A DNA stretch of 64,000 nucleotides from Methylomarinum vadi (GTDB lineage Bacteria; Pseudomonadota; Gammaproteobacteria; Methylococcales; Methylomonadaceae), in contig NZ_JPON01000001.1 of the NCBI RefSeq assembly GCF_000733935.1, positions 682,001 through 746,000 of the forward strand, given 5' to 3'. The translations under genes and the position numbers were made by a program. The notes under the pieces were generated by a model. That model was not told the origin of the DNA. It searched no databases and was given only the letters and a program-made list of their open reading frames with translations. Below are positions 1 through 64,000 of this stretch, one piece after another. Every line of letters starts with the position of its first letter. The first letter of the stretch is position 1.

Positions 1-1435
1 GTTGATACGCGGCCATTTCACGCCGATAAAGGGTCTGTAAATAATGCTCGAACGCCTCATGGGTATAAATCTTAATGGGCGAATCGGCGAGTATTTTGCA
101 CACGGCAAGTTGCCGTTTGAGTTTGAGTTTGGTTTCGGCCTGAGGCAATACTTCGGGATAACGCTCTGAGTTGATCAAATAATAAAACAACTGGCGGTTG
201 GAAAGTCGCTCAAAACGGCTTTCCGGAACCGGACTCTTATTCACCTGAAAACAGAAACTCCCGCTTGTTGGCGTAGCCAAGCCGATTTTCGGCTGGCTTT
301 GCGCACCACTGCATAGCCAGTTTCGGACAATAGCCACTTCGTCCGGTTGTAAAATGCCGAACATCGGCCCTTCAAAGCTAAACAGACGCAACAGTCTACT
401 CTTTTCCGGACTGTCGATATCGACATAGGGAGATTGGCGTAACGCCGTCAAAAATGCCTCACCGTTTGTCGACAACCGGTCAAACCAGTCGTCCAGACTG
501 CGCCCCGCCAAAACGATTCGGCCATGATGCCCTGTTGCCGCCGCTGCCTTGCGCTGAAGCAGCTTCAGCATCGCCTGTGCCGGAGACATGTGCTGGGTTA
601 ATTTATCGTGAAGCTGCGCGGTCGTTTTACTGAATAGGTATTGGTACAACCAAAAACCGGATTGAATCCGTTTCCAGCGCCGCTCTCTTTGCACCGAGTT
701 ATCTTGCAGATATTGCTCGATCGATTTTTCGATCAGATCCGTTTGCCGTGCCAACAGCTCCCGACGTTGAGAAAAAAAATCGATATTTTGTACCTTTCCG
801 GGAAAATAATGTTCGCATAAGGTGTGAGAGCGACAAAATGCCAAGGTAAATCCCAGAATTTCCGCCGACATAGACCGAGGCATGTAGGCCAAAGCCAGTT
901 GTACCGCGGCAAAGTCGAACACGCCGTCCAATAAACCGTCCTTTCCGCAGTAACTTTTTGCATAAATGGGAGGCGAAGCAATGCCAAAGCGCGCCAGCAG
1001 GTTCCGGTAGGAGCCGGCATAATCGGCTTCGTGAAAGGCCAAATAGACCCGAAACAACGCGGCGCATAACGCTTCCTGGTTACTGGCGGCGATATAAATA
1101 TCCTGCAGCCAGCAAGGTTCGGTCAGAATCAACGGAGCCGACAGTCTCAGGGCTTCCTTGAATTTATCCGTGCCGGTCAACACGCAATCGGAAGACTTCG
1201 TAACATGCAATGACGCAATCGCCGTCGGGCAATACGGTTTGAATTGCGGCAGAAAATAACGCTCGGCTTCATCAAGATAATGTCGTAAATAGGCCTGAGC
1301 CAGGCTGCAATTGTCATGATATTCATGAAAATGCAACAGACGGTAAAACACCTCCCTGCCCGTAACAGCAATTTTCCCGGAATCGGGACATTCCTTCGCA
1401 GACAGCGATGTGGCGGCAGAGGGCATCTTACTCAT
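1..1435 (-). CDS. Heme-oxygenase-like iron-containing redox protein (3' end outside window)
   Basis: An open frame runs from ATG at 1435 to the window edge, about 478 codons without a stop. It overlaps the end of the carbamoyltransferase gene by 8 nt, so the two are probably translated together. Features in order are a His/Glu-rich N-terminal stretch (FHEYHDNC), a segment FHEADYAGSY near residue 140, and EILGFTLAF near residue 200. The last resembles the helix of heme-oxygenase-like di-iron proteins annotated as iron-containing redox enzymes. Family assignment is by motif memory only and is tentative. The second half (about residues 250-478) shows no motif I recognise. Position as third gene of a radical SAM/carbamoyltransferase operon suggests a tailoring oxidase or lyase. 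Confidence 0.5.
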   Translation of the reverse strand, partial: MSKMPSAATSLSAKECPDSGKIAVTGREVFYRLLHFHEYHDNCSLAQAYLRHYLDEAERYFLPQFKPYCPTAIASLHVTKSSDCVLTGTDKFKEALRLSAPLILTEPCWLQDIYIAASNQEALCAALFRVYLAFHEADYAGSYRNLLARFGIASPPIYAKSYCGKDGLLDGVFDFAAVQLALAYMPRSMSAEILGFTLAFCRSHTLCEHYFPGKVQNIDFFSQRRELLARQTDLIEKSIEQYLQDNSVQRERRWKRIQSGFWLYQYLFSKTTAQLHDKLTQHMSPAQAMLKLLQRKAAAATGHHGRIVLAGRSLDDWFDRLSTNGEAFLTALRQSPYVDIDSPEKSRLLRLFSFEGPMFGILQPDEVAIVRNWLCSGAQSQPKIGLATPTSGSFCFQVNKSPVPESRFERLSNRQLFYYLINSERYPEVLPQAETKLKLKRQLAVCKILADSPIKIYTHEAFEHYLQTLYRREMAAYQ

Positions 1436-3173
1436 GTCGGAGCTTGCTAATCAGATAATCGTTGATCACCAAATGGTCGAGACCGCTGGTTAAAAACACC
1501 GCAAGCGCATCTTCCAGCGTGTGCACCATCGGTTTACCCATGACATTGAAGCTGGTATTCAGCAACGCCGGGACGCCACTGATCCGGTGAAATTGTTCGA
1601 TCAAGTGGTAAAAACGCGGATTAAACTCCCTAGTAACCGTTTGCAAGCGTCCGGTTCCGTCGACATGACAAACCGCCGCCAGCCGATCGCGCCGCTCCGC
1701 CTTGATCCGCAACGTTTTGTCCATGTAGGGAGAAGACTGGTGATTTTCGAAATATTTCTCGGCGTATTCGGCCAAAATGGATGGCGCGAAAGGCCGGAAT
1801 CGTTCCCGAAACTTGATCTCGGCATTGATCCGGTCTTTGGTTGCAGCGTGTCGCGGATCGGCCAGGATCGAGCGATTGCCCAACGCCCGCGGGCCGAATT
1901 CCGCCCTACCCTGTACCCAGGCGACCAAAGCTCCGTCCGCCAACAATTGCGCGGTCGTTTCGCAAATCCGCCCCGGCAAATGACTAATCTTTAATCCCCC
2001 GTGATACTTCCGAAGCTGTTCCACCGCCGAGTCGGAAATGTCGGAGCCTAGATAGGGGGACAAACAGCCGGACGGCAACGGTTGGTTTGGCCTATCCCGG
2101 CGCAAGGCCAGCCAGGCGGCGCCCAGCGCCGTGCCGTCATCGGCCGGAGCCGACGGAATATAAACCCGTTCGAAACCGGTTCTTTCGCTGATCTGGCCAT
2201 TGAAGGCCGAATTCAAGGCGCAGCCGCCGGCAAAAGCCAATTGCTTTGCCCCGGTCCGTTCCTGCAGGTTCTGCAATAGTTTTGCCGACAGTTCGGCAAA
2301 AAAATACTGGCCGGTATAGGCGATGTCCGCAGCCATCTCAATCGATTGGTTTTGCTGTCGCCGAAAACCTTGCAGACGATCCGCTTGCTTGAATATTGCC
2401 GGAGCCGGATGGCGGCAGCGCAATCCGTCGACCGTCATCATGTTCTGCAATATGTCATACAATTCCGGGTTCAAACGTCCGTAAGGCGCCAATCCCATGA
2501 CTTTCCATTCTTCGCCCTTGAGCCAGTCGAATCCGCAGAGTTCGGTAACCTTCATATAGTAGAAGCCGAGACTGCCGGTGCCGCAGTTTTCGTGGATCAG
2601 TTGCAAGCGGCCGTCGACGAAGCGGTAAAATGCCATCGAACCGCGTTCGCCGAATGAATCGATCACGGCGCAAGCTGCCTCGGTAAAGGGGCTGCCGAAA
2701 CAGGCCGTCGCCGCATGTGTGAGATGATGGGGAAAATCGGCAAAATGGATCGGCGCCTGCGGATAGCATTCGCGCAGCACACGAACCGTATTCAAGCCGG
2801 CGCTTCGGATTTTGTTGCGCTGGCAGGCGATCATGTGGTGCAGTTGGTAATTCGGCAAAGGCGAACGGACGCGTTTGAACCCTTCTTTCAACAACCCCGG
2901 CGCATCGAGGCATCCCAACGCCGCGACGACATTTTCATACCAGGGGCGTTTTTTTCGCCAATTGATGGCCAGCGTGAATTGACAAGGAAACCGGCAATAG
3001 CGTTGCAACAACTCGGGCAAGCGTAACAGCGTATCGGCCTCGCAATTCATTGCCCGTTTATGCTGTAGATAACGCTCGGTCGCTTCGGCAAACAACACCG
3101 CGCCATTCTGATCGATGATCGCCAGAGCCGGGTCATGATAAGTCACCGACAAACCGATGTAATAATGTCTCAT
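1428..3173 (-). CDS. NodU/CmcH-family carbamoyltransferase
   Basis: A 581-residue protein, the usual length for O-carbamoyltransferases of the NodU/TobZ/CmcH family. These enzymes make carbamoyl-adenylate from carbamoyl phosphate and ATP and pass the carbamoyl group to a hydroxyl of a small molecule. The N-terminal half has the actin/Kae1-like fold start (YYIGLSVTYHDPALAII) and the segment FAGGCALNSAFNG near residue 320. The C-terminal YrdC-like half carries the diagnostic EFGPRALGNRSILADPR stretch and the closing LLNTSFNVMGKPMV. Its ATG lies 12 nt after the radical SAM gene and its end overlaps the next gene by 8 nt, so the three are one operon. The acceptor substrate cannot be told from sequence. 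Confidence 0.9.
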   Translation of the reverse strand: MRHYYIGLSVTYHDPALAIIDQNGAVLFAEATERYLQHKRAMNCEADTLLRLPELLQRYCRFPCQFTLAINWRKKRPWYENVVAALGCLDAPGLLKEGFKRVRSPLPNYQLHHMIACQRNKIRSAGLNTVRVLRECYPQAPIHFADFPHHLTHAATACFGSPFTEAACAVIDSFGERGSMAFYRFVDGRLQLIHENCGTGSLGFYYMKVTELCGFDWLKGEEWKVMGLAPYGRLNPELYDILQNMMTVDGLRCRHPAPAIFKQADRLQGFRRQQNQSIEMAADIAYTGQYFFAELSAKLLQNLQERTGAKQLAFAGGCALNSAFNGQISERTGFERVYIPSAPADDGTALGAAWLALRRDRPNQPLPSGCLSPYLGSDISDSAVEQLRKYHGGLKISHLPGRICETTAQLLADGALVAWVQGRAEFGPRALGNRSILADPRHAATKDRINAEIKFRERFRPFAPSILAEYAEKYFENHQSSPYMDKTLRIKAERRDRLAAVCHVDGTGRLQTVTREFNPRFYHLIEQFHRISGVPALLNTSFNVMGKPMVHTLEDALAVFLTSGLDHLVINDYLISKLRHE

Positions 3174-3185
3174 CCTACCGTTTCC

Positions 3186-5053
3186 TCAACCCGCATCGGC
3201 CAATTGCCGAATAGCCCGGTATTTGCGCCAAGCCTGACGCACGCGACCGGGGAATTCCGGATCCTGGACGAGAAATTCCTTAAGGTAGCGTTCCCAGACA
3301 GGCCAGGCGATCTGCGCAGACAAAGCCGAGCGTTGCCGAAAAGCTTCGGAGAAGGCTTGGATTTGCAGTGTCAGACATTGTTCCGACGATAATGTCGCTC
3401 CCTGAAACTCGGCAAACCCTCGTTCGAGAAACGGCTGGCAAAAAACACGCATGATCTGCAAGCGGCTGGCCTGGTAGGAAAAATCGATCGGCTGAAGCCT
3501 GACTCTGATGGTATCCAGGACTGGTGTCATGGGATGAGCTTGCAGCAATTCCACCGATGTGATATCGGCCTGCAAAAATTGTTGCCAGGAAAAAAGTTGC
3601 CAATCTTGATATTGCCTCTGCGCGATTTCCCGCTGCAAGGCGCGAGTCTGGCCGATGAAATGCGTATATTGCGCGCAAAGGGCAAAAAATTCGGCCAACA
3701 CGCCTTGAAAATCCGCGCTACCCGGCGAAAAACGCCGACCGGCGATGGCCACGGCCTGCGGCAGATAACGCCAGTAAATCGGCGCGTGATTTCGAGTCAG
3801 GATCTTGCCCACCGCCAACAGTTGCTCGCCCTTGCCGCGGAAATCGCCTTTCAAGCCCGGATCGACCATACCCAAATGACGCATGACTCGACGGAAATAC
3901 GCTTTGGGGCAATAAATGCCCTCCAATATTTTTAGGTAATTGCGTTCCGCCAGACGCACGGACATTCGCCACGGAATGAAATTGATCACGCCATCCGAAT
4001 TATTGCCGCTGCTGTTCTGGATAAATCGCCCTTCGTCGACGAGGCGCCGCATCAAGGCCGTTTGCGGTAAAGCGTTCAGCAAACCGGCCATAACGATGGG
4101 GGCATGGCTGCTGTTGACGAAGTCGATAAAGCGCTCGACCGTCTCGTCGCTATCGTGGTCGAACCCGAAAATCATCCCCATCATGACACCGGAGCCGGTT
4201 TGTTCGCTGATATAGGTTAATTTTTCAGTCAGATTTCTTTCGCCCCGCAGGTTTTGGCGTTTGTCGGTTTCTCTGAGCGCCGCTTTATTCGGTGTTTCCA
4301 CACCGTAGAAACTCTGACTGAAATTGCAGCGCCGAAACCACGCCCTGACTTGGTGCATGGTCTCCGATTCGTCGGCAAATCGCAGCGTCATCTCGGTATA
4401 TTTAGGATGATGGATACCCAGCTCCTCGCCGATATGGTAAAGTTTTTTTAACGCTTCCAACGCCGACTTCGGGTTGCCGATGAAATTGTCGTCGACGATG
4501 AAAACCGGCCCCCGCCAGCCCAATTCGCTCAATTGGCGGAAAGCCGCCCGGGTTTGCCGCCAGGGAGTGACGCGGTAGTTTTTGCCGAATCGCGCCGGAA
4601 TATCGCAAAATTCGCAGGATTCCGGGCAGCCACGGCTGATCTGCAATGCCATGTGGGCATAATTGCTCAGATCGATGGCGGAATAATCGGGCTGAAAAAA
4701 CTTGTCTGCCGGCGCCGGAGTTCCGCGATAATACTTCCTGGCCGTACCAGTGGCGAGACCCTGCAATAAATCATCGATCACCATTTCCGCTTCGTTTTCG
4801 ATCAGATGGTCGGCAACGTCCATTAAAGGCGACTGGCCTGTCACGGCGGTACCGCCGACGATCAGGGTTTTGCCGCATTGTTTGATCGAAACGGCATTAC
4901 GATAATAACTCTGCTGTTGCGCCGACATGCCGCCCATGTAGACGTGCCCGGCATCGGTTATCAATTGAGGTAGAGGCCGCGGATCGACATTGAGGTCGAC
5001 CAGCTCGATTTTACGATAATAAGGCTTTAAATGATTGTATAAACCGAGCAAGC
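3186..5053 (-). pseudogene. B12-binding radical SAM protein, C-terminal part (gene split by IS1380-family insertion)
   Basis: This is the larger part of a gene cut by the element at 5058-6639. Read alone it can only start at TTG 5051 and lacks the first 52 residues. Joined to 6793-6640 it gives 2022 nt, or 673 residues plus stop. It carries the rest of the cobalamin-binding Rossmann-like domain (IELVDLNVDPRPL, then LIVGGTAV), the radical SAM cluster CxxxCxxC in GCPESCEFCD (Cys 194, 198, 201 of the restored protein), and a DUF4070-like region as in HpnP-type class B enzymes. About 150 extra C-terminal residues follow. Class B enzymes often methylate unreactive carbons. No internal stop or frameshift is present, so the break looks recent. 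A shortened product from TTG 5051 would lack part of the B12 domain. Confidence 0.88.
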
Positions 5054-5057
5054 CTAA
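5054..5057. repeat. Target site duplication CTAA, copy 1
   Basis: CTAA directly abuts the left end of the IS element and matches the four bases at 6640-6643 beyond its right end. On the minus strand it reads TTAG, part of the Leu-Gly codons of the interrupted radical SAM gene. Four-base duplications fit the IS1380 family. Confidence 0.85.
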
Positions 5058-5073
5058 CCCGGATATTTCATCA
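5058..5073 (+). repeat. IS1380-family terminal inverted repeat, left
   Basis: CCCGGATATTTCATCA, matching 14 of 16 bases of the opposite end. It marks the transposase 3' side of the element. Confidence 0.85.
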
Positions 5074-5237
5074 GTCCCTTGAAACCCTATCGAAACCCTC
5101 GTTTGTTTTAAAACATGCGATCGTAAGGAGAAATTGAGCGGTCAAAAAGGGAATTAAGCATTGATTTCCGTTTTTCAGGCGCAACTTCCCCTTACCCCAT
5201 TGTTTATCAGCGTGCCGGGCACAGCACTTTGTTTGTA

Positions 5238-6551
5238 CTAATCAGGGCACAGGCGCTGACAAACGGATTTAAACAAGGATTGAAACGGATACTGACTGCT
5301 GAACAGCAGTCGAATACGACGGGTGTTACGAATGATGACGGCACCGATTTTAAACAATTTCAGGCGAATGGTGGCGCAAGTGGCTGTCGCTAGTTCGGTA
5401 TTTTTGAGGGCGATTCGGCGAATCGCATGGATCAACGTATAGGCCAGTGTCGATAACAGCAAACGAAACTGATTCGGCCACCACAGGCTGCAACTGGTGC
5501 GGTCGGCAAACAGATCCAATTGTTGTTCTTTAATCCGGTTTTCCATGTCGCCTCGCGCACAGTAAACGGTTTCATAGAGTGTTTGTGCATCGCCGTCCAG
5601 ATTGGTTACGACATAGCGGGGATTACTCCCTTGGCTCATGTGTTCGGCCTTAAGAATGACACGGCGTCGGCGTTTCCAGGTGCCGGCTTTATAGTGGAAA
5701 TCGGTAAAGAGACGCTGTTTCTGCTGTTCGCTTTGGAACTGTTGCCGGGCTTGTTCAATCCAGGGTTGGCTTAAGCGCGTTAAGCGTTTATTTTTGGCCA
5801 ACCCGACAATATAGTGAACGCGATGCCGCTCGCACCAACTCAGCATCTTATGGCGACAAAAACCGCCATCGCCGCGAAACGTGATGTCAACGTCCGGCCA
5901 AGCCTGACGCAAGCGCCGAACCAGCAAAGCCAGAATCGCCCAGCTGTGCTTGGCGCCATCAATATTGCTGGGACGTAGATAACTGACCAAGCAGTGATGG
6001 CCGCAAAAGACATACAACGGCAGGAAACAATAGTGCCGATAGTAGCCATGAAAAAAACGTCCGTCCTGTTCGCCATGAACCGGATCGTCGGTGGCGTCGA
6101 AATCCAGGATCAACGATTTCGGCGGTGTCTCATACGAAGCGATAAACTGTGCCAGCAACTCCTCATGAACTCGCCACATCAAGGCGCGATCCGCCTGCTG
6201 CTCAAACCGGCACAAGGTGGATCGGCTGCCCAATGTCTGATCCTTTTCCACCGCCGTCTGAAAGGCGATATCATTTCTGAGCGTGTCATGATCATTCAAA
6301 TCCTCATACCCACACGCCAAGCCATAAACCCGTTGACGGAGCAGGTTGATCACAGAGTGTTGCACGCGGTCAGGGGCTCTGGCGTCAGGAATCTGCGCCG
6401 CTATCCGTTCGGTTAACCCTAACTGCTGGTCAACCGCTCGTAACAACAGCACACCGCCATCACTGGTGATCGCTCCACCACTGAATTGGGCGTCTATTTT
6501 ACGGCGTTTTAAGGGAGGAAATTCTATTTGAGCTGGAGTACAATTTGTCAT
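5238..6551 (-). CDS. IS1380-family transposase
   Basis: A DDE transposase of about 437 residues from ATG 6551. A longer frame reaches TTG 6608, but its extra 19 residues are close to the IS terminus and unlikely to be used. The N-terminus has the family segment FSGGAITSDGGVLLLRA. Likely acidic residues sit in LILDFDATDDPVHGEQ and DITFRGDGGFCR, with a late E in ARGDMENRIKEQQLDL, the usual D-D-E spacing for this family. The frame is intact, so the element may still move. No clear ribosome binding site precedes ATG 6551. Confidence 0.92.
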   Translation of the reverse strand: MTNCTPAQIEFPPLKRRKIDAQFSGGAITSDGGVLLLRAVDQQLGLTERIAAQIPDARAPDRVQHSVINLLRQRVYGLACGYEDLNDHDTLRNDIAFQTAVEKDQTLGSRSTLCRFEQQADRALMWRVHEELLAQFIASYETPPKSLILDFDATDDPVHGEQDGRFFHGYYRHYCFLPLYVFCGHHCLVSYLRPSNIDGAKHSWAILALLVRRLRQAWPDVDITFRGDGGFCRHKMLSWCERHRVHYIVGLAKNKRLTRLSQPWIEQARQQFQSEQQKQRLFTDFHYKAGTWKRRRRVILKAEHMSQGSNPRYVVTNLDGDAQTLYETVYCARGDMENRIKEQQLDLFADRTSCSLWWPNQFRLLLSTLAYTLIHAIRRIALKNTELATATCATIRLKLFKIGAVIIRNTRRIRLLFSSQYPFQSLFKSVCQRLCPD

Positions 6552-6623
6552 GGGCAAGTTGTTGGTTAAATTCAATCTAAGTAACTGAATTTTATCAAAT
6601 ATCAACAAACTTGCCCGCCTCTA

Positions 6624-6639
6624 TCATGAAATATTCGGG
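6624..6639 (-). repeat. IS1380-family terminal inverted repeat, right
   Basis: Read on the minus strand as CCCGAATATTTCATGA. It is the transposase 5' side of the element and the partner of 5058-5073. Confidence 0.85.
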
Positions 6640-6643
6640 CTAA
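6640..6643. repeat. Target site duplication CTAA, copy 2
   Basis: Second copy of the 4-bp duplication flanking the IS element. Retaining this copy and dropping the one at 5054-5057 rejoins the codons for Pro-Pro-Leu-Gly-Leu-Leu-Gly. Confidence 0.85.
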
Positions 6644-6793
6644 CGGCGGCAGCAATCGTTGCGGCATGCCGAAGCGATTCCGCTTGCTATATAGAGTCAG
6701 GCTGCGGCTATAACTCCAAAAGGTATCGCCGCTATCGAATTGCGGATAAATCAGTACGGCCTTGTCGGCAAGGTATTCGTTCAACGGGATCAA
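6640..6793 (-). pseudogene. B12-binding radical SAM protein, N-terminal fragment
   Basis: The first 51 codons of the gene interrupted by the IS element. The peptide reads KAVLIYPQFDSGDTFW and then SKRNRFGMPQRLLPPL, which is the start of a cobalamin-binding domain of the DUF4070 radical SAM group. There the pattern is hydrophobic-YP-x-F...FW...PPLGLL. The final Leu-Gly codons continue at 5053. The only available in-frame start near the stop upstream is TTG 6793 (or TTG 6784). No ATG exists in this frame, so the exact start is uncertain. Alone it cannot make a functional protein. Confidence 0.82.
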
Positions 6794-6902
6794 CCATCTA
6801 CAAAATCAACGAGATCAGAAGTACGGTTTTACCACGCCCAAAAACCTTTGCAAGACCATTTTTAGCCAGTAAGCCGATTGAAATTCAGCGCTAGCATGTG
6901 AT

Positions 6903-6932
6903 ACCGCCCGGTTCTGGGCAAAACCAGGCGGT
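6903..6932 (-). terminator. Hairpin after the small secreted-protein gene
   Basis: Arms ACCGCCCGGTT (6903-6913) and AACCAGGCGGT (6922-6932) pair over 11 bp with one mismatch and a short loop. It lies 16 nt past the stop at 6948. There is no T-run, so it may be a processing or Rho-linked structure rather than a classic intrinsic terminator. It separates this gene from the radical SAM operon downstream. Confidence 0.5.
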
Positions 6933-6947
6933 AAGATTGGTAGGATA

Positions 6948-7514
6948 TTATTTCTGGTCGACCACGTGCACACACAGATTAGTCGGCTTTTGCTGGCCAT
7001 CAAGGACCGGCTTCAACGTGAACGAAACCACTGCTTCGACGCCGGCATCACCCAACTCGCTTACCGGCACGTCTTCAACCTTAAGTTTATTCTTTTTCAC
7101 CGACCAGTTGTAATCGGCATCGAATGCTTTGTTTTTGCCGGAATTGTCCAGATCCACCTCGAAATTGGCGCCTTTACATGCTGACGTGGGTTCCTTCAAA
7201 TCCAGCACGTGGGTATGAAAACCGCTCGGCACCTTTTCATAAGAGCTGTCGTCGATCGGCAAATGCGTCACCGCAACCAACAGATTGTTACCGCCATCGG
7301 TCAACGCCGCATAACCAAACGCGCCGGACTTTCCATCCATCGGTATATTGCCTTGCGTCTCGACTTCCAGTTCCAAGGTTTTTTTACCGTTTTCCGCCTT
7401 GACTTCCGTTTCCACCTCTTTTAATTGCAGATAACCGGTTTTATCGGCGGCATGAACCGGTAGGCTCAAAACGCCAGCCAACAGTATCGAACAACTTACA
7501 ATCTGAGTTCTCAT
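6948..7514 (-). CDS. Secreted protein of unknown function
   Basis: A 188-residue protein with a clear Sec signal peptide (residues 1-22, cleavage after SLPVHA), so it is periplasmic or released. Its ATG has a near-perfect ribosome site (GGGGAGGAATT). The mature part is about 165 residues, rich in Val, Lys and Asp with alternating hydrophobic residues, which suggests a beta-sandwich. A central FHTHVLDLK segment and two Cys (in TSACKG and TNLCVH) could form a disulfide. I recognise no family. It is bounded by a hairpin on the 3' side and is probably a single-gene unit. Confidence 0.75.
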   Translation of the reverse strand: MRTQIVSCSILLAGVLSLPVHAADKTGYLQLKEVETEVKAENGKKTLELEVETQGNIPMDGKSGAFGYAALTDGGNNLLVAVTHLPIDDSSYEKVPSGFHTHVLDLKEPTSACKGANFEVDLDNSGKNKAFDADYNWSVKKNKLKVEDVPVSELGDAGVEAVVSFTLKPVLDGQQKPTNLCVHVVDQK

Positions 7515-7610
7515 AATTCCTCCCCATTGATAAAGTATCGAATCGATATTTTATTAGCTAAACCTTCACGCTGTAAAGTATTTCGTTATTTATACAGCAA
7601 AAGTATCCGA

Positions 7611-8612
7611 TTAAGCCAAATCGACAACCGTCTGATTCGGTGCTGATGACGACGTTTGCATCATGTCCGGGGAGAGATAGCGTCCGGATTCAAAGGACCA
7701 ATCCAAATTACCGCGCATCCAGGCCCGCATGATGGCGACGAATTTAGCTATATCGTTATCGACTTTATCATCAAAATGAGGTAGCGAATGTTCCAGTCTC
7801 ATGAACCGCCTTACCTGTTGCTCGATCTGTTCACTCACTCGATCAATGGCCTCTTGCATTCCGATAGACTGATGGTGATCGATAATCAGAGCCAGGTTAT
7901 GCATGTCCTTGTGTTTGCGCTCTTTTTGCAGCGAAATAATATCATTGGACCAACATACGACATTGTTGGTAATCTCAATCAATTCAACCATGGTAGGATG
8001 CTTACGCGCCGATATCGGAAGACTGATGGATTCGGTCAACTCGATCAAATCGATATCGGTCAGCAAACCGCCGGTATAAGGACGCATGCGGGTATAAGTC
8101 TCGGCATCGGGCCAACGATTGTTTTTCCGGTTTTCGGCTTCCCATTGCGTCGATTCAAAATATTCCTCGGCACTTTGCATGAAACGAGTCAGCCAGGTTA
8201 AAGGCATCAACGCCTGGAGACGTTCACGAATATTATGAATGGCGTGAACCAAGGCCGGGTCCTCGGCATCTGGCGTTTCACCAGTTAATATCTCGAGACA
8301 ACGACCATGCAATACGGCCAATTGCTTGGGTTCCTTGCCCAGCCCCCACTCGTCGCATTGGTCGTCTAGTATGAACAACCAGGTATTCCAAGCGGCAACG
8401 ATTTCCAATCGATCGAGTGGTGCATTTGGGTAAGCCCTTGCCGCCAATAAGCCGAATTTGGAACGCTGCAGGCGTTTCCAGGGTTCTTCGCCGGAAATCA
8501 AGCGAAATTGTTGCACCCAGTTAAGGGTTCTTTCTTGTAAGGTATCGGCGAAGGGGCTGATGATCGAAGGAAAAGGACAATAAAACGTGGGGATGGTGAT
8601 TTGTTGACTCAT
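7611..8612 (-). CDS. Class I terpene synthase (terpene cyclase)
   Basis: About 333 residues from ATG 8612, chosen because AAGGA lies 8 nt upstream; a TTG two codons earlier is less likely. Numbering from that TTG, it has the aspartate-rich DDQCD at 85-89, the Arg pyrophosphate sensor in TRMRPYTGG (Arg 179), the NSE/DTE metal motif NDIISLQKE at 225-233, and a C-terminal RY pair (ESGRYLS, near 315). All Mg-diphosphate binding elements are present, so it should ionise and cyclise a prenyl diphosphate, probably farnesyl or geranyl diphosphate. No P450 or prenyltransferase is adjacent. Length and motifs match actinobacterial sesquiterpene or 2-methylisoborneol-type cyclases. The product cannot be predicted. 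Confidence 0.92.
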   Translation of the reverse strand: MSQQITIPTFYCPFPSIISPFADTLQERTLNWVQQFRLISGEEPWKRLQRSKFGLLAARAYPNAPLDRLEIVAAWNTWLFILDDQCDEWGLGKEPKQLAVLHGRCLEILTGETPDAEDPALVHAIHNIRERLQALMPLTWLTRFMQSAEEYFESTQWEAENRKNNRWPDAETYTRMRPYTGGLLTDIDLIELTESISLPISARKHPTMVELIEITNNVVCWSNDIISLQKERKHKDMHNLALIIDHHQSIGMQEAIDRVSEQIEQQVRRFMRLEHSLPHFDDKVDNDIAKFVAIMRAWMRGNLDWSFESGRYLSPDMMQTSSSAPNQTVVDLA

Positions 8613-8743
8613 TCTCAATCCTTGTAAGTTTTTGCCAAAATTATGCCTTGCAATTGCCCTACAATAACCCTAATTTCATTAAACAATTTATTTAACTCCC
8701 TTGCATTTGCTATGTTAATTAATCATGACGTTGCCGACTTCAG

Positions 8744-11605
8744 CTATTCGGCCGGTTTTTTAAACTCGTTGCTTTCATTGCCATCAATCACGCAATCAGC
8801 CGAAGGATAGCCAAGGTAATAACCTTGTACCATATCCACTTTCATGGTTTTAAGCAACCGCAGTGTCGCTTCGTTTTCCACCCCTTCTCCTACCACTTTT
8901 TTACCGTAGGCATGAATCATCGAAACCAGCGCGCGCACGAAATCACAATCTTCCTGATCCCGGTCGATATCTTTAATCAAGGATTGATCGATCTTGACGT
9001 AATAAACGGGCAACTGTTTCAAATAATACAAGGAACTGAAACCGGCTCCGAAATCATCGACGGCGAGACAAAAACCTAAATCGGTCACATCCTGTACAAT
9101 GTTTTTCGCCTTCTCCATATCCGAGATTACGGCGGTTTCGGTAACTTCGAAGGTCAGACGGTTAGGGTCGAGGTTTTGCTGGTGAACGGCGTTTACCAAC
9201 GATTCGGTCCAGCCGAAATCATTCAGCGCCGCGGTGGACAAATTGATGGAAAGGCGTTTATGCGGATCGGCCAACAGTTCCCGCAAGGCCATTTCAACCA
9301 CATAGCAATCCAAGGCATAGTTCAACCCTGCCCGTTCCGCGGAAGGCAGGAATTCACCAGGCATGACAATTCTGCCATCGGACATATGCATGCGCAGCAA
9401 AGCCTCATGATACAGCGCTTGTCCCGTAGCGATATCGACAACCGGTTGATAATAAAAAAACAACTGCCGGTTTTCCATCGCCTCGGTCAAAATATCCTTC
9501 CAATAGACATTTTGGGTCACGGCATGCGATTGCTGCAATTCTTCGGAATAGACCCGGGCACGGGAGCGCCCGCTTCGTTTCGCTTCGAACATGGCCAGAT
9601 CCGCATTCGCCATCACCTCCTGAACATCCGCGCCATGTTGCGGTAAAAATGCGATACCGATGCTCGCGCCAATCCGGTACCTTTTTTCTTCATAAACGAA
9701 TGGAGTACCCGCCAGTCGTTCATTCAATTGTTTGGCAAAGGTTTCCGCGCCATAAGCATCGGTTTGCGGCATCAACATGGCGAACTCGTCTCCGCCTAGG
9801 CGGGCCACGATATCGGATTTTCTGGCCCTGTTTTTCAATTCATCGGCTACCATACGCAGCAAGGCATCCCCCGCGGCATGACCGCTGGTATCATTGATTT
9901 CCTTGAAATGATCGAGATCGAATACCAATAGGGCTGCGGCGCTTCCCGTGCGGGCCACTTCTTCGTAAAAACGGGTCAGATCCTCGATAAAACGGTGGCG
10001 ATTGGTTAACGTCGTCAAAGGATCGTGATTGGCCAGCCAACGCATTCTCGATTCGGCCTGCACCCGTTCGGTGATGTCCATACCGACCGAAAGCAAGGCG
10101 GTGCCATCGCTATATTCTTCATGCAACGGGGTATGCACCCAAACGACTTTACGCCTTTCTCCGCCCCTGGAAATCAAATCATGCTCATGCTCCATTTGCC
10201 GCTGTCCGCTTTCACATAGGGCTTGTAATTGATTTTGTACTTCTTCCCTGAATTCATTGTCGGCGATCAAATCGACAAAACGTCGGCCGTAAAGTTGTTC
10301 TTGGGTATAGCCGGTAAGTTGCGAGGCGAAATCATTTCCGCCTCGGATGACGCCGTATTTGGTTTGCGTCACTACGAGCACTTGCGCCGAAGCCAGCAAG
10401 CCCTGGATAAAATCCCGTTCCTCCGCCAGCTCGCGATTCTTCGCCGCCAGGGATAAACTGTTCTGTTCCAGTTGATGAGAAAGTTGCACGGCGCTTTCAT
10501 ATAAAAAATCGATCTCATCCCGAAACCCTTTGCTTTTTTGCGGCGATGAAAAATATTGTCGCGCCTGCTCATGCTCTCCCTGGGCAAGTAACGGCAAATG
10601 CAAAGCCAGGCGGCTCAATCGTCGCAAGGGGACTCGAATCAGATAAAGTAAAATGATTTCAGCCACCAAAAGGCTGGCCAGCGTCGTGATAAGACCTTGT
10701 TGCAAAGCTTGGTTTATCTCCTGAAAATTCCGACTCACATCGGTGATCAACAGAATAAAACCGGCTTGGCCGGGAATAATCGTATCGAGTTGAATTCGAT
10801 GGACGTCATAATAAGCCTTGTTCCAATTGATGATGCGGCCATGATCGAGTGCCGATGGATCCGTGTATTGTTGCGATAAATGCTGTAATAGCGGCAATAA
10901 TGTCCCAGCGTCGGTCAAGGCCGGCATTCTCACTCCCCACGTCTCCAGTTTTGCCGCGCCGCTGCTTGAAGGGACCGCCAATGCGATGTCGGCACCGGTA
11001 ATTAACTTGAAGTCTATAATAAAATCGGCAACCGATTGTCCTAGAGCGATCACACCCACATTTTCTCCGGAGGCAAGGACCGGAACAAAGGCATAAAGCA
11101 AGCATAAAGGATGGCAATTGAGCAATGCTTTCGGTCTTTCCTCTTCTTGTACTTGCTTAACGGTGAGTTGATAAAGGTCGGACGGCAACTCTTGCGCGCC
11201 ATACTGCGCCCAACGCCCAACCCGAGCGGCGTCGGTCGTATAAAGCTCAATTTGCCTCATATCCAATTCATAGCCTAAACTGGCGTAATAGGTGGAAACC
11301 AGTTCATTTATTTGTTGTCGGGATTGGGAATGTAATGCCGCGCCCAAGTCCGTCATTGTGGCCAGCGCCCCTCCTAATCGCATCAAGCGGTCGGAAGTAC
11401 CGGTGAAAAGCCCTTTGATATGGTGACGAAGAAAATTGATATCGGCGTCTTGGCGCGCTTGAAACTGACTCATAAGCGCATGATAGTTCAAGGCATAAAA
11501 CACCGAACTCATGCTGAGCAATAGCAGACTGATCCACAGAAAACTCTTCCATCGCAGACCGATGAATCGGCTGCCAATCTGATTTCCCTTTGTCCTCGCT
11601 AACAC
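8744..11605 (-). CDS. Membrane PAS-GGDEF-EAL c-di-GMP enzyme
   Basis: A 953-residue inner-membrane protein starting at GTG 11605 with AGGTGG upstream. Segments in order are a TM helix near 20-40, a periplasmic sensor domain of about 260 residues, a TM helix near 305-325, a HAMP-like linker, a PAS domain near 400-520, a GGDEF domain with intact RLGGDEF near 603, and an EAL domain with YHEALLRM near 733. The EAL part keeps NLSTAALNDF, VDDFGAGFSS and KIDQSLI, so cyclase and phosphodiesterase activities both look possible. It is the last gene of an operon with an outer-membrane barrel (22 nt upstream) and a PstS-like periplasmic protein. The periplasmic sensor may therefore read a signal handled by those two. 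Confidence 0.93.
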   Translation of the reverse strand: MLARTKGNQIGSRFIGLRWKSFLWISLLLLSMSSVFYALNYHALMSQFQARQDADINFLRHHIKGLFTGTSDRLMRLGGALATMTDLGAALHSQSRQQINELVSTYYASLGYELDMRQIELYTTDAARVGRWAQYGAQELPSDLYQLTVKQVQEEERPKALLNCHPLCLLYAFVPVLASGENVGVIALGQSVADFIIDFKLITGADIALAVPSSSGAAKLETWGVRMPALTDAGTLLPLLQHLSQQYTDPSALDHGRIINWNKAYYDVHRIQLDTIIPGQAGFILLITDVSRNFQEINQALQQGLITTLASLLVAEIILLYLIRVPLRRLSRLALHLPLLAQGEHEQARQYFSSPQKSKGFRDEIDFLYESAVQLSHQLEQNSLSLAAKNRELAEERDFIQGLLASAQVLVVTQTKYGVIRGGNDFASQLTGYTQEQLYGRRFVDLIADNEFREEVQNQLQALCESGQRQMEHEHDLISRGGERRKVVWVHTPLHEEYSDGTALLSVGMDITERVQAESRMRWLANHDPLTTLTNRHRFIEDLTRFYEEVARTGSAAALLVFDLDHFKEINDTSGHAAGDALLRMVADELKNRARKSDIVARLGGDEFAMLMPQTDAYGAETFAKQLNERLAGTPFVYEEKRYRIGASIGIAFLPQHGADVQEVMANADLAMFEAKRSGRSRARVYSEELQQSHAVTQNVYWKDILTEAMENRQLFFYYQPVVDIATGQALYHEALLRMHMSDGRIVMPGEFLPSAERAGLNYALDCYVVEMALRELLADPHKRLSINLSTAALNDFGWTESLVNAVHQQNLDPNRLTFEVTETAVISDMEKAKNIVQDVTDLGFCLAVDDFGAGFSSLYYLKQLPVYYVKIDQSLIKDIDRDQEDCDFVRALVSMIHAYGKKVVGEGVENEATLRLLKTMKVDMVQGYYLGYPSADCVIDGNESNEFKKPAE

Positions 11606-11627
11606 ATTGCCACCTAACTTGCGCGCC

Positions 11628-12857
11628 TTAAAACCTGTAAGACAGCATCAATGAAAACATATCCCAACGCTCAGGCCCTGTTCGCGTCCCCAAATCTGGA
11701 TTGTCCGCCGGCGACAGCCAAGCGGTTCCCCAAACGGAATGATATTCCGAAACCAACAGCCAATTCTGCAAAAACTCCCAATGCAAGCCGATCGTCAGAT
11801 CACGTGCATAAAAGCTATGTTTGGGGAGACCTGTTAAGCGAGCAGTGCTTTCACCATCGCGGTCGTCGATGTTGGCGGTAAAACTATCATAACGTAACAA
11901 CGCGGACCAATCGGGCATAAAGCGGTATTGCGCTTGTACATAAAAGCTTTCCGAGGTGTTTTCAATCGTTCCGCCGCCCGGAATAAAACCGCTGCGTACA
12001 GTGGTCACCTGCCCGTATTCAGCGCTAAAGCTCCAATCCTCCAAATTTAATTGCGCCGAAGCAAGAGGGTAAAACGCCTTTATATTGCCGGATGGCAAAC
12101 CAGGCGTCTTGGATTCGAAGTCACGATCGAGGTCGACAACACTGAACAATAATTTGAAGCGCCCTTCCCGCCATTCATAACCCATGCGGCCGACAAACAA
12201 TGGCCGTCCTTCTAAATGCCCTTGAACATTGGGAATACCGGTCAAAAAGGCCGTTGCTCCGCCTTGGTCGTCCAGAGGTTCGGACACGACAAATTCTGTC
12301 GTTAAGGCATGGTCGCCAAAGGCATAGCGCCCATACAACACGCCTCCATCCGAGGAAATCATCGCTTGCCGCAGCGCCAAAGAGTCGAAATAAACCGACT
12401 GAGGCATCATAACACCGGGCCGCGTCCAAACAACGTCGCGAGTATCGTTATAGAGACCGAAGGGGTTTTTGACCCTACCCATGCGTATGCCCGCTATTGC
12501 CCGGTCACCGATCGAAGTATGGTAGTCAAGATTGGCAAAATCCAGCCGAAAATCCTCGTTATCAGATCCTCCTGCCGAGCGATACAACCCTTGCGCAGCC
12601 ATCAGTAAATTGGGGGTGATGTGTCCCAGAACATTGACGCCAACTTCGGTAAAGTCTAGGCTGCCGCCATTGCGGCTTTGTCCAAAGACATGATAATTAG
12701 AAGTCAGTGTATAACCCTGACTCACAAATCCATGGGCCTGCCAATCGCCCAAACCAAGCTCCAAAGCCCCGCAATTGGTCATCCAGGTAAATGATAGGAC
12801 GATTAAAATGCCCTGAACAGCTTTGCGGTAACACATAAAAGTGTCTCGTATATCCAA
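11628..12857 (-). CDS. Outer-membrane beta-barrel (porin-like) protein
   Basis: A 409-residue protein with an N-terminal signal sequence ending near CGALE, then alternating hydrophobic/polar strands typical of a barrel. The C-terminus SLMLSYRF ends in the aromatic residue that directs barrel insertion. Repeated aromatic girdle residues (AHGFVSQGY, FLQNWLLVSEYHS) support about 16 strands. It is probably a porin or carbohydrate/anion channel; no specificity can be read. It lies 10 nt after the small PstS-like gene and 22 nt before the GGDEF-EAL gene, so the three appear co-transcribed. Confidence 0.8.
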   Translation of the reverse strand: MDIRDTFMCYRKAVQGILIVLSFTWMTNCGALELGLGDWQAHGFVSQGYTLTSNYHVFGQSRNGGSLDFTEVGVNVLGHITPNLLMAAQGLYRSAGGSDNEDFRLDFANLDYHTSIGDRAIAGIRMGRVKNPFGLYNDTRDVVWTRPGVMMPQSVYFDSLALRQAMISSDGGVLYGRYAFGDHALTTEFVVSEPLDDQGGATAFLTGIPNVQGHLEGRPLFVGRMGYEWREGRFKLLFSVVDLDRDFESKTPGLPSGNIKAFYPLASAQLNLEDWSFSAEYGQVTTVRSGFIPGGGTIENTSESFYVQAQYRFMPDWSALLRYDSFTANIDDRDGESTARLTGLPKHSFYARDLTIGLHWEFLQNWLLVSEYHSVWGTAWLSPADNPDLGTRTGPERWDMFSLMLSYRF

Positions 12858-12867
12858 TTGCCCCCTC

Positions 12868-13311
12868 CTATTCCTCGATATAGCCGATTGCTCCAGGCGT
12901 ACTACGAATTTGTTTTTTCATTTGCTCGAGTGACTCCACAACAACCGGTGGCGTGCCTGTGCCTGAATAAATCATCCTGTCCCAGGCGGACCGCAATTGA
13001 TAAGGATAAATTCCCAGAACCTCCTTGGCAAAACGAATATGGACAGGATGCTTGTCGGGTAAAACAAAAACCCTTAGCGGCGAACCGTCCGGCCAACGTG
13101 TCTGCCGTCCGAAAAAAATTTCCCGTAATTCCGCACGAGACAGTTTGCGATATTGCTCGACCAAACTAAAAGGCGTTACTACGGAATCGCCGGCATGAAT
13201 ATATCCGGTCCAGAACAGCGAAAGAGAGCCAGTCATAACGCTAAAAGCAAAAGCCAAGGTTCGCAAAAACCGGCTTATTTTTCTGTGATATGACAAGCGA
13301 AAAAATTTCAT
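12868..13311 (-). CDS. PstS-like periplasmic substrate-binding domain protein (short)
   Basis: A 147-residue protein with an N-terminal membrane anchor or signal (residues 12-35) followed by a single small domain. The domain ends in APGAIGYIEE-type residues (TPGAIGYIEE), as in PstS-like phosphate-binding proteins. It also contains ELREIFFGRQTRWPDG, a phrase common to short PstS-like proteins. Full PstS proteins are over 250 residues, so this is a half-size version, probably a sensor rather than a transport component. It is the first gene of the operon with a porin-like protein and a GGDEF-EAL protein. Phosphate as ligand is a guess. Confidence 0.75.
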   Translation of the reverse strand: MKFFRLSYHRKISRFLRTLAFAFSVMTGSLSLFWTGYIHAGDSVVTPFSLVEQYRKLSRAELREIFFGRQTRWPDGSPLRVFVLPDKHPVHIRFAKEVLGIYPYQLRSAWDRMIYSGTGTPPVVVESLEQMKKQIRSTPGAIGYIEE

Positions 13312-13457
13312 AGTAATTGAATATAGTTTCGATCATCACATTTAGCAACATAAGGTCAGTAGATTCTTACAAAGCACAGTGATTACGCCAGTAAATCACG
13401 TTAAAGAAGAATGGGAAACGCTCAAGGAGATATCATTTTTTCAAGGCTTTATTAGGG

Positions 13458-13859
13458 TTAGTTCCCCGAATTTAGACGATAGCCCGCCCCATGACGACGG
13501 CCGCTGCCTTCACCTTCGTTAACAGGAGCCAAGAACGGTGCCAAAATAATCAAAAGTAATGCCACCAAGCCGATCAACCCCACACCCATTCTGTATTTAC
13601 TGGCCGTGCTGGCATTACCCAGCAACAACTGTTTGATGTATTTGATGTGGGTAAATAAATGCAGACTCATCATCACCAGGAAACCAATCGACACGTAAAG
13701 ATGAAGCGCTCCCCATTCATGGCGGGTCATGCCCAACACCGTGGCTGGTCCGCTTCGTATCGGCAAGGTGAATTCCAGCAGTGTTCCCGTAGACACAATC
13801 AATAAAAGGGCGATAAAGGAAAATACATCGACAATCTTAATCAATTGGGATTGTTTCAT
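13458..13859 (-). CDS. DUF4405-type small membrane protein
   Basis: A 133-residue protein with three to four TM helices (about 10-28, 52-72, 92-112). It has the pattern TGTLLEF, HEWGALHLYVSIGF and HLFTHIKY. The paired His residues in helices resemble small cytochrome-b-like DUF4405 proteins, which may bind heme. The hydrophilic tail is Gly/Arg-rich. Function unknown. It lies 41 nt upstream of no obvious partner; ppk ends at 13901 on the same strand and precedes it in transcription, so the two could share a transcript. Confidence 0.7.
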   Translation of the reverse strand: MKQSQLIKIVDVFSFIALLLIVSTGTLLEFTLPIRSGPATVLGMTRHEWGALHLYVSIGFLVMMSLHLFTHIKYIKQLLLGNASTASKYRMGVGLIGLVALLLIILAPFLAPVNEGEGSGRRHGAGYRLNSGN

Positions 13860-13900
13860 AACAAGCCTTTCAATTCCTTAGCCTTCCATAATGCCATCAT

Positions 13901-16012
13901 TCAACCTGTGGTAAACGATTTTAATAATTCGGTTTGCACCTGATACTCCACTTCCCCTTCTGAAGGTTGTATCAATTGGTACTGGCCATCGCTCTGTAAC
14001 ACCCAGGCCTGGGAATTATCTTTCAAATAACATTCCAAGTCATTCAAAACTCTGGCATGCAACTTTTTATCCTCAATCGGAAAACAGGTTTCGACCCGGC
14101 GAAACATATTGCGGTCCATCAAATCGGCACTGGCTGCATAAATATCCCAGTTACCATCATTGAAAAATGCGTATACCCGGGTATGCTCCAAAAAGCGGCC
14201 AATGATCGAACGCACTTCGATATTTTCCGAAACGCCGGGCATGCCAGGCCTTAGACAACAGATGCCCCGCACGATTAACTTTACTTCGACCCCGGCTTGA
14301 GACGCGCGGTACAAGGCCTGAATCGCCTGCTCTTCGACCACGGCATTAACCTTGATAATGATTTTCGCCGGTTTGCCTTTCCTGGCATTTTCACTCTCCC
14401 GGTCAATCATTTTGATGAGGCCGGAATGCAAGGTAAACGGCGATTGCAGCAATTTATTTAACTTCGTGACCTTACCCAAGCTGGTCAATTGGGCAAAGAT
14501 CCGCCTGACATCCTCGCCCAACTCCCTATTACTCGAAAACAAGCCGTAATCGGTATATAAGCGGGCGGTTTTCGGATGATAGTTACCGGTGCCCAAATGC
14601 GCATAATACTGCAATTCCTTACTCGCCTTGCGGAGAACCAAACACATTTTGGCATGGGTCTTATAGCCGACGACACCATACACAACATGCACGGCCGCTT
14701 CCTGTAATTTTGCGGCAAGGCCGATATTTTCCTTTTCATCGAAACGGGCGCGCAATTCGATCACCACGGTGACTTCTTTTCCCGCTCTGGCAGCTTTGAT
14801 CAAAGCTGCCACGACGGGGGAATCGACACCGGTACGATACAGAGTTTGTTTGATAGCAATGACATCCGGATCTTCGGCGGCCTGGCGAATGAAATCCACG
14901 ACCGGCATAAAGGATTCGAAAGGATGATGCAGTAATAGGTCTTGTTCTCTGATCGCGGCAAGAATATCCTTTTTTCTGCCTAGCGGTTTCGGCACATTGG
15001 GTTTAAAAGGCAAAAATTTCAGGTCGGGGCGGTCCACCATATTGTAAATGGCTTGAATCCGGCTGAGATTTACTGGCCCTGTCGCTAAAAAGACTTGGTT
15101 ATCGTTTAGTTCGAAGCGTGACTGCAGAAAATTTATCGTTTCTTCCGGACAATTGATATCGATTTCCAAACGGACTTCATCGCCATAATTGCGCATGGCC
15201 AGCTCGCCTTCCACGGCATGCAGCAAATCGTCTATCGCATCGTCGTCGACAAAAAAGTCGCTGTTTCGGGTTACACGAAATTGGTAACACCCCTTCACTT
15301 TCATTCCGTTGAACAATTCATCGACAAATGCATGAATAATCGAGGACAAAAAAACAAAGTCGTGGGAACCGCTACCGGTCTCATCGGCCGGCAATTGAAT
15401 AATGCGCGGCAACGCCCGTGGTGCCTGAATGATGGCGCGACCGCTGTTCCTGCCAAAGGCATCCTTGCCGGTCAAGGAGATGATGAAATTCAAACTTTTG
15501 TTCAGGATGCGCGGAAAAGGATGAGCGGAATCGAGCCCGACCGGGGTTAGGATCGGCAATAATTCTTCGTTGAAATATTGCGACAACCATTTCTTTTGTT
15601 CTTCGCTCCAATGATCCCTTCGGATAAAACGAATATTTTCATTTTCCAATTGCGGGATCAAAACCTCGTTCAACACCCGGTATTGTTCATCCACCAGATC
15701 ATGGGCTTTCACGGCAATTTTTTCCAGCTGCTCATGCGGCGTTAATCCATCCGCCGCAATGACACCCGAATCCATTTGCGCCATCTGAATCACACTGGCG
15801 ACACGAACTTCATAAAACTCATCCAGATTGGAACAGGAGATACATAAGTAATTGAGGCGTTCCAACAATGGCAACTTTTCGTTCTTGGCCTGCGCCAGCA
15901 CTCGGATATTAAACTCGAGCAGGCTCAGTTCACGATTAATATAAAATTCGGAACTGGTCAGATCGATTGGGTCGTCAACTATTTCCGCGTTTGTTGTTAC
16001 TCCATCTACCAT
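13901..16012 (-). CDS. ppk1: Polyphosphate kinase 1
   Basis: A 703-residue protein, normal length for PPK1, which reversibly makes polyphosphate from ATP. The N-terminus has the family phrase INRELSLLEFNIRVLAQA. The autophosphorylated His lies in GYKTHAKMCLVL (near residue 440) and the second catalytic His in LEHTRVYAFFNDG (near 600). RARFDEKENI and HLGTGNYHP are also intact. It appears fully functional. Polyphosphate storage fits the nearby short PstS-like sensor gene, though that link is an inference. Confidence 0.97.
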   Translation of the reverse strand: MVDGVTTNAEIVDDPIDLTSSEFYINRELSLLEFNIRVLAQAKNEKLPLLERLNYLCISCSNLDEFYEVRVASVIQMAQMDSGVIAADGLTPHEQLEKIAVKAHDLVDEQYRVLNEVLIPQLENENIRFIRRDHWSEEQKKWLSQYFNEELLPILTPVGLDSAHPFPRILNKSLNFIISLTGKDAFGRNSGRAIIQAPRALPRIIQLPADETGSGSHDFVFLSSIIHAFVDELFNGMKVKGCYQFRVTRNSDFFVDDDAIDDLLHAVEGELAMRNYGDEVRLEIDINCPEETINFLQSRFELNDNQVFLATGPVNLSRIQAIYNMVDRPDLKFLPFKPNVPKPLGRKKDILAAIREQDLLLHHPFESFMPVVDFIRQAAEDPDVIAIKQTLYRTGVDSPVVAALIKAARAGKEVTVVIELRARFDEKENIGLAAKLQEAAVHVVYGVVGYKTHAKMCLVLRKASKELQYYAHLGTGNYHPKTARLYTDYGLFSSNRELGEDVRRIFAQLTSLGKVTKLNKLLQSPFTLHSGLIKMIDRESENARKGKPAKIIIKVNAVVEEQAIQALYRASQAGVEVKLIVRGICCLRPGMPGVSENIEVRSIIGRFLEHTRVYAFFNDGNWDIYAASADLMDRNMFRRVETCFPIEDKKLHARVLNDLECYLKDNSQAWVLQSDGQYQLIQPSEGEVEYQVQTELLKSFTTG

Positions 16013-16272
16013 GTTAATTGCCTGTCATTGTCATTATTACTCTACGTTTGCGAAATCTCCACACAGGGTCGCCTATAAATAAACCAGAATGAATCATAGC
16101 CCATGATTTTTGGATGCGGGCAGAATCCATCCGTGGACGGCTTTCCGCCAACTCAAAAGTATCAGTCAATGGAACGTAAAGAAAACACTGTTAATTGAGC
16201 TGCCAGGAGGTTGTCTAATCCTCTTTCTCAAAACCTGAAAAAGAACAACCTTTATTCAATTCCTAACCGTTT

Positions 16273-16812
16273 CTAATGTATGTGGACCTGCCGTGATTTG
16301 ATTGAATCGCTTCTTTGCAAAGTATAGTCTTTTGAATTACCAGCCAGGGGGGTTCCGTCGACATTAAGTTGAATCAGCGAGGTTTCATCTTGAATACTGT
16401 ATAGCCTTTTGGCTTCCTTTTTTTTAGGCGTCAGGGTTAGCAGGCGATTTTGTTCATCCCAAACATACTTGCCTTTCTCGTAATATTCTCTGGTTGAGGC
16501 TTTTGCGTACTGCGTGACCAACAAGTAATTGTTTTTTTGTTTAAGCGACAAGGTCGTTTTGATACCGTCGCAATCTTTCTGATCACAAGGCAAATAACCA
16601 TAGAATACGCCTCGAAATATTTTGCTGGCATCTTGCGATTTTGCATGCGCCGAATGATCCATGCCTTTATGGTCCCTTCCTTCACGTATCTTCAACGCTT
16701 TTTCCATAAGTTGCATGTCCGATTCCGCCCACACAGTGCCGAACGTTGAAAACAATGCGGCAAAAGCAATCAACATCCCCTTTTTTCTTATTTTTCTATT
16801 GATTTCGTACAT
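16273..16812 (-). CDS. NlpE-like N-terminal domain periplasmic protein
   Basis: A 179-residue protein with a Sec signal peptide (residues 1-29, cleavage near VWAES) and no lipobox, so it is soluble rather than a lipoprotein as NlpE of E. coli is. The domain at about 65-165 has FYGYLPCDQKDCDGIKT, matching the NlpE pattern of a barrel strand, PC..DC.GI and alternating strands. In NlpE the Cys pair relates to surface and copper sensing. A His-rich linker (KGMDHSAHAK) may bind metal. AAAGAG lies upstream of the ATG. Likely a single-gene unit. Confidence 0.75.
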   Translation of the reverse strand: MYEINRKIRKKGMLIAFAALFSTFGTVWAESDMQLMEKALKIREGRDHKGMDHSAHAKSQDASKIFRGVFYGYLPCDQKDCDGIKTTLSLKQKNNYLLVTQYAKASTREYYEKGKYVWDEQNRLLTLTPKKKEAKRLYSIQDETSLIQLNVDGTPLAGNSKDYTLQRSDSIKSRQVHIH

Positions 16813-17231
16813 ATAAACTCTTTGTGTATCAAACTATAAGCCAAATTTTTAAAAAGTCCCACAACGGCATCGAAGGCGAACCGGCCTAGAATAAAACGCT
16901 CGGTTACATGGCGACAATGCTTAGGTCCACAACCTCCTGTTGCCATTAATACGACTTAGAGATAAATTTTCAGCGGCTAATATAGCCGATAAAAGCCATT
17001 AACCATAGACTAATAAACAACAAAAAATAATGACGGCCCTGTTGTAAGGCAATCGCCAAGAAACACCGTCTATGCTGGGTACTGATTTATGCTTGCTCCA
17101 GCTAACGATATTCATCGAGGATCTAAAACGCATACCCCTTGGTCGATGCCGCTAATCAAAAAAATTACCAAGCGAATGCTCGATGTCGATGGAACATGGT
17201 AGATCACATACAACTTAACCCAATCATTACC
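16813..17231. other. Intergenic stretch, no gene seen
   Basis: 419 bp between the NlpE-like gene and zwf, both minus-strand. It must carry the 3' end of the gnd-zwf transcript and the promoter of the NlpE-like gene. No convincing hairpin with T-run, tRNA, repeat or small gene was found. Short frames reading across it lack ribosome sites and run into zwf antisense. Confidence 0.5.
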
Positions 17232-18719
17232 TTACGAACACTCCGGCGTCAAGGAATGGCGCCAATGCTGATGTTCCTTGTCGAACAGGCGACGGGATTC
17301 TTCCGGCCCCCAGGAACCTGCCGGATAGGTGGCGATGTAGTCGCGATCTTCGGACCACCTTTGCAGAATGGGATCGACGATGCGCCAGGCATATTCGACT
17401 TCGTCCCAGCGCAAAAATAGCGAACGATCACCTTGGATGACATCGAGTAGTAAATCTTCGTAAGCGTCGGTATGTAACTCGTCTTCCTGACGGTAACTGG
17501 CGTCCAGGCTGGTAATACGGGTACTCATTTCCAGTCCCGGTTCCTTGACCGTCATTTCCATGCGAATACATTCTTCCGGTTGAATACCCAACAACAACCA
17601 ATTGGGGCTATTGCAGCTGATATGGGTATCGCGGAAAAAATGCAAGGGCGGACGGCGGAAACAGATCGAAATCACCGACTGGGATTTGCTCATGCGCTTG
17701 CCGGTGCGCATGTAAATCGGTACGTTTTTCCAGCGCCAATTGTCGATATACAGTTTCAAGGCGGCATAGGTTTCGGTGACGCTATTCAACGGCACATCGG
17801 CCTCTTGCAGATAACCGTTCACCCTCTCGCCCTTGATGTTGCCGCCGCTATATTGGGCACGAAAAGCATAGGCGTTGACCGCTTCTTTCGGAATCGGCCG
17901 CACCGATTTCAATACCTTGACTTTTTCATCGCGCAATGATTCGGCATCCATCGACGCCGGCGGTTCCATCGTCACCAACGTCATCAATTGCATCAGATGG
18001 CTTTGCAGCATGTCGCGCATCGCTCCGGAGGTATCGTAATAATGCGCGCGCGAACCGATCCCCAGTTCCTCGGAATGAGTGATCTGAATATGGTCGATAT
18101 AATTTCGGTTCCACAACGGTTCCAGCATGGTATTGGCGAAACGAAACACCAACAGGTTTTGCACGGTCCCCTTGCCCAAATAGTGGTCGATGCGGTAAAT
18201 CTGATCTTCCCGCAGATAGTGGCCAATGCGCTTTTGCAGGGCCTGGGCACTGAGCAGGTCATAGCCGAACGGTTTTTCGATGATCACCCGGCTCCAGCCG
18301 ATATCTTCCTCCAGCAAGCCGTCAGTGCTGAGTCGCTCTACCGTACCGCCAAAATCGGCCGGACTGACCGCCAGGTAAAATGCCTTGTTTTGAGGGAAAC
18401 GTGACGCATCATTCAATGTCTCCGCCAACGCAGTGAAACTTTGGGGATCTTTCAAATCGCCCTTTTGAAAATACAAGCGTTGACTGAAGCGTTTGAACAC
18501 CGATTCGTCCAAACCGTTACGGGCTTTTGCCTGCAACATATCGCGCACTTCGGCCTGCCATTGTTGTTGATCCCAATCACGCCGGCCGACGGCTAGTATC
18601 TTGGTGCCTTCCGGCAGCAGATTGCCGTCATCCAACTGATACAAGGCCGGCATGAGCTTGATGCGCGACAAATTACCGGTCGCGCCGAAAATCACATAAG
18701 TACATGCTTCTGCTTTCAT
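17232..18719 (-). CDS. zwf: Glucose-6-phosphate 1-dehydrogenase
   Basis: 495 residues from ATG 18719; a longer frame to 18776 overlaps gnd and is not used. The nucleotide-binding motif GATGNLSR is at 12-19 (usual form GASGDL) and the active-site signature [13 protein letters not shown] near residue 175. It oxidises glucose-6-phosphate to 6-phosphogluconolactone. It begins 8 nt after gnd ends, giving a gnd-zwf operon. In ribulose-monophosphate methylotrophs this pair oxidises hexose phosphate made from formaldehyde to CO2 and supplies NAD(P)H. Confidence 0.97.
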
Positions 18720-18727
18720 GAACCCAC

Positions 18728-20173
<1,446 letters not shown>

Positions 20174-20582
20174 ATTGCGCCTTTCGTTGCTATTAAATTA
20201 CTGACTCGCATGTGAAAACCTTCTTCGAAGCATCCACACCGCTTTCGGAAACTGATGATTTTGCCGTTCTGATATATGGATGACCAAGCATCACCGAGAA
20301 ACACGATTCCGTCGATCGAGGATTCAGCAAACGATGAACGGCAGGAAAAATTAATGCAGATTGAGTAAAGACCGGGACGGCTCATGATAACGTTTTGCGT
20401 TCGATGGCTTCGACTTGCAACGCTTACCATTCATAATCCACATTGTTGAATACTTAAGCATCCTGCCATAAAAACCAAGGCTCTGCCAGTCCCAAACATT
20501 GATTTCTCTCGCCTTGACAGCCTTGATCCAATCATATTGATAAAATCGAGCCTGTCGTGCCCCTCGCGCAAATCTAAAACAG
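20174..20582. other. Intergenic stretch, no gene seen
   Basis: 409 bp between the D-cysteine desulfhydrase-like gene and gnd. It should hold the gnd promoter and the end of the folP transcript. Minus-strand frames across it have no coding character and overlap the upstream gene out of frame. I see no hairpin with T-run, repeat or RNA gene. Confidence 0.5.
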
Positions 20583-21476
20583 TCAGCGCCGCCTTCCCTG
20601 CAAGCCACCGGTATGTATGGCAATAATACGTTTTCCGGAGGAAAAATGATCATGCTCGATCAGGTCGTACAAGGCATAGAGCATCTTGCCGGTATAGACC
20701 GGGTCCAACGCGATATTGTGCCGCCGTTCGAAGCGGTCAATAAACTCGGTCAATAGCATGTTACTTTTGGCAAACCCGCCGAAATGGTAATCCAAGGCCA
20801 GACTCCAGTTTTTATGCGCCGCATCCGCTAACAATTCAGCGACATCATGATAGAGAAAATCCGCCCCCTTCAAGGCCGCTATGCCCAACACCTCCGCCGA
20901 ATCCGGAACCGCCTTGATCAAGCCCGCCAACGTCGTGCCGGTACCGCACGGCACAGACAATACATCGAAACTTAAATGGATTTCGCCAACAATCTCGGCC
21001 ACGCCTTGCAATGCCAGTCCGGTCGCTCCGCCCTCCGGTAACCAATAGTCGCCGTTCTGCAATCCCGGCAGACTGTCATGGCGTCGGTAAGCTCTCAACT
21101 CTCGGTAATCACTGCGCGAAACGAAAGTCAATCGCATGTCCCAGTCCAGAAGGTCCCTGAGGGTCGGACTTAAGCGTTTTGGCCGCTCGCCCCTGATGAA
21201 GGCGGCGGTCGCCAGTCCCAGGCATTTGCCGGTATAGGCCAAGGCATGCAAATGATTGGAATAGGCGCCTCCCATGCTGATGATGCGCCGGCACCCCAAA
21301 CCGAGTGCGTGCTCGAGAATGTATTTTAATTTGCGCCATTTATTGCCGGAAACAATCGGATGCAACAAATCATCACGTTTCAACCACAATTCAATGGCCT
21401 TTTGTCGCAACAACGGCTCATCGATCCGCGTCAATACAGACGCTGACAACTTCCGTTCCAGTTCATGCAAGCGCAT
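20583..21476 (-). CDS. PLP-dependent D-cysteine desulfhydrase / ACC deaminase-like enzyme
   Basis: 297 residues of the tryptophan-synthase-beta fold. The PLP Lys lies in SGNKWRKLKY (Lys 46). GGAYSNHLHALAY forms the substrate loop, PCGTGTTLAGL the phosphate-binding loop, and IHTGGLQG the C-terminal loop. These are shared by D-cysteine desulfhydrase and 1-aminocyclopropane-1-carboxylate deaminase. The two cannot be separated by eye, but D-cysteine desulfhydrase is the usual activity outside plant-associated bacteria. It starts 3 nt after folP ends, so the two are co-transcribed. Confidence 0.88.
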   Translation of the reverse strand: MRLHELERKLSASVLTRIDEPLLRQKAIELWLKRDDLLHPIVSGNKWRKLKYILEHALGLGCRRIISMGGAYSNHLHALAYTGKCLGLATAAFIRGERPKRLSPTLRDLLDWDMRLTFVSRSDYRELRAYRRHDSLPGLQNGDYWLPEGGATGLALQGVAEIVGEIHLSFDVLSVPCGTGTTLAGLIKAVPDSAEVLGIAALKGADFLYHDVAELLADAAHKNWSLALDYHFGGFAKSNMLLTEFIDRFERRHNIALDPVYTGKMLYALYDLIEHDHFSSGKRIIAIHTGGLQGRRR

Positions 21477-21479
21477 GAA

Positions 21480-22304
21480 TCAGTCCGACGCCTGTTTGAT
21501 GGCCCAGGCCAGGTCGGCCGCCTGCCGGTTTTCCTTGACGTCGTGCACGCGAAACATCCGCACCCCGGCCATGACGCCCAATGCGGTAGTAACCGCCGTC
21601 GCCGTCACCAGCTCCGCCGGTTGTTCGACATTTAAGATGCCGCCCATAAAGCGCTTGCGGCTGGTCCCCAGCAATACCGAATAACCGGTAGCGACGAAAT
21701 CGCTTAAATGCGCCAGCAGGTCGATATTATCCTGTTTGCGCTTGCCGAAACCGATGCCGGGGTCGATGGCGATGCGACGTTTCGCGATGCCCGCAGCGAG
21801 GGCCGCATCGACCCGTTGTCGTATGGCGGCCAGGATTTCAGTGACGGCATCGTCGTAATAAGGATTGTCCTGCATCGTGAGCGGCGTGCCTTGCATGTGC
21901 ATCAGAATGATCGGCACATCACTGGCGGCGGCTAATGGCAGAATTTTGTCGTCGCCCTGACCTGAGGATATATCGTTGATGATATTGGCGCCGGCTTGTA
22001 AGGCGGCTTCGGCCACTGCGCTCAACGTAGTATCGATGCTGATGGGTATCTCACGGGAGATTTGTTGCCTGATCTTCGCGATAATCGGCACCACCCGGCG
22101 GATTTGTTCCGCCGCGTTAACCGGTTCGGAGCCGGGACGGGTCGATTCTCCGCCGATATCGATAATATCGGCCCCCTCTTTTAGCATTTTTTCACATTGG
22201 CGTAGCGCCGTATCGACGACAGTAAAACGTCCGCCATCGGAAAAACTGTCCGGCGTGACGTTTAAGATCCCCATAATCAAGGGCTTATTAATATTTTCAA
22301 ACAT
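21480..22304 (-). CDS. folP: Dihydropteroate synthase
   Basis: 274 residues, a TIM barrel. The signature MGILNVTPDSFSDGG at the N-terminus and DIGGESTRPGS near residue 50 bind pterin and p-aminobenzoate. GIGFGKRKQDN and the final phosphate-binding loop GTSRKRF are present. It condenses p-aminobenzoate with hydroxymethyl-dihydropterin diphosphate in folate synthesis. It is divergent from the H4MPT block, whose second gene is a dihydropteroate-synthase-like protein. The two pterin cofactor routes therefore sit side by side. Confidence 0.97.
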   Translation of the reverse strand: MFENINKPLIMGILNVTPDSFSDGGRFTVVDTALRQCEKMLKEGADIIDIGGESTRPGSEPVNAAEQIRRVVPIIAKIRQQISREIPISIDTTLSAVAEAALQAGANIINDISSGQGDDKILPLAAASDVPIILMHMQGTPLTMQDNPYYDDAVTEILAAIRQRVDAALAAGIAKRRIAIDPGIGFGKRKQDNIDLLAHLSDFVATGYSVLLGTSRKRFMGGILNVEQPAELVTATAVTTALGVMAGVRMFRVHDVKENRQAADLAWAIKQASD

Positions 22305-22349
22305 GCGTTAAAAAATTCCTGTAGTGGCGGAAGCGAGCACCTATTCGGG

Positions 22350-22355
22350 TATAAT
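22350..22355 (+). promoter_or_regulatory. Candidate -10 box for the H4MPT block
   Basis: TATAAT preceded by GGG, 30 bp before the ATG of the flavoprotein gene, in the 80-bp divergent gap with folP. No good -35 box is visible at 16-18 bp, so an activator may help. Confidence 0.5.
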
Positions 22356-22384
22356 GACCGCCATATCGAACAAAACCATAGAGA

Positions 22385-22924
22385 ATGAAACAACCGCGAC
22401 TCGCCTGGGCGGTAACCGGCTCGGGACATTATATAGAAGAATGCATCGAATTCCTGCTGACCCTGGATCATGTCGATCTCTATTTAAGCCAAGCTGGAGA
22501 GGAGGTTTTGCAAATGTACGGGATAAACCTCAAGGATATCAAAGACAAAATGCCGGTTTACCGCGATAAGGCGGCTTCTGCACCGCCGGTCGGCCACTTC
22601 TACAGCGGTTATTACCATACCTTCGTGATGGCCCCGACCACCTCGAACACCATCGCCAAATGCGTGCTGGGCATCGCCGACTCGCTGGTGACCAACCTGT
22701 ATTCTCAGGCCGGCAAATGCCGCGTTCCGAGCATCGTCTATCCTTGCGACATCGCCCCGGAAATGGAGACTACCGCCCCGCGCGGTAAAAAAGTCATGGT
22801 CTACCCACGCAAGATCGATTTGGAAGGCACCGCGAAGATCCGCACCTTTGAATACACCACGGTGGTGGAAAGCGTCGACGAATTGATCGAAGCCGTCCAT
22901 AAACGCCTGGCCTCTTTAAAATGA
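22385..22924 (+). CDS. dmrB: Dihydromethanopterin reductase (acceptor)-like flavoprotein
   Basis: 179 residues of the archaeoflavoprotein AfpA/DmrB group. The N-terminal AWAVTGSGHY binds FMN phosphate, and VMAPTTSNTIAKCVLGIADSL is the second flavin segment, as in flavin-dependent decarboxylase folds. In methylotrophs and Burkholderia DmrB reduces dihydromethanopterin to tetrahydromethanopterin. First gene of a four-gene block; its TGA overlaps the next ATG (ATGA). A Cys-containing YPCDIAPE segment may contact an iron-sulfur partner. Assignment rests on motif and context. Confidence 0.85.
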   Translation: MKQPRLAWAVTGSGHYIEECIEFLLTLDHVDLYLSQAGEEVLQMYGINLKDIKDKMPVYRDKAASAPPVGHFYSGYYHTFVMAPTTSNTIAKCVLGIADSLVTNLYSQAGKCRVPSIVYPCDIAPEMETTAPRGKKVMVYPRKIDLEGTAKIRTFEYTTVVESVDELIEAVHKRLASLK

Positions 22925-24309
22925 CCGAACATATTCTTTTTTTAACCGGCTCGCTGGCGGAAAAACAAGTTCATCAAGTGTTGGAAAAGATGCAACCGGA
23001 TTTTCGCTATACGATACATCAGCTGGGCCTGAAGGTCGCCGCGCTGATGACGGCCGAGATGATCGGGCGGCGCCTGCATGACACCTACGGCGCCGATCGC
23101 ATCATCGTACCGGGGCGTTGCCGCGGCGATCTGGACAAGACTGCCGAACAATTGGGTCTACCGATCGAACGGGGGCCGGAAGAAATCAAGGACCTGCCGA
23201 TGTTTTTCGGCAAGGAAGCGCACAAAATGGACTTGAGCCAATACCGGGTCAAGATTTTCGCCGAGATCACCGATGCGCCAACTATTAGTGTCGACGAGGT
23301 GGTAAAGCGCGCCCAGTATTATCGTGCCAACGGCGCCGATGTGATCGACATCGGTTGCCTGCCCGGCACGGCTTTTCCCCATCTGGAGGAGTGCATCCGT
23401 ACCCTGAAACAGGAAGGGTTCAAGGTCAGTATCGACTCATTGGAGGATGACGATTTGTTGCGCGGTGGCCGAGCCGGCGCCGATTATCTGCTCAGCCTGA
23501 CCAATAAAAGCATTTGGATCGCCGATGAAGTCGACAGCACGCCGATCCTGATCCCGGAAAAACACGGCGACCTGAGCACGCTGGACCCTGCTATCGCGGT
23601 CATGCAAGAGAAGCAGCGACCATTCATCGTCGACCCGATCCTGGACCCGATCCATTTCGGCTTCACCGAATCGATCGTGCGCAATTATCAGTTTCGGCAA
23701 AAGCATCCCGATATCGAGATGATGATGGGGGTCGGCAACATCACCGAACTGACCCATGCCGATACTTCCGGCATGAACGCGCTGCTGTTGGGTATCTGCT
23801 CGGAATTGAACATTAATCATATTCTCGCCACCGAAGTCAGCCAACATGCCTGCCGCGCGATCCGGGAAGCCGATCGGGCCCGCCGCATCATGCATGCCGC
23901 CAAGGAGCATAACACGCTGCCCAAGCATATCGACCCGGGCCTGATGACAGTACACGATACCACCCCTTTCCCTTACAGCTTCGCCGAAATCCAGGAACTG
24001 GCGGGACAGATCAAGGATCCCAGCTACCGCATCCAAACCAGCCGCGACGGCCTGCACATTTTCAACCGCGACGGACTGCACACGGCGCGGGACCCTTTCG
24101 ACCTATACCCCAAGTTAAACGTGGAAAACGACGGCGGACATGCCTTCTATCTGGGTATCGAACTGGCGCGGGCCGAGATCGCCTGGCAATTGGGCAAGCG
24201 CTTTACTCAGGATGAGGCACTAGACTGGGGCTGCGCATCGGAACATAATGAACCCACTGTCGATCTGCATACCTTTAAACCAGCCGGAACCACGTTACAA
24301 AAAAAATGA
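22921..24309 (+). CDS. Dihydropteroate synthase-like protein of H4MPT synthesis (DUF6513)
   Basis: 462 residues. The N-terminal 150 residues form a separate domain (DUF6513 type) and the C-terminal part is a dihydropteroate-synthase-like TIM barrel. Barrel phrases include ANGADVIDIGCLPGT, VSIDSLEDDDLLRGG and VDPILDPIHFG. It matches the methylotroph protein known as Orf19, needed for methanopterin-type cofactor synthesis and thought to build the pterin-arylamine bond. The start overlaps the dmrB stop by 4 nt and its end overlaps the DUF447 gene by 4 nt. Length is as expected. The exact reaction is inferred from the family. Confidence 0.88.
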   Translation: MTEHILFLTGSLAEKQVHQVLEKMQPDFRYTIHQLGLKVAALMTAEMIGRRLHDTYGADRIIVPGRCRGDLDKTAEQLGLPIERGPEEIKDLPMFFGKEAHKMDLSQYRVKIFAEITDAPTISVDEVVKRAQYYRANGADVIDIGCLPGTAFPHLEECIRTLKQEGFKVSIDSLEDDDLLRGGRAGADYLLSLTNKSIWIADEVDSTPILIPEKHGDLSTLDPAIAVMQEKQRPFIVDPILDPIHFGFTESIVRNYQFRQKHPDIEMMMGVGNITELTHADTSGMNALLLGICSELNINHILATEVSQHACRAIREADRARRIMHAAKEHNTLPKHIDPGLMTVHDTTPFPYSFAEIQELAGQIKDPSYRIQTSRDGLHIFNRDGLHTARDPFDLYPKLNVENDGGHAFYLGIELARAEIAWQLGKRFTQDEALDWGCASEHNEPTVDLHTFKPAGTTLQKK

Positions 24310-24872
24310 TACAAGAAACCATAGTCACGACCGTCAACAGTAACGGCGATCCGCATATCGCGCCGATGGGCATTCACGTCAACGGCGACCGCTTCGTCAT
24401 CCTGCCGTTTCGTCCGTGCAATACCTTGAATAACATTCTGGAAACCAATACCGCCGTGATCAATTACGTCGATGACGTGCGCATCTTCGCCGGTTGCCTG
24501 ACCGGAAGGCGCGACTGGCCGTTGAAAAAAGCGGAAAAAGTCGATTGCCAATATCTAGAAGCGGCGCTGGCCCATTGCGAACTGGCAATCGACCGCATCG
24601 AGGACAACGAGGTCCGGCCGATGATTTTCTGCAAGGCCCTACACACGGTCAACCACAAGCCATTCAGAGGATTCAACCGGGCCCAATTTTCGGTGATCGA
24701 AGCGGCGATTCTGGTCAGTCGCCTGCATATGCTGCCGTGGAAAAAAATCGAATCGGAACTGGAGTATCTGCATATCGGCCTGGACAAAACCGCCGGCGAG
24801 CGGGAAATGGAAGCCTGGCGCTGGCTGATGGAAGTCATCGAGGATTACAAACACGAGGTAATCCAGGCATGA
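24306..24872 (+). CDS. DUF447 protein of H4MPT synthesis
   Basis: 188 residues. The N-terminus (ETIVTTVNSNGDPHIAPMGIH) has the flavin-reductase-like split-barrel start typical of DUF447. A conserved RAQFSVIEAAILVSRLH helix lies near residue 135. It corresponds to the methylotroph gene orf20, genetically required for H4MPT-linked formaldehyde oxidation; the reaction is not established. It overlaps both neighbours by 4 nt, so stoichiometric translation is likely. Confidence 0.87.
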   Translation: MIQETIVTTVNSNGDPHIAPMGIHVNGDRFVILPFRPCNTLNNILETNTAVINYVDDVRIFAGCLTGRRDWPLKKAEKVDCQYLEAALAHCELAIDRIEDNEVRPMIFCKALHTVNHKPFRGFNRAQFSVIEAAILVSRLHMLPWKKIESELEYLHIGLDKTAGEREMEAWRWLMEVIEDYKHEVIQA

Positions 24873-25564
24873 CAGGAATGCTGGCCAGCGTCAACAGTCT
24901 TGAGGAAGCCTTGCTGATCAACCCTCTGGATATAGACATTATCGACCTGAAACAACCGGCCGAAGGGGCCCTGGGCGCCCTGCCGCCAGAACAGGTGCAC
25001 CAAATCGTCACGGCGATCGACGGCTGCAAGCCGGTCAGCGCTACCGTTGGCGACCTACCGATGCTACCGGAAATTTTGTGTCCGGCCGTCACCAGCATGG
25101 CGGCAACCGGCGTCGACTATGTCAAAATCGGTTTTTTCCCCGGCGATAAGTGGACGGATAGCATCGATGCGTTATCCGACTTTACCGCCGACCATGCCTT
25201 GATCGCCGTACTGTTTGCCGACAACGCCCCCGACTTATCGTATCTGCCGACTCTCCGCCAAGCCGGCTTTTCCGGCGTGATGCTCGATACCATGGACAAG
25301 TCCAGAGGCTCGCTGAGCGAAATTATGACCATGGCCGATCTGGCACAATTCGTCAATCAAGCCAAACAACTCGACTTACTATGCGGCTTGGCCGGTTCGT
25401 TGCAAAGCGGCGACGTTCCAGCATTATTAGCCTTGAACGCCGACTACCTGGGTTTTAGAGGAGGACTCTGCGAACAGCATAACCGGGTAGCCCATCTGAG
25501 TATGCAAAAAATCTTCGAATTAATCGAGATTTTTAATAACTACGAGGCCGAGGCCGTGGCCTGA
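24869..25564 (+). CDS. mfnB: (5-formylfuran-3-yl)methyl phosphate synthase
   Basis: 231 residues from ATG 24869, chosen because it overlaps the DUF447 stop (ATGA); the open frame extends upstream only as a shadow of that gene. The catalytic Schiff-base Lys 28 lies in IDLKQPAEGALGA, the counterpart of the MfnB active site of methanogens. It makes the furan precursor of methanofuran from two glyceraldehyde-3-phosphates. Methanofuran is the formyl carrier next to H4MPT, so the block supplies both cofactors. The C-terminal GLAGSLQSGDVPAL and YLGFRGGLC segments complete the barrel. Confidence 0.9.
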   Translation: MTGMLASVNSLEEALLINPLDIDIIDLKQPAEGALGALPPEQVHQIVTAIDGCKPVSATVGDLPMLPEILCPAVTSMAATGVDYVKIGFFPGDKWTDSIDALSDFTADHALIAVLFADNAPDLSYLPTLRQAGFSGVMLDTMDKSRGSLSEIMTMADLAQFVNQAKQLDLLCGLAGSLQSGDVPALLALNADYLGFRGGLCEQHNRVAHLSMQKIFELIEIFNNYEAEAVA

Positions 25565-25657
25565 ATGCCCCAGTATGACCACGCCATTCCGGTCATTAGC
25601 GTCACATAAATCGGCAACGGTGTATTGCATCCACTCCAAATCAGCAGCGGAAAAATC

Positions 25658-26965
25658 ATGCCCCATAAAACAGCCATCACGACCAAAATCCTGATTGCCA
25701 TGCTTATCGGCCTGGTAGTCGGCAGTCTGATCAATGCCTTCGCCCTAGACATTGAATTTGTACATGACTACCTGGTACAAGGCCTGTTTCATGTCATCGG
25801 CGCGGCCTTTGTCAACGCCTTGAAAATGTTAGTCGTGCCGTTGGTTACGTTTTCTTTGATCTGCGGCGTCTGCGGCATCGGCGATGTCTCGGTGTTGGGC
25901 CGCGTGGGCATCAAATCCTTTGCCCTGTATTTATTGACCACCGGCATCGCCGTGACGCTGGCCTTAACGATCGCCCTGCTGATTGCACCGGGCCAGGGGT
26001 TCGAACAGGCACAACCGCTCTCGGATTTCAGTCCGCCGCCGGCGCCGCCGATAAGCGAGGTATTCATCAACATCGTTCCCGGCAATCCGGTGCATGCCTT
26101 CGCCGAAGGCAACATGCTGCAAATTATTTTCTTCGTCATTTTCTTTGCACTGGCCATGTTGATGAGCGGGGAAGCCGGGCGACAACTGGCCGATGGAGCG
26201 GAGAAACTCAATGAAGTCATGATGACAGTGGTCACGCTGGTGATGGATTTTGCCCCTATCGGGGTCTTTTTCCTGATGGCGAAAACCTTCTCAGAACAAG
26301 GCATCGGCCTGATCATGCCGATGATCGGCTATTTTTCCGTGGTTATCCTGTGCCTTCTGCTACATGCTCTCGGCACCTTCAGCACGCTATTGCTGTTACT
26401 GGCCAAACTCAATCCGTTAATGTTCATCCGCAAAATGCGTCCGGCGCATATTTTCGCCTTCAGCACCGCCAGTTCCAATGCGACCATTCCGGTGACACTG
26501 CAGGTCGCCGAAAAACGTCTTGGCGTCAATAACGCCACCGCGTCCTTCACCGTGCCGCTAGGCGCGACGATCAATATGGACGGTACCGCCATTATGCAGG
26601 GCGTCGCCACGGTCTTCATCGCCAATGTCTATAATATCGAACTGGGATTGACCGATTACGCAACCGTGATCGGCATGTCAATTTTGGCTTCGATCGGCAC
26701 CGCCGGCGTACCGGGAGTCGGCCTGATCATGCTGGCCATGGTATTCAATCAGGTCGGCCTGCCGGTCGAGGGAATAGGCCTGATTCTCGGCGTAGATCGG
26801 ATTCTCGATATGTTGCGCACGGTCGTTAACGTCACTGGAGACGCCACCGTGACCTGCATCGTCGCTCGCGGGGAAAATGAGATCGATGAGGATGTCTTCA
26901 ACGATCCCGAGGCAGGCATCATCACCGAAATCGAATTACCTCATAAGAAGCATGGTTTAAGTTGA
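25658..26965 (+). CDS. Dicarboxylate/amino acid:cation symporter (DAACS family)
   Basis: 435 residues from ATG 25658; an earlier in-frame start at 25625 is less likely because it shifts charged residues ahead of the first helix. About eight TM helices and two re-entrant loops are present. The family signatures are FSTASSNATIPVTL, the substrate motif NMDGTAIMQG near residue 300 and the Asp/Asn-rich DRILDMLRTVVNVTGD at the end. It imports C4-dicarboxylates or glutamate/aspartate with Na+ or H+. It begins 93 bp after mfnB and may be separately transcribed. Confidence 0.93.
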   Translation: MPHKTAITTKILIAMLIGLVVGSLINAFALDIEFVHDYLVQGLFHVIGAAFVNALKMLVVPLVTFSLICGVCGIGDVSVLGRVGIKSFALYLLTTGIAVTLALTIALLIAPGQGFEQAQPLSDFSPPPAPPISEVFINIVPGNPVHAFAEGNMLQIIFFVIFFALAMLMSGEAGRQLADGAEKLNEVMMTVVTLVMDFAPIGVFFLMAKTFSEQGIGLIMPMIGYFSVVILCLLLHALGTFSTLLLLLAKLNPLMFIRKMRPAHIFAFSTASSNATIPVTLQVAEKRLGVNNATASFTVPLGATINMDGTAIMQGVATVFIANVYNIELGLTDYATVIGMSILASIGTAGVPGVGLIMLAMVFNQVGLPVEGIGLILGVDRILDMLRTVVNVTGDATVTCIVARGENEIDEDVFNDPEAGIITEIELPHKKHGLS

Positions 26966-27061
26966 ACTGTTTCGTTGAAGTGGCTGTCTATGGGTATAAA
27001 AAGCACAATTGTTTTGTATCTGTTTACAAAGATTTCACTCAGCCAAGATAATCAACTGACT

Positions 27062-27089
27062 ATGACTTCTTGACTGAATGTGCTAATAT
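27062..27089 (+). promoter_or_regulatory. Candidate sigma-70 promoter of infA
   Basis: A weak -35 (ATGACT, 27062-27067) is followed after 16 bp by an extended -10, TGC then TAATAT (27084-27089). The transcript would start about 25 nt before the ATG at 27120, with GAGG at 27108-27111 as ribosome site. Not tested against a matrix. Confidence 0.5.
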
Positions 27090-27119
27090 TGCGGTTTTTA
27101 TTTACTTGAGGTATTCATT

Positions 27120-27338
27120 ATGGCGAAAGAAGATCAAATTGAAATGGATGGTAAGGTTATCGACACCCTTCCAAACACCATGTTTCGTGTCGAACTGGAA
27201 AACGGCCACATCGTGACCGCTCATATCTCCGGAAAAATGCGCAAGCATTACATCCGCATTTTGACTGGCGATAGGGTCAAGGTTGAAATGACTCCCTATG
27301 ACTTGACCAAAGGTCGTATCACTTTCCGTATGCGCTAA
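27120..27338 (+). CDS. infA: Translation initiation factor IF-1
   Basis: 72 residues, the exact length of bacterial IF-1. It has the complete OB-fold sequence: start [16 protein letters not shown]-binding [20 protein letters not shown], end [10 protein letters not shown]. It occupies the A site of the 30S subunit during initiation. GAGG lies 8 nt before ATG. It is a single-gene unit convergent with clpA, the usual gammaproteobacterial neighbour. Confidence 0.98.
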
Positions 27339-27339
27339 T

Positions 27340-27357
27340 CCCGTTTATGTAAACGGG
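27340..27357 (+). terminator. Hairpin between infA and clpA
   Basis: CCCGTTT (27340-27346) pairs with AAACGGG (27351-27357) around ATGT, starting 2 nt after the infA stop. A second short stem (GGAAAG/CTTTCC) follows. There is no T-run on either strand, so its strength is unclear. Confidence 0.5.
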
Positions 27358-27375
27358 AAAGCGCTCTTTCCATGA

Positions 27376-29649
27376 TTACAGCGGCTGCTTATCGGCAACA
27401 GTCAATTCCTTGCTCTTTATAGAAAAAGCAAGTTGGTCGTTTTCGACATAAACACGCACCTGCCCACCATTAGCCAGCTTACCGAACAACAGGTCATTTG
27501 CCAGCGGTTTTTTGATCGTTTCCTGGATCAATCGCGCCATCGGGCGAGCTCCCATTTGCGGATCGCAACCATGTTCGGCCAACCATAATCTCGCTTCCGA
27601 CTCCAGTACCAGGGTCACGTTTCTATCGGCCAACAAGGCCTCCAATTCAAAGATGAATTTATCGACCACGCTGCCGACAATCGATATATCCAACGGCTTG
27701 AATTGAACAATAGCGTCCAGCCTATTGCGGAATTCCGGCGAAAAAGTTCTTTCGATGATCTTCAAACTGTCAGAGCTATGATCCTGTTGGGTAAAGCCAA
27801 TCGATGCCCGGCTTCCCTCTTGCGCACCGGCATTGGTCGTCATAACCAAAATGATATTACGGAAGTCGGCCTTACGCCCGTTGTTATCGGTCAGCGAACC
27901 GTGATCCATCACCTGCAACAACAAATTGAAAACATCGGGATGCGCTTTTTCCAGTTCATCCAACAATAACACGGCATGTGGATGCTTGGTCACCGCTTCG
28001 GTCAACAAGCCCCCTTGGTCATAACCAACATAGCCGGGTGGCGCGCCAATCAAACGGGAAACGGTATGTCGCTCCATATATTCGGACATATCGAAACGAA
28101 TCAACTCGACACCCAGCACTTTCGCCAGTTGCCGCGTCACTTCGGTTTTGCCCACGCCGGTCGGGCCGGCGAACAAAAATGAACCGATGGTTTTGGTCGT
28201 ATCCCGCAATCCAGCACGAGATAGCTTGATGGCCGAAGCCAATTCCGAAATCGCCTCGTCCTGGCCGAATACCAACATTTTCAGGCTTTTCTCGAGATTT
28301 TCCAATTTGTCTATATCACTGGAAGAAACCGACTTGACCGGGACGCGAGCAATCTTGGCGACGATTTCCTCGATTTCCAAGCTATCGATCGTTTGTTTAC
28401 GATCCTCCTCCTTGAACAAACGTTGTCTAGCCCCCGCTTCGTCGATGACATCGATGGCCTTGTCCGGCAAGTGCCGGTCGGTAATGAAACGGGACGACAA
28501 CTCGACTGCCGCACGTAATGCATCCATCGTATATTTAAGCTGATGATGCTCCTCGAATCGCGTTTTAAGCCCTTGCAGAATTTTAACGGTATCTTCGATG
28601 GACGGTTCGACGATGTCGATTTTTTGAAAACGTCTCGCCAGGGCGTGATCTTTCTCGAAGATACCGCGATATTCCTGGTAGGTCGTGGAACCGATGCAAC
28701 GCAGCTGGCCGGAAGCCAGCATCGGCTTGATTAAATTGGAAGCATCCATCACTCCGCCGGAAGCCGAGCCGGCGCCGATAATGGTGTGAATTTCATCGAT
28801 AAACAAAATCGAATGAGGCTCTTTCTTCAATTGATTGACCAAGGCTTTCAGGCGCTTCTCGAAGTCGCCGCGGTATTTGGTTCCGGCGACCAAGGCCCCC
28901 AAATCCAATGAATAAATGACGTTATCCAGCAACACCTCGGGGACGTCTTCCTCGACAATGCGTTTCGCCAAACCTTCGGCGATCGCCGTTTTGCCAACGC
29001 CGGATTCACCGACCAATAATGGATTATTTTTTCTCCGACGGCACAAGACTTGGATGGTACGCTCGACTTCCGCTTCCCGTCCGATCAACGGATCGATTTT
29101 CCCGGCTAACGCCTCTTCATTCAAGTTAGTGGCGTATTTGTCCAACGGGTTTGAAGAACTCTCCGCGCCTACGGGCCCCGACATCACTTCGTCGTTGTCC
29201 TTAGGCTTTTCCTGGTCTTGCTTGGAAACGCCGTGGGCCAAATAATTGACGACATCCAGGCGGGTGATGTTTTGCTTGCTCAACAAGTAAACGGCATGAG
29301 AATCCTGTTCGCTGAACAAGGCGACAAACAAATTGGCGCCGGTCACCTCTTTTTTGTCCGAGGCTTGGACATGAAAAACGGCGCGCTGCAGCACTCGCTG
29401 AAAACCCAAGGTCGGTTGCGTTTCCCGCTGAACGCCCTCCGGAATCAGGGACATGGTTTCATCGATAAACTGAGTCAATTCGCCGCGCAAGGCATTGATA
29501 TTACACCCGCATGCATTGAGAACAGGGATGGCCGTTTCATTATCCAGCAAGGCCAATAATAAATGTTCGACCGTGATAAATTCGTGTCGCTTGTTATGGG
29601 CATTGGTGAAGGCCGCATTCAGTGTCAACTCAAGTTCTTTACTTAACAT
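27376..29649 (-). CDS. clpA: ATP-dependent Clp protease ATPase subunit ClpA
   Basis: 757 residues from ATG 29649 (an 11-residue upstream extension enters clpS and is discarded). The N-domain (MLSKELELTLNAAF) docks ClpS. The first AAA+ module has Walker A GESGVGKTA and Walker B SILFIDEIH; the second has GPTGVGKTE and VLLLDELEK. Arg fingers and the ClpP-binding loop (IGF-type, ASIGFTQ) are present. It unfolds proteins for ClpP. It lies 11 nt after clpS in the same operon. Confidence 0.98.
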   Translation of the reverse strand: MLSKELELTLNAAFTNAHNKRHEFITVEHLLLALLDNETAIPVLNACGCNINALRGELTQFIDETMSLIPEGVQRETQPTLGFQRVLQRAVFHVQASDKKEVTGANLFVALFSEQDSHAVYLLSKQNITRLDVVNYLAHGVSKQDQEKPKDNDEVMSGPVGAESSSNPLDKYATNLNEEALAGKIDPLIGREAEVERTIQVLCRRRKNNPLLVGESGVGKTAIAEGLAKRIVEEDVPEVLLDNVIYSLDLGALVAGTKYRGDFEKRLKALVNQLKKEPHSILFIDEIHTIIGAGSASGGVMDASNLIKPMLASGQLRCIGSTTYQEYRGIFEKDHALARRFQKIDIVEPSIEDTVKILQGLKTRFEEHHQLKYTMDALRAAVELSSRFITDRHLPDKAIDVIDEAGARQRLFKEEDRKQTIDSLEIEEIVAKIARVPVKSVSSSDIDKLENLEKSLKMLVFGQDEAISELASAIKLSRAGLRDTTKTIGSFLFAGPTGVGKTEVTRQLAKVLGVELIRFDMSEYMERHTVSRLIGAPPGYVGYDQGGLLTEAVTKHPHAVLLLDELEKAHPDVFNLLLQVMDHGSLTDNNGRKADFRNIILVMTTNAGAQEGSRASIGFTQQDHSSDSLKIIERTFSPEFRNRLDAIVQFKPLDISIVGSVVDKFIFELEALLADRNVTLVLESEARLWLAEHGCDPQMGARPMARLIQETIKKPLANDLLFGKLANGGQVRVYVENDQLAFSIKSKELTVADKQPL

Positions 29650-29660
29650 AGCTTCTCTCT

Positions 29661-29984
29661 TTACGCTTCTTCCATTGTACACATCAATGGATGCTGATGT
29701 TCCCGCGAATATTCATTAACGATATGCACTTTGGTTTCCGCGACATCTTTGGTGTAAACCCCACAAACTCCCACGCCTTGGGTGTGAACCTGCAACATCA
29801 CCTGGGTCGCCCTATCTTCATTCATATTGAAAAAACTCTTCAGAATTTCGACGACAAAATCCATCGGGGTAAAGTCGTCATTCAGCAAGATAACTTTAAA
29901 AAGCGGCGGTCTCTTTAATTTCGGTTTTGCCTCCTGGACAGCCAAACCACTGTCGTTATCTCTATAAGGGTCAGTTCCGGACAT
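29661..29984 (-). CDS. clpS: ClpA adaptor ClpS
   Basis: About 107 residues from ATG 29984 (a start three codons earlier is possible). The N-end-rule adaptor signature [21 protein letters not shown] is clear and the pocket residues [19 protein letters not shown] follow. It delivers substrates with destabilising N-terminal residues to ClpA. First gene of clpS-clpA, divergent from nudJ across a 184-bp AT-rich gap. Confidence 0.97.
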
Positions 29985-30168
29985 TTTCTGCAATATAAAC
30001 TTAGATCAATCAACGCTTAACATAGTGCTTTCGCCTACAAATTTCAATCTTTACAAACATCGAAATAGCAATTCTTGTAAAATATACAATTTATTTTCAG
30101 TGACTATTGACAACCTTGATGGATAACAAGTTTCGCGCCCGCACATCAACCTCTATCGGAGCTAACAG

Positions 30169-30630
30169 ATGGTTTGGAAACCGCATGTTACAGTCGCGGC
30201 CGTGATCGAACAAAACAATCGCTTTCTGTTGGTTGAGGAACATACGCCTGACGGTTTGCGCTTGAACCAGCCGGCCGGTCATCTGGAAGAAAACGAAGAC
30301 TTGATCTCGGCGGTCAAACGGGAAGTCAGCGAAGAAACCGCTTGGCAGTTTGAACCTGAAAATATCGTTTCGGTTCAATTGTGGCGAAAAAAACCCCACC
30401 ATCCCAGTTTTTTGCGTTTTACTTTCTGCGGCCGGATTCATTCCCACGATCCATTGCAGCCGCTCGACGACGAAATCATCGGGACGCATTGGCTGAGCCG
30501 GGAAGCGATCGCCGCCAAACCAGAATTACTACGCAGTCCATTGGTCTTGATTTGCGTGGACAACTATTTGAGTGGCCAGCGTTATCCGCTGTCCATGTTG
30601 CAAGCATTCTTTGATTTAACAAATGAGTAA
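30169..30630 (+). CDS. nudJ: Nudix hydrolase NudJ
   Basis: 153 residues with a full Nudix box at 37-59: GHLEENEDL, then REVSEET. These residues bind Mg and nucleoside diphosphate substrates. In E. coli NudJ hydrolyses hydroxymethylpyrimidine diphosphate and nucleotides. It overlaps mnmA by 8 nt, the same order as nudJ-mnmA-hflD-purB in E. coli. The N-terminal [21 protein letters not shown] strand pair is standard for the group. Confidence 0.92.
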
Positions 30631-31714
30631 AAACATTATCGTCGGCATGTCCGGAGGGGTGGACTCCTCCGTCACCGCTCTAACCTTATTGGAACAAGGC
30701 CATCGGGTCACCGGTTTATTCATGAAAAACTGGGAAGAAGACGACGGCACCGAATATTGTACGGCCATGGAAGATTTGGCCGATGCGCAGCAGGTCTGCG
30801 ACAAGTTGGGCATCGAACTGAAAACGGTCAATTTCGCGACCGAATATTGGGACGAAGTGTTCGAAGTTTTCTTGTCCGAATTCGCGGCGGGCCGCACGCC
30901 CAACCCCGATATTCTTTGCAACAAGCACGTAAAATTCAAAGCCTTTTTGAATTACGCCATCGAAGACCTGGGCGCCGAGTACATCGCCACCGGCCATTAC
31001 GCCAGGGTCAGGGAAGAAAACGGCCAATTCTTCTTGTTGAAAGGCCTGGATCCGAACAAGGAACAAAGTTATTTCCTTTATACACTGGGACAACGGGCGC
31101 TGTCCAAAACGCTGTTCCCGATCGGCCACCTGCATAAACCGGAAATCCGCAAGATGGCGGAGAAAGCCGGTTTCGCCAACTACCGTAAAAAAGACAGCAC
31201 CGGAATTTGCTTCATCGGCGAACGCAAATTCAAGGAATTCCTGCAACGCTATCTACCGACCCAGCCCGGCGAGATGCGCACCCCTGAAGGCCAATACATC
31301 GGCCGCCACCACGGTCTGATGTATTACACGCTAGGACAACGCCAGGGCTTGGGCATCGGCGGCGTCAAGAATGCGCCGGACGAGCCTTGGTACGTGCTCG
31401 ACAAGGATCTGGACAACAACGTGCTGATCGTCGGCCAAGGCCACGACCATCCGCTGATGCTGCACAATACTTTGGAAGCCGCGCAACTGGATTGGTGCAG
31501 CAACAAACCGTTGACCGAGACCCTCGACTGCGCCGCCAAGACCCGCTACCGCCAACCCGACCAAGCTTGCCGCGTCGAGCCCATGGGAGAAGACCGAGTC
31601 AAAGTGACGTTCGAGCAAGCCCAGCGCGCCATCACCCCGGGCCAGTCGGTGGTGTTTTACGACGGCGAAATCTGCTTGGGCGGCGGCATTATCGAAACCA
31701 AATACAACCACTAA
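30623..31714 (+). CDS. mnmA: tRNA-specific 2-thiouridylase MnmA
   Basis: 363 residues. The PP-loop GMSGGVDSS (residues 8-16) binds ATP. The nucleophilic Cys lies in [11 protein letters not shown] near residue 98 and the second Cys in GICFIGER near 195. It puts sulfur at position 2 of the wobble uridine in Lys, Glu and Gln tRNAs, with sulfur relayed by the Tus proteins; tusD and tusC are at 43273-42907 in this window. ATG overlaps nudJ. Confidence 0.97.
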
Positions 31715-33112
<1,398 letters not shown>

Positions 33113-33166
33113 CTGGGACTGAACGCGATAACCGATCGGCCATATCCATCGGCTATCGACGCTTAT

Positions 33167-33209
33167 GAAACACCGAGCCGACGCGGAATTAACGTCGTCT
33201 CGGCGTTTC
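33167..33209. terminator. Strong hairpin between convergent purB and cytochrome P460 genes
   Basis: Arms at 33167-33183 and 33193-33209 pair over 17 positions with two mismatches around a 9-nt AT-rich loop. It sits 54 nt after the purB stop and 20 nt before the end of the cytochrome gene. Symmetry and position fit a two-way terminator, although neither strand has a T-run. Confidence 0.6.
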
Positions 33210-33228
33210 TCGCCAAACCTAAACAGCC

Positions 33229-33717
33229 TTATTGCAAGGCATCGAAGGTATAAACATAGTCATTGTCCTTCATCGGCGTGTGGCAAGCGAAGCATTTCGC
33301 CGATGTTTCGGCATCATGCATTTCCAGCTTGTTGTTGACCCAATGCGCGAAGCCCCAGCCGCCGGTCGCGGCATATTTCTTACTGTCCTTGATCATCGCC
33401 TCGGCGGCGGCGAAATCGCCGGGCACGACGGCTTGCGGCCAATTCGGATGTGCCCGTTCCTTCCATACCACTTTGGCCAACACCGTGCCGTCAGGCCACG
33501 GTTTGGTTTTATCGGCTCTTGCGGCTTCGATCGCGGTATCGTTGCCTAAAATAGCGCGCAGGGTCTTATTTTCCAGACGATGCGAGACGCTGATCAGGCG
33601 CCAATCCTTGTAAATGCTTTGTCCCGGCTTTTTAATGCTAGCCTTTTCGGCCCAGGCGGCCACGGAAAGAGTCAGACAGACCGCACCTAACGTCGTTTTC
33701 ATGAGTGTTTTGTTCAC
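33229..33717 (-). CDS. Cytochrome P460-family c-type heme protein
   Basis: 162 residues with a Sec signal peptide (cleavage near AAWA, residue 23) and one heme site CFACH at 142-146 close to the C-terminus, as in cytochrome P460 and cytochrome c'-beta. The conserved KPWPDGTVLAKVVWKE block (72-87) contains Lys 82 and Lys 86, one of which would be the candidate for the heme-Lys cross-link that defines P460. Family members oxidise hydroxylamine or bind NO, useful to methanotrophs because their monooxygenase also oxidises ammonia. Distinguishing P460 from c'-beta needs alignment of the Lys. It is a single gene with its own upstream region. Confidence 0.88.
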   Translation of the reverse strand: MNKTLMKTTLGAVCLTLSVAAWAEKASIKKPGQSIYKDWRLISVSHRLENKTLRAILGNDTAIEAARADKTKPWPDGTVLAKVVWKERAHPNWPQAVVPGDFAAAEAMIKDSKKYAATGGWGFAHWVNNKLEMHDAETSAKCFACHTPMKDNDYVYTFDALQ

Positions 33718-33800
33718 TTCGCTTCTCCCGCTTGAGTTAAAAAACCTATCGAATCACTCGGTTTGTTTATAGCAAATCTAAACGCTGAAACCTAGTGGTT

Positions 33801-34487
33801 TCAAAAAGCCGCTAAATCGATCTCGGTAAAATTTCTGGACTGGCGATGTGGCGCCTGCGGATCGATCTCCGACCGCTCCCTGACCAGCCAGCCGGTTTGC
33901 AAACCGGCCTCGGCGGCGGCATCGAGTTCCTCCTTGATATCGGACAGAAACAGGATTTGCTGGGTCGGTATACTGATTTTCTCGGCGATAGCCCGGTAAG
34001 ACTGGATTTCCCTTTTCGCCCCGATATGGGTATCGAAATAGGCGCTAAACAACGGGGTCAAATCGCCGTATTCGGTGTGCGCGAACAATAATTTTTGCGC
34101 ATGGACGGAACCGGAAGAATAAACGTACAGCTCCACCCCTTGCCGCTTCCAGGCACGCAAGGACTCCACGGCGTCGGCATAGATATGGCCTTGAAAATCC
34201 CCCCGGCGATAACCCGCCTCCCAGATCAACCCTTGCAGGGATTTGAGCGGCGTCACCTTTTGGTCGCGGTCGATCCACTCGATCAATTGTTCGATCAGCG
34301 TTTCGATATCGATATCTCGGCCAACTTCTGAGCGAACATCGTCGAGCAAGCGCCGAACCGCTGCTTGTTGCCGATGTTTTCGGACGAAATCGGCGATATG
34401 ATCGCGGGCATAGGGAAACAGCACCTCCTTGACGAACGACAACGACGAGGTCGTACCTTCAATATCGGTTACGATGGCGTTAATCAT
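33801..34487 (-). CDS. mtnC: Enolase-phosphatase E1
   Basis: 228 residues from ATG 34487, which overlaps the mtnD stop by 4 nt; the open frame extends further upstream only inside mtnD. HAD motif I is VTDIEGTTSS, motif II YVYSSGSVHAQ, and motif III/IV ILFLSDIKEELDAA. It enolises and dephosphorylates the 2,3-diketo-5-methylthiopentyl phosphate made by MtnB, giving acireductone. Last gene of mtnB-mtnD-mtnC. Confidence 0.95.
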   Translation of the reverse strand: MINAIVTDIEGTTSSLSFVKEVLFPYARDHIADFVRKHRQQAAVRRLLDDVRSEVGRDIDIETLIEQLIEWIDRDQKVTPLKSLQGLIWEAGYRRGDFQGHIYADAVESLRAWKRQGVELYVYSSGSVHAQKLLFAHTEYGDLTPLFSAYFDTHIGAKREIQSYRAIAEKISIPTQQILFLSDIKEELDAAAEAGLQTGWLVRERSEIDPQAPHRQSRNFTEIDLAAF

Positions 34488-35044
34488 GCGCGCCCCGCCC
34501 GATATTGGTCGTAGCTCGGAAATCGTTTGGCGATATCGTCGCCGGTAAACCGGGCGACCCAGCCGTCTTCGGTGGTAAAAAAACGGATGCATTTGAAATC
34601 CGGGTTTTCGCCCATATCGAACCAATGCGTCACATTGGCCGGCACGCTGATCAAATCGCCCCGTTCGCACAACACCGCATAGACCTTATCGTCGACGTGC
34701 AAATAAAACAAACCGCTGCCTTCGACAAAAAAGCGTATTTCGAAATCGTCATGGGTATGTTCGTCGAGGAATTTCTGTCGTAAGGCGGCCTTGTCGGGAT
34801 GACTCGGTTTTAGCCCGATGACGTCGACCGATTGAAAACGATATTGTTGCCTTAAACGATCGATCGAATCTCGGTAGGCGGCCAATACAGTATCGCCGTC
34901 GGCATCTTCGGCGAATTCCTGGCTGGCCTGCCAGCGTTCGAATTGCACGCCGATTTGCTGCAATTGTGCGGCGATATCATCGAAATCGGAAAACTGCCTG
35001 CCTGGTTCGGCGGAGCGATCGTTATAAACGGTTAATTGACTCAT
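34484..35044 (-). CDS. mtnD: Acireductone dioxygenase
   Basis: 186 residues of the cupin family. Metal ligands are His 96, His 98 and Glu 102 (HTHDDFE) with His 140 (NVTHWFD). With iron it yields the keto acid precursor of methionine; with nickel an off-pathway product. It overlaps mtnB and mtnC by 4 nt each, so the three enzymes are translationally coupled. Confidence 0.96.
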   Translation of the reverse strand: MSQLTVYNDRSAEPGRQFSDFDDIAAQLQQIGVQFERWQASQEFAEDADGDTVLAAYRDSIDRLRQQYRFQSVDVIGLKPSHPDKAALRQKFLDEHTHDDFEIRFFVEGSGLFYLHVDDKVYAVLCERGDLISVPANVTHWFDMGENPDFKCIRFFTTEDGWVARFTGDDIAKRFPSYDQYRAGRA

Positions 35045-35661
35045 GATTTGACTCCGTGCATACGTATTTCACATTCGAATAAAAACTCCAGGGCTTCCAA
35101 ATGTCTCAGCGTGTCCGCCACCGATCGCCCCCAGGTATAAAAACCATGACCCGCAATGATATAAGCATGTATAGCGCCATGCCTATCGAGATAATTTTCC
35201 ACAGCCGAGGCCAGGCGCGGGATGTTTTGGTCATTGGCGAATATCGGTATCACAATCCGGGTCTCATGGGTATCGACGTCTTGCAGGGCCTTCAACAATT
35301 CGTAGCCTTCCAGCACCATCTCATTCTTGAAAAGGCGCGCGGCTAAGGTCGCGTTCAGCGAATGCGGATGCAGCACAGCCCGCACTTCGGGATAACGTTT
35401 ATAGAGCGAGGTGTGCAGCAGCGTTTCGGCGGAAGGCTTTTTGCCGTCCAACGACCAGCCTTCGCCATCGACCAGCATGATATCGTCCTGCGTTAGCCGG
35501 CCTTTATGTTTACCCGACACGGTAATGGCGATACGGCCATCACTGAGTTTCGCGGAGAAATTGCCACTGGTGGCCGGCACCCAACCCTTGCTATCGATAA
35601 ACTGTCCCGCGCTGATCAATTGCTCGGCGACACGATTGAATTCCCCATTGCTCATATTCAT
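35041..35661 (-). CDS. mtnB: Methylthioribulose-1-phosphate dehydratase
   Basis: 206 residues of the class II aldolase fold. Zinc ligands lie in LHPHSLNATLAA and in IAGHGFYTWGRS, and the N-terminal SGNFSAKLSDGRIAITVSGKHKG segment binds phosphate. It dehydrates methylthioribulose-1-phosphate. Start ATG 35661, with a second ATG two codons later. The upstream enzymes (mtnA, mtnK or mtnP) are not in this window. Confidence 0.95.
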   Translation of the reverse strand: MNMSNGEFNRVAEQLISAGQFIDSKGWVPATSGNFSAKLSDGRIAITVSGKHKGRLTQDDIMLVDGEGWSLDGKKPSAETLLHTSLYKRYPEVRAVLHPHSLNATLAARLFKNEMVLEGYELLKALQDVDTHETRIVIPIFANDQNIPRLASAVENYLDRHGAIHAYIIAGHGFYTWGRSVADTLRHLEALEFLFECEIRMHGVKS

Positions 35662-35756
35662 TCAAATCCTAAGTTAAATGCCTAGCCGTGTATTTTACGC
35701 CCAAATGCTAGCTGGCTTGAGGAAAATTATCCCCGCCATCGAGAACCGGCGATCTC

Positions 35757-35784
35757 TTGACAGGTATCGGCCTTACTCTATAGT
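35757..35784 (+). promoter_or_regulatory. Strong sigma-70 promoter upstream of the exported PLP decarboxylase
   Basis: TTGACA (35757-35762), 16-bp spacer, TATAGT (35779-35784). It would give a 5' leader of about 147 nt before ATG 35938. The same -35, spacer and -10 combination occurs before the candidate small RNA at 49815. Confidence 0.65.
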
Positions 35785-35803
35785 TTTTCTAAAAGTGCAG
35801 GTT

Positions 35804-35831
35804 GGATTCGGTCGGGGCATTGACCGGATCC
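35804..35831 (+). promoter_or_regulatory. Leader hairpin of the exported PLP decarboxylase gene
   Basis: GGATTCGGTC (35804-35813) pairs with GACCGGATCC (35822-35831), 10 bp with one G-U pair and an 8-nt loop, starting about 14 nt after the predicted transcript start. It could protect the 5' end or form a regulatory leader. No known riboswitch is recognised. Confidence 0.4.
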
Positions 35832-35937
35832 TTACGCAACCGTTGCCAGAAGGGATCTGAGTAAAATTTTGAACTTGACCTTCATTCACCTACTCGAATT
35901 GTTACGCTGAGTATCTTTTGTTTATGGTGGGGAGTTT

Positions 35938-37257
35938 ATGCTTTCACGACGCCGTTTTTTAACCTTTAGCGCAACGGGTATGTTGGCGGCCACGGCCGGA
36001 TGCCGTCCACAACATCTCGATTTGCTGTTAAACCTGGAAGGTTCGACAACCTCAGCCGAACTCTCCCTGGCGGAAAAGGCAAAATTAAAGCGTTTTAAAG
36101 ACCTGATGTTGGGGTATCCGGTCAACATGAACACGCCGCCCGAGGATTTTTTTGCCTGGCGCCGGCAATTGCAGGATGCCGGAATCGGCATGTTCCCCTA
36201 TAACAATGTCGGCAATCCGTTCCAAGCCAGTCCCTTCCCCTTCAACACCCACGATTTCGAGCGGGAGCTCATCCGCAATTTCGGCAAGGTGTATGCCTTT
36301 CCACCGGACGATACCTGGGGCTTTCTTTCCCACAGCGGAACCGACAGCAACATGCACGGCATGTACATGGGAAGAACTTTATTGAAAGCGCGCACGGGGA
36401 TGATACCGAAAGCCTATTTCACCTGCGAAGCGCATTATTCGGTGCAAATTTTAAGGGACTTGCTGGGGCTTGAAACGGTTTTTGTCGACACCTTGCCGGA
36501 CGGGGCCATGGATCCCGCCGACCTCGAAAGCAAATTGGCCGCCAACCCGGATTACCCTGCCCTGGTGGTCGCGACGATCGGCACGACCTTCAAGGGGGCG
36601 ATCGACCCACTCGACCAAATTCGGCAAAAACTCGAAAATCATCCCAATTATCTGCACTTGGATGCGGCATTATTCGGCGGCTATCTGCCCCACACCGACC
36701 GGGCCAACGAGGTACTACAGCAGACAGCCGACAGTAGCGCGCGCTACGACTCCATTGCCGTTTCCTGTCATAAATTTTTCGGTTTCACGTCTCCCGCCGG
36801 CTTGTTCATTAGCCGACAAAGCCTGTTCGACGAATTCAACGAGCTGTTCAGCCGGATACATAATCCCGAGTATATTCACCATGTCCCCGGTACGATCACC
36901 TGCTCTCGCGACGGCGTCAAACCGGCCGAATTCTATTTTTATTCGACACCCTCGGCATTAACTAAACAAGCCGAGGACGCCGGCAACATGCTGCGCAATA
37001 CGACTTATCTGATGGAACAAATGCAGCGCCATTTGCCGCCGCTGCAACCGATCCGCGCGAATGAGGCTTCCAATACGATTTATTTCAGAAAACCGGCCGA
37101 TAACATTGTCAGAAAATATTCACTGGCAACCATGCACTTAAATAGCGAACAAGGGAAACAAGAGTATGCGCATGCCCTGGTCATGCCGCATGTCGATCGC
37201 CATATTATCGACGAATTCCTGACCGATCTGGAACACGACTTATCTTCAGGGAGTTAA
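35938..37257 (+). CDS. Exported PLP-dependent decarboxylase-like enzyme with Tat signal
   Basis: 439 residues. The N-terminus LSRRRFLTFSATGMLAATAGC is a twin-arginine signal (SRRRFL) ending in a possible lipobox at Cys 22, so the protein is probably folded with PLP in the cytoplasm and moved out by Tat. The body is a group II pyridoxal decarboxylase resembling histidine decarboxylase: HSGTDSNMHGMYMGR, DAALFGGYL (Asp/Ala stacking the cofactor) and the Schiff-base Lys 279 in SCHKFFGF. GGGGAG lies 6 nt before ATG. Amino-acid substrate unknown. The end overlaps the convergent DUF1840 gene by 4 nt. PLP enzymes with an export signal are uncommon. Confidence 0.88.
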   Translation: MLSRRRFLTFSATGMLAATAGCRPQHLDLLLNLEGSTTSAELSLAEKAKLKRFKDLMLGYPVNMNTPPEDFFAWRRQLQDAGIGMFPYNNVGNPFQASPFPFNTHDFERELIRNFGKVYAFPPDDTWGFLSHSGTDSNMHGMYMGRTLLKARTGMIPKAYFTCEAHYSVQILRDLLGLETVFVDTLPDGAMDPADLESKLAANPDYPALVVATIGTTFKGAIDPLDQIRQKLENHPNYLHLDAALFGGYLPHTDRANEVLQQTADSSARYDSIAVSCHKFFGFTSPAGLFISRQSLFDEFNELFSRIHNPEYIHHVPGTITCSRDGVKPAEFYFYSTPSALTKQAEDAGNMLRNTTYLMEQMQRHLPPLQPIRANEASNTIYFRKPADNIVRKYSLATMHLNSEQGKQEYAHALVMPHVDRHIIDEFLTDLEHDLSSGS

Positions 37258-37568
37258 GAATTCTTATCCCACATCACATTGCATTTTTCCCTTGCCGCGG
37301 CCTCGAGCAGTTCGACCAAGGGTAAAGCACGATGGGAAAGGCTCACCGCCGGTTCGCCCTCTTCTTCGTCCTTTTTTTCCACCGGTTCCGACAATTTTTG
37401 TTGTCGCTGAAGCTCAACCATAAGATGATTCAGAGCAGCGGGGACATCTTCGGCAAGAATGGCGCCGGGGACAGTCCCGCTACGCCCCATCATTTTCAAT
37501 AATCGAACCGCTATGTCGCCGAACATCGTTATGCTGGCATAGGCCGAGCAAGAAAAGGTCACTAACAC
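37254..37568 (-). CDS. DUF1840 family protein
   Basis: 104 residues with the family start MLVTFSCSAYASITMFGD and the core LLKMMGRSGTVPGAILAEDVPAALNHL. A Lys/Glu-rich linker (VEKKDEEEGE) joins it to a C-terminal helix. Small cytoplasmic protein of unknown role found in many beta- and gammaproteobacteria. Stands alone, convergent with the decarboxylase gene. Confidence 0.85.
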   Translation of the reverse strand: MLVTFSCSAYASITMFGDIAVRLLKMMGRSGTVPGAILAEDVPAALNHLMVELQRQQKLSEPVEKKDEEEGEPAVSLSHRALPLVELLEAAAREKCNVMWDKNS

Positions 37569-37713
37569 GCTCTGCTCCCGTTCAAAAGTAATCCAATCAC
37601 ATTGTATGCTGATCCTAGTTCAAATTCCGGCAGTGCCCAAATGTGACAAGCATTCCGGTAGCGATTTTGATCTACCAAGACTATCGTTACCTGAACTATT
37701 CGCGCAAGCCACA

Positions 37714-38796
37714 TCATTGGCCGGCTTGGGACGAGTCGGCGCAATCTGTCACTGTCAGCGCTTCCGGCTGTTCAAGGGAGATTGCCTGGCGGACTCTGAC
37801 ATACAACACTTGTTCGTTTTTATACCGTTCTTGCATTTCGGCAGCGACATCCCTGTCGGCAAGCTGTCGAAGGAGTCTTTCGGCACGGAATTTTTCCCTG
37901 AACAAACCCAACGAGATCATTCCCTTCATTTCCCCCTTACGAAACAACCATAAATCGTTTACGCCTCTTTCCTTGAGCATCGCCTCGTTTTTTTTCGACT
38001 CGGCAAAAGTCTCTGCCGCCGGATAATAAACTAAATAGGCATGAGGGATTTGTTGTTCCTTATAAATGGGTTCGCTCCGTTTTCTATCGATTTGCTGATT
38101 ATCTAGCCAGGCATTCAATTGTCGCTTGTTGCCGAAAGGACCGACTTCATAACAAACAGGAAGAATAGCTTCCTCCTCACCATCGTCTGCAGCTTCATCT
38201 AGCGCTTGTTCCGCTGTTACTACTTCAGCGGCTGGCTGGGAATCGGCAATATTGTTTGCCTGCTCAACTACCGTAATGGTTTCATCCTTAACAACACTCC
38301 GTTCGCTCCCGCTCTTCGCCCCCCCTTCCTGCAATGTTGAATCAGCTACACTTTCATCCTCTCCAGTATCCGCTCGCTCTGGTTGAGTCATCCTGGCTTC
38401 AGTTGCTTTCTCTCCGAGTGACGGTCTGTCCTGCCCGGCTCGGCCTGCTCGTCGTGTTTCGATTACATCGTGGTTTTCCAGGACGGGCGCACCACTATCA
38501 TCCGATGACTGACTTCCGTTCATGTCATGCGCCATTGCCACCACTTGTCCGGCACCCTGGGCATCTGGAGCAACGATTTTCTCGTTGGGTTCATTTTTTG
38601 CTTCATTTTCTTCAGCGGACAATCCTCCGTCCGCCGCCACCGAGCGCTCTGGCAATTCGCTGAGCAAGAGAATTTGTTTTGCCGAGTGCTCCGCAGTTTT
38701 TGGAGAAGCTACTGTCAACTGGAACCGCTCTCGTTGCAGTTCCCAAAGAAAAAACATGACATTCGCCAAAATAACGGCGTAGAACCAGAATTTCAT
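37714..38796 (-). CDS. SPOR-domain membrane protein
   Basis: 360 residues. One N-terminal TM helix (residues 4-18), then an acidic low-complexity stretch of about 180 residues (rich in Glu, Ala, Ser, Gln), then a SPOR-like domain near 225-335 (CYEVGPFGNKRQLNAWLDN ... GMISLGLFREKFRAERLLRQL). SPOR domains bind glycan strands lacking stem peptides and mark division sites. This gene commonly follows coaX in gammaproteobacteria. It begins 13 nt after coaX. Confidence 0.82.
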   Translation of the reverse strand: MKFWFYAVILANVMFFLWELQRERFQLTVASPKTAEHSAKQILLLSELPERSVAADGGLSAEENEAKNEPNEKIVAPDAQGAGQVVAMAHDMNGSQSSDDSGAPVLENHDVIETRRAGRAGQDRPSLGEKATEARMTQPERADTGEDESVADSTLQEGGAKSGSERSVVKDETITVVEQANNIADSQPAAEVVTAEQALDEAADDGEEEAILPVCYEVGPFGNKRQLNAWLDNQQIDRKRSEPIYKEQQIPHAYLVYYPAAETFAESKKNEAMLKERGVNDLWLFRKGEMKGMISLGLFREKFRAERLLRQLADRDVAAEMQERYKNEQVLYVRVRQAISLEQPEALTVTDCADSSQAGQ

Positions 38797-38809
38797 AAGC
38801 TACAGTGAC

Positions 38810-39535
38810 TTACTGGCAATACAGTGCCATCCCTTTCAATACGAAATCCGGTTCGACCACGGTCCTGACGGCAAGATTACGGGCAATGACGCTAGCGTCG
38901 CCCCCGGTCAAAATAATATTTTGCTGATCGGGTTGCCGCGACAACGCCAGCTCAATCAACCCTACCGCGGCATAGAGCGTGCCGCAATAAATCGCCGCAT
39001 CGGTGTGATCGGCCAACCCCGGACATTGCACGACCTCGCTAAAAGGCAGGTCGGCGGTGCCGTGCAACAGCGATTTTTTCATCAGCGTCAATCCGGGACT
39101 GATCAAACCGCCTAGATGTTGGCCCAGATCATCCAGAAAATCGACGGTAATCGCGGTACCGCAATCGACCACGCAGGCCTGTCCAGGATAAAAATGGCGT
39201 AATGCCAATAGGTTCAACCAACGGTCGATTCCCAATTTTTCCGGTTGCGCGTAAGCGTTCGTTACATTACAGGCAAAAGCGGAGGCAGCGGGTAGGACAA
39301 TGTCGACATCCGGCCACAAAAGCTGGGCAATTTGGATTAGCTGTTCGACCCGATGATGCTCGACCACCGATGAAATCGCCAATACCTTAGGTCTGCTCAA
39401 ATTCTTCCAGGACTGCACCAGTGGTTCGATATAATCGTCTTGACGATAATCCACGGCACCGCAAAAATTGACCTCGTTGAATTCTTCCACACCCCATTTC
39501 AATCTGGAGTTTCCGATATCGACCAAAATCTTCAT
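38810..39535 (-). CDS. coaX: Type III pantothenate kinase
   Basis: 241 residues of the ASKHA fold. The phosphate-binding start is LVDIGNSRLKWG, then KLGIDRWLNLLAL, VVDCGTAITVDFLD and GGLISPGLTLM. First step of coenzyme A synthesis; the type III enzyme needs a monovalent cation and is not inhibited by CoA. The ATG overlaps the birA stop by 4 nt, the classic birA-coaX arrangement. Confidence 0.96.
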   Translation of the reverse strand: MKILVDIGNSRLKWGVEEFNEVNFCGAVDYRQDDYIEPLVQSWKNLSRPKVLAISSVVEHHRVEQLIQIAQLLWPDVDIVLPAASAFACNVTNAYAQPEKLGIDRWLNLLALRHFYPGQACVVDCGTAITVDFLDDLGQHLGGLISPGLTLMKKSLLHGTADLPFSEVVQCPGLADHTDAAIYCGTLYAAVGLIELALSRQPDQQNIILTGGDASVIARNLAVRTVVEPDFVLKGMALYCQ

Positions 39536-40524
39536 AGCTTTCTAATACTTATTTCACCGGACGCAAAGGTTTTCACCCGCTGTTTTTCATCCTTGACCAG
39601 GAGCATACCTTGCTCGTCAACGCCTTCAACAACACCTTGATAGTATTGTTGCCCCAAATTGATATTGACGGCATTGCCTTGCATGCAGTCATAGCGACGC
39701 CATTCGTTCAAATAATCGCTTAAGCCCTGACGTTCGAATTCAGCCACCACCGGTAGGATATGATTAAGCAACACCGCCGCCAGCTGATTTCTAATGCTAT
39801 GAGTCGGACGCCCAAGGATGGAATCCAAATCGATCCAAGCCTGGTCGATGTTAGCCGCCGCCTCTCGCGGAATGTAACAGTTTAATCCGAGACCGATTAC
39901 CGCATCGCAGGGACCGCCCGCTTCGCCGGAAACTTCGATCAGAATGCCGGCCAGTTTTTTCTGGCGCCAATAGATATCATTAGGCCATTTCAAACCGACG
40001 CCTTCGATCCCCATTTCATTCAGCGCCCTGACCACGGCCACGCCAACGGCAAGGCTTAAGCCGGCCAGGGATGCCGGACCATTTTGATAGCGCCAAAGTA
40101 AAGAAAGATAAATATTACAACCAAACGGAGAAACCCAATTCCTCCCCCGGCGCCCTTTGCCGGCCGATTGAAACTCGGCAAAGCAAGCTATGCCTTGCAT
40201 GCCGCTCGCATGGGCTTGTTGTAATAAATGGGTGTTAGTCGATGCGATGAGGTCGTGAATTTCGATGCCTTCCAGCAAGCCATCCGCTTGCTTCGATAAA
40301 TAATGTTCGATTTCCTTCATAGACAGCAGTTGCAAAGGCCGGTGTAATTTATACCCCTTGCCGCTGACGGCGGTGAATTCGATACCGAGCTCGGCAAGCC
40401 CCTGCAATTGTTTACAGATCGCCGAACGGCTCACGCCTAGCGATTCCGACAACTCCGTGCCGGAATGAAAACCGCCGTCGGCCAGCAGATTCAGCACCGA
40501 TTTTAGCTTGGAAGAAATGGCCAT
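39532..40524 (-). CDS. birA: Biotin-protein ligase / biotin operon repressor BirA
   Basis: 330 residues from ATG 40524; the frame open further upstream overlaps the PilZ gene and is not used. An N-terminal winged helix (residues 1-65, FHSGTELSESLGVSRSAICKQL) indicates DNA binding. The ligase centre has GRGRRGRNW (here GKGRRGRNWVSP, the biotinyl-AMP loop), KWPNDIYW and a C-terminal SH3-like domain (VEGVDEQGMLLV). It biotinylates acetyl-CoA carboxylase and may repress biotin genes. It lies 16 nt after the PilZ gene. Confidence 0.96.
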   Translation of the reverse strand: MAISSKLKSVLNLLADGGFHSGTELSESLGVSRSAICKQLQGLAELGIEFTAVSGKGYKLHRPLQLLSMKEIEHYLSKQADGLLEGIEIHDLIASTNTHLLQQAHASGMQGIACFAEFQSAGKGRRGRNWVSPFGCNIYLSLLWRYQNGPASLAGLSLAVGVAVVRALNEMGIEGVGLKWPNDIYWRQKKLAGILIEVSGEAGGPCDAVIGLGLNCYIPREAAANIDQAWIDLDSILGRPTHSIRNQLAAVLLNHILPVVAEFERQGLSDYLNEWRRYDCMQGNAVNINLGQQYYQGVVEGVDEQGMLLVKDEKQRVKTFASGEISIRKL

Positions 40525-40540
40525 GTCGGAATCAGACTCT

Positions 40541-41146
40541 CTATGAACCTTGCTTGCTTTCTCGGATCTGTTGCATTTGTTTCTTGACGACATGCTTGAT
40601 GAGCAGCTCCCTGTCATCATCCTTCATGTTGACATAATCGACTCCGACATAGAAAGGAAAATCCCCCCCAGCCACGTTTCTTTTGCAATGAATCACCTTG
40701 CCATAGGCGACGATAACGGCCATGCAGGAAGTCAGCATCATCCTGATTTCCAGAAATTCACCGGGATGCAAAGCTTCATCGACTTCGAACGCCAGGCCGG
40801 ACGCGCTGATACTGACATTACGACTGTCGTGTTCACCAAATTCATTCCCTTGCATCATCACCGCCTGCGCAACCAAATGGATTTTGCTATCCAGGATCTT
40901 TAAATATTCGAACAGTTCGGGTTCGTTCTTTTCCAGCCGGGAGCCGACAATACGCGCTTCCTGGGACATCGCATCCAGAGCGGCCGCCAGCGAACAATTG
41001 CTGAGGACGTCGTCGGAAACATGGCTTAACGCAGTCACCATTTTTTCATCGACTCTTTTGTAGAATAAATTAACCGTATCCTCTATGCGGAAAAAACGGC
41101 GTCTTTCCTTTTGTTCGGAGTTCATAGGCAAGTTCCCGGGAGACAT
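40541..41146 (-). CDS. PilZ-domain c-di-GMP-binding protein
   Basis: 201 residues from ATG 41146, which touches the motB stop; a second start at 41125 precedes the conserved ERRRFFRIED. The N-terminal third is helical. The motif RRRFFR and the DSRNVSISASGLAF block (near 107-120, matching D/N-x-S-x-x-G) define the c-di-GMP site. Directly after motA-motB, it could act as a stator or motility brake like YcgR, answering the GGDEF-EAL proteins of this region. That role is an inference. Confidence 0.82.
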   Translation of the reverse strand: MSPGNLPMNSEQKERRRFFRIEDTVNLFYKRVDEKMVTALSHVSDDVLSNCSLAAALDAMSQEARIVGSRLEKNEPELFEYLKILDSKIHLVAQAVMMQGNEFGEHDSRNVSISASGLAFEVDEALHPGEFLEIRMMLTSCMAVIVAYGKVIHCKRNVAGGDFPFYVGVDYVNMKDDDRELLIKHVVKKQMQQIRESKQGS

Positions 41147-42027
41147 TATTGTAATTTTTCTTTTAATTCTTCGCTTTGGATAACCGTTGACTTTCTATCC
41201 AGAGCGGCGGTCGGATCATCCTGTTGGATAATGATCTCGACCCGCCTGTTCATGGCTCGGTGTTTAGGGGTGTCATTCGGCACCAACGGCCGAGTATCGG
41301 CATAACCTTCGACCACGATTCTTTTGGGATCGGTTTCCTTTTTTGTCAGCATATAATGCGCGACCGTCACCGAGCGCGAAGCCGAAAGTTCCCAGTTGGA
41401 ACGATACCAGTCGGTAGCGATGGGTACATCGTCGGTATGACCGGCAATGGCTACCCGGCCCACCGAATGGTTGACCGATTCGGTGATCTTGTCCATGACC
41501 GGTTCGAAACCCGCTTTCAACACGGCACTACCGGAAGGAAAAGAACCTTTTTCATTGATTCGGATAATAATCCTGAGCCCCTCCGTTTCCACCGTCACCA
41601 ACCCCTCATCGATTTCTTTTTTGAGCGATTTACGGATTTTTTCCGCCTGTTCCTTGATTTGATTAATCTTTTCTTCCAGGATTTTTTTCTTTAAATCTTC
41701 CATGTTTTCGGCACTGACATCAAGTTGGGTGTCATTTTGATTGGTCGACTGCTTGACCTCTTCCAGCAACGTGGGCTCGGTCTGCGCCGGGGAAAAATGC
41801 TGGGCGATAATGCTGGTGCCCATCGGCACGTCATCGGCGGGAATCTGCCTTTGCACGCCGAAAGCGTTCATCATCGACTCCGACATTTTCTTGAATTTAT
41901 TCGCGTCCATCGTCGCAAACGACAACAGCAACACGAAAAAACACATGAGCAACGACATCAGATCGGCAAAAGTCGCCAACCACATCGGCGCCCCGACCGG
42001 CGGACATTTCGGACATTCCTTCGCCAT
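41146..42027 (-). CDS. motB: Flagellar stator protein MotB/PomB-like
   Basis: 293 residues. One TM helix (16-36) with the ion-carrying Asp 22 in TFADLMSLLMCFFVLLLSF. A plug and coiled-coil region (about 95-140) is followed by an OmpA-type peptidoglycan domain (RVAIAGHTDDVPI, SNWELSASRSVTV, NRRVEIII). Sequence around the TM resembles sodium-type PomB. It overlaps motA by 1 nt. No other flagellar gene is in the window. Confidence 0.93.
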   Translation of the reverse strand: MAKECPKCPPVGAPMWLATFADLMSLLMCFFVLLLSFATMDANKFKKMSESMMNAFGVQRQIPADDVPMGTSIIAQHFSPAQTEPTLLEEVKQSTNQNDTQLDVSAENMEDLKKKILEEKINQIKEQAEKIRKSLKKEIDEGLVTVETEGLRIIIRINEKGSFPSGSAVLKAGFEPVMDKITESVNHSVGRVAIAGHTDDVPIATDWYRSNWELSASRSVTVAHYMLTKKETDPKRIVVEGYADTRPLVPNDTPKHRAMNRRVEIIIQQDDPTAALDRKSTVIQSEELKEKLQ

Positions 42028-42791
42028 CAGGACTCTCCGGCATCAGTCTGACGCTTTTTTTCTGATATGTAGGAATGGAGCAGCGCTTCCAATACCTTGG
42101 GATTCATTCCTTCCTGGATACCGCTGATAGTATCCAAAATCAATTCCTTATTGGCTTTTTCATAAACCAGTACGCTAGCCAACTTGTCGACCATCGGCAA
42201 GGCGAAACAGTTGGCCACGATGGCACCGTATAAAGTCGTCAACAAGGCTACCGCCATGGCCGGTCCGATACTGGCCGGGTCGGACATGTTAGCCAGCATC
42301 TGAACCAAACCAACCAACGTACCGATCATTCCCATCGCCGGTGCCAAATCGCCGACGCCTTTCCACATATCCTGCCCCACTTCGTTTCTACTGACCATCA
42401 AATCAATTTCCTGCTGCAGCATCTTTTTTACGAAGGCAGGGTCATGGCCATCGACGCATAAGCTGATCCCTTTCTGTAAAAAAGGGTGGGAAATCTCCTC
42501 CCCCTCCAAAGCTAGCAAACCATTTTTTCTCGCCACGTCAGCCAAGCGCACACCCTCGTCGATCAAATCGGCAGGATTGACTTTCTTATTCATGAAGGCT
42601 TTGCCCAAAATGGCGAAAGAACGCAAAAAGTCGGACAAGGAAACCCGCATCAAGGACACACCGAAGGTTCCGCCAAGAACGATCAAAAGAGAGGGAACAT
42701 TGACGAACAACATGAGATCGCCCCCCGTCGCGATCGCCGCCGTAATAATCCCGATACCCAATAAAAATCCAACCAAGGATGCAATATCCAC
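42027..42791 (-). CDS. motA: Flagellar stator protein MotA/PomA-like
   Basis: 254 residues from GTG 42791 with GAGG 7 nt upstream. Four TM helices (about 4-24, 32-50, 150-170, 182-202) and the family phrases GDLAPAMGMIGTLVGLVQML and ALLTTLYGAIVANCFALP. It forms the torque-generating stator with the next gene. First gene of the motA-motB-pilZ-birA-coaX-SPOR run. Confidence 0.94.
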   Translation of the reverse strand: MDIASLVGFLLGIGIITAAIATGGDLMLFVNVPSLLIVLGGTFGVSLMRVSLSDFLRSFAILGKAFMNKKVNPADLIDEGVRLADVARKNGLLALEGEEISHPFLQKGISLCVDGHDPAFVKKMLQQEIDLMVSRNEVGQDMWKGVGDLAPAMGMIGTLVGLVQMLANMSDPASIGPAMAVALLTTLYGAIVANCFALPMVDKLASVLVYEKANKELILDTISGIQEGMNPKVLEALLHSYISEKKRQTDAGES

Positions 42792-42906
42792 TTTTGACCT
42801 CGTCGTTAATCATTTGACACTGATGCATTGGTGCCATGTTCATCAGCAATTATTCTAGTATATTCATAAAAATTATTTTTTCCCGCCGGAATTCCCCGCG
42901 GTTCAA

Positions 42907-43263
42907 TCAACCCGACAATATCACATCATGATGGCTTATCAATTCGTTGATATTGCGCCGGTATACTTCCCTTACCGGCAATATCAGATTGCCCGGTTTC
43001 AGGCCTCGCTCCTGTAACGATTCGACTTCGATAAAATAATCGCGGACATCATAAATTTCCAAGGCGCGAAAAATAGCCGCTGTATCCTTTAACTTGAATT
43101 TTTCCGGACTTTGTCCTTGGTGCAATTGTAGAACCCCGTCATCCAAAAATAACAAACTCACTCGCTGATCGAAAGCCGCGGCCGTTAAGACAATATCTAG
43201 CGTTTCTTGCAAATCCGTGCCATGATGGGGCGCATGACTCATGACAAATAATATTTTCCTCAC
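42907..43263 (-). CDS. tusC: Sulfurtransferase complex subunit TusC/DsrF-like
   Basis: 118 residues of the DsrE-like fold (start KILFVMSHAPHHG, then VSLLFLDDGVLQL). TusC is a structural subunit of the TusBCD relay that carries sulfur to TusE and MnmA. It is 9 nt downstream of tusD. A TusB/DsrH gene should follow but the next 115 bp hold none. Confidence 0.87.
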   Translation of the reverse strand: MRKILFVMSHAPHHGTDLQETLDIVLTAAAFDQRVSLLFLDDGVLQLHQGQSPEKFKLKDTAAIFRALEIYDVRDYFIEVESLQERGLKPGNLILPVREVYRRNINELISHHDVILSG

Positions 43264-43272
43264 GGTTTCCCC

Positions 43273-43662
43273 TCACGCGAATTCGATAAAGCGATCGGAC
43301 GATAACATGCCTTCGACCAGTTGCCCTAGGCCGCCGATACGAAAACCCGAAGCCACATCATCATCTAACTTGCCTCGCCTTTTTGCTTCGTCGCTGCTCA
43401 ACAAGCCGCGCCGTTGCGCCGCCGAGATGCAGACGACTAAATCCAACCGATGACGTTCGGCCAATTCGCTCCATTTTTTTGTCAGCTGCAATTCATCGTC
43501 CGGCGGCGTTACATATTTGAAAGCATGGTAAATGCCCTCTTTATAAAAAAAAACTCTGTCGATTTGATGATTCATTAGTAACGCTGTTTCGATAAAGCGG
43601 ACAGCGCTTAATCCGCCATGGGAGGCAAAAGGGCTGCTGTTGACCTGAATCGTGAATTTCAT
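43273..43662 (-). CDS. tusD: Sulfurtransferase subunit TusD/DsrE-like
   Basis: 129 residues with the active persulfide-carrying Cys 78 in LDLVVCISAAQRRGLL, the same position as in E. coli TusD. The N-terminus FTIQVNSSPFASHGG and end GLGQLVEGMLSSDRFIEF are typical. It accepts sulfur from TusA for tRNA 2-thiolation by MnmA (30623-31714) or, in sulfur oxidisers, works with Dsr proteins; nothing here suggests the latter. Confidence 0.92.
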   Translation of the reverse strand: MKFTIQVNSSPFASHGGLSAVRFIETALLMNHQIDRVFFYKEGIYHAFKYVTPPDDELQLTKKWSELAERHRLDLVVCISAAQRRGLLSSDEAKRRGKLDDDVASGFRIGGLGQLVEGMLSSDRFIEFA

Positions 43663-43716
43663 AGCTTGATTGGGAAAAGATTTGAATTAGCATATACTTA
43701 AATAACGCATTTTAAT

Positions 43717-44727
43717 ATGATCACTTCGACCATGCCGGTTTATTTTACAGGACAAAAAATACTGAATAGGCGAACATACGCTCCTTTGTTGTCGTTACTG
43801 TTTTTTTGTTTAATGCTCATGGGCTGTGATGAAAAGCCTGTAAAGCCACTGAGAGTCGGCACCAATACTTGGATAGGCTACGAAACCCTATATCTCGCCA
43901 GAAATCTGGGCTTTCTGGACAGCGCTCCAATCCGTTTGGTCGAATTACCCTCTGCCACCGAAACGATTCACGCCTTTCGCAATCGCACTTTGGAAGTCGC
44001 TGCGTTGACATTGGATGAAACCCTGACGCTATTGGAATCGGAAAGCGACATCAAGATCATTTTGGTCATCGACTTTTCCCACGGCGGCGATGTCCTGCTG
44101 GCACAGCCTTCCATAACAACATTGCCGAAGCTCAAAGGCAAGCGTATTGGCGTTGAAAATACGGCGGTCGGGGCGATCCTATTGGACGGAGCTTTGTCCG
44201 AGGCTGGTCTCACGCCGGCCGATATCGAAATCGTTCCATTGACGGTCGACGAACACCTGTTCGCTTACCTGAACGGTGAAGTCGATGGCATAGTCACTTT
44301 CGAACCGGTCAAAAACCAACTATTGAGCGCGGGCGCGGTCAACCTTTTCGACAGCTCTCAAATACCGGAACGCATCGTCGACGTTCTTATCACGCGCCGC
44401 CAGGTCATTGAAGACCGCCCCCAAGATTTAAAACGATTGCTGTCGGCCTATTTCGAGGCCCTGGGTTATTTGGCCGAGGCTCCTCTCGATTCGGCCAAAC
44501 GCATCGCTCCCCGTATGGGCTTGTCCAGCGACCAGATTTTGCCACAATACGCCGGACTAAAAATACCGGATATTACGGAAAATCGACAATTGCTGAAAAA
44601 CGGCAATAGCCGATTAAAGGCCAATATAGCCAGATTGACAGAAATTATGTACCGGAAGGAATTGTTATTTAAACCGATCGACACCCGTTCTCTCACCGAC
44701 GCTTCGTTACTGCCGGGAACTTCATGA
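43717..44727 (+). CDS. Lipoprotein ABC-type substrate-binding protein (NMT1/SsuA-like)
   Basis: 336 residues. A lipobox (LMGC, Cys 37) follows a hydrophobic segment at 21-36, and Asp at +2 is an inner-membrane retention signal in E. coli. The rest is a periplasmic binding protein of the NMT1/SsuA type: LRVGTNTWIGYETLYLARNLGF, LKGKRIGVENTAVGAIL, DGIVTFEPVKNQLL. Its gene overlaps the following GGDEF-EAL gene by 4 nt and no permease or ATPase is present. It therefore probably serves as a ligand receptor for that sensor rather than in transport. Ligand unknown (sulfonates, nitrate or pyrimidine precursors in the family). Confidence 0.87.
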   Translation: MITSTMPVYFTGQKILNRRTYAPLLSLLFFCLMLMGCDEKPVKPLRVGTNTWIGYETLYLARNLGFLDSAPIRLVELPSATETIHAFRNRTLEVAALTLDETLTLLESESDIKIILVIDFSHGGDVLLAQPSITTLPKLKGKRIGVENTAVGAILLDGALSEAGLTPADIEIVPLTVDEHLFAYLNGEVDGIVTFEPVKNQLLSAGAVNLFDSSQIPERIVDVLITRRQVIEDRPQDLKRLLSAYFEALGYLAEAPLDSAKRIAPRMGLSSDQILPQYAGLKIPDITENRQLLKNGNSRLKANIARLTEIMYRKELLFKPIDTRSLTDASLLPGTS

Positions 44728-47700
44728 GAACATTCAACCTACGTTTGTGGATACCCTTATTGGTACTGATTTCAAGCAATCTGGTCATTGCCGCCATGAT
44801 ATTGTTTCAAACGGCACAGCTAGGCAACAATTTGCGCCAGGAAAGCCAAGCTTACGTCCAACAACTGATGTCGCAGCTGCAAAGAAGGATTGAGGAAGAT
44901 TATTCTCATCGAAATTTGCATAATATCGAACAGGAAATCAGCGCATTCGGCACCGTTCCCGAAATCAGCGCCTTGAGCGTAATCGATCAGAACGGTAAAG
45001 TCGAATTCGCTCTGCGCTATACCTGGAAAAACCGGCCTATAGAGCAGGTTTATAATCGTTTCGACAGGAACCTGTTCAACGAAGTTGTCGATAGCAAACA
45101 ATTTCATATCGAATATTTTCCCGAACAACACACCATTCAAGCGTATTATCCGATACGCTTGAGTTCAAATGACAAACACATCCGGACCACGAAATACGGC
45201 ATACTTTATATAGATTACGACCTGAGCCAACAGTTCGCTCTGATATGGCACGATACGCTGGTCGAGAGCGTTTTTTTATGGCTGCTTTGCCTGGTCTTCA
45301 TATTATTTCTAGTGCACATTTTGACCAAACTGGTAACCCATCCCGTTACTCGGCTGGTCTCGGTCATACAACAATACACCAAGGATGAAAAGCCAATCAG
45401 TTCCGGCTTGACCGGAAACGGTGAGCTGGCGGTTTTGGGGCGTTCCTTCGACCAACTTACCCGGAGTCTAGCTGAGAACCACCGAGCATTAATTCAACAG
45501 AAAAACCTTTACAACACCCTCAGCAAGACCAACCGTTTAATCACCCGGGTGACGGATCAACGCACTTTGCTCGATGAAACCTGTCGGATCATCGTCGAAC
45601 ATGGCGGTTTCGTATTGAGTTGGATCAGCCTGCTCGAACAACAGCGCGAACAGGAAGATATTTTCGCCAGCTCGGGTCCGGCCAAGGAGTTCATACAACA
45701 ACCACAAGTGACTTTACTCTGCGCCTCCGATGTTATCCATCACCGCATAGAGGAACACGGCTTCATCGTCATCAATGATTACCAACATTCGCCGCTGACC
45801 CGTTCGGTGCATGAGTTTGCCCACCAATTCAATATTGCTGCCGGCGCGGCCTTCGCCATCAAGCGCTTCGACTGCATGGTTGCAATCTTGAAAATCTATT
45901 CCGATCGTCGCAATTTTTTCAACGAGGATATCGTCGCTTTACTACGCAGCATGGCCGATGACATTTCCTATGCCTTAAACAATTTAAGACTAACCGAAAT
46001 CAGGCAACAAGCGGAAAACGATTTGCGCGAACGCGAAGAAAACTTGTCCATTACCCTGAATGCAATCGGCGATGCAGTTATCGCCACCGACGCACAGGGT
46101 TTGATTACCCGCATGAATCCAGTCGCGGAAAAACTCACCGGCTGGCATCTGGACAACGCCAAAGGCCGGCCCCTGCGGGAGGTTTTTCACATCGTTAATA
46201 CGCTGACCCGGCAACCCGCGGAGAGTCCGGTAAAAAAGGTGTTGAAACGAGGAGGAATAGTCGGACTTGCCAATCATACCTCTCTGATTGCCAAAAACGG
46301 CAATGAATACCAAATAGCCGACAGCGCGGCACCTATAACCAATCGAGAAGGTAAAACCATCGGCGTCATTCTGGTTTTTCAGGACGTTTCGGAACAATAC
46401 CGCATCGAGGCCGAACGGAAAGAAAACGAACAACGCTTCCGCCATGCCAACGAAGTGTCAGGCACCTATGTCTGGGAGCTGGATAAACGACTGCGCTACA
46501 CCTATCTCACCGAACAAGTCCAGCGCGTGAAGGGTTACGCTCGTGAACAGTTACTTGGCCGCCAACCTTTCGAATTCATGCCGGAAGAAGATGCCGAACA
46601 CTGCCGCCGCATTGTCAAGGATGCCATCGCCGTGCGAGGCGGTTTTACCTTGAACCACCGCAACATCACGGCGAATGGAGAAGTTTTTTGGGAAGAAGTA
46701 AAAGGTCAAGTCCTGATGGACGGCAACGGCGCAGCCTACAAAATTCTTGGCGCCGGTATCAGCATCAACGAACGTAAACGGGCGGAGGCGGAAATCAAGC
46801 AACTGGCGTACTACGATCCGCTAACCAATCTGCCTAACCGGCGCATGATCACGGACAGGTTAAGACACCAATTACCGGCCGCTAAAAGACATCATTATTT
46901 CGGTGCCATTTTGTTTTTCGATTTGGATCATTTTAAAAACCTCAATGATTCGCTGGGACATAATGCCGGCGATGAACTGTTGGTTCAAATAGCGCGCCGC
47001 CTGGAAGGCTTATTGCGCGCCGAAGATACCGCGGCAAGATTGGGCGGCGACGAATTCGTCGTGTTATTGGACAATATCGGCAACAATGAGATCGATGCGG
47101 TCGATAAGGTGCGCAATGTGACGGAAAAAATACACCGGAATCTGCACAATACTTATTTTCTGGGAGGGCACGAATACCATTTGAGCCTCAGCATCGGCAT
47201 CACCCTTTATCCCCAGGACGACCTGAGCGCAAATGAGCTGCTGAAACAGGCCGATACCGCCCTGTACCAAGCCAAAGCACAAGGACGCAATCATTTCCAG
47301 TTTTTTCGCCAGGAAATGCAGGAAGCGGCGCACCAGCGCTTGCAGATGGAAAAAGAATTGCATGCGGCGTTGGCAAGCAATCAGTTACAGCTGTACTATC
47401 AACCACAATTGAATGCCGAGGGCGGCGTCATTGGCGCCGAGGCGTTAATCCGTTGGCATCATCCTGAAAAAGGCCCTATCAGTCCGGAACAATTTATATC
47501 GATCGCCGAGGAATGCGGACTGATATTGAAGCTGGGCCGCTGGGTCCTGCAAACCGCAATCTTGCAAATGAGCACATGGCTGGACAATGGCATCATGACA
47601 CCCCGGCAAACACTGTCCATTAATATCAGTCCCAAACAATTTAAACAAGAAACATTCGTCGACGAAGTTTCCATGATCATTCGCCAATACAATCTTCCGC

Positions 47701-48128
47701 CCGGCACTATCATTCTGGAAATCACGGAAAATTTATTACTGACCGACATCAACGATATTATCGACAAAATGCGCCAGTTGAAGGAAATCGGCGTCGACTT
47801 TTCCATAGACGACTTCGGTACCGGCTATTCGTCATTGGTGTATCTAAAACGACTCCCCCTGGGAGAGTTGAAAATAGACAAAAACTTCGTCGACGACATC
47901 AACCATGATGTCAACGACCGGGTCATCATCGAAACCATTATCGCAATGGCCAAGCATATGAAGCTGCAAGTCATCGCCGAAGGCGTCGAAACGCGCGAGC
48001 AAATAGATTTCTTGAAAATGCAGGGCTGCCATCATTACCAGGGCTATTACTTCAGCAAACCGTTGCCACGCAGCGCCTTCGAAAGCTATCTCACCGAACA
48101 TCCCCAAGATGAACTAAACTCCGGCTAG
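44724..48128 (+). CDS. Membrane GAF-PAS-PAS-GGDEF-EAL c-di-GMP enzyme
   Basis: 1134 residues. Order: TM helix 8-28, periplasmic sensor to about 177, TM helix 178-202, HAMP-like linker, GAF near 270-425, PAS near 430-555, PAS near 575-690, GGDEF (RLGGDEFVVLLDN, near 773), EAL (GAEALIRWHHPEKG, near 905). Catalytic residues NISPKQF, DDFGTGYSS and KIDKNFVDD are intact, so both making and breaking c-di-GMP are possible. Its start overlaps the lipoprotein solute receptor gene by 4 nt, suggesting ligand sensing at the outer face of the inner membrane. Confidence 0.95.
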   Translation: MRTFNLRLWIPLLVLISSNLVIAAMILFQTAQLGNNLRQESQAYVQQLMSQLQRRIEEDYSHRNLHNIEQEISAFGTVPEISALSVIDQNGKVEFALRYTWKNRPIEQVYNRFDRNLFNEVVDSKQFHIEYFPEQHTIQAYYPIRLSSNDKHIRTTKYGILYIDYDLSQQFALIWHDTLVESVFLWLLCLVFILFLVHILTKLVTHPVTRLVSVIQQYTKDEKPISSGLTGNGELAVLGRSFDQLTRSLAENHRALIQQKNLYNTLSKTNRLITRVTDQRTLLDETCRIIVEHGGFVLSWISLLEQQREQEDIFASSGPAKEFIQQPQVTLLCASDVIHHRIEEHGFIVINDYQHSPLTRSVHEFAHQFNIAAGAAFAIKRFDCMVAILKIYSDRRNFFNEDIVALLRSMADDISYALNNLRLTEIRQQAENDLREREENLSITLNAIGDAVIATDAQGLITRMNPVAEKLTGWHLDNAKGRPLREVFHIVNTLTRQPAESPVKKVLKRGGIVGLANHTSLIAKNGNEYQIADSAAPITNREGKTIGVILVFQDVSEQYRIEAERKENEQRFRHANEVSGTYVWELDKRLRYTYLTEQVQRVKGYAREQLLGRQPFEFMPEEDAEHCRRIVKDAIAVRGGFTLNHRNITANGEVFWEEVKGQVLMDGNGAAYKILGAGISINERKRAEAEIKQLAYYDPLTNLPNRRMITDRLRHQLPAAKRHHYFGAILFFDLDHFKNLNDSLGHNAGDELLVQIARRLEGLLRAEDTAARLGGDEFVVLLDNIGNNEIDAVDKVRNVTEKIHRNLHNTYFLGGHEYHLSLSIGITLYPQDDLSANELLKQADTALYQAKAQGRNHFQFFRQEMQEAAHQRLQMEKELHAALASNQLQLYYQPQLNAEGGVIGAEALIRWHHPEKGPISPEQFISIAEECGLILKLGRWVLQTAILQMSTWLDNGIMTPRQTLSINISPKQFKQETFVDEVSMIIRQYNLPPGTIILEITENLLLTDINDIIDKMRQLKEIGVDFSIDDFGTGYSSLVYLKRLPLGELKIDKNFVDDINHDVNDRVIIETIIAMAKHMKLQVIAEGVETREQIDFLKMQGCHHYQGYYFSKPLPRSAFESYLTEHPQDELNSG

Positions 48129-48143
48129 CCGGTCATATCCCGC

Positions 48144-49592
48144 ATGAAAATTACTTGTTTTATTCTCGCCTTTTTGCTGGGCTTTTCCTCCACTGTGACG
48201 GCGATGGATATCGATAAAATCGAATTGCCCGACATGGGCGACTCCTCGGGCACTCTGATTTCGCCAAAACAAGAACAAGAACTGGGGGAAGCTTTTTTTC
48301 GCAATCTTCACGCTCAAATCAAAATTAATGAAGACCCCGAAATCCAACAGTATATCGAAACGATAGGACATCAACTGGTCGTCAACAGTGACGCTCCCGG
48401 CTATCCGTTTCATTTTTTTGTCGTGATCGATAAAGAAATCAATGCCTTTGCCGGCCCAGGCGGCTATATCGGCGTCAATTCCGGCCTGTTTCTGCTGACC
48501 GAAGCGGAAAGCGAACTGGCCTCGGTGATGGCCCACGAGGTGGCGCACGTCACGCAGCGTCATTTGTACCGTGCGTTCGAGGCGGCCAGCAAATTATCTT
48601 TGCCGACAGCCGCCGCCATGCTGGCGGCAATCCTGTTAGGCACTCAATCCCCCGAATTGGGTCAAGCCGCGATCATGGCTGTGCAGGCCGGTAGCGCCCA
48701 ATTTCAAATTGATTTTACCCGTGACAACGAGATGGAGGCCGACCGCGTAGGCATGCAGACACTGGCCAACGCCGATTACGACCCTCGCAGCATGCCGGTA
48801 TTCTTCGAACGGCTGCAACAATCGACCCGTTACTACGGTCAAGGGATACCGGAATTCCTCCGTACCCACCCGGTATCGGCTTCCCGCATCGCCGATACCC
48901 GGGGGCGTGCCGATAAATATCCTTACAAACAATATCCGGATTCCAAAGGCTATCAGTTGGCGAAAGCCAAGCTTAGAGTGCTGACCGGCAAAGATGACAG
49001 CGACACCTTGCAATATTTCCAGGTACGAGAGCATCAGGGAACCGATTTCCAACGCGCCGTCGCCAGTTACGGAATCGCCTTGGTCAAGCTTAAGACACAA
49101 CAATTCGATGCCGCGGAAAAAACCTTTCGTCAACTCGCCGAACGCTATCCCAACCAGCCGCAATTCGCCACCGCATTGGCGCGGACGGCTTTGGACAGCC
49201 GCCAATTCGACAAGGCCTTAAGCTTGTTTAAACAAGCTTTGTATAACTTTCCCAACGACACGGCGATAAAAATTGAATTGATCGAAACGCTGTTGAAAAC
49301 CGGGCATGCCGACCAAGCTTTGCAAACCTTGAAGACGCTGGATAGCGGTCTGCAAAAAAGACCGATTTATTATGAACTCATGGCGCAATCCGAAGCCGCA
49401 TTGGACCAGGAAGTGGAATCGCATCGCTACATGGCTGAATATTATTATGCCAAGGGGCAAACGGAAGCCGCCATTATGCAAATCAAGTTGGCCAAACAAG
49501 GCAATAAACTGAATTTTTATCAACAAGCGATTCTAAACGAACGCATGGAGTTCTTTCTTAATGAAGAAAGACAGCGCAAACGAAATCAATAA
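48144..49592 (+). CDS. bepA: M48 metallopeptidase with TPR repeats, BepA-like
   Basis: 482 residues with a Sec signal peptide (residues 1-20, cleavage near VTA). The zinc motif HEVAH is at 131-135 within VMAHEVAHVTQRH; the third ligand Glu lies in DNEMEADRVGMQTL. TPR-like helices fill residues 300-470. BepA degrades stalled LptD and BamA in the periplasm and helps outer-membrane assembly. It starts 15 nt after the GGDEF-EAL gene and may share its transcript. Confidence 0.93.
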   Translation: MKITCFILAFLLGFSSTVTAMDIDKIELPDMGDSSGTLISPKQEQELGEAFFRNLHAQIKINEDPEIQQYIETIGHQLVVNSDAPGYPFHFFVVIDKEINAFAGPGGYIGVNSGLFLLTEAESELASVMAHEVAHVTQRHLYRAFEAASKLSLPTAAAMLAAILLGTQSPELGQAAIMAVQAGSAQFQIDFTRDNEMEADRVGMQTLANADYDPRSMPVFFERLQQSTRYYGQGIPEFLRTHPVSASRIADTRGRADKYPYKQYPDSKGYQLAKAKLRVLTGKDDSDTLQYFQVREHQGTDFQRAVASYGIALVKLKTQQFDAAEKTFRQLAERYPNQPQFATALARTALDSRQFDKALSLFKQALYNFPNDTAIKIELIETLLKTGHADQALQTLKTLDSGLQKRPIYYELMAQSEAALDQEVESHRYMAEYYYAKGQTEAAIMQIKLAKQGNKLNFYQQAILNERMEFFLNEERQRKRNQ

Positions 49593-49622
49593 CCGGCACA
49601 TGTTGCGAGAGAATTTCATTTT

Positions 49623-49644
49623 ATAAGAAATATCTTATTTTTTT
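49623..49644 (+). terminator. AT-rich intrinsic terminator after bepA
   Basis: ATAAGA (49623-49628) pairs with TCTTAT (49633-49638) around AATA, followed by a run of seven T ending at 49644. It is 30 nt after the bepA stop. The stem is weak but the T-run is good. Confidence 0.5.
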
Positions 49645-49676
49645 AAGTTACTGTAATTTATAACTATTTTTGTGTC

Positions 49677-49734
49677 GACACCTTTTTTTTTTATAAAATC
49701 ATTTTTTTTGATGGACACCTAAGTTTTTTTTGAT
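49677..49734 (+). repeat. Imperfect direct repeat with phased T-tracts
   Basis: GACACC occurs at 49677-49682 and 49714-49719, each followed by sequence ending TTTTTTTTGAT (49702-49712 and 49724-49734). T-runs of 10, 8 and 8 have centres about 18 and 22 bp apart, close to two helical turns, so the DNA is probably curved. It lies about 80-130 bp upstream of the candidate small-RNA promoter. Confidence 0.6.
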
Positions 49735-49814
49735 ATAAACTCTTACGCAACTTACGGAGTGAGTTCGACATTAAGTCGTTATATGAGGAGGAGAGCGGCC
49801 TGATTAGAAGGCTA

Positions 49815-49842
49815 TTGACAACAACTATAATAAATATATAGT
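49815..49842 (+). promoter_or_regulatory. Strong sigma-70 promoter of candidate small RNA
   Basis: TTGACA (49815-49820) matches consensus fully; after 16 bp comes TATAGT (49837-49842), five of six. Transcription would start near 49849. The only thing downstream before the terminator is about 90 nt without a gene. Confidence 0.65.
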
Positions 49843-49848
49843 AACTGC

Positions 49849-49939
49849 TTAGTTATTATTGCCTAAAGGCAAGCATACACATCCAAAACAATAATAAAAA
49901 CAAACATTGGAGATGCCCGCGTAAAGCGGGCTTTTTATT
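49849..49939 (+). ncRNA. Candidate small RNA, about 90 nt
   Basis: Starts at a consensus-like promoter and ends at a strong intrinsic terminator. The body can fold: TTATTATT (49853-49860) pairs with AATAATAA (49890-49897), enclosing a small GCC-TAAA-GGC hairpin (49861-49870). An unpaired CAAACATTGGAGAT segment precedes the terminator stem. It lacks a start codon with a credible ribosome site and no gene follows on this strand, so it is not a leader. No known RNA family recognised. Confidence 0.5.
49915..49939 (+). terminator. Strong intrinsic terminator
   Basis: GCCCGC (49915-49920), loop GTAAA, GCGGGC (49926-49931), then TTTTTATT. Textbook form. It is 320 bp from bepA, beyond that gene's own terminator, so it most likely ends the candidate small RNA. 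Confidence 0.85.
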
Positions 49940-50053
49940 GCCCGCAGGAAAATCGCCCGGCCTCAGTTTTCCCTGAGCTTCAACCTTTATATCCTTGATA
50001 ATCTAAGCACGCAAGACATTCCTATCGTTTTCAGATTTTTTAATTTTTGGCGT

Positions 50054-50085
50054 AAAAAACCGGGAACGATCGTTACGCCCCCGGT
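50054..50085 (-). terminator. Intrinsic terminator of the TonB-dependent receptor gene
   Basis: On the minus strand ACCGGG (50085-50080) pairs with CCCGGT (50064-50059) and is followed by a run of T. A palindromic AACGATCGTT inside the loop can add a second stem. It is 22 nt after the stop at 50108. Confidence 0.75.
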
Positions 50086-50107
50086 CGGTTGGCCCCCTTC
50101 TTTGTCT

Positions 50108-52426
50108 TTACAACGTGATCCTCACGCCAACCCAGCCCGCTCTTGGCGCACCCGGCGACACGAAACGCGGATTGTCGAAGTCATCTCCCAGTACCTCGTC
50201 CGCTTCGCCATAAACGCCAAAGGTTTTGTAATCGCGGTCAAAGATATTGTCAATCTTGCCGAACACAGTCAGATAATCCGTGACCTTGACTTCGGTTCGC
50301 GCATTGAACAGCCAATAGCCGCCCAGCGGATCGGTCAGATTAGCTTCGTCGCCACGAAAATACTGCTCGCCGCTGTATTGAGTATCGATCGCCAGCGACC
50401 AGCGTTGCCATAACGTCACACCCAAAGTGGCTTTATAGAGATGCTCGGGCAACCCCGGTATCCTGTCTCCACGCCTCACCCTCGCGGCCTCGTCGTTATC
50501 CAGAGGATTTTGAATCGTGAAACCGTCCAGGTAGCGCGCGTTCAGATACGTATAATTGGTGGAAAAATGCCAATCGTCGATCTCGCTGAACAATTGCGGC
50601 AAGCCCACGCTGAATCCGCTTTCGACACCATAACGCAATGTCTGGCCGACATTGCTGAAGTAGCCTTCGCTAAGACTGTCGCCGTCACGACGGAAAATGA
50701 TGTCGTCGTGATTGGTGGTATGGAAAAAGCCGACATTCCACGACAAACGCCCCTCGCCCATCAACTCGTTGAGGTTGCCGCGAAAACCGGTTTCCCAGGA
50801 TTTCGCCACCACCTGGTCCAACGGCGGATCCGCCAAGAAGGAATTCGGCAAGCGGCAAGGATCTTCCGGATCGGCGCAACTTAACTCCATCGGCGTCGGC
50901 ACCCGCGACGATTCGCTGTAGCTGCCGTACATCGTCACGTTATCCAGCATTCTCCAAGTATAGCCGACCGAAGGATTGAAGCGCTCGAAATTATGGTGGC
51001 CACTCAACTTGTCTTCCCCATCGAGAAAACGGGACCGCATATTACGCATATCGATGCTGGTATGATTGTAGCGGCCGGCGAAAGTCACGTCGAAATCGTC
51101 GGTCAGCGAAAAGGTGTCGCTGAAATAGAAGCTGTAGTTTTCCGTCGTCGTGTTCAATCTGACCCGCGCCTCATCGATCAAAATACCGCTTCCGATCGTC
51201 CCGCGCGAATCGGTCAACTGCGCCAGCTCGGTGTCCGACTCGAAATGGACATCGGCGTAATCGTAGGCGGCGCCGAAGATGAAACTGTTTTCATGCCCGA
51301 AGATATCATGGCTGAACAACGACTGTATCGTGCCGCCGGTGCTGCGCATGTGGGTCTGGCTGGTATTGTTGGTCGCACCTTCAACACTGTCAGAGGCAGC
51401 CACCGGACTAGCAAAAATATCTTCGACAATCTCGTTTTCTTCATCACAGAGTAAACCGTTTGGAGGATCACATTCCTCGAAATCGCTATCGTCGCCGTTG
51501 AATGTCTTGATTCGGTTCTGTCTGAAATAGGCGTTGCCGCTCAACTGGATGTTATCGGTCACGTCGAAACTTCCCGACAATTCGGAAAAGAACATACGGG
51601 TAATGGTCTGGTCCGGATGAGTGAAGATCGCCTTTCGCTGTAGATTGTGGAGCTGTTCAGGCACCGCGCCGTTGCCCTTCATGTCGTTGTCGTTGGCGCC
51701 CAAGGTCAAATCCAGACTGCCGCGCTCGTTACGCCAACTCAAGGTGCCGAATACCTGTTGCGCCGAGGTCGGGGAAAAATCGCGCCAGCCTTCCTCGTCG
51801 AAATGGCGCAGATCGATGAAATAGCCAAAAGTGCCGTTGTTCCAGCCGCTGCTCAATTCCTCGGAGTGCCGGTCCCAGGAGCCGCCATAGGCTTCGAGTC
51901 GATGACCGGGCGCGGAAAAACCGGTCTTGGTCTTGACCGAAATCGCGCCGCCCAGGGTATTCAAACCATAAACCGGGTTCGAGCCCGGACTCAACGTCAT
52001 CGTGTCGATCGCACCTGGAGGTAACAAATCCCAGTTAACCGAATCGCCGAAGGGTTCGTTGAAGCGCACACCATTGACATAAACCGACAAACCCTGCGGT
52101 AACCCCAGCAACGGGGAGGCGACAAAACCACGGTAATAGACGTCTGGCTGTAACGGATTGTTCTGCGCTTCGTTGATATGCACGCTGCCCATATAGCGAT
52201 TCATATAATCGGACAGGGAAAGGCTTTGTGCGTCTTGCAATTGTTCCGAGGTGACCGTCTGCACATGAGCGGGTACTTTTTCCGCAGCAATTTCTCCACT
52301 TTGCAGCGGCGTTATACCGATGACTTCGACGGTATCCAGTCTGACCGCCGGTTTTTCATCGGCAAGCGCCTCCCCGATTCCGCTCAAGCAGAATAAAGGC
52401 AGCAGGCCTGGCACAACTTTCTTCAT
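50108..52426 (-). CDS. TonB-dependent outer-membrane receptor
   Basis: 772 residues from ATG 52426, chosen for the signal peptide MKKVVPGLLPLFCLSGIGEALA and the GAGAGAG ribosome site; an upstream in-frame start would bury the signal. Right after cleavage is a TonB-box-like DTVEVIG, then the plug domain (residues about 45-165: SLSDYMNRYMG, VYVNGVRFNEPFG, GLNTLGGAISVKTK) and a 22-strand barrel ending GWVGVRITL. Ligand unknown; no cobalamin riboswitch or siderophore gene is nearby. Acidic DPEDPC and CDPPNGLLCDE loops contain Cys pairs, perhaps extracellular disulfides. Single-gene unit, divergent from the ZIP transporter. Confidence 0.93.
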   Translation of the reverse strand: MKKVVPGLLPLFCLSGIGEALADEKPAVRLDTVEVIGITPLQSGEIAAEKVPAHVQTVTSEQLQDAQSLSLSDYMNRYMGSVHINEAQNNPLQPDVYYRGFVASPLLGLPQGLSVYVNGVRFNEPFGDSVNWDLLPPGAIDTMTLSPGSNPVYGLNTLGGAISVKTKTGFSAPGHRLEAYGGSWDRHSEELSSGWNNGTFGYFIDLRHFDEEGWRDFSPTSAQQVFGTLSWRNERGSLDLTLGANDNDMKGNGAVPEQLHNLQRKAIFTHPDQTITRMFFSELSGSFDVTDNIQLSGNAYFRQNRIKTFNGDDSDFEECDPPNGLLCDEENEIVEDIFASPVAASDSVEGATNNTSQTHMRSTGGTIQSLFSHDIFGHENSFIFGAAYDYADVHFESDTELAQLTDSRGTIGSGILIDEARVRLNTTTENYSFYFSDTFSLTDDFDVTFAGRYNHTSIDMRNMRSRFLDGEDKLSGHHNFERFNPSVGYTWRMLDNVTMYGSYSESSRVPTPMELSCADPEDPCRLPNSFLADPPLDQVVAKSWETGFRGNLNELMGEGRLSWNVGFFHTTNHDDIIFRRDGDSLSEGYFSNVGQTLRYGVESGFSVGLPQLFSEIDDWHFSTNYTYLNARYLDGFTIQNPLDNDEAARVRRGDRIPGLPEHLYKATLGVTLWQRWSLAIDTQYSGEQYFRGDEANLTDPLGGYWLFNARTEVKVTDYLTVFGKIDNIFDRDYKTFGVYGEADEVLGDDFDNPRFVSPGAPRAGWVGVRITL

Positions 52427-52583
52427 CTCTCTCTCGTGTTCAGCAAAAAAGGAAAATAATAATGAAAATAGGCGGCTGCATACACCGTCAAAACCAAAAA
52501 AGGAAAAATTCCCAGGAGAATTGATCACGTCCCTTATAAAAATGAATCGATAGCAAAACCATACTTTTGGTCATGGGTTTGGC

Positions 52584-52589
52584 TATAAT
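52584..52589 (+). promoter_or_regulatory. Candidate -10 box for the ZIP transporter gene
   Basis: TATAAT 36 bp before ATG 52625 in the gap shared with the TonB receptor. No consensus -35 is seen at 16-18 bp. A metal-responsive activator or repressor site could be present but no clear palindrome was found. Confidence 0.45.
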
Positions 52590-52624
52590 GGCGACACTCC
52601 ATAATTAGAAAAACAGGAAATTCC

Positions 52625-53554
52625 ATGGCAAATATTCAAACCTTCCTAGAAGCCCAGTATTCCCGTTTACAAGCCAGCCCTTATTATCAGAAAATCATGG
52701 CCCAGCCGCAGCCGCAACGTAATCTTTCGTTAATCGGATTGTTTCTGCTCTCTCAACTAGTTATCTTCGGCGGCTTATATCTGTTCTTCGGCAAAATTGT
52801 CGTTCTCGGATTTATCGCCAGTATTTTGGCCGGCTTGGCAACCGGCGTCGGAGCACTTCCGGCCATATTGTTCAAAAAAATCTCGCCGCGCGTATTCAGC
52901 AGCATGCTGGGGATGGCGGCCGGCGTCATGTTGGCGGCAACGGCCTTCTCGCTGGTCGTTCCCGGCATCGAATTCGGCGACCAGCTTTGGCCCAACAAGG
53001 GGCTGTGGGTCACCTGCGCCGGCATGATCATAGGTGCCTGGTTCCTGCATTATGCCGATGAGAAATTACCTCATCTACATCTGGATTCCGCGCCGGGCGC
53101 TAACCTGGACACCTTGCAGAAAATTTCCCTGTTCATCGTCGCCATCACGATCCACAATTTCCCCGAAGGCATGTCGGTCGGGGTCAGCTTCGGTGCCGGC
53201 GATGTCAAAAACGGCACCGTGCTCGCGATCGCCATCGGCCTGCAAAACATGCCCGAAGGACTGGCGGTGGCACTACCGTTGCTCGGCCTGGGCTACAACA
53301 AATGGAAGGCAGTCGGCATCGCCACGCTGACCGGGCTGGTCGAGCCGGTCGGAGGGCTGCTGGGCGCGACGATGGTTTCGGTATTTTCCCCGATTCTGCC
53401 GATCGCTATGGGATTCGCCGCCGGCGCCATGCTATTCGTCATCAGCGAGGAAATCATTCCGGAAACGCACGCTACCGGCCGGTCACGGGTCGCCACCTTC
53501 GCGCTGATGGCCGGCTTCATTGTCATGTTGTCTTTGGAGAAAATTCTCGGTTAA
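52625..53554 (+). CDS. ZIP-family divalent metal transporter
   Basis: 309 residues, eight TM helices. The metal-binding helix IV carries HNFPEGMSVGVSFG and helix V GLQNMPEGLAVALPL, both with the ZIP signature (H/N-x-x-x-E). The N-terminal 45 residues are a soluble extension before helix 1. ZIP proteins import zinc, iron or manganese into the cytoplasm. It is followed, 81 bp on, by a GDT1-type exporter. Confidence 0.93.
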   Translation: MANIQTFLEAQYSRLQASPYYQKIMAQPQPQRNLSLIGLFLLSQLVIFGGLYLFFGKIVVLGFIASILAGLATGVGALPAILFKKISPRVFSSMLGMAAGVMLAATAFSLVVPGIEFGDQLWPNKGLWVTCAGMIIGAWFLHYADEKLPHLHLDSAPGANLDTLQKISLFIVAITIHNFPEGMSVGVSFGAGDVKNGTVLAIAIGLQNMPEGLAVALPLLGLGYNKWKAVGIATLTGLVEPVGGLLGATMVSVFSPILPIAMGFAAGAMLFVISEEIIPETHATGRSRVATFALMAGFIVMLSLEKILG

Positions 53555-53635
53555 TTTTTGCGGCCCTGATTACTTTCGGACATTTTTTACTATCCAGGAT
53601 CAGTTTAAACGCCCGGACCGCCTTCTTAATTAACT

Positions 53636-54322
53636 ATGTTGATAATGGAATACTTGCAAACAATTGCCGATTTTTTGACTTCAAAACATTTTGCCGAGCT
53701 CTCGGCGACGGCCGGTACTAGCTTCGCCCTGATCGCGGCAGCGGAAATCGGCGACAAAAGCCAATTGGTCTGTATGACGTTGGCGTCAAGACACCGTGGC
53801 AGGCCAGTCATCTGGGGCGCCGTCGCCGCCTTCGCCCTGCTGAACACGCTGGCTGTCGTGTTCGGCGCCGCCATCGCCAAATGGCTGCCGGATTACGTCG
53901 TCGCGGCGACGGTTGCCTTGTTGTTTACCGCCTTCGGCCTGCATGCCTTGCTTAATCACGACGAAGATGAAGACGAGGAAGTCTTGGAAAAAAGCGGCCA
54001 CGGTATTTTTTTCACGACCTTCGTATTGATCACCTTCGCCGAATTCGGCGATAAGACCCAGCTTGCCGTCGTCGCCTTCAGCAGTACCGCCAATCCCTAT
54101 GCTGTATGGATCGGCTCGACACTGGCCTTGATCTTCACCTCGGCGATGGGCGTGCTGGCGGGACGCACGATTCTGCAAAAGCTGCCGCTATCGTTGTTGC
54201 ATAAAATCAGCGGCATCATCTTTCTGATCCTGGCCGGCATCGCCGTGGTCCGTACTTATGATAGCGTCCTGATTGCTCTGGCTGACGGTACCTTCCCGTT
54301 ATTCTGGCAAGATTGGCTATAG
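53636..54322 (+). CDS. TMEM165/GDT1 (UPF0016) family cation transporter
   Basis: 228 residues from ATG 53636 (a second ATG three codons on is possible). Six TM helices and two copies of the family motif: EIGDKSQ at 37-43 and EFGDKTQ near 137. An acidic DEDEDEEVLE loop lies between the halves. Bacterial members (MneA-like) export manganese; eukaryotic ones exchange Ca/Mn for protons. Pairing with a ZIP importer suggests Mn balance. Confidence 0.92.
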   Translation: MLIMEYLQTIADFLTSKHFAELSATAGTSFALIAAAEIGDKSQLVCMTLASRHRGRPVIWGAVAAFALLNTLAVVFGAAIAKWLPDYVVAATVALLFTAFGLHALLNHDEDEDEEVLEKSGHGIFFTTFVLITFAEFGDKTQLAVVAFSSTANPYAVWIGSTLALIFTSAMGVLAGRTILQKLPLSLLHKISGIIFLILAGIAVVRTYDSVLIALADGTFPLFWQDWL

Positions 54323-54389
54323 CGAATATTTGAAATCGCCCTCGCTCGGACTTAGACTATAGTTGTCACCCAGCAACCGATCGAGTCCA

Positions 54390-55469
54390 GTGTCCGATCT
54401 CAAACGCACCGCCTTATACGATCTCCATCTGGCTTTGCAGGCCCGGATGGTTCCCTTCGCCGGTTACGCGATGCCGCAGCAATATCCCGGCGGCATCATC
54501 GCCGAACATCTGCATTGCCGCGAGCAGGCCGGCTTTTTCGATATTTCCCACATGGGACAATGCTTCATCAGCGGGGACAACGTCGCCGAACAACTGGAAG
54601 CCTTGACTCCTGCCGTGGCCAGGAAGTTGGAGATCGGCGACCAGTGTTACACGGTGTTGACCAATACCGAGGGCGGCATCATCGACGACATCATCATCAG
54701 CCGGCTGGAGGAAAGCTATATGCTGGTCGTCAACGCCGCCTGCAAGGACAAGGACTTCACGCTATTGACCGATCATTTCGGCGAACGCTGCTATATCGCC
54801 AGCGAAAGATCCTTGTTCGCTTTGCAAGGTCCGGCCGCGATTGAAGTCATCCAGCTGTTGGCGCCCGAGGCCGGCCATCTAAAATTCATGCAGATCCGTC
54901 CCGACCGACTCGGCAACATCGATTGCATCATCAGCCGCAGCGGCTATACCGGCGAGGACGGCTTCGAAATTTCCGTCGCCCATACGGATGCCCGCCCTCT
55001 GGCCGAATTACTTTTGTCGTTTGCCCCCGTGAAGCCTATTGGCTTGGGCGCTCGAGACACCTTACGCATGGAAGCCGGTTTGAGCCTTTATGGCCATGAA
55101 CTCAACGAGGACATTAGCCCGGTCGAAGCCGGGCTAGGTTGGCTGATCAGCAAAAACACGCATACGTTTTCAGGCAGTGAAATCATACAGCGACAATTGC
55201 AACATGGGGCCGGCAGAAAAAGAATCGGTTTGCTGGTCGAGGGCAAAATTCCGGTTAGGGAACACTGCCGACTGTTCGATGCCGATGGAAATGAAGTCGG
55301 CGTCACCACCAGCGGCGGCTTTTCTCCGACCCTGAAACAACCGATCGCCCTGGCATTAGTCGATAGCCGCTGCCGGGAGCAAACATTTTACGCCCGGATC
55401 AGGAATCGTAAAATCACGCTCCGAGCGACTCCGCTGCCATTCGTGCCCCATCGCTATTATCGAGGATAA
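54390..55469 (+). CDS. gcvT: Glycine cleavage system T protein (aminomethyltransferase)
   Basis: About 359 residues from GTG 54390 (a TTG at 54363 would add nine residues). The N-terminal [26 protein letters not shown], the folate-binding [16 protein letters not shown], and [20 protein letters not shown] are all typical. It transfers the methylene carbon from aminomethyl-H protein to tetrahydrofolate. It is 2 nt upstream of gcvP; gcvH is not between them, unlike gcvTHP. The 40-bp space before it has no room for a glycine riboswitch. Confidence 0.95.
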
Positions 55470-55471
55470 TC

Positions 55472-58369
55472 ATGTCTATGTCCCGCCCGAGCCTGAATCA
55501 ACTTGAAATGCGCGGTAATTTCATCCGACGCCATATCGGCCCTAACCCGCGACAACAGCAGGCGATGTTGGAAGCATTGGGCTTGGATAAACTGGAAGAC
55601 CTGATCGGTCAGGCGATCCCCGACAACATCCTCAACAAAGACGCGTTGAAGCTGACCGACACCATTAGCGAGCGGGCCGTCATCAACTATCTGCGCAAAA
55701 TGCGCAACCGCAACAAGGTTTACACTTCGCTGATCGGTTTGGGGTATTACGACACCATCATGCCAGCCGTGATCAAACGCAATGTATTGGAAAACCCCGG
55801 CTGGTATACCGCCTATACCCCCTACCAAGCCGAGGTCAGCCAGGGACGCTTGGAAGCCCTGCTGAATTTTCAGCAAATGGTTTGCGACCTGACCGGCATG
55901 GAACTGGCCAATGCTTCGCTGCTGGACGAAGCCACCGCCGCCGCCGAAGCGATGGCGATGTCGCGGCGCTTGTCGAAAAGCGCCTCGAACCAGGTCTTTA
56001 TCGATCACGAATGCCATCCGCAAACGATCGCCGTCATGCAAACCCGGGCCCGATCTTTCGGCTATGATATCGTCATCGGCGATCCTTATCGGCAATTGGA
56101 CAAACAGGATTTTTTCGCGCTATTGCTGCAATACCCCAACAGTCAAGGCGAGATTCACGACATCGGCGACGCCGTCCGCATCGCCCACGACAAAGCGGCG
56201 CTGGTCACGGTCGCCGCCGACCTGCTCAGCCTGGTCGTTCTGAAATCTCCGGGCGAATTCGGCGCCGATATCGTGGTCGGCAACTCCCAGCGTTTCGGCG
56301 TGCCGATGGGTTACGGCGGACCGCACGCGGCGTTTTTCGCCACCCGCGACGCCTTCAAACGCAGCACGCCCGGCCGCATCATCGGGGTCTCCAAGGACAG
56401 TCACGGTCAATATGCCCTGCGCATGGCGCTGCAGACGCGCGAACAGCACATCCGCCGCGACAAGGCCACCAGCAATATTTGCACCTCGCAGGTGCTATTG
56501 GCCGTGATCGCCGGTTTCTACGCCATCTATCACGGTCCAAGCGGGCTATCGTTGATCGCCGGGAGGGTGCATCGCTACGCCCAAATTCTGGCCAAGGGCC
56601 TCGAGCGGCTGGGGTACGCGGTACAAACGCACCATTTTTTCGACACCTTCGTCGTGCATACGCCGGGCAAGGCCAAGCGTATCGCCAACAAGGCCCAGGA
56701 AGCGGAAATCAACCTGCGCATCATCGACCCCGATCACCTCGGCATTGCGCTGGACGAAACCACCAACCGCGATGTCATTCGCGCGGTATGGCGGGTCTTC
56801 TCCGGCCCGAGCGGCGAACAACCGGAAATCAACTCGATCGATCACAGTCTGGAGGAATGCATTCCCGATGCGTTGTTGCGGAAGGACGCTATCCTGCAGC
56901 ATCCGGTGTTCGAGCAATACCATTCGGAAACCGAAATGATGCGCTACATGCGCAGACTGGCGCGCAAGGATATCGCCCTGGACCGCAGCATGATCCCGCT
57001 CGGCTCGTGCACGATGAAACTGAATGCCGCCACCGAGATGCAGGCGCTGTCCTACCATCAATTCAACGGCCTGCATCCTTTCGCGCCGCTGCATCAAACG
57101 CTGGGTTATCAACAATTGTTCGAGGAACTCGAAGACATGCTGTGCGACCTGACCGGCTTCGACGCCTTCTCTTTTCAACCCAACGCCGGATCGCAAGGCG
57201 AATACACCGGATTGCTGGTCATTCGAAAATATCACGAAGTACGCGGCGAAGGTCAACGCGATATCTGCCTGATTCCCGCTTCCGCCCACGGCACCAATCC
57301 GGCCAGCGCGGTGATGGCTGGTCTGAAGGTGGTGGTCTTGGCTTGCGACGACAACGGCAATGTCAGCGTGGCCGATTTAAAGAAAAAGGCCGCCGATTAT
57401 CACGACCGACTGGCGGCGCTGATGATCACCTATCCGTCCACGCACGGGGTGTTCGAGGAAGCGTTCCGCGACATCTGCGACATCGTCCATCAACACGGCG
57501 GCCAGGTCTATCTGGACGGCGCCAACTTCAACGCCTTAGTCGGCCTGAGCCGGCCCGGCAAGATCGGCGCCGACGTCGCCCACCTCAATCTGCACAAGAC
57601 CTTCAGCATTCCGCACGGTGGCGGCGGCCCCGGTGTCGGGCCGATCGGCGTCGGAATGCATCTGGCGCCCTATCTGCCCGACCATCCTCTAATAAAAGGC
57701 GTCAATCCGCATCAAACCCCCGCCGGCACGGTCGGTGCCGTCTCCGCGGCGCCCTGGGGTTCGGCCAGCATCCTGACCATCTCCTGGGCCTATATCGCGA
57801 TGATGGGCGCGCAAGGCTTGAAGCAAGCCACGTTGACCGCGATATTGAACGCCAATTACATCGCCAAGCGATTGGCGCCGCATTATCCGATTCTCTACAC
57901 CGGCAAGAACAATCATGTCGCCCACGAATGCATCATCGACTGTCGGGCGTTCAAGCAATCGTGCAACGTGACCGTCGAGGACATCGCCAAACGCCTGATC
58001 GATTACGGCTTCCACGCTCCCACCGTATCGTTCCCCGTGGCCGACACGATGATGATCGAACCGACCGAAAGCGAAAGCCAGGCCGAGATCGACCGCTTCT
58101 GCGACGCCTTGATCGAAATCAGAAAGGAAATTGCGGCCATCGAAAACGGCCAGTCCGATCCAGCCAATAACGTCCTGCATAATGCGCCGCATTGCCACTG
58201 CTTATTATTGGGCGAGTGGAAACTGCCTTACTCCAAAACGCAAGCCTTTTTCCCCGGACCTCATCAGAGCGTGGATAAGTATTGGCCGCCGGTCGGACGC
58301 ATCGACAATGTTTACGGCGACCGCCACCTGCAATGCACCTGCCCGCCAGTTTCGGAATACGTTGAATGA
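55472..58369 (+). CDS. gcvP: Glycine dehydrogenase (decarboxylating), P protein
   Basis: 965 residues, the single-chain form with two fused halves, each a PLP type I fold. The catalytic Lys lies in [19 protein letters not shown] (near residue 708). N-terminal [13 protein letters not shown] and the middle [14 protein letters not shown] are diagnostic. It decarboxylates glycine and passes the aminomethyl group to H protein. Transcribed with gcvT. Confidence 0.97.
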
Positions 58370-58424
58370 AAGCCGGCCGTGGCAATGGACAGGGCACGTC
58401 GGGAAGGCCGTTTATGCCCTCAAG

Positions 58425-59573
58425 CTACGATTTATTGATAACGACGTTTTCCTTACTCAAATTCAATGAACAACAGCCATCGAGCAAGCATTGCAGTTCC
58501 TCGCCGACCATCGTGTAACGCCATCCGTGCAGCAAGGGGACATCGTTCTCACCGAAGATCAGCTTCTCCAGATCCTTGCGCGTCGCCAACACGATCGGAT
58601 TCAACGAATTCTCCTCCGCCCGGATGCGCACCACCGCGGTCAAAACATCCAGAACGGCCTCCTGCTGCTGGGTTTTCTTCGGCGGCCTGCCCTTTTCATG
58701 CAAAGGGATCGGCGGACGTTGCTTGGCTTGGTTGATCAAATCGCAGATCACCCGGCCATAGCGATTGACCAACCTTTCATTGATACCGCGCACTTTGGCC
58801 AATTCGGCCACATTGGCCGGTTGCAGCTTGGCCAGTTCCAACAGCATGTCGTCGCGGACCAACCAATTACGGGGTTTGTTGACCGATTGTGCCGTGCTTT
58901 CCCGCCACTCGCTCAAGGCCTGCACGATCGACAACTGCCGTCCGGTCAGTTTGTTCTTGCCTTTGATCTTCAACCAGGCATTGGCCGGCGAGATCTGATA
59001 AAGCTCGGTATCGTTAAGCTGCTTGAAATCGTTATCCAGCCAATGCAAACGGCCTAGCTTCTCCAGTTGCTCGCACATGATCTGATAGATCTTGCACAAA
59101 TAAATGACATCGTCCGCCGCGTATTGGATCTGCGCCTCGCTTAAGGGCCTGACAGTCCAATCGGTGCGGGTGTGGGCCTTGCTGAGGTTGATATTCAAAA
59201 AACTGGACACCAGCATCGCATAGCCGGGGTTTTCCTGGAATCCCAACAACGGCGCCGCTATTTGGGTATCGAAAATCGGTCCCGGCACCTTGCCGGTCAA
59301 TTGATAAAGGATTTCCAGGTCCTGGCGACTGGAATGCAATACCTTGATGATGTCGGGGCGATAAATCACGTCGAACAACTTGCCTAAATCGGGCAAGGCC
59401 AGGGGGTCGACGCAAGCGACCCAATCAGGCGTGGCAATTTGCAACAGGCAAAACTGGGGATAATAGGTTTTTTCCCGTAAAAATTCCGTGTCCATTGCGA
59501 TCCACGGTTCCTTGGCGATTTGCCGGCACAATGCGTCCAGCTTTTCGGTCGTATTAATGTATTGAATGGTCAT
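58425..59573 (-). CDS. rnd: Ribonuclease D
   Basis: 382 residues. DEDD exonuclease motifs are MDTEF (Asp 28, Glu 30), VLHSSRQDLEIL and YAADDVIYL. Two HRDC domains follow (LTGRQLSIVQALSEWRE onward, near 210-300). It trims tRNA 3' ends. Convergent with gcvP across 55 bp and divergent from the cyclotransferase gene. Confidence 0.95.
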   Translation of the reverse strand: MTIQYINTTEKLDALCRQIAKEPWIAMDTEFLREKTYYPQFCLLQIATPDWVACVDPLALPDLGKLFDVIYRPDIIKVLHSSRQDLEILYQLTGKVPGPIFDTQIAAPLLGFQENPGYAMLVSSFLNINLSKAHTRTDWTVRPLSEAQIQYAADDVIYLCKIYQIMCEQLEKLGRLHWLDNDFKQLNDTELYQISPANAWLKIKGKNKLTGRQLSIVQALSEWRESTAQSVNKPRNWLVRDDMLLELAKLQPANVAELAKVRGINERLVNRYGRVICDLINQAKQRPPIPLHEKGRPPKKTQQQEAVLDVLTAVVRIRAEENSLNPIVLATRKDLEKLIFGENDVPLLHGWRYTMVGEELQCLLDGCCSLNLSKENVVINKS

Positions 59574-59681
59574 AGTGCCGTAACAATAGCAGTTTTCCCC
59601 AAATTTAACAGTAATTGTATGGCTTAATCACGATAAAATAGCCGGCATAATGTATTTGCTTTTTCTCTTTCATTCAGAAAC

Positions 59682-60107
59682 ATGCTCAACGAATTGCTCT
59701 TTGTTTATGGAACGCTGCGGCAAAAAGTGGGTCACCCCCTGCATCGTCCATTAAAATTGTATGGCGAATGGTATCGGGACGCCTATATGCAGGGGTGTCT
59801 ATTCGACATAGCGGGTTACCCCGGTGCGATCGAATCGTTTAACCCCAGCCATCGCGTTAAGGGTGAATTATACCGAATCAATGATCGGAAAAGGTTGTTC
59901 GCCCTGTTGGATGACTACGAAGAATGCTCGAACAAATTCCCGAAGCCACATGAATATCAGCGTAAAATTGTCACTGTCCACACCATTCGAGGTGACATGC
60001 TTTCCGCATGGGCGTATATTTATCGTCGCTCCACAACACAACTGGAGCGAATCCCGGACGGAGATTATCTGCGTTTTCTGCGCCTACGAAATTCGGCACT
60101 CACATAA
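59682..60107 (+). CDS. Gamma-glutamylcyclotransferase-like (AIG2/GGCT fold) protein
   Basis: 141 residues with the signature LFVYGTLRQKVGHP at 6-19, and the catalytic-Glu region LLDDYEECS near 75. Members cyclise gamma-glutamyl amino acids to 5-oxoproline or act on gamma-glutamylamines. Precise substrate unknown. It precedes the oxidoreductase gene by 23 bp. Confidence 0.87.
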   Translation: MLNELLFVYGTLRQKVGHPLHRPLKLYGEWYRDAYMQGCLFDIAGYPGAIESFNPSHRVKGELYRINDRKRLFALLDDYEECSNKFPKPHEYQRKIVTVHTIRGDMLSAWAYIYRRSTTQLERIPDGDYLRFLRLRNSALT

Positions 60108-60130
60108 ACCAAGAGAGGTTTTGGTCCATT

Positions 60131-61144
60131 ATGAAAGCAGTCGGTTACAAGCAATCTTTGGCCATACAGGAAAATGACGCCCTGCTTGATCTCGAACTTC
60201 CCGAGCCCGTGCCCGGCCCCAGGGACTTATTGGTGGAAATCAAAGCTATAGCGGTCAATCCGGTCGATACCAAGATTCGCAAGCGCTACCTCCCCGCTGC
60301 CGGCGAGGTCAAAATTTTAGGTTGGGACGCCTGCGGCGTCGTCAAGGCGATCGGTAACGAAGTCACGCTGTTCCGACCGGGCGATGAAGTCTGGTACGCC
60401 GGCGCCATCGACCGCCCGGGCTGTAACGCCGAATTGCATTTGGTCGACGAGCGCATCGCCGCGAAAAAGCCCCGTTCGCTGAGTTTCGCCGAGGCCGCCG
60501 CCCTGCCGCTGACCACGATTACCGCCTGGGAATTGCTGTTCGACCGCCTGGCCATCGCCAGGAATAATAAGAAAAATGACTCGCAATTATTGATCATCGG
60601 CGCCGCCGGCGGCGTCGGTTCGATTTTGACTCAACTGGCACATCGTCTGACCGGGGCTAGTGTCATCGGCACCGCTTCTCGCCAACAAACCCGGGATTGG
60701 GTGACGTCACTGGGCGCGAACCATGTCATCGATCACAGCCAATCGTTGCCGACCCAACTGAAAAGCATCGGCATCAATTCCGTCAGTCATGTCGCCAGCC
60801 TGACGCATACCGACAATCACTTCGAGGACATCGCCCATATACTGGCACCGCAAGGCAAACTGGGACTGATCGACGACCCAGAGCGCCTGGACATCGGCCT
60901 GCTCAAACAAAAAAGCATTTCCTTGCATTGGGAATTCATGTACACCCGTTCACTGTACGCGACAGCCGATATGATCAGGCAACATGAGCTGTTGACGGAA
61001 GTCGCCGAACTGGTCGATGCCGGGATCATCCGTACCACGATGAGCGAGCATTTCGGCAAGATCAACGCCAGCAACCTGAAACGCGCCCATGCTTTCATCG
61101 AAAGCGAACAAGCCTGCGGCAAGGTGGTTCTGGAAGAGTTTTGA
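60131..61144 (+). CDS. Zinc-type alcohol dehydrogenase-family (quinone reductase-like) protein
   Basis: 337 residues from ATG 60131 with AAGAGAGG upstream; an earlier frame overlaps the cyclotransferase. MDR fold: GroES-like start (DLLVEIKAIAVNPVDTKIR, GWDACGVVKAIG), Rossmann motif IIGAAGGVGSILTQLA near residue 158. No zinc-binding Cys/His set is seen, so it is likely an NADPH-dependent quinone or enone reductase of the zinc-binding alcohol dehydrogenase-like group (YogA/ZADH type). Confidence 0.9.
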   Translation: MKAVGYKQSLAIQENDALLDLELPEPVPGPRDLLVEIKAIAVNPVDTKIRKRYLPAAGEVKILGWDACGVVKAIGNEVTLFRPGDEVWYAGAIDRPGCNAELHLVDERIAAKKPRSLSFAEAAALPLTTITAWELLFDRLAIARNNKKNDSQLLIIGAAGGVGSILTQLAHRLTGASVIGTASRQQTRDWVTSLGANHVIDHSQSLPTQLKSIGINSVSHVASLTHTDNHFEDIAHILAPQGKLGLIDDPERLDIGLLKQKSISLHWEFMYTRSLYATADMIRQHELLTEVAELVDAGIIRTTMSEHFGKINASNLKRAHAFIESEQACGKVVLEEF

Positions 61145-61217
61145 TCGTTTGGGTAAACAGGTGACTGAAGCTTTTACGGCATAAAACCAGGCACGCGGCC
61201 AATACCTCGGTTATTAA

Positions 61218-61237
61218 CCCCGAATTCCAATTTGGGG
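61218..61237. terminator. Possible hairpin between convergent oxidoreductase and methyltransferase genes
   Basis: CCCCGAATT and AATTTGGGG pair over nine positions with one mismatch and almost no loop, 38 bp before the methyltransferase stop. No T-run; weak evidence. Confidence 0.3.
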
Positions 61238-61274
61238 AAATAATCACCGAACATGGCTACATTACTATAACAGG

Positions 61275-61991
61275 CTATCGCTTCCGTGTGCATTTGTACG
61301 TAGCCAACACACCCTCTTGAATACATTTCGTGTCGATGGTAAATCCGGCTCTAAACAGCAGGCCGTCCATGATCCAATCGTAGGTCGAATACTCCTCGCG
61401 AAAATGCGCCTCGGCGTCTTCGCGCAGGAAATCCCCGCCGGCCTCGGCCTGTTTGGCGATGAAACCGGCTATGTGTTGCAACGCGTTATGCTCCGGAATG
61501 ACCACATCGCGCAGGAAGAGCTTTCCTCCCGGTTTCAGCAAACGGTGCATGCGCTGCAATGCAATGCCTTTCCAGAAGTCGGGCAGATGATGCAGGGCGA
61601 AAGTCGTCACGATGGCGTCGACGGCCGCTTCTTCATGCAAATAAGTCAAGAAACCGGCGTGGTGGAAAGCGATATTCGTCACCCCGGCATGCTTCGCCTT
61701 GTCCCTGGCATACATTAACATCGCCTCAGAAACGTCGACCGCATGCACGTGCCGGCAATAAGGAGCGGCCTGCACGGCGAAGGCGCCCGTACCGCAACCT
61801 AAGTCGACCAGCACAGCGCCGGCCCGAAGCTCCAGTTCGTCCAGAATCGCTTGGTTTTCCGCGTCGACCTCGCGAAACTCGGCATGGCTGTCGTCGTATA
61901 CCGCCACTTCCTCGGGCCGGCCGTAATCTTTGCCGACTTGCTGGAATTCTTCGTATTGCCAGTTTATTTTCTTGTCCATCGATAACCTCAT
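61275..61991 (-). CDS. Class I SAM-dependent methyltransferase
   Basis: About 238 residues. Motif I VLVDLGCGTGAFAVQA (near 62-77) binds SAM; motif II VHAVDVSEAML, and LHHLPDFWK plus LLKPGGKLFLRDVV follow, as in UbiE/Methyltransf_11 enzymes. ATG 61991 overlaps the DinB-like stop (ATGA); ATG 61979 has GAGG upstream and is an alternative. Substrate unknown. Last gene of the four-gene operon with PhzF-like, aminotransferase IV and DinB-like proteins. Confidence 0.9.
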   Translation of the reverse strand: MRLSMDKKINWQYEEFQQVGKDYGRPEEVAVYDDSHAEFREVDAENQAILDELELRAGAVLVDLGCGTGAFAVQAAPYCRHVHAVDVSEAMLMYARDKAKHAGVTNIAFHHAGFLTYLHEEAAVDAIVTTFALHHLPDFWKGIALQRMHRLLKPGGKLFLRDVVIPEHNALQHIAGFIAKQAEAGGDFLREDAEAHFREEYSTYDWIMDGLLFRAGFTIDTKCIQEGVLATYKCTRKR

Positions 61992-62488
61992 GAAACGAAT
62001 GGCGCGCAGATGAAATCGATGCCGCCGTAATCATAGCCCAGTTGGCTGATCAGCGCGCTGACCTGGCCGCGATGATGGATTTTGTGCATGAACAGCGTGG
62101 TCAGCATCGTTTGGACCGGCAACGACTTTTCTTGTCCCGTCGACAAGCTGACATAACCGATTCGACGTTCCAGGATTTCCTCGTCCAGTCCACGCAGAAA
62201 CTCGCCCAATTCGGTATCGGTGGTTCGCTGCGCTGCGTGCAGGTTAGCGAAATCGGCGTAAAGTTTCTGGTCCAATGTCAGGTAAGAAACGGGTTGGCCG
62301 GTTAGCCGGTACAGCCATAAACGATCGACCAGCAGCAGGTGGTTCAGCGTGCCGTGCAGCGAATGGAAAAAGGCGCCCAAGTCCCGTTTTCGTTCCCGAT
62401 CCGACATCTTATGGCAGACCGCGTACAAGCGTTCGTTCACCCATGCGCTGTAACGGTGTTGTAAGTAGAAATAATCGATCATTTTCAT
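61988..62488 (-). CDS. DinB-family protein
   Basis: 166 residues from ATG 62488, which overlaps the aminotransferase stop (ATGA); six more residues upstream are unlikely. Four-helix DinB fold with the metal His triad: His in HGTLNHLLLVDRLW and the HKIHHRGQ pair near 140. Some DinB proteins are thiol transferases using bacillithiol or mycothiol, others are metal-dependent hydrolases. Function unknown here. Confidence 0.87.
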   Translation of the reverse strand: MKMIDYFYLQHRYSAWVNERLYAVCHKMSDRERKRDLGAFFHSLHGTLNHLLLVDRLWLYRLTGQPVSYLTLDQKLYADFANLHAAQRTTDTELGEFLRGLDEEILERRIGYVSLSTGQEKSLPVQTMLTTLFMHKIHHRGQVSALISQLGYDYGGIDFICAPFVS

Positions 62489-63366
62489 GGCACTATTCCT
62501 CCGCATTCCGCCGCGATCGCTTCGTGGAACCCTCGCTGCAAACGTTCAAAAAGGGGCCCCGGGCACTGGCCGACCCGCCGGTTGCCGATGCTTGCCACCG
62601 GGATCATTTCCGCGCCGGTGCCGGTCAAGAAACATTCGTCGGCGGCGTACAGGTCGTAAACGCCTAGCGGCGTAATTTGGTGCGGAATCCCCAGCTCTTC
62701 CGCCGACGCCAGGATCAGCTCGCGGGTGATGCCTTCCAAGGCGCCTTCGCTACAGGGCGGGGTCATCAATGTGCCGCCGCGCACGATGAAGATGTTGTCG
62801 GCCGTCCCCTCGGCGACGCGCCCCTGGGCGTTCAACAATACCGTTTCATCGGCACCGGCATGATTGGCCTCTATCTTGGCCAAGATGTGGTTCAGATAGT
62901 TAAGGCTCTTGATTCTCGGGTCCAATCCATCGGCCGCCAGTCTTCTCACCGATGAAACGATCAATCGCGCGCCCCGTTCCCGGCTTTGTTGCCCAACCAG
63001 ATCGAGTTGATCGGCGACGATAATCACGTTCGGAGTCCCGCAGCCTTGCGGATTCAGGCCCAACAGGCCTGCCCCGCGCGTCACCATTAACCGAATGTAG
63101 CCGGAATCGTGGTTGCTGGCCGTGATCATTCGTTCGACGGCGACGGTCAGTTCAGTTCGGCTATAGGGGATTTGTAAATCGATCGCGCGCGCCGAAAGCT
63201 CCAGCCGTTGCAAATGCCGCCGCAGACGAAATGCCCGCCGGCGATAAAAGCGAATGCCTTCGAAAACGCCGTCGCCGTAAAGCAAGCCGTGATCGTTGAC
63301 CGGAATGGCGGCTTCCGCCAACGGCATTATCCTGCCATTCAACCAACAAAGCGCCTGTTCAAGCAT
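62485..63366 (-). CDS. Class IV PLP aminotransferase (branched-chain/D-amino acid type)
   Basis: 293 residues. N-terminal NDHGLLYGDGVFEGIRFY, Schiff-base Lys 153 in RIKSLNYLNHILAK, and C-terminal FLTGTGAEMIPVASIG are typical of IlvE/Dat/PabC proteins. The EGTADNIFIV block binds PLP phosphate. Branched-chain aminotransferase is the most likely activity, but D-amino-acid transaminase or aminodeoxychorismate lyase are possible. Its start overlaps the PhzF-like gene by 8 nt. Confidence 0.9.
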   Translation of the reverse strand: MLEQALCWLNGRIMPLAEAAIPVNDHGLLYGDGVFEGIRFYRRRAFRLRRHLQRLELSARAIDLQIPYSRTELTVAVERMITASNHDSGYIRLMVTRGAGLLGLNPQGCGTPNVIIVADQLDLVGQQSRERGARLIVSSVRRLAADGLDPRIKSLNYLNHILAKIEANHAGADETVLLNAQGRVAEGTADNIFIVRGGTLMTPPCSEGALEGITRELILASAEELGIPHQITPLGVYDLYAADECFLTGTGAEMIPVASIGNRRVGQCPGPLFERLQRGFHEAIAAECGGIVP

Positions 63367-64000
63367 GTAATTCCCCTTTGAGCACCGTCGTCGCCCGGCC
63401 TTGCAACATGACCCGGTCGCCCGCGAGTTTGACGCCGACCGCGCCGCCTCTCGCAGAAGCCTGATAGCCGGACAATTGCGTTTTGTTTAGTATCTCGCCC
63501 CAATAAGGTCCAAGATAGCAGTGCGCGGAGCCGGTGACCGGATCTTCCGAAATGCCCGATTGGGGGGCGAAAAAGCGCGACACGAAATCCCAGTCGGCGC
63601 CTTCTTCCGCCTGCGCCGTCACAACGACGCCGCGCGGCGCCAAGTGGCGTATTTTGCCGTGATCCGGCGCCAGTCGTTCAACCGTCTCGGCGTCGGGCAG
63701 CACCAGAATCAAATCGTCGCGGCTGCGCAACGCGGCAACGATTTCCGCCCCGATCGCCTCGCAAAATTCGGGCATCGGCTCGGCCGGCTCCGCCGAAACC
63801 TTCGGAAAATCGAGACAGATCGCCTCGCCCTCGCAATGCGCCGTCAGATCGCCGCTGCGGGTACGGAATGTCACGTCATTTGCCGTCACGCCGCACTCGC
63901 TACGCAGCACATGCGCCGCCGCCAGGGTCGCGTGGCCGCAGAGGTCGACTTCGACGGTCGGCGTAAACCAGCGCAGCGCCCAGAGATTGACGCTAACAGG
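63359..64000 (-). CDS. PhzF-family isomerase/epimerase (5' end outside window)
   Basis: 214 codons open to the window edge; the N-terminus with the catalytic Glu is missing. FTPTVEVDLCGHATLAAAHVL (near the edge) and APQSGISEDPVTGSAHCYLGPYW are PhzF signatures. PhzF folds resemble diaminopimelate epimerase; PhzF isomerises a dihydroanthranilate intermediate, but most genomic homologues have unknown substrates. It overlaps the aminotransferase gene by 8 nt. Confidence 0.9.
   Translation of the reverse strand, partial: PVSVNLWALRWFTPTVEVDLCGHATLAAAHVLRSECGVTANDVTFRTRSGDLTAHCEGEAICLDFPKVSAEPAEPMPEFCEAIGAEIVAALRSRDDLILVLPDAETVERLAPDHGKIRHLAPRGVVVTAQAEEGADWDFVSRFFAPQSGISEDPVTGSAHCYLGPYWGEILNKTQLSGYQASARGGAVGVKLAGDRVMLQGRATTVLKGELHA

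Follow-up and report, generated by a model that had tools for sequence, protein, structure and literature searches.

Insertion sequences of the IS1380 family duplicate 4–5 bp of their target. Two papers describe outward promoters in the members ISEcp1 and ISPme1, that of ISPme1 being strong and located next to its 3′ end (PMC9330008), and use IS1380 as an outgroup to piggyBac (PMC10813416). The insertion described here is, as an event, of an ordinary and well-known kind; the gene that received it encodes a radical SAM protein that is conserved and poorly understood. For the window analyzed (64 kb of Methylomarinum vadi DNA, to which all coordinates refer unless noted), we hold with high confidence that insertion of an IS1380-family element, with duplication of 4 bp, broke this gene, that the event was recent and that the enzyme was most likely lost. 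The parts of the split gene and of the element are the following.

5058..6639, minus strand: IS1380-family element of 1582 bp with its transposase on the minus strand, delimited by its ends, its other copies and family profiles
5238..6608, minus strand: transposase frame, 456 codons from a predicted TTG start, recognized by NF033539 and PF13701
5054..5057, no strand: left copy of the target duplication CTAA, adjoining the element, compared with other copies
6640..6643, no strand: right copy of the target duplication CTAA, adjoining the element, compared with other copies
6640..6793, minus strand: radical SAM gene, 5′ fragment with about 51 codons counted from TTG 6793 (TTG 6784 is favored by relatives), placed by alignment A1 and the decay test
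3186..5053, minus strand: radical SAM gene, 3′ fragment with 621 codons counted from TTG 5051, placed by DUF4070, Radical_SAM and A1

An earlier sequence-only reading had proposed an element at 5058–6639 with 14 of 16 matching end bases and CTAA on both sides, and recomputation gave the same result (left end from 5058 compared with the right end, reverse-complemented from 6639). The chance of at least 14 matches in 16 at a given place is about 3e-7, and that of a 4-bp flank match is 0.004. Short imperfect inverted ends and a target duplication, which comprises 4 bp without mismatch at 11 of the 16 full-length copies, both agree with the IS1380 family. The family assignment, also made in that reading, was borne out by the profiles: the NCBIfam IS1380 DDE transposase profile NF033539 matched the transposase at 426.6 bits (cut-off 180, E 7.9e-128) and the Pfam profile PF13701 matched the frame at E 5.3e-171. 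Rfam searches gave nothing at gathering score in the 64-kb window or in loci L073, L161 and L162.

The source genome is a single contig of 4,335,162 bases, in which the element has 22 matches, 16 of which cover its full length at 95.8 to 100% identity. The first 8 bases of the left end are common to all 16 copies and the last 8 bases of the right end to 15. Where the duplication is imperfect (five copies) the mismatch lies solely at the first base, and TA is central in the flanking 4-mer at 16/16 copies, giving an NTAN target. Five of the 16, the split-gene copy included, are identical over 1582 bp, which bounds divergence since their spread at about 4e-4 per site under the assumption of a star, a bound weakened by gene conversion, which could also yield identical copies. 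These five copies are only indirect support for transposition activity. The 16 sites were surveyed for interrupted genes, one of them (L006) being left uncounted since its flank is a partial element copy; at 4 of the 15 with interpretable flanks, both sides carry open frames of 50 codons or more that are frame-compatible with each other. These split frames are the radical SAM gene, an alpha-amylase-like gene, an NMT1/THI5-like gene whose two pieces hit consecutive parts of a single profile, and a fourth frame without a Pfam match. The element is thus a resident that spread recently and landed in several genes, and the genome is in a recent transposition burst. A nitrogen-fixation gene 13 kb away has also been split in this burst; a text search of PMC4950536 returned no mention of nitrogen fixation or transposition. 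For a relative of IS200, a stop-bearing version outnumbers the intact one by 78 to 18, an observation rated in passing, like the gene set described below, as more surprising than the insertion itself.

When the element and one CTAA are removed, 6793–6640 joined to 5053–3186 forms a frame of 2022 nt whose single stop is terminal, as had been stated from the sequence; keeping both CTAA copies introduces 10 stops. The join rebuilds a conserved Pro-Pro-Leu-Gly-Leu segment, likewise predicted in that reading, which spans the break and is invariant in 21/21 rows of alignment A1. This alignment comprises our gene and 20 of its 24 close relatives; L014 (the broken gene of G023), L027, L030 and L032 are not part of it, and the decay test below is thus without G023 (alignment A2 is without L083 and L099). 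A length of 673 residues had also been given: the uninterrupted frame stood, and the start codon probably did not, since the start in the A1 relatives aligns with TTG 6784, three codons after TTG 6793, making an unbroken protein of about 670 residues the likelier one. An element repeated 16-fold could be misplaced by assembly from short reads alone; however, the duplication found here is unlike the flanks of most other copies, the frame is exactly restored and the gene order matches that of G001, a genome of the same genus, so that an assembly artefact is very unlikely.

In G001 the search for an uninterrupted protein, suggested in the earlier reading, found an unbroken radical SAM gene between the same neighbors and in the same order. 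A further genome of the genus, G004, also has the gene, and a close match is present in 26 of 201 family genomes searched, counting our own genome and the fragmented G100. A scan of contigs with our long fragment alone found no relative. With the A1 profile, among the best 80 of 564 matches ten are at 55–62% identity and the rest at 32–38%; of those ten, nine are from methanotrophs and the tenth is from a gammaproteobacterial bin. Close, long matches were found in 24 other genomes, and 23 of these read through the junction, on which grounds a gene that naturally starts at this point was rejected. The single exception is G023, in which the match adjoins a different repeat.

In G023 (contig JANEMG010000236.1, L073) the match starts at residue 50, preceded by 190 bp of repeat sequence, the final ~82 bp of which end at the same base, with different flanks, in 11 other places of the bin. 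The first 50 residues have no credible match in this bin (best E 0.5). The break lies at most about 10 bp from the one described here, behind another repeat; the contig ends there and two repeats are fused, so a mis-assembly is possible. By a rough post hoc estimate, two breaks this close would arise by coincidence with a chance of about 1 in 100, and the position of the G023 break within ~10 bp of the same codon was counted against a single random insertion. There is only a slim chance that these observations reflect an undescribed methanotroph pathway that has been repeatedly hit by different mobile elements, twice within ~10 bp, and that survives here as a truncated, element-driven gene set.

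The radical SAM gene is the first of a set of four, followed in order by a carbamoyltransferase gene, a haem-oxygenase-like gene and a desaturase-like gene. Its surroundings are as follows.

1428..3173, minus strand: carbamoyltransferase gene, intact and next in the set, identified by PF16861 (E 5e-72), PF02543 (E 3.4e-32) and synteny
1..1435, minus strand: haem-oxygenase-like gene, 5′ part (the whole gene has 714 codons and extends outside the window to G000:C1:681291), identified by PF14518 (E 8.5e-20)
Outside the window, after the haem-oxygenase-like gene: desaturase-like membrane protein gene, identified by PF00487 (E 2.6e-23)
6948..7514, minus strand: upstream neighbor, a 188-aa protein without a family match, common to G001 and 79% identical

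Among the 24 other genomes in which the radical SAM gene has a close, long match, 15 have all four genes in this order, including G025, G071 and G050, which have a gap of ~1.3 kb behind the radical SAM gene. In five more (G023, G088, G104, G057 and G124) the contig ends before the set is complete, and in the remaining four (G121, G130, G034 and G077) the set is spread out, with the carbamoyltransferase and haem-oxygenase-like genes both found in the genome. Because the four genes keep their order across genomes, the arrangement points to one pathway. The set is apparently without prior description; a literature search with limited wording, judged from listings, found nothing on it.

The distribution of the set in the family is patchy. 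In addition to the 26/201 count, the set is decayed in G100, where the radical SAM gene is fragmented, the carbamoyltransferase remnant contains a stop and a haem-oxygenase-like match is missing; within the genus, G002 has a partial haem-oxygenase-like match but none to the radical SAM or carbamoyltransferase gene, and G003 (85% complete) has no match to any of the three. Together with the break in G023, these losses suggest that the set may already have been dispensable in the lineage and that the insertion was a stage in losing it, as other methanotrophs have done. We regard this as a tentative possibility with the balance somewhat against it, since neither the fragments nor the downstream genes show relaxed constraint. 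Where the other 20 rows of A1 are invariant, the 5′ fragment differs at 0 of 21 positions (0–1 for single other rows) and the 3′ fragment at 1 of 175 (0–4 for single other rows). These counts agree with the statement that both halves are otherwise intact, and the first of them places the N-terminal fragment in the same family, which answers the test of homology set at the same time. Relative to G001, dN is 0.22 and 0.23 and dS 1.1 and 1.8 for the two fragments, similar to the downstream genes (dN 0.16–0.38, dS 1.3–2.2), with dS so near saturation that dN/dS is blind to a short span without selection. The lack of decay in either fragment and the identical element copies support an insertion that is recent in evolutionary terms, whether in culture or in nature; recency had been proposed in the earlier reading.

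To describe the protein that was interrupted, profiles were combined with a structural model of the unbroken G001 relative (mean pLDDT 88.3). DUF4070 matches the 3′ fragment (Pfam, E 5.4e-16), and the cysteines of a CxxxCxxC radical SAM cluster motif (C194, C198 and C201) are invariant in 21/21 A1 rows. A region of ~120 residues at the C-terminus is present in our own and four other A1 rows and absent from the 16 shorter ones. The PF04055 Radical_SAM profile scores 27.4 bits with our long fragment and 28.2 with G001, below its gathering score of 29.5, and the fold match of the predicted structure to the superfamily is clear: AprD4 comes first (6fd2, E 6.1e-18), followed by MgmA, CysS, OxsB, TokK and TsrM (E 5e-15 to 2e-10). 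By sequence, six distinct PDB sequences are related, the best again being 6fd2 at E 7.8e-12. The Pfam B12-binding domain has no match in the unbroken G001 relative, and TIGR04013 reaches 44 bits against a cut-off of 251. AprD4 works without B12, and because it is the best match, the B12-type fold does not prove B12 dependence; the fold together with the sub-cut-off family similarity makes such dependence of our enzyme plausible.

None of the named NCBIfam families reached its cut-off with the radical SAM protein. The hopanoid C-3 methylase HpnR (TIGR04367, 24 and 21.2 bits against 650) and the hopanoid-associated radical SAM protein HpnJ (TIGR03471, 28 and 25.9 bits against 577.6) were rejected, as were PhpK, BchE, AprD4 and other named families, whose scores are far below cut-off. 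A link to hopanoids had been considered because of the carbamoyltransferase, and nothing connects the radical SAM enzyme to them. Methylcarbamate hopanoids of M. vadi are reported in PMC5100885; since strain IT-4 makes them, the link is disfavored if the window belongs to that strain.

In the G001 model the first strand spans residues 6–13 and a helix spans 48–60; residue 48, which aligns to the break, opens this helix. The sequence shows that the IS1380-family element, presumably active, inserted at an NTAN site some 50 codons from the start of the radical SAM gene, duplicating 4 bp. The break would fall where the first long helix of the N-terminal B12-type Rossmann domain begins, severing this domain from its first strand, and, judging from the relative's model, neither fragment should fold as a whole enzyme. 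Both frames are open and undecayed, and the two fragments might be translated and cooperate, or the C-terminal one might work alone from TTG 5051. The prospect of this is very remote, given that the frame of the short fragment continues for 12 codons inside the element and then meets a stop, that no recognizable ribosome site was seen by eye before TTG 5051, and that the long fragment is predicted to lack the first strand of the Rossmann domain. The genome has one match to the radical SAM gene and no second copy, so the enzyme was most likely lost. We infer an empty site in the species.

Because the element and the gene are collinear, transposase and radical SAM gene pointing in the same direction, the downstream genes may be silenced, being cut off from their promoter, or driven from within the element. 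Transcription from the element would fit the outward promoters of ISEcp1 and ISPme1 (PMC9330008), the intact state of the downstream genes, and the scan between transposase stop and element end, in which no terminator-like site was found on the minus strand. We nevertheless consider it rather unlikely: promoter-like sites within 4900–7700 are at chance level (4 found, 2.8 expected), none of them on the minus strand within 5058–5237, a laxer scan produced only matches at 8–9 of 12 positions, and a recent insertion would in any case have left the downstream genes intact. Under the preferred explanation of a recent, inactivating insertion, the strain probably no longer makes the product of this pathway, which several relatives have retained, so a relative with an unbroken gene would be better suited to its study.

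Compared with known systems, the element has the transposase profile, the short inverted ends and the 4-bp duplication in common with the IS1380 family, including ISEcp1 and ISPme1, and differs in that neither a captured neighbor gene nor a convincing outward promoter was seen. The interrupted protein would share its B12-type Rossmann fold, as modeled in G001, with AprD4, MgmA, CysS, OxsB, TokK and TsrM at 10–20% identity, and has the CxxxCxxC motif in common with these radical SAM enzymes. The nearest counterpart is the G001 gene, 71% identical over the long fragment and with neighbors in the same order, in which the element is absent; G001 has a single copy of the element, 89% identical, on a contig other than that of the radical SAM gene.

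Beyond the window, the M. vadi genome carries two versions of one IS200/IS605-family element, copies of which lie in L040 (the locus holding nifN and nifE) and at further loci (L001, L058, L189-L193).

G000:C1:668109-668486, own-genome contig: IS200/IS605-family element, example copy
G000:C1:667522-669406 (L040:3435-5448): nifN, split by an IS200-like copy roughly 13 kb ahead of the window
L040:7948-9600, outside the window: IS5-family transposase gene (NF033578), directly past nifE

The transposase frame contains one in-frame stop in 78 copies and is stop-free in 18, the remaining 6 of the 102 matches being remoter. When 6 stop-bearing copies were compared with 4 intact ones, a single position in the element differed, and the stop fell at codon 105 of 143 in all six. 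The catalytic tyrosine would presumably lie downstream of this codon. The more numerous stop-bearing version would be non-autonomous and seems to have outgrown its parent; its copies may be mobilised in trans, or via read-through of the stop.

One of these IS200-like copies interrupts nifN after approximately profile position 279 of 433. Whole-profile nifN matches are present in G002 and G003, two genomes of the same genus. A 532-bp query gave at least 43 full-length matches, at least 42 of them identical, both figures being lower bounds from the 40 of 98 candidates that were scored. Complete nitrogen-fixation genes have been named for two other strains, and not for M. vadi IT-4 (PMC4722281).

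The radical SAM gene split in the window was also found broken in two other methanotroph genomes. In G023 (L073:1-200, contig C353) the break falls no more than about 10 bp from the codon interrupted here and follows the end of a different repeat. It coincides with the end of the contig, as would fit a mis-assembly, which is perhaps what it is. In G100 (L054:9500-13860) the gene is fragmented amid mobile-element remnants; a carbamoyltransferase remnant with one stop lies elsewhere in that genome, where a search for the haem-oxygenase-like gene gave no match.

The split gene heads a set of four, near which a terpene synthase is encoded.

Window 1-3173 and L040:16240-19435: radical SAM, carbamoyltransferase, haem-oxygenase-like and desaturase-like protein genes
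Window 7611-8618: terpene synthase gene (PF19086, E 1.1e-46)

A literature search for this four-gene combination listed no paper on it. Of 24 further methanotroph genomes, 15 keep the four genes in this order. The top NCBIfam matches of the terpene synthase, every one under cut-off, are sesquiterpene synthases.
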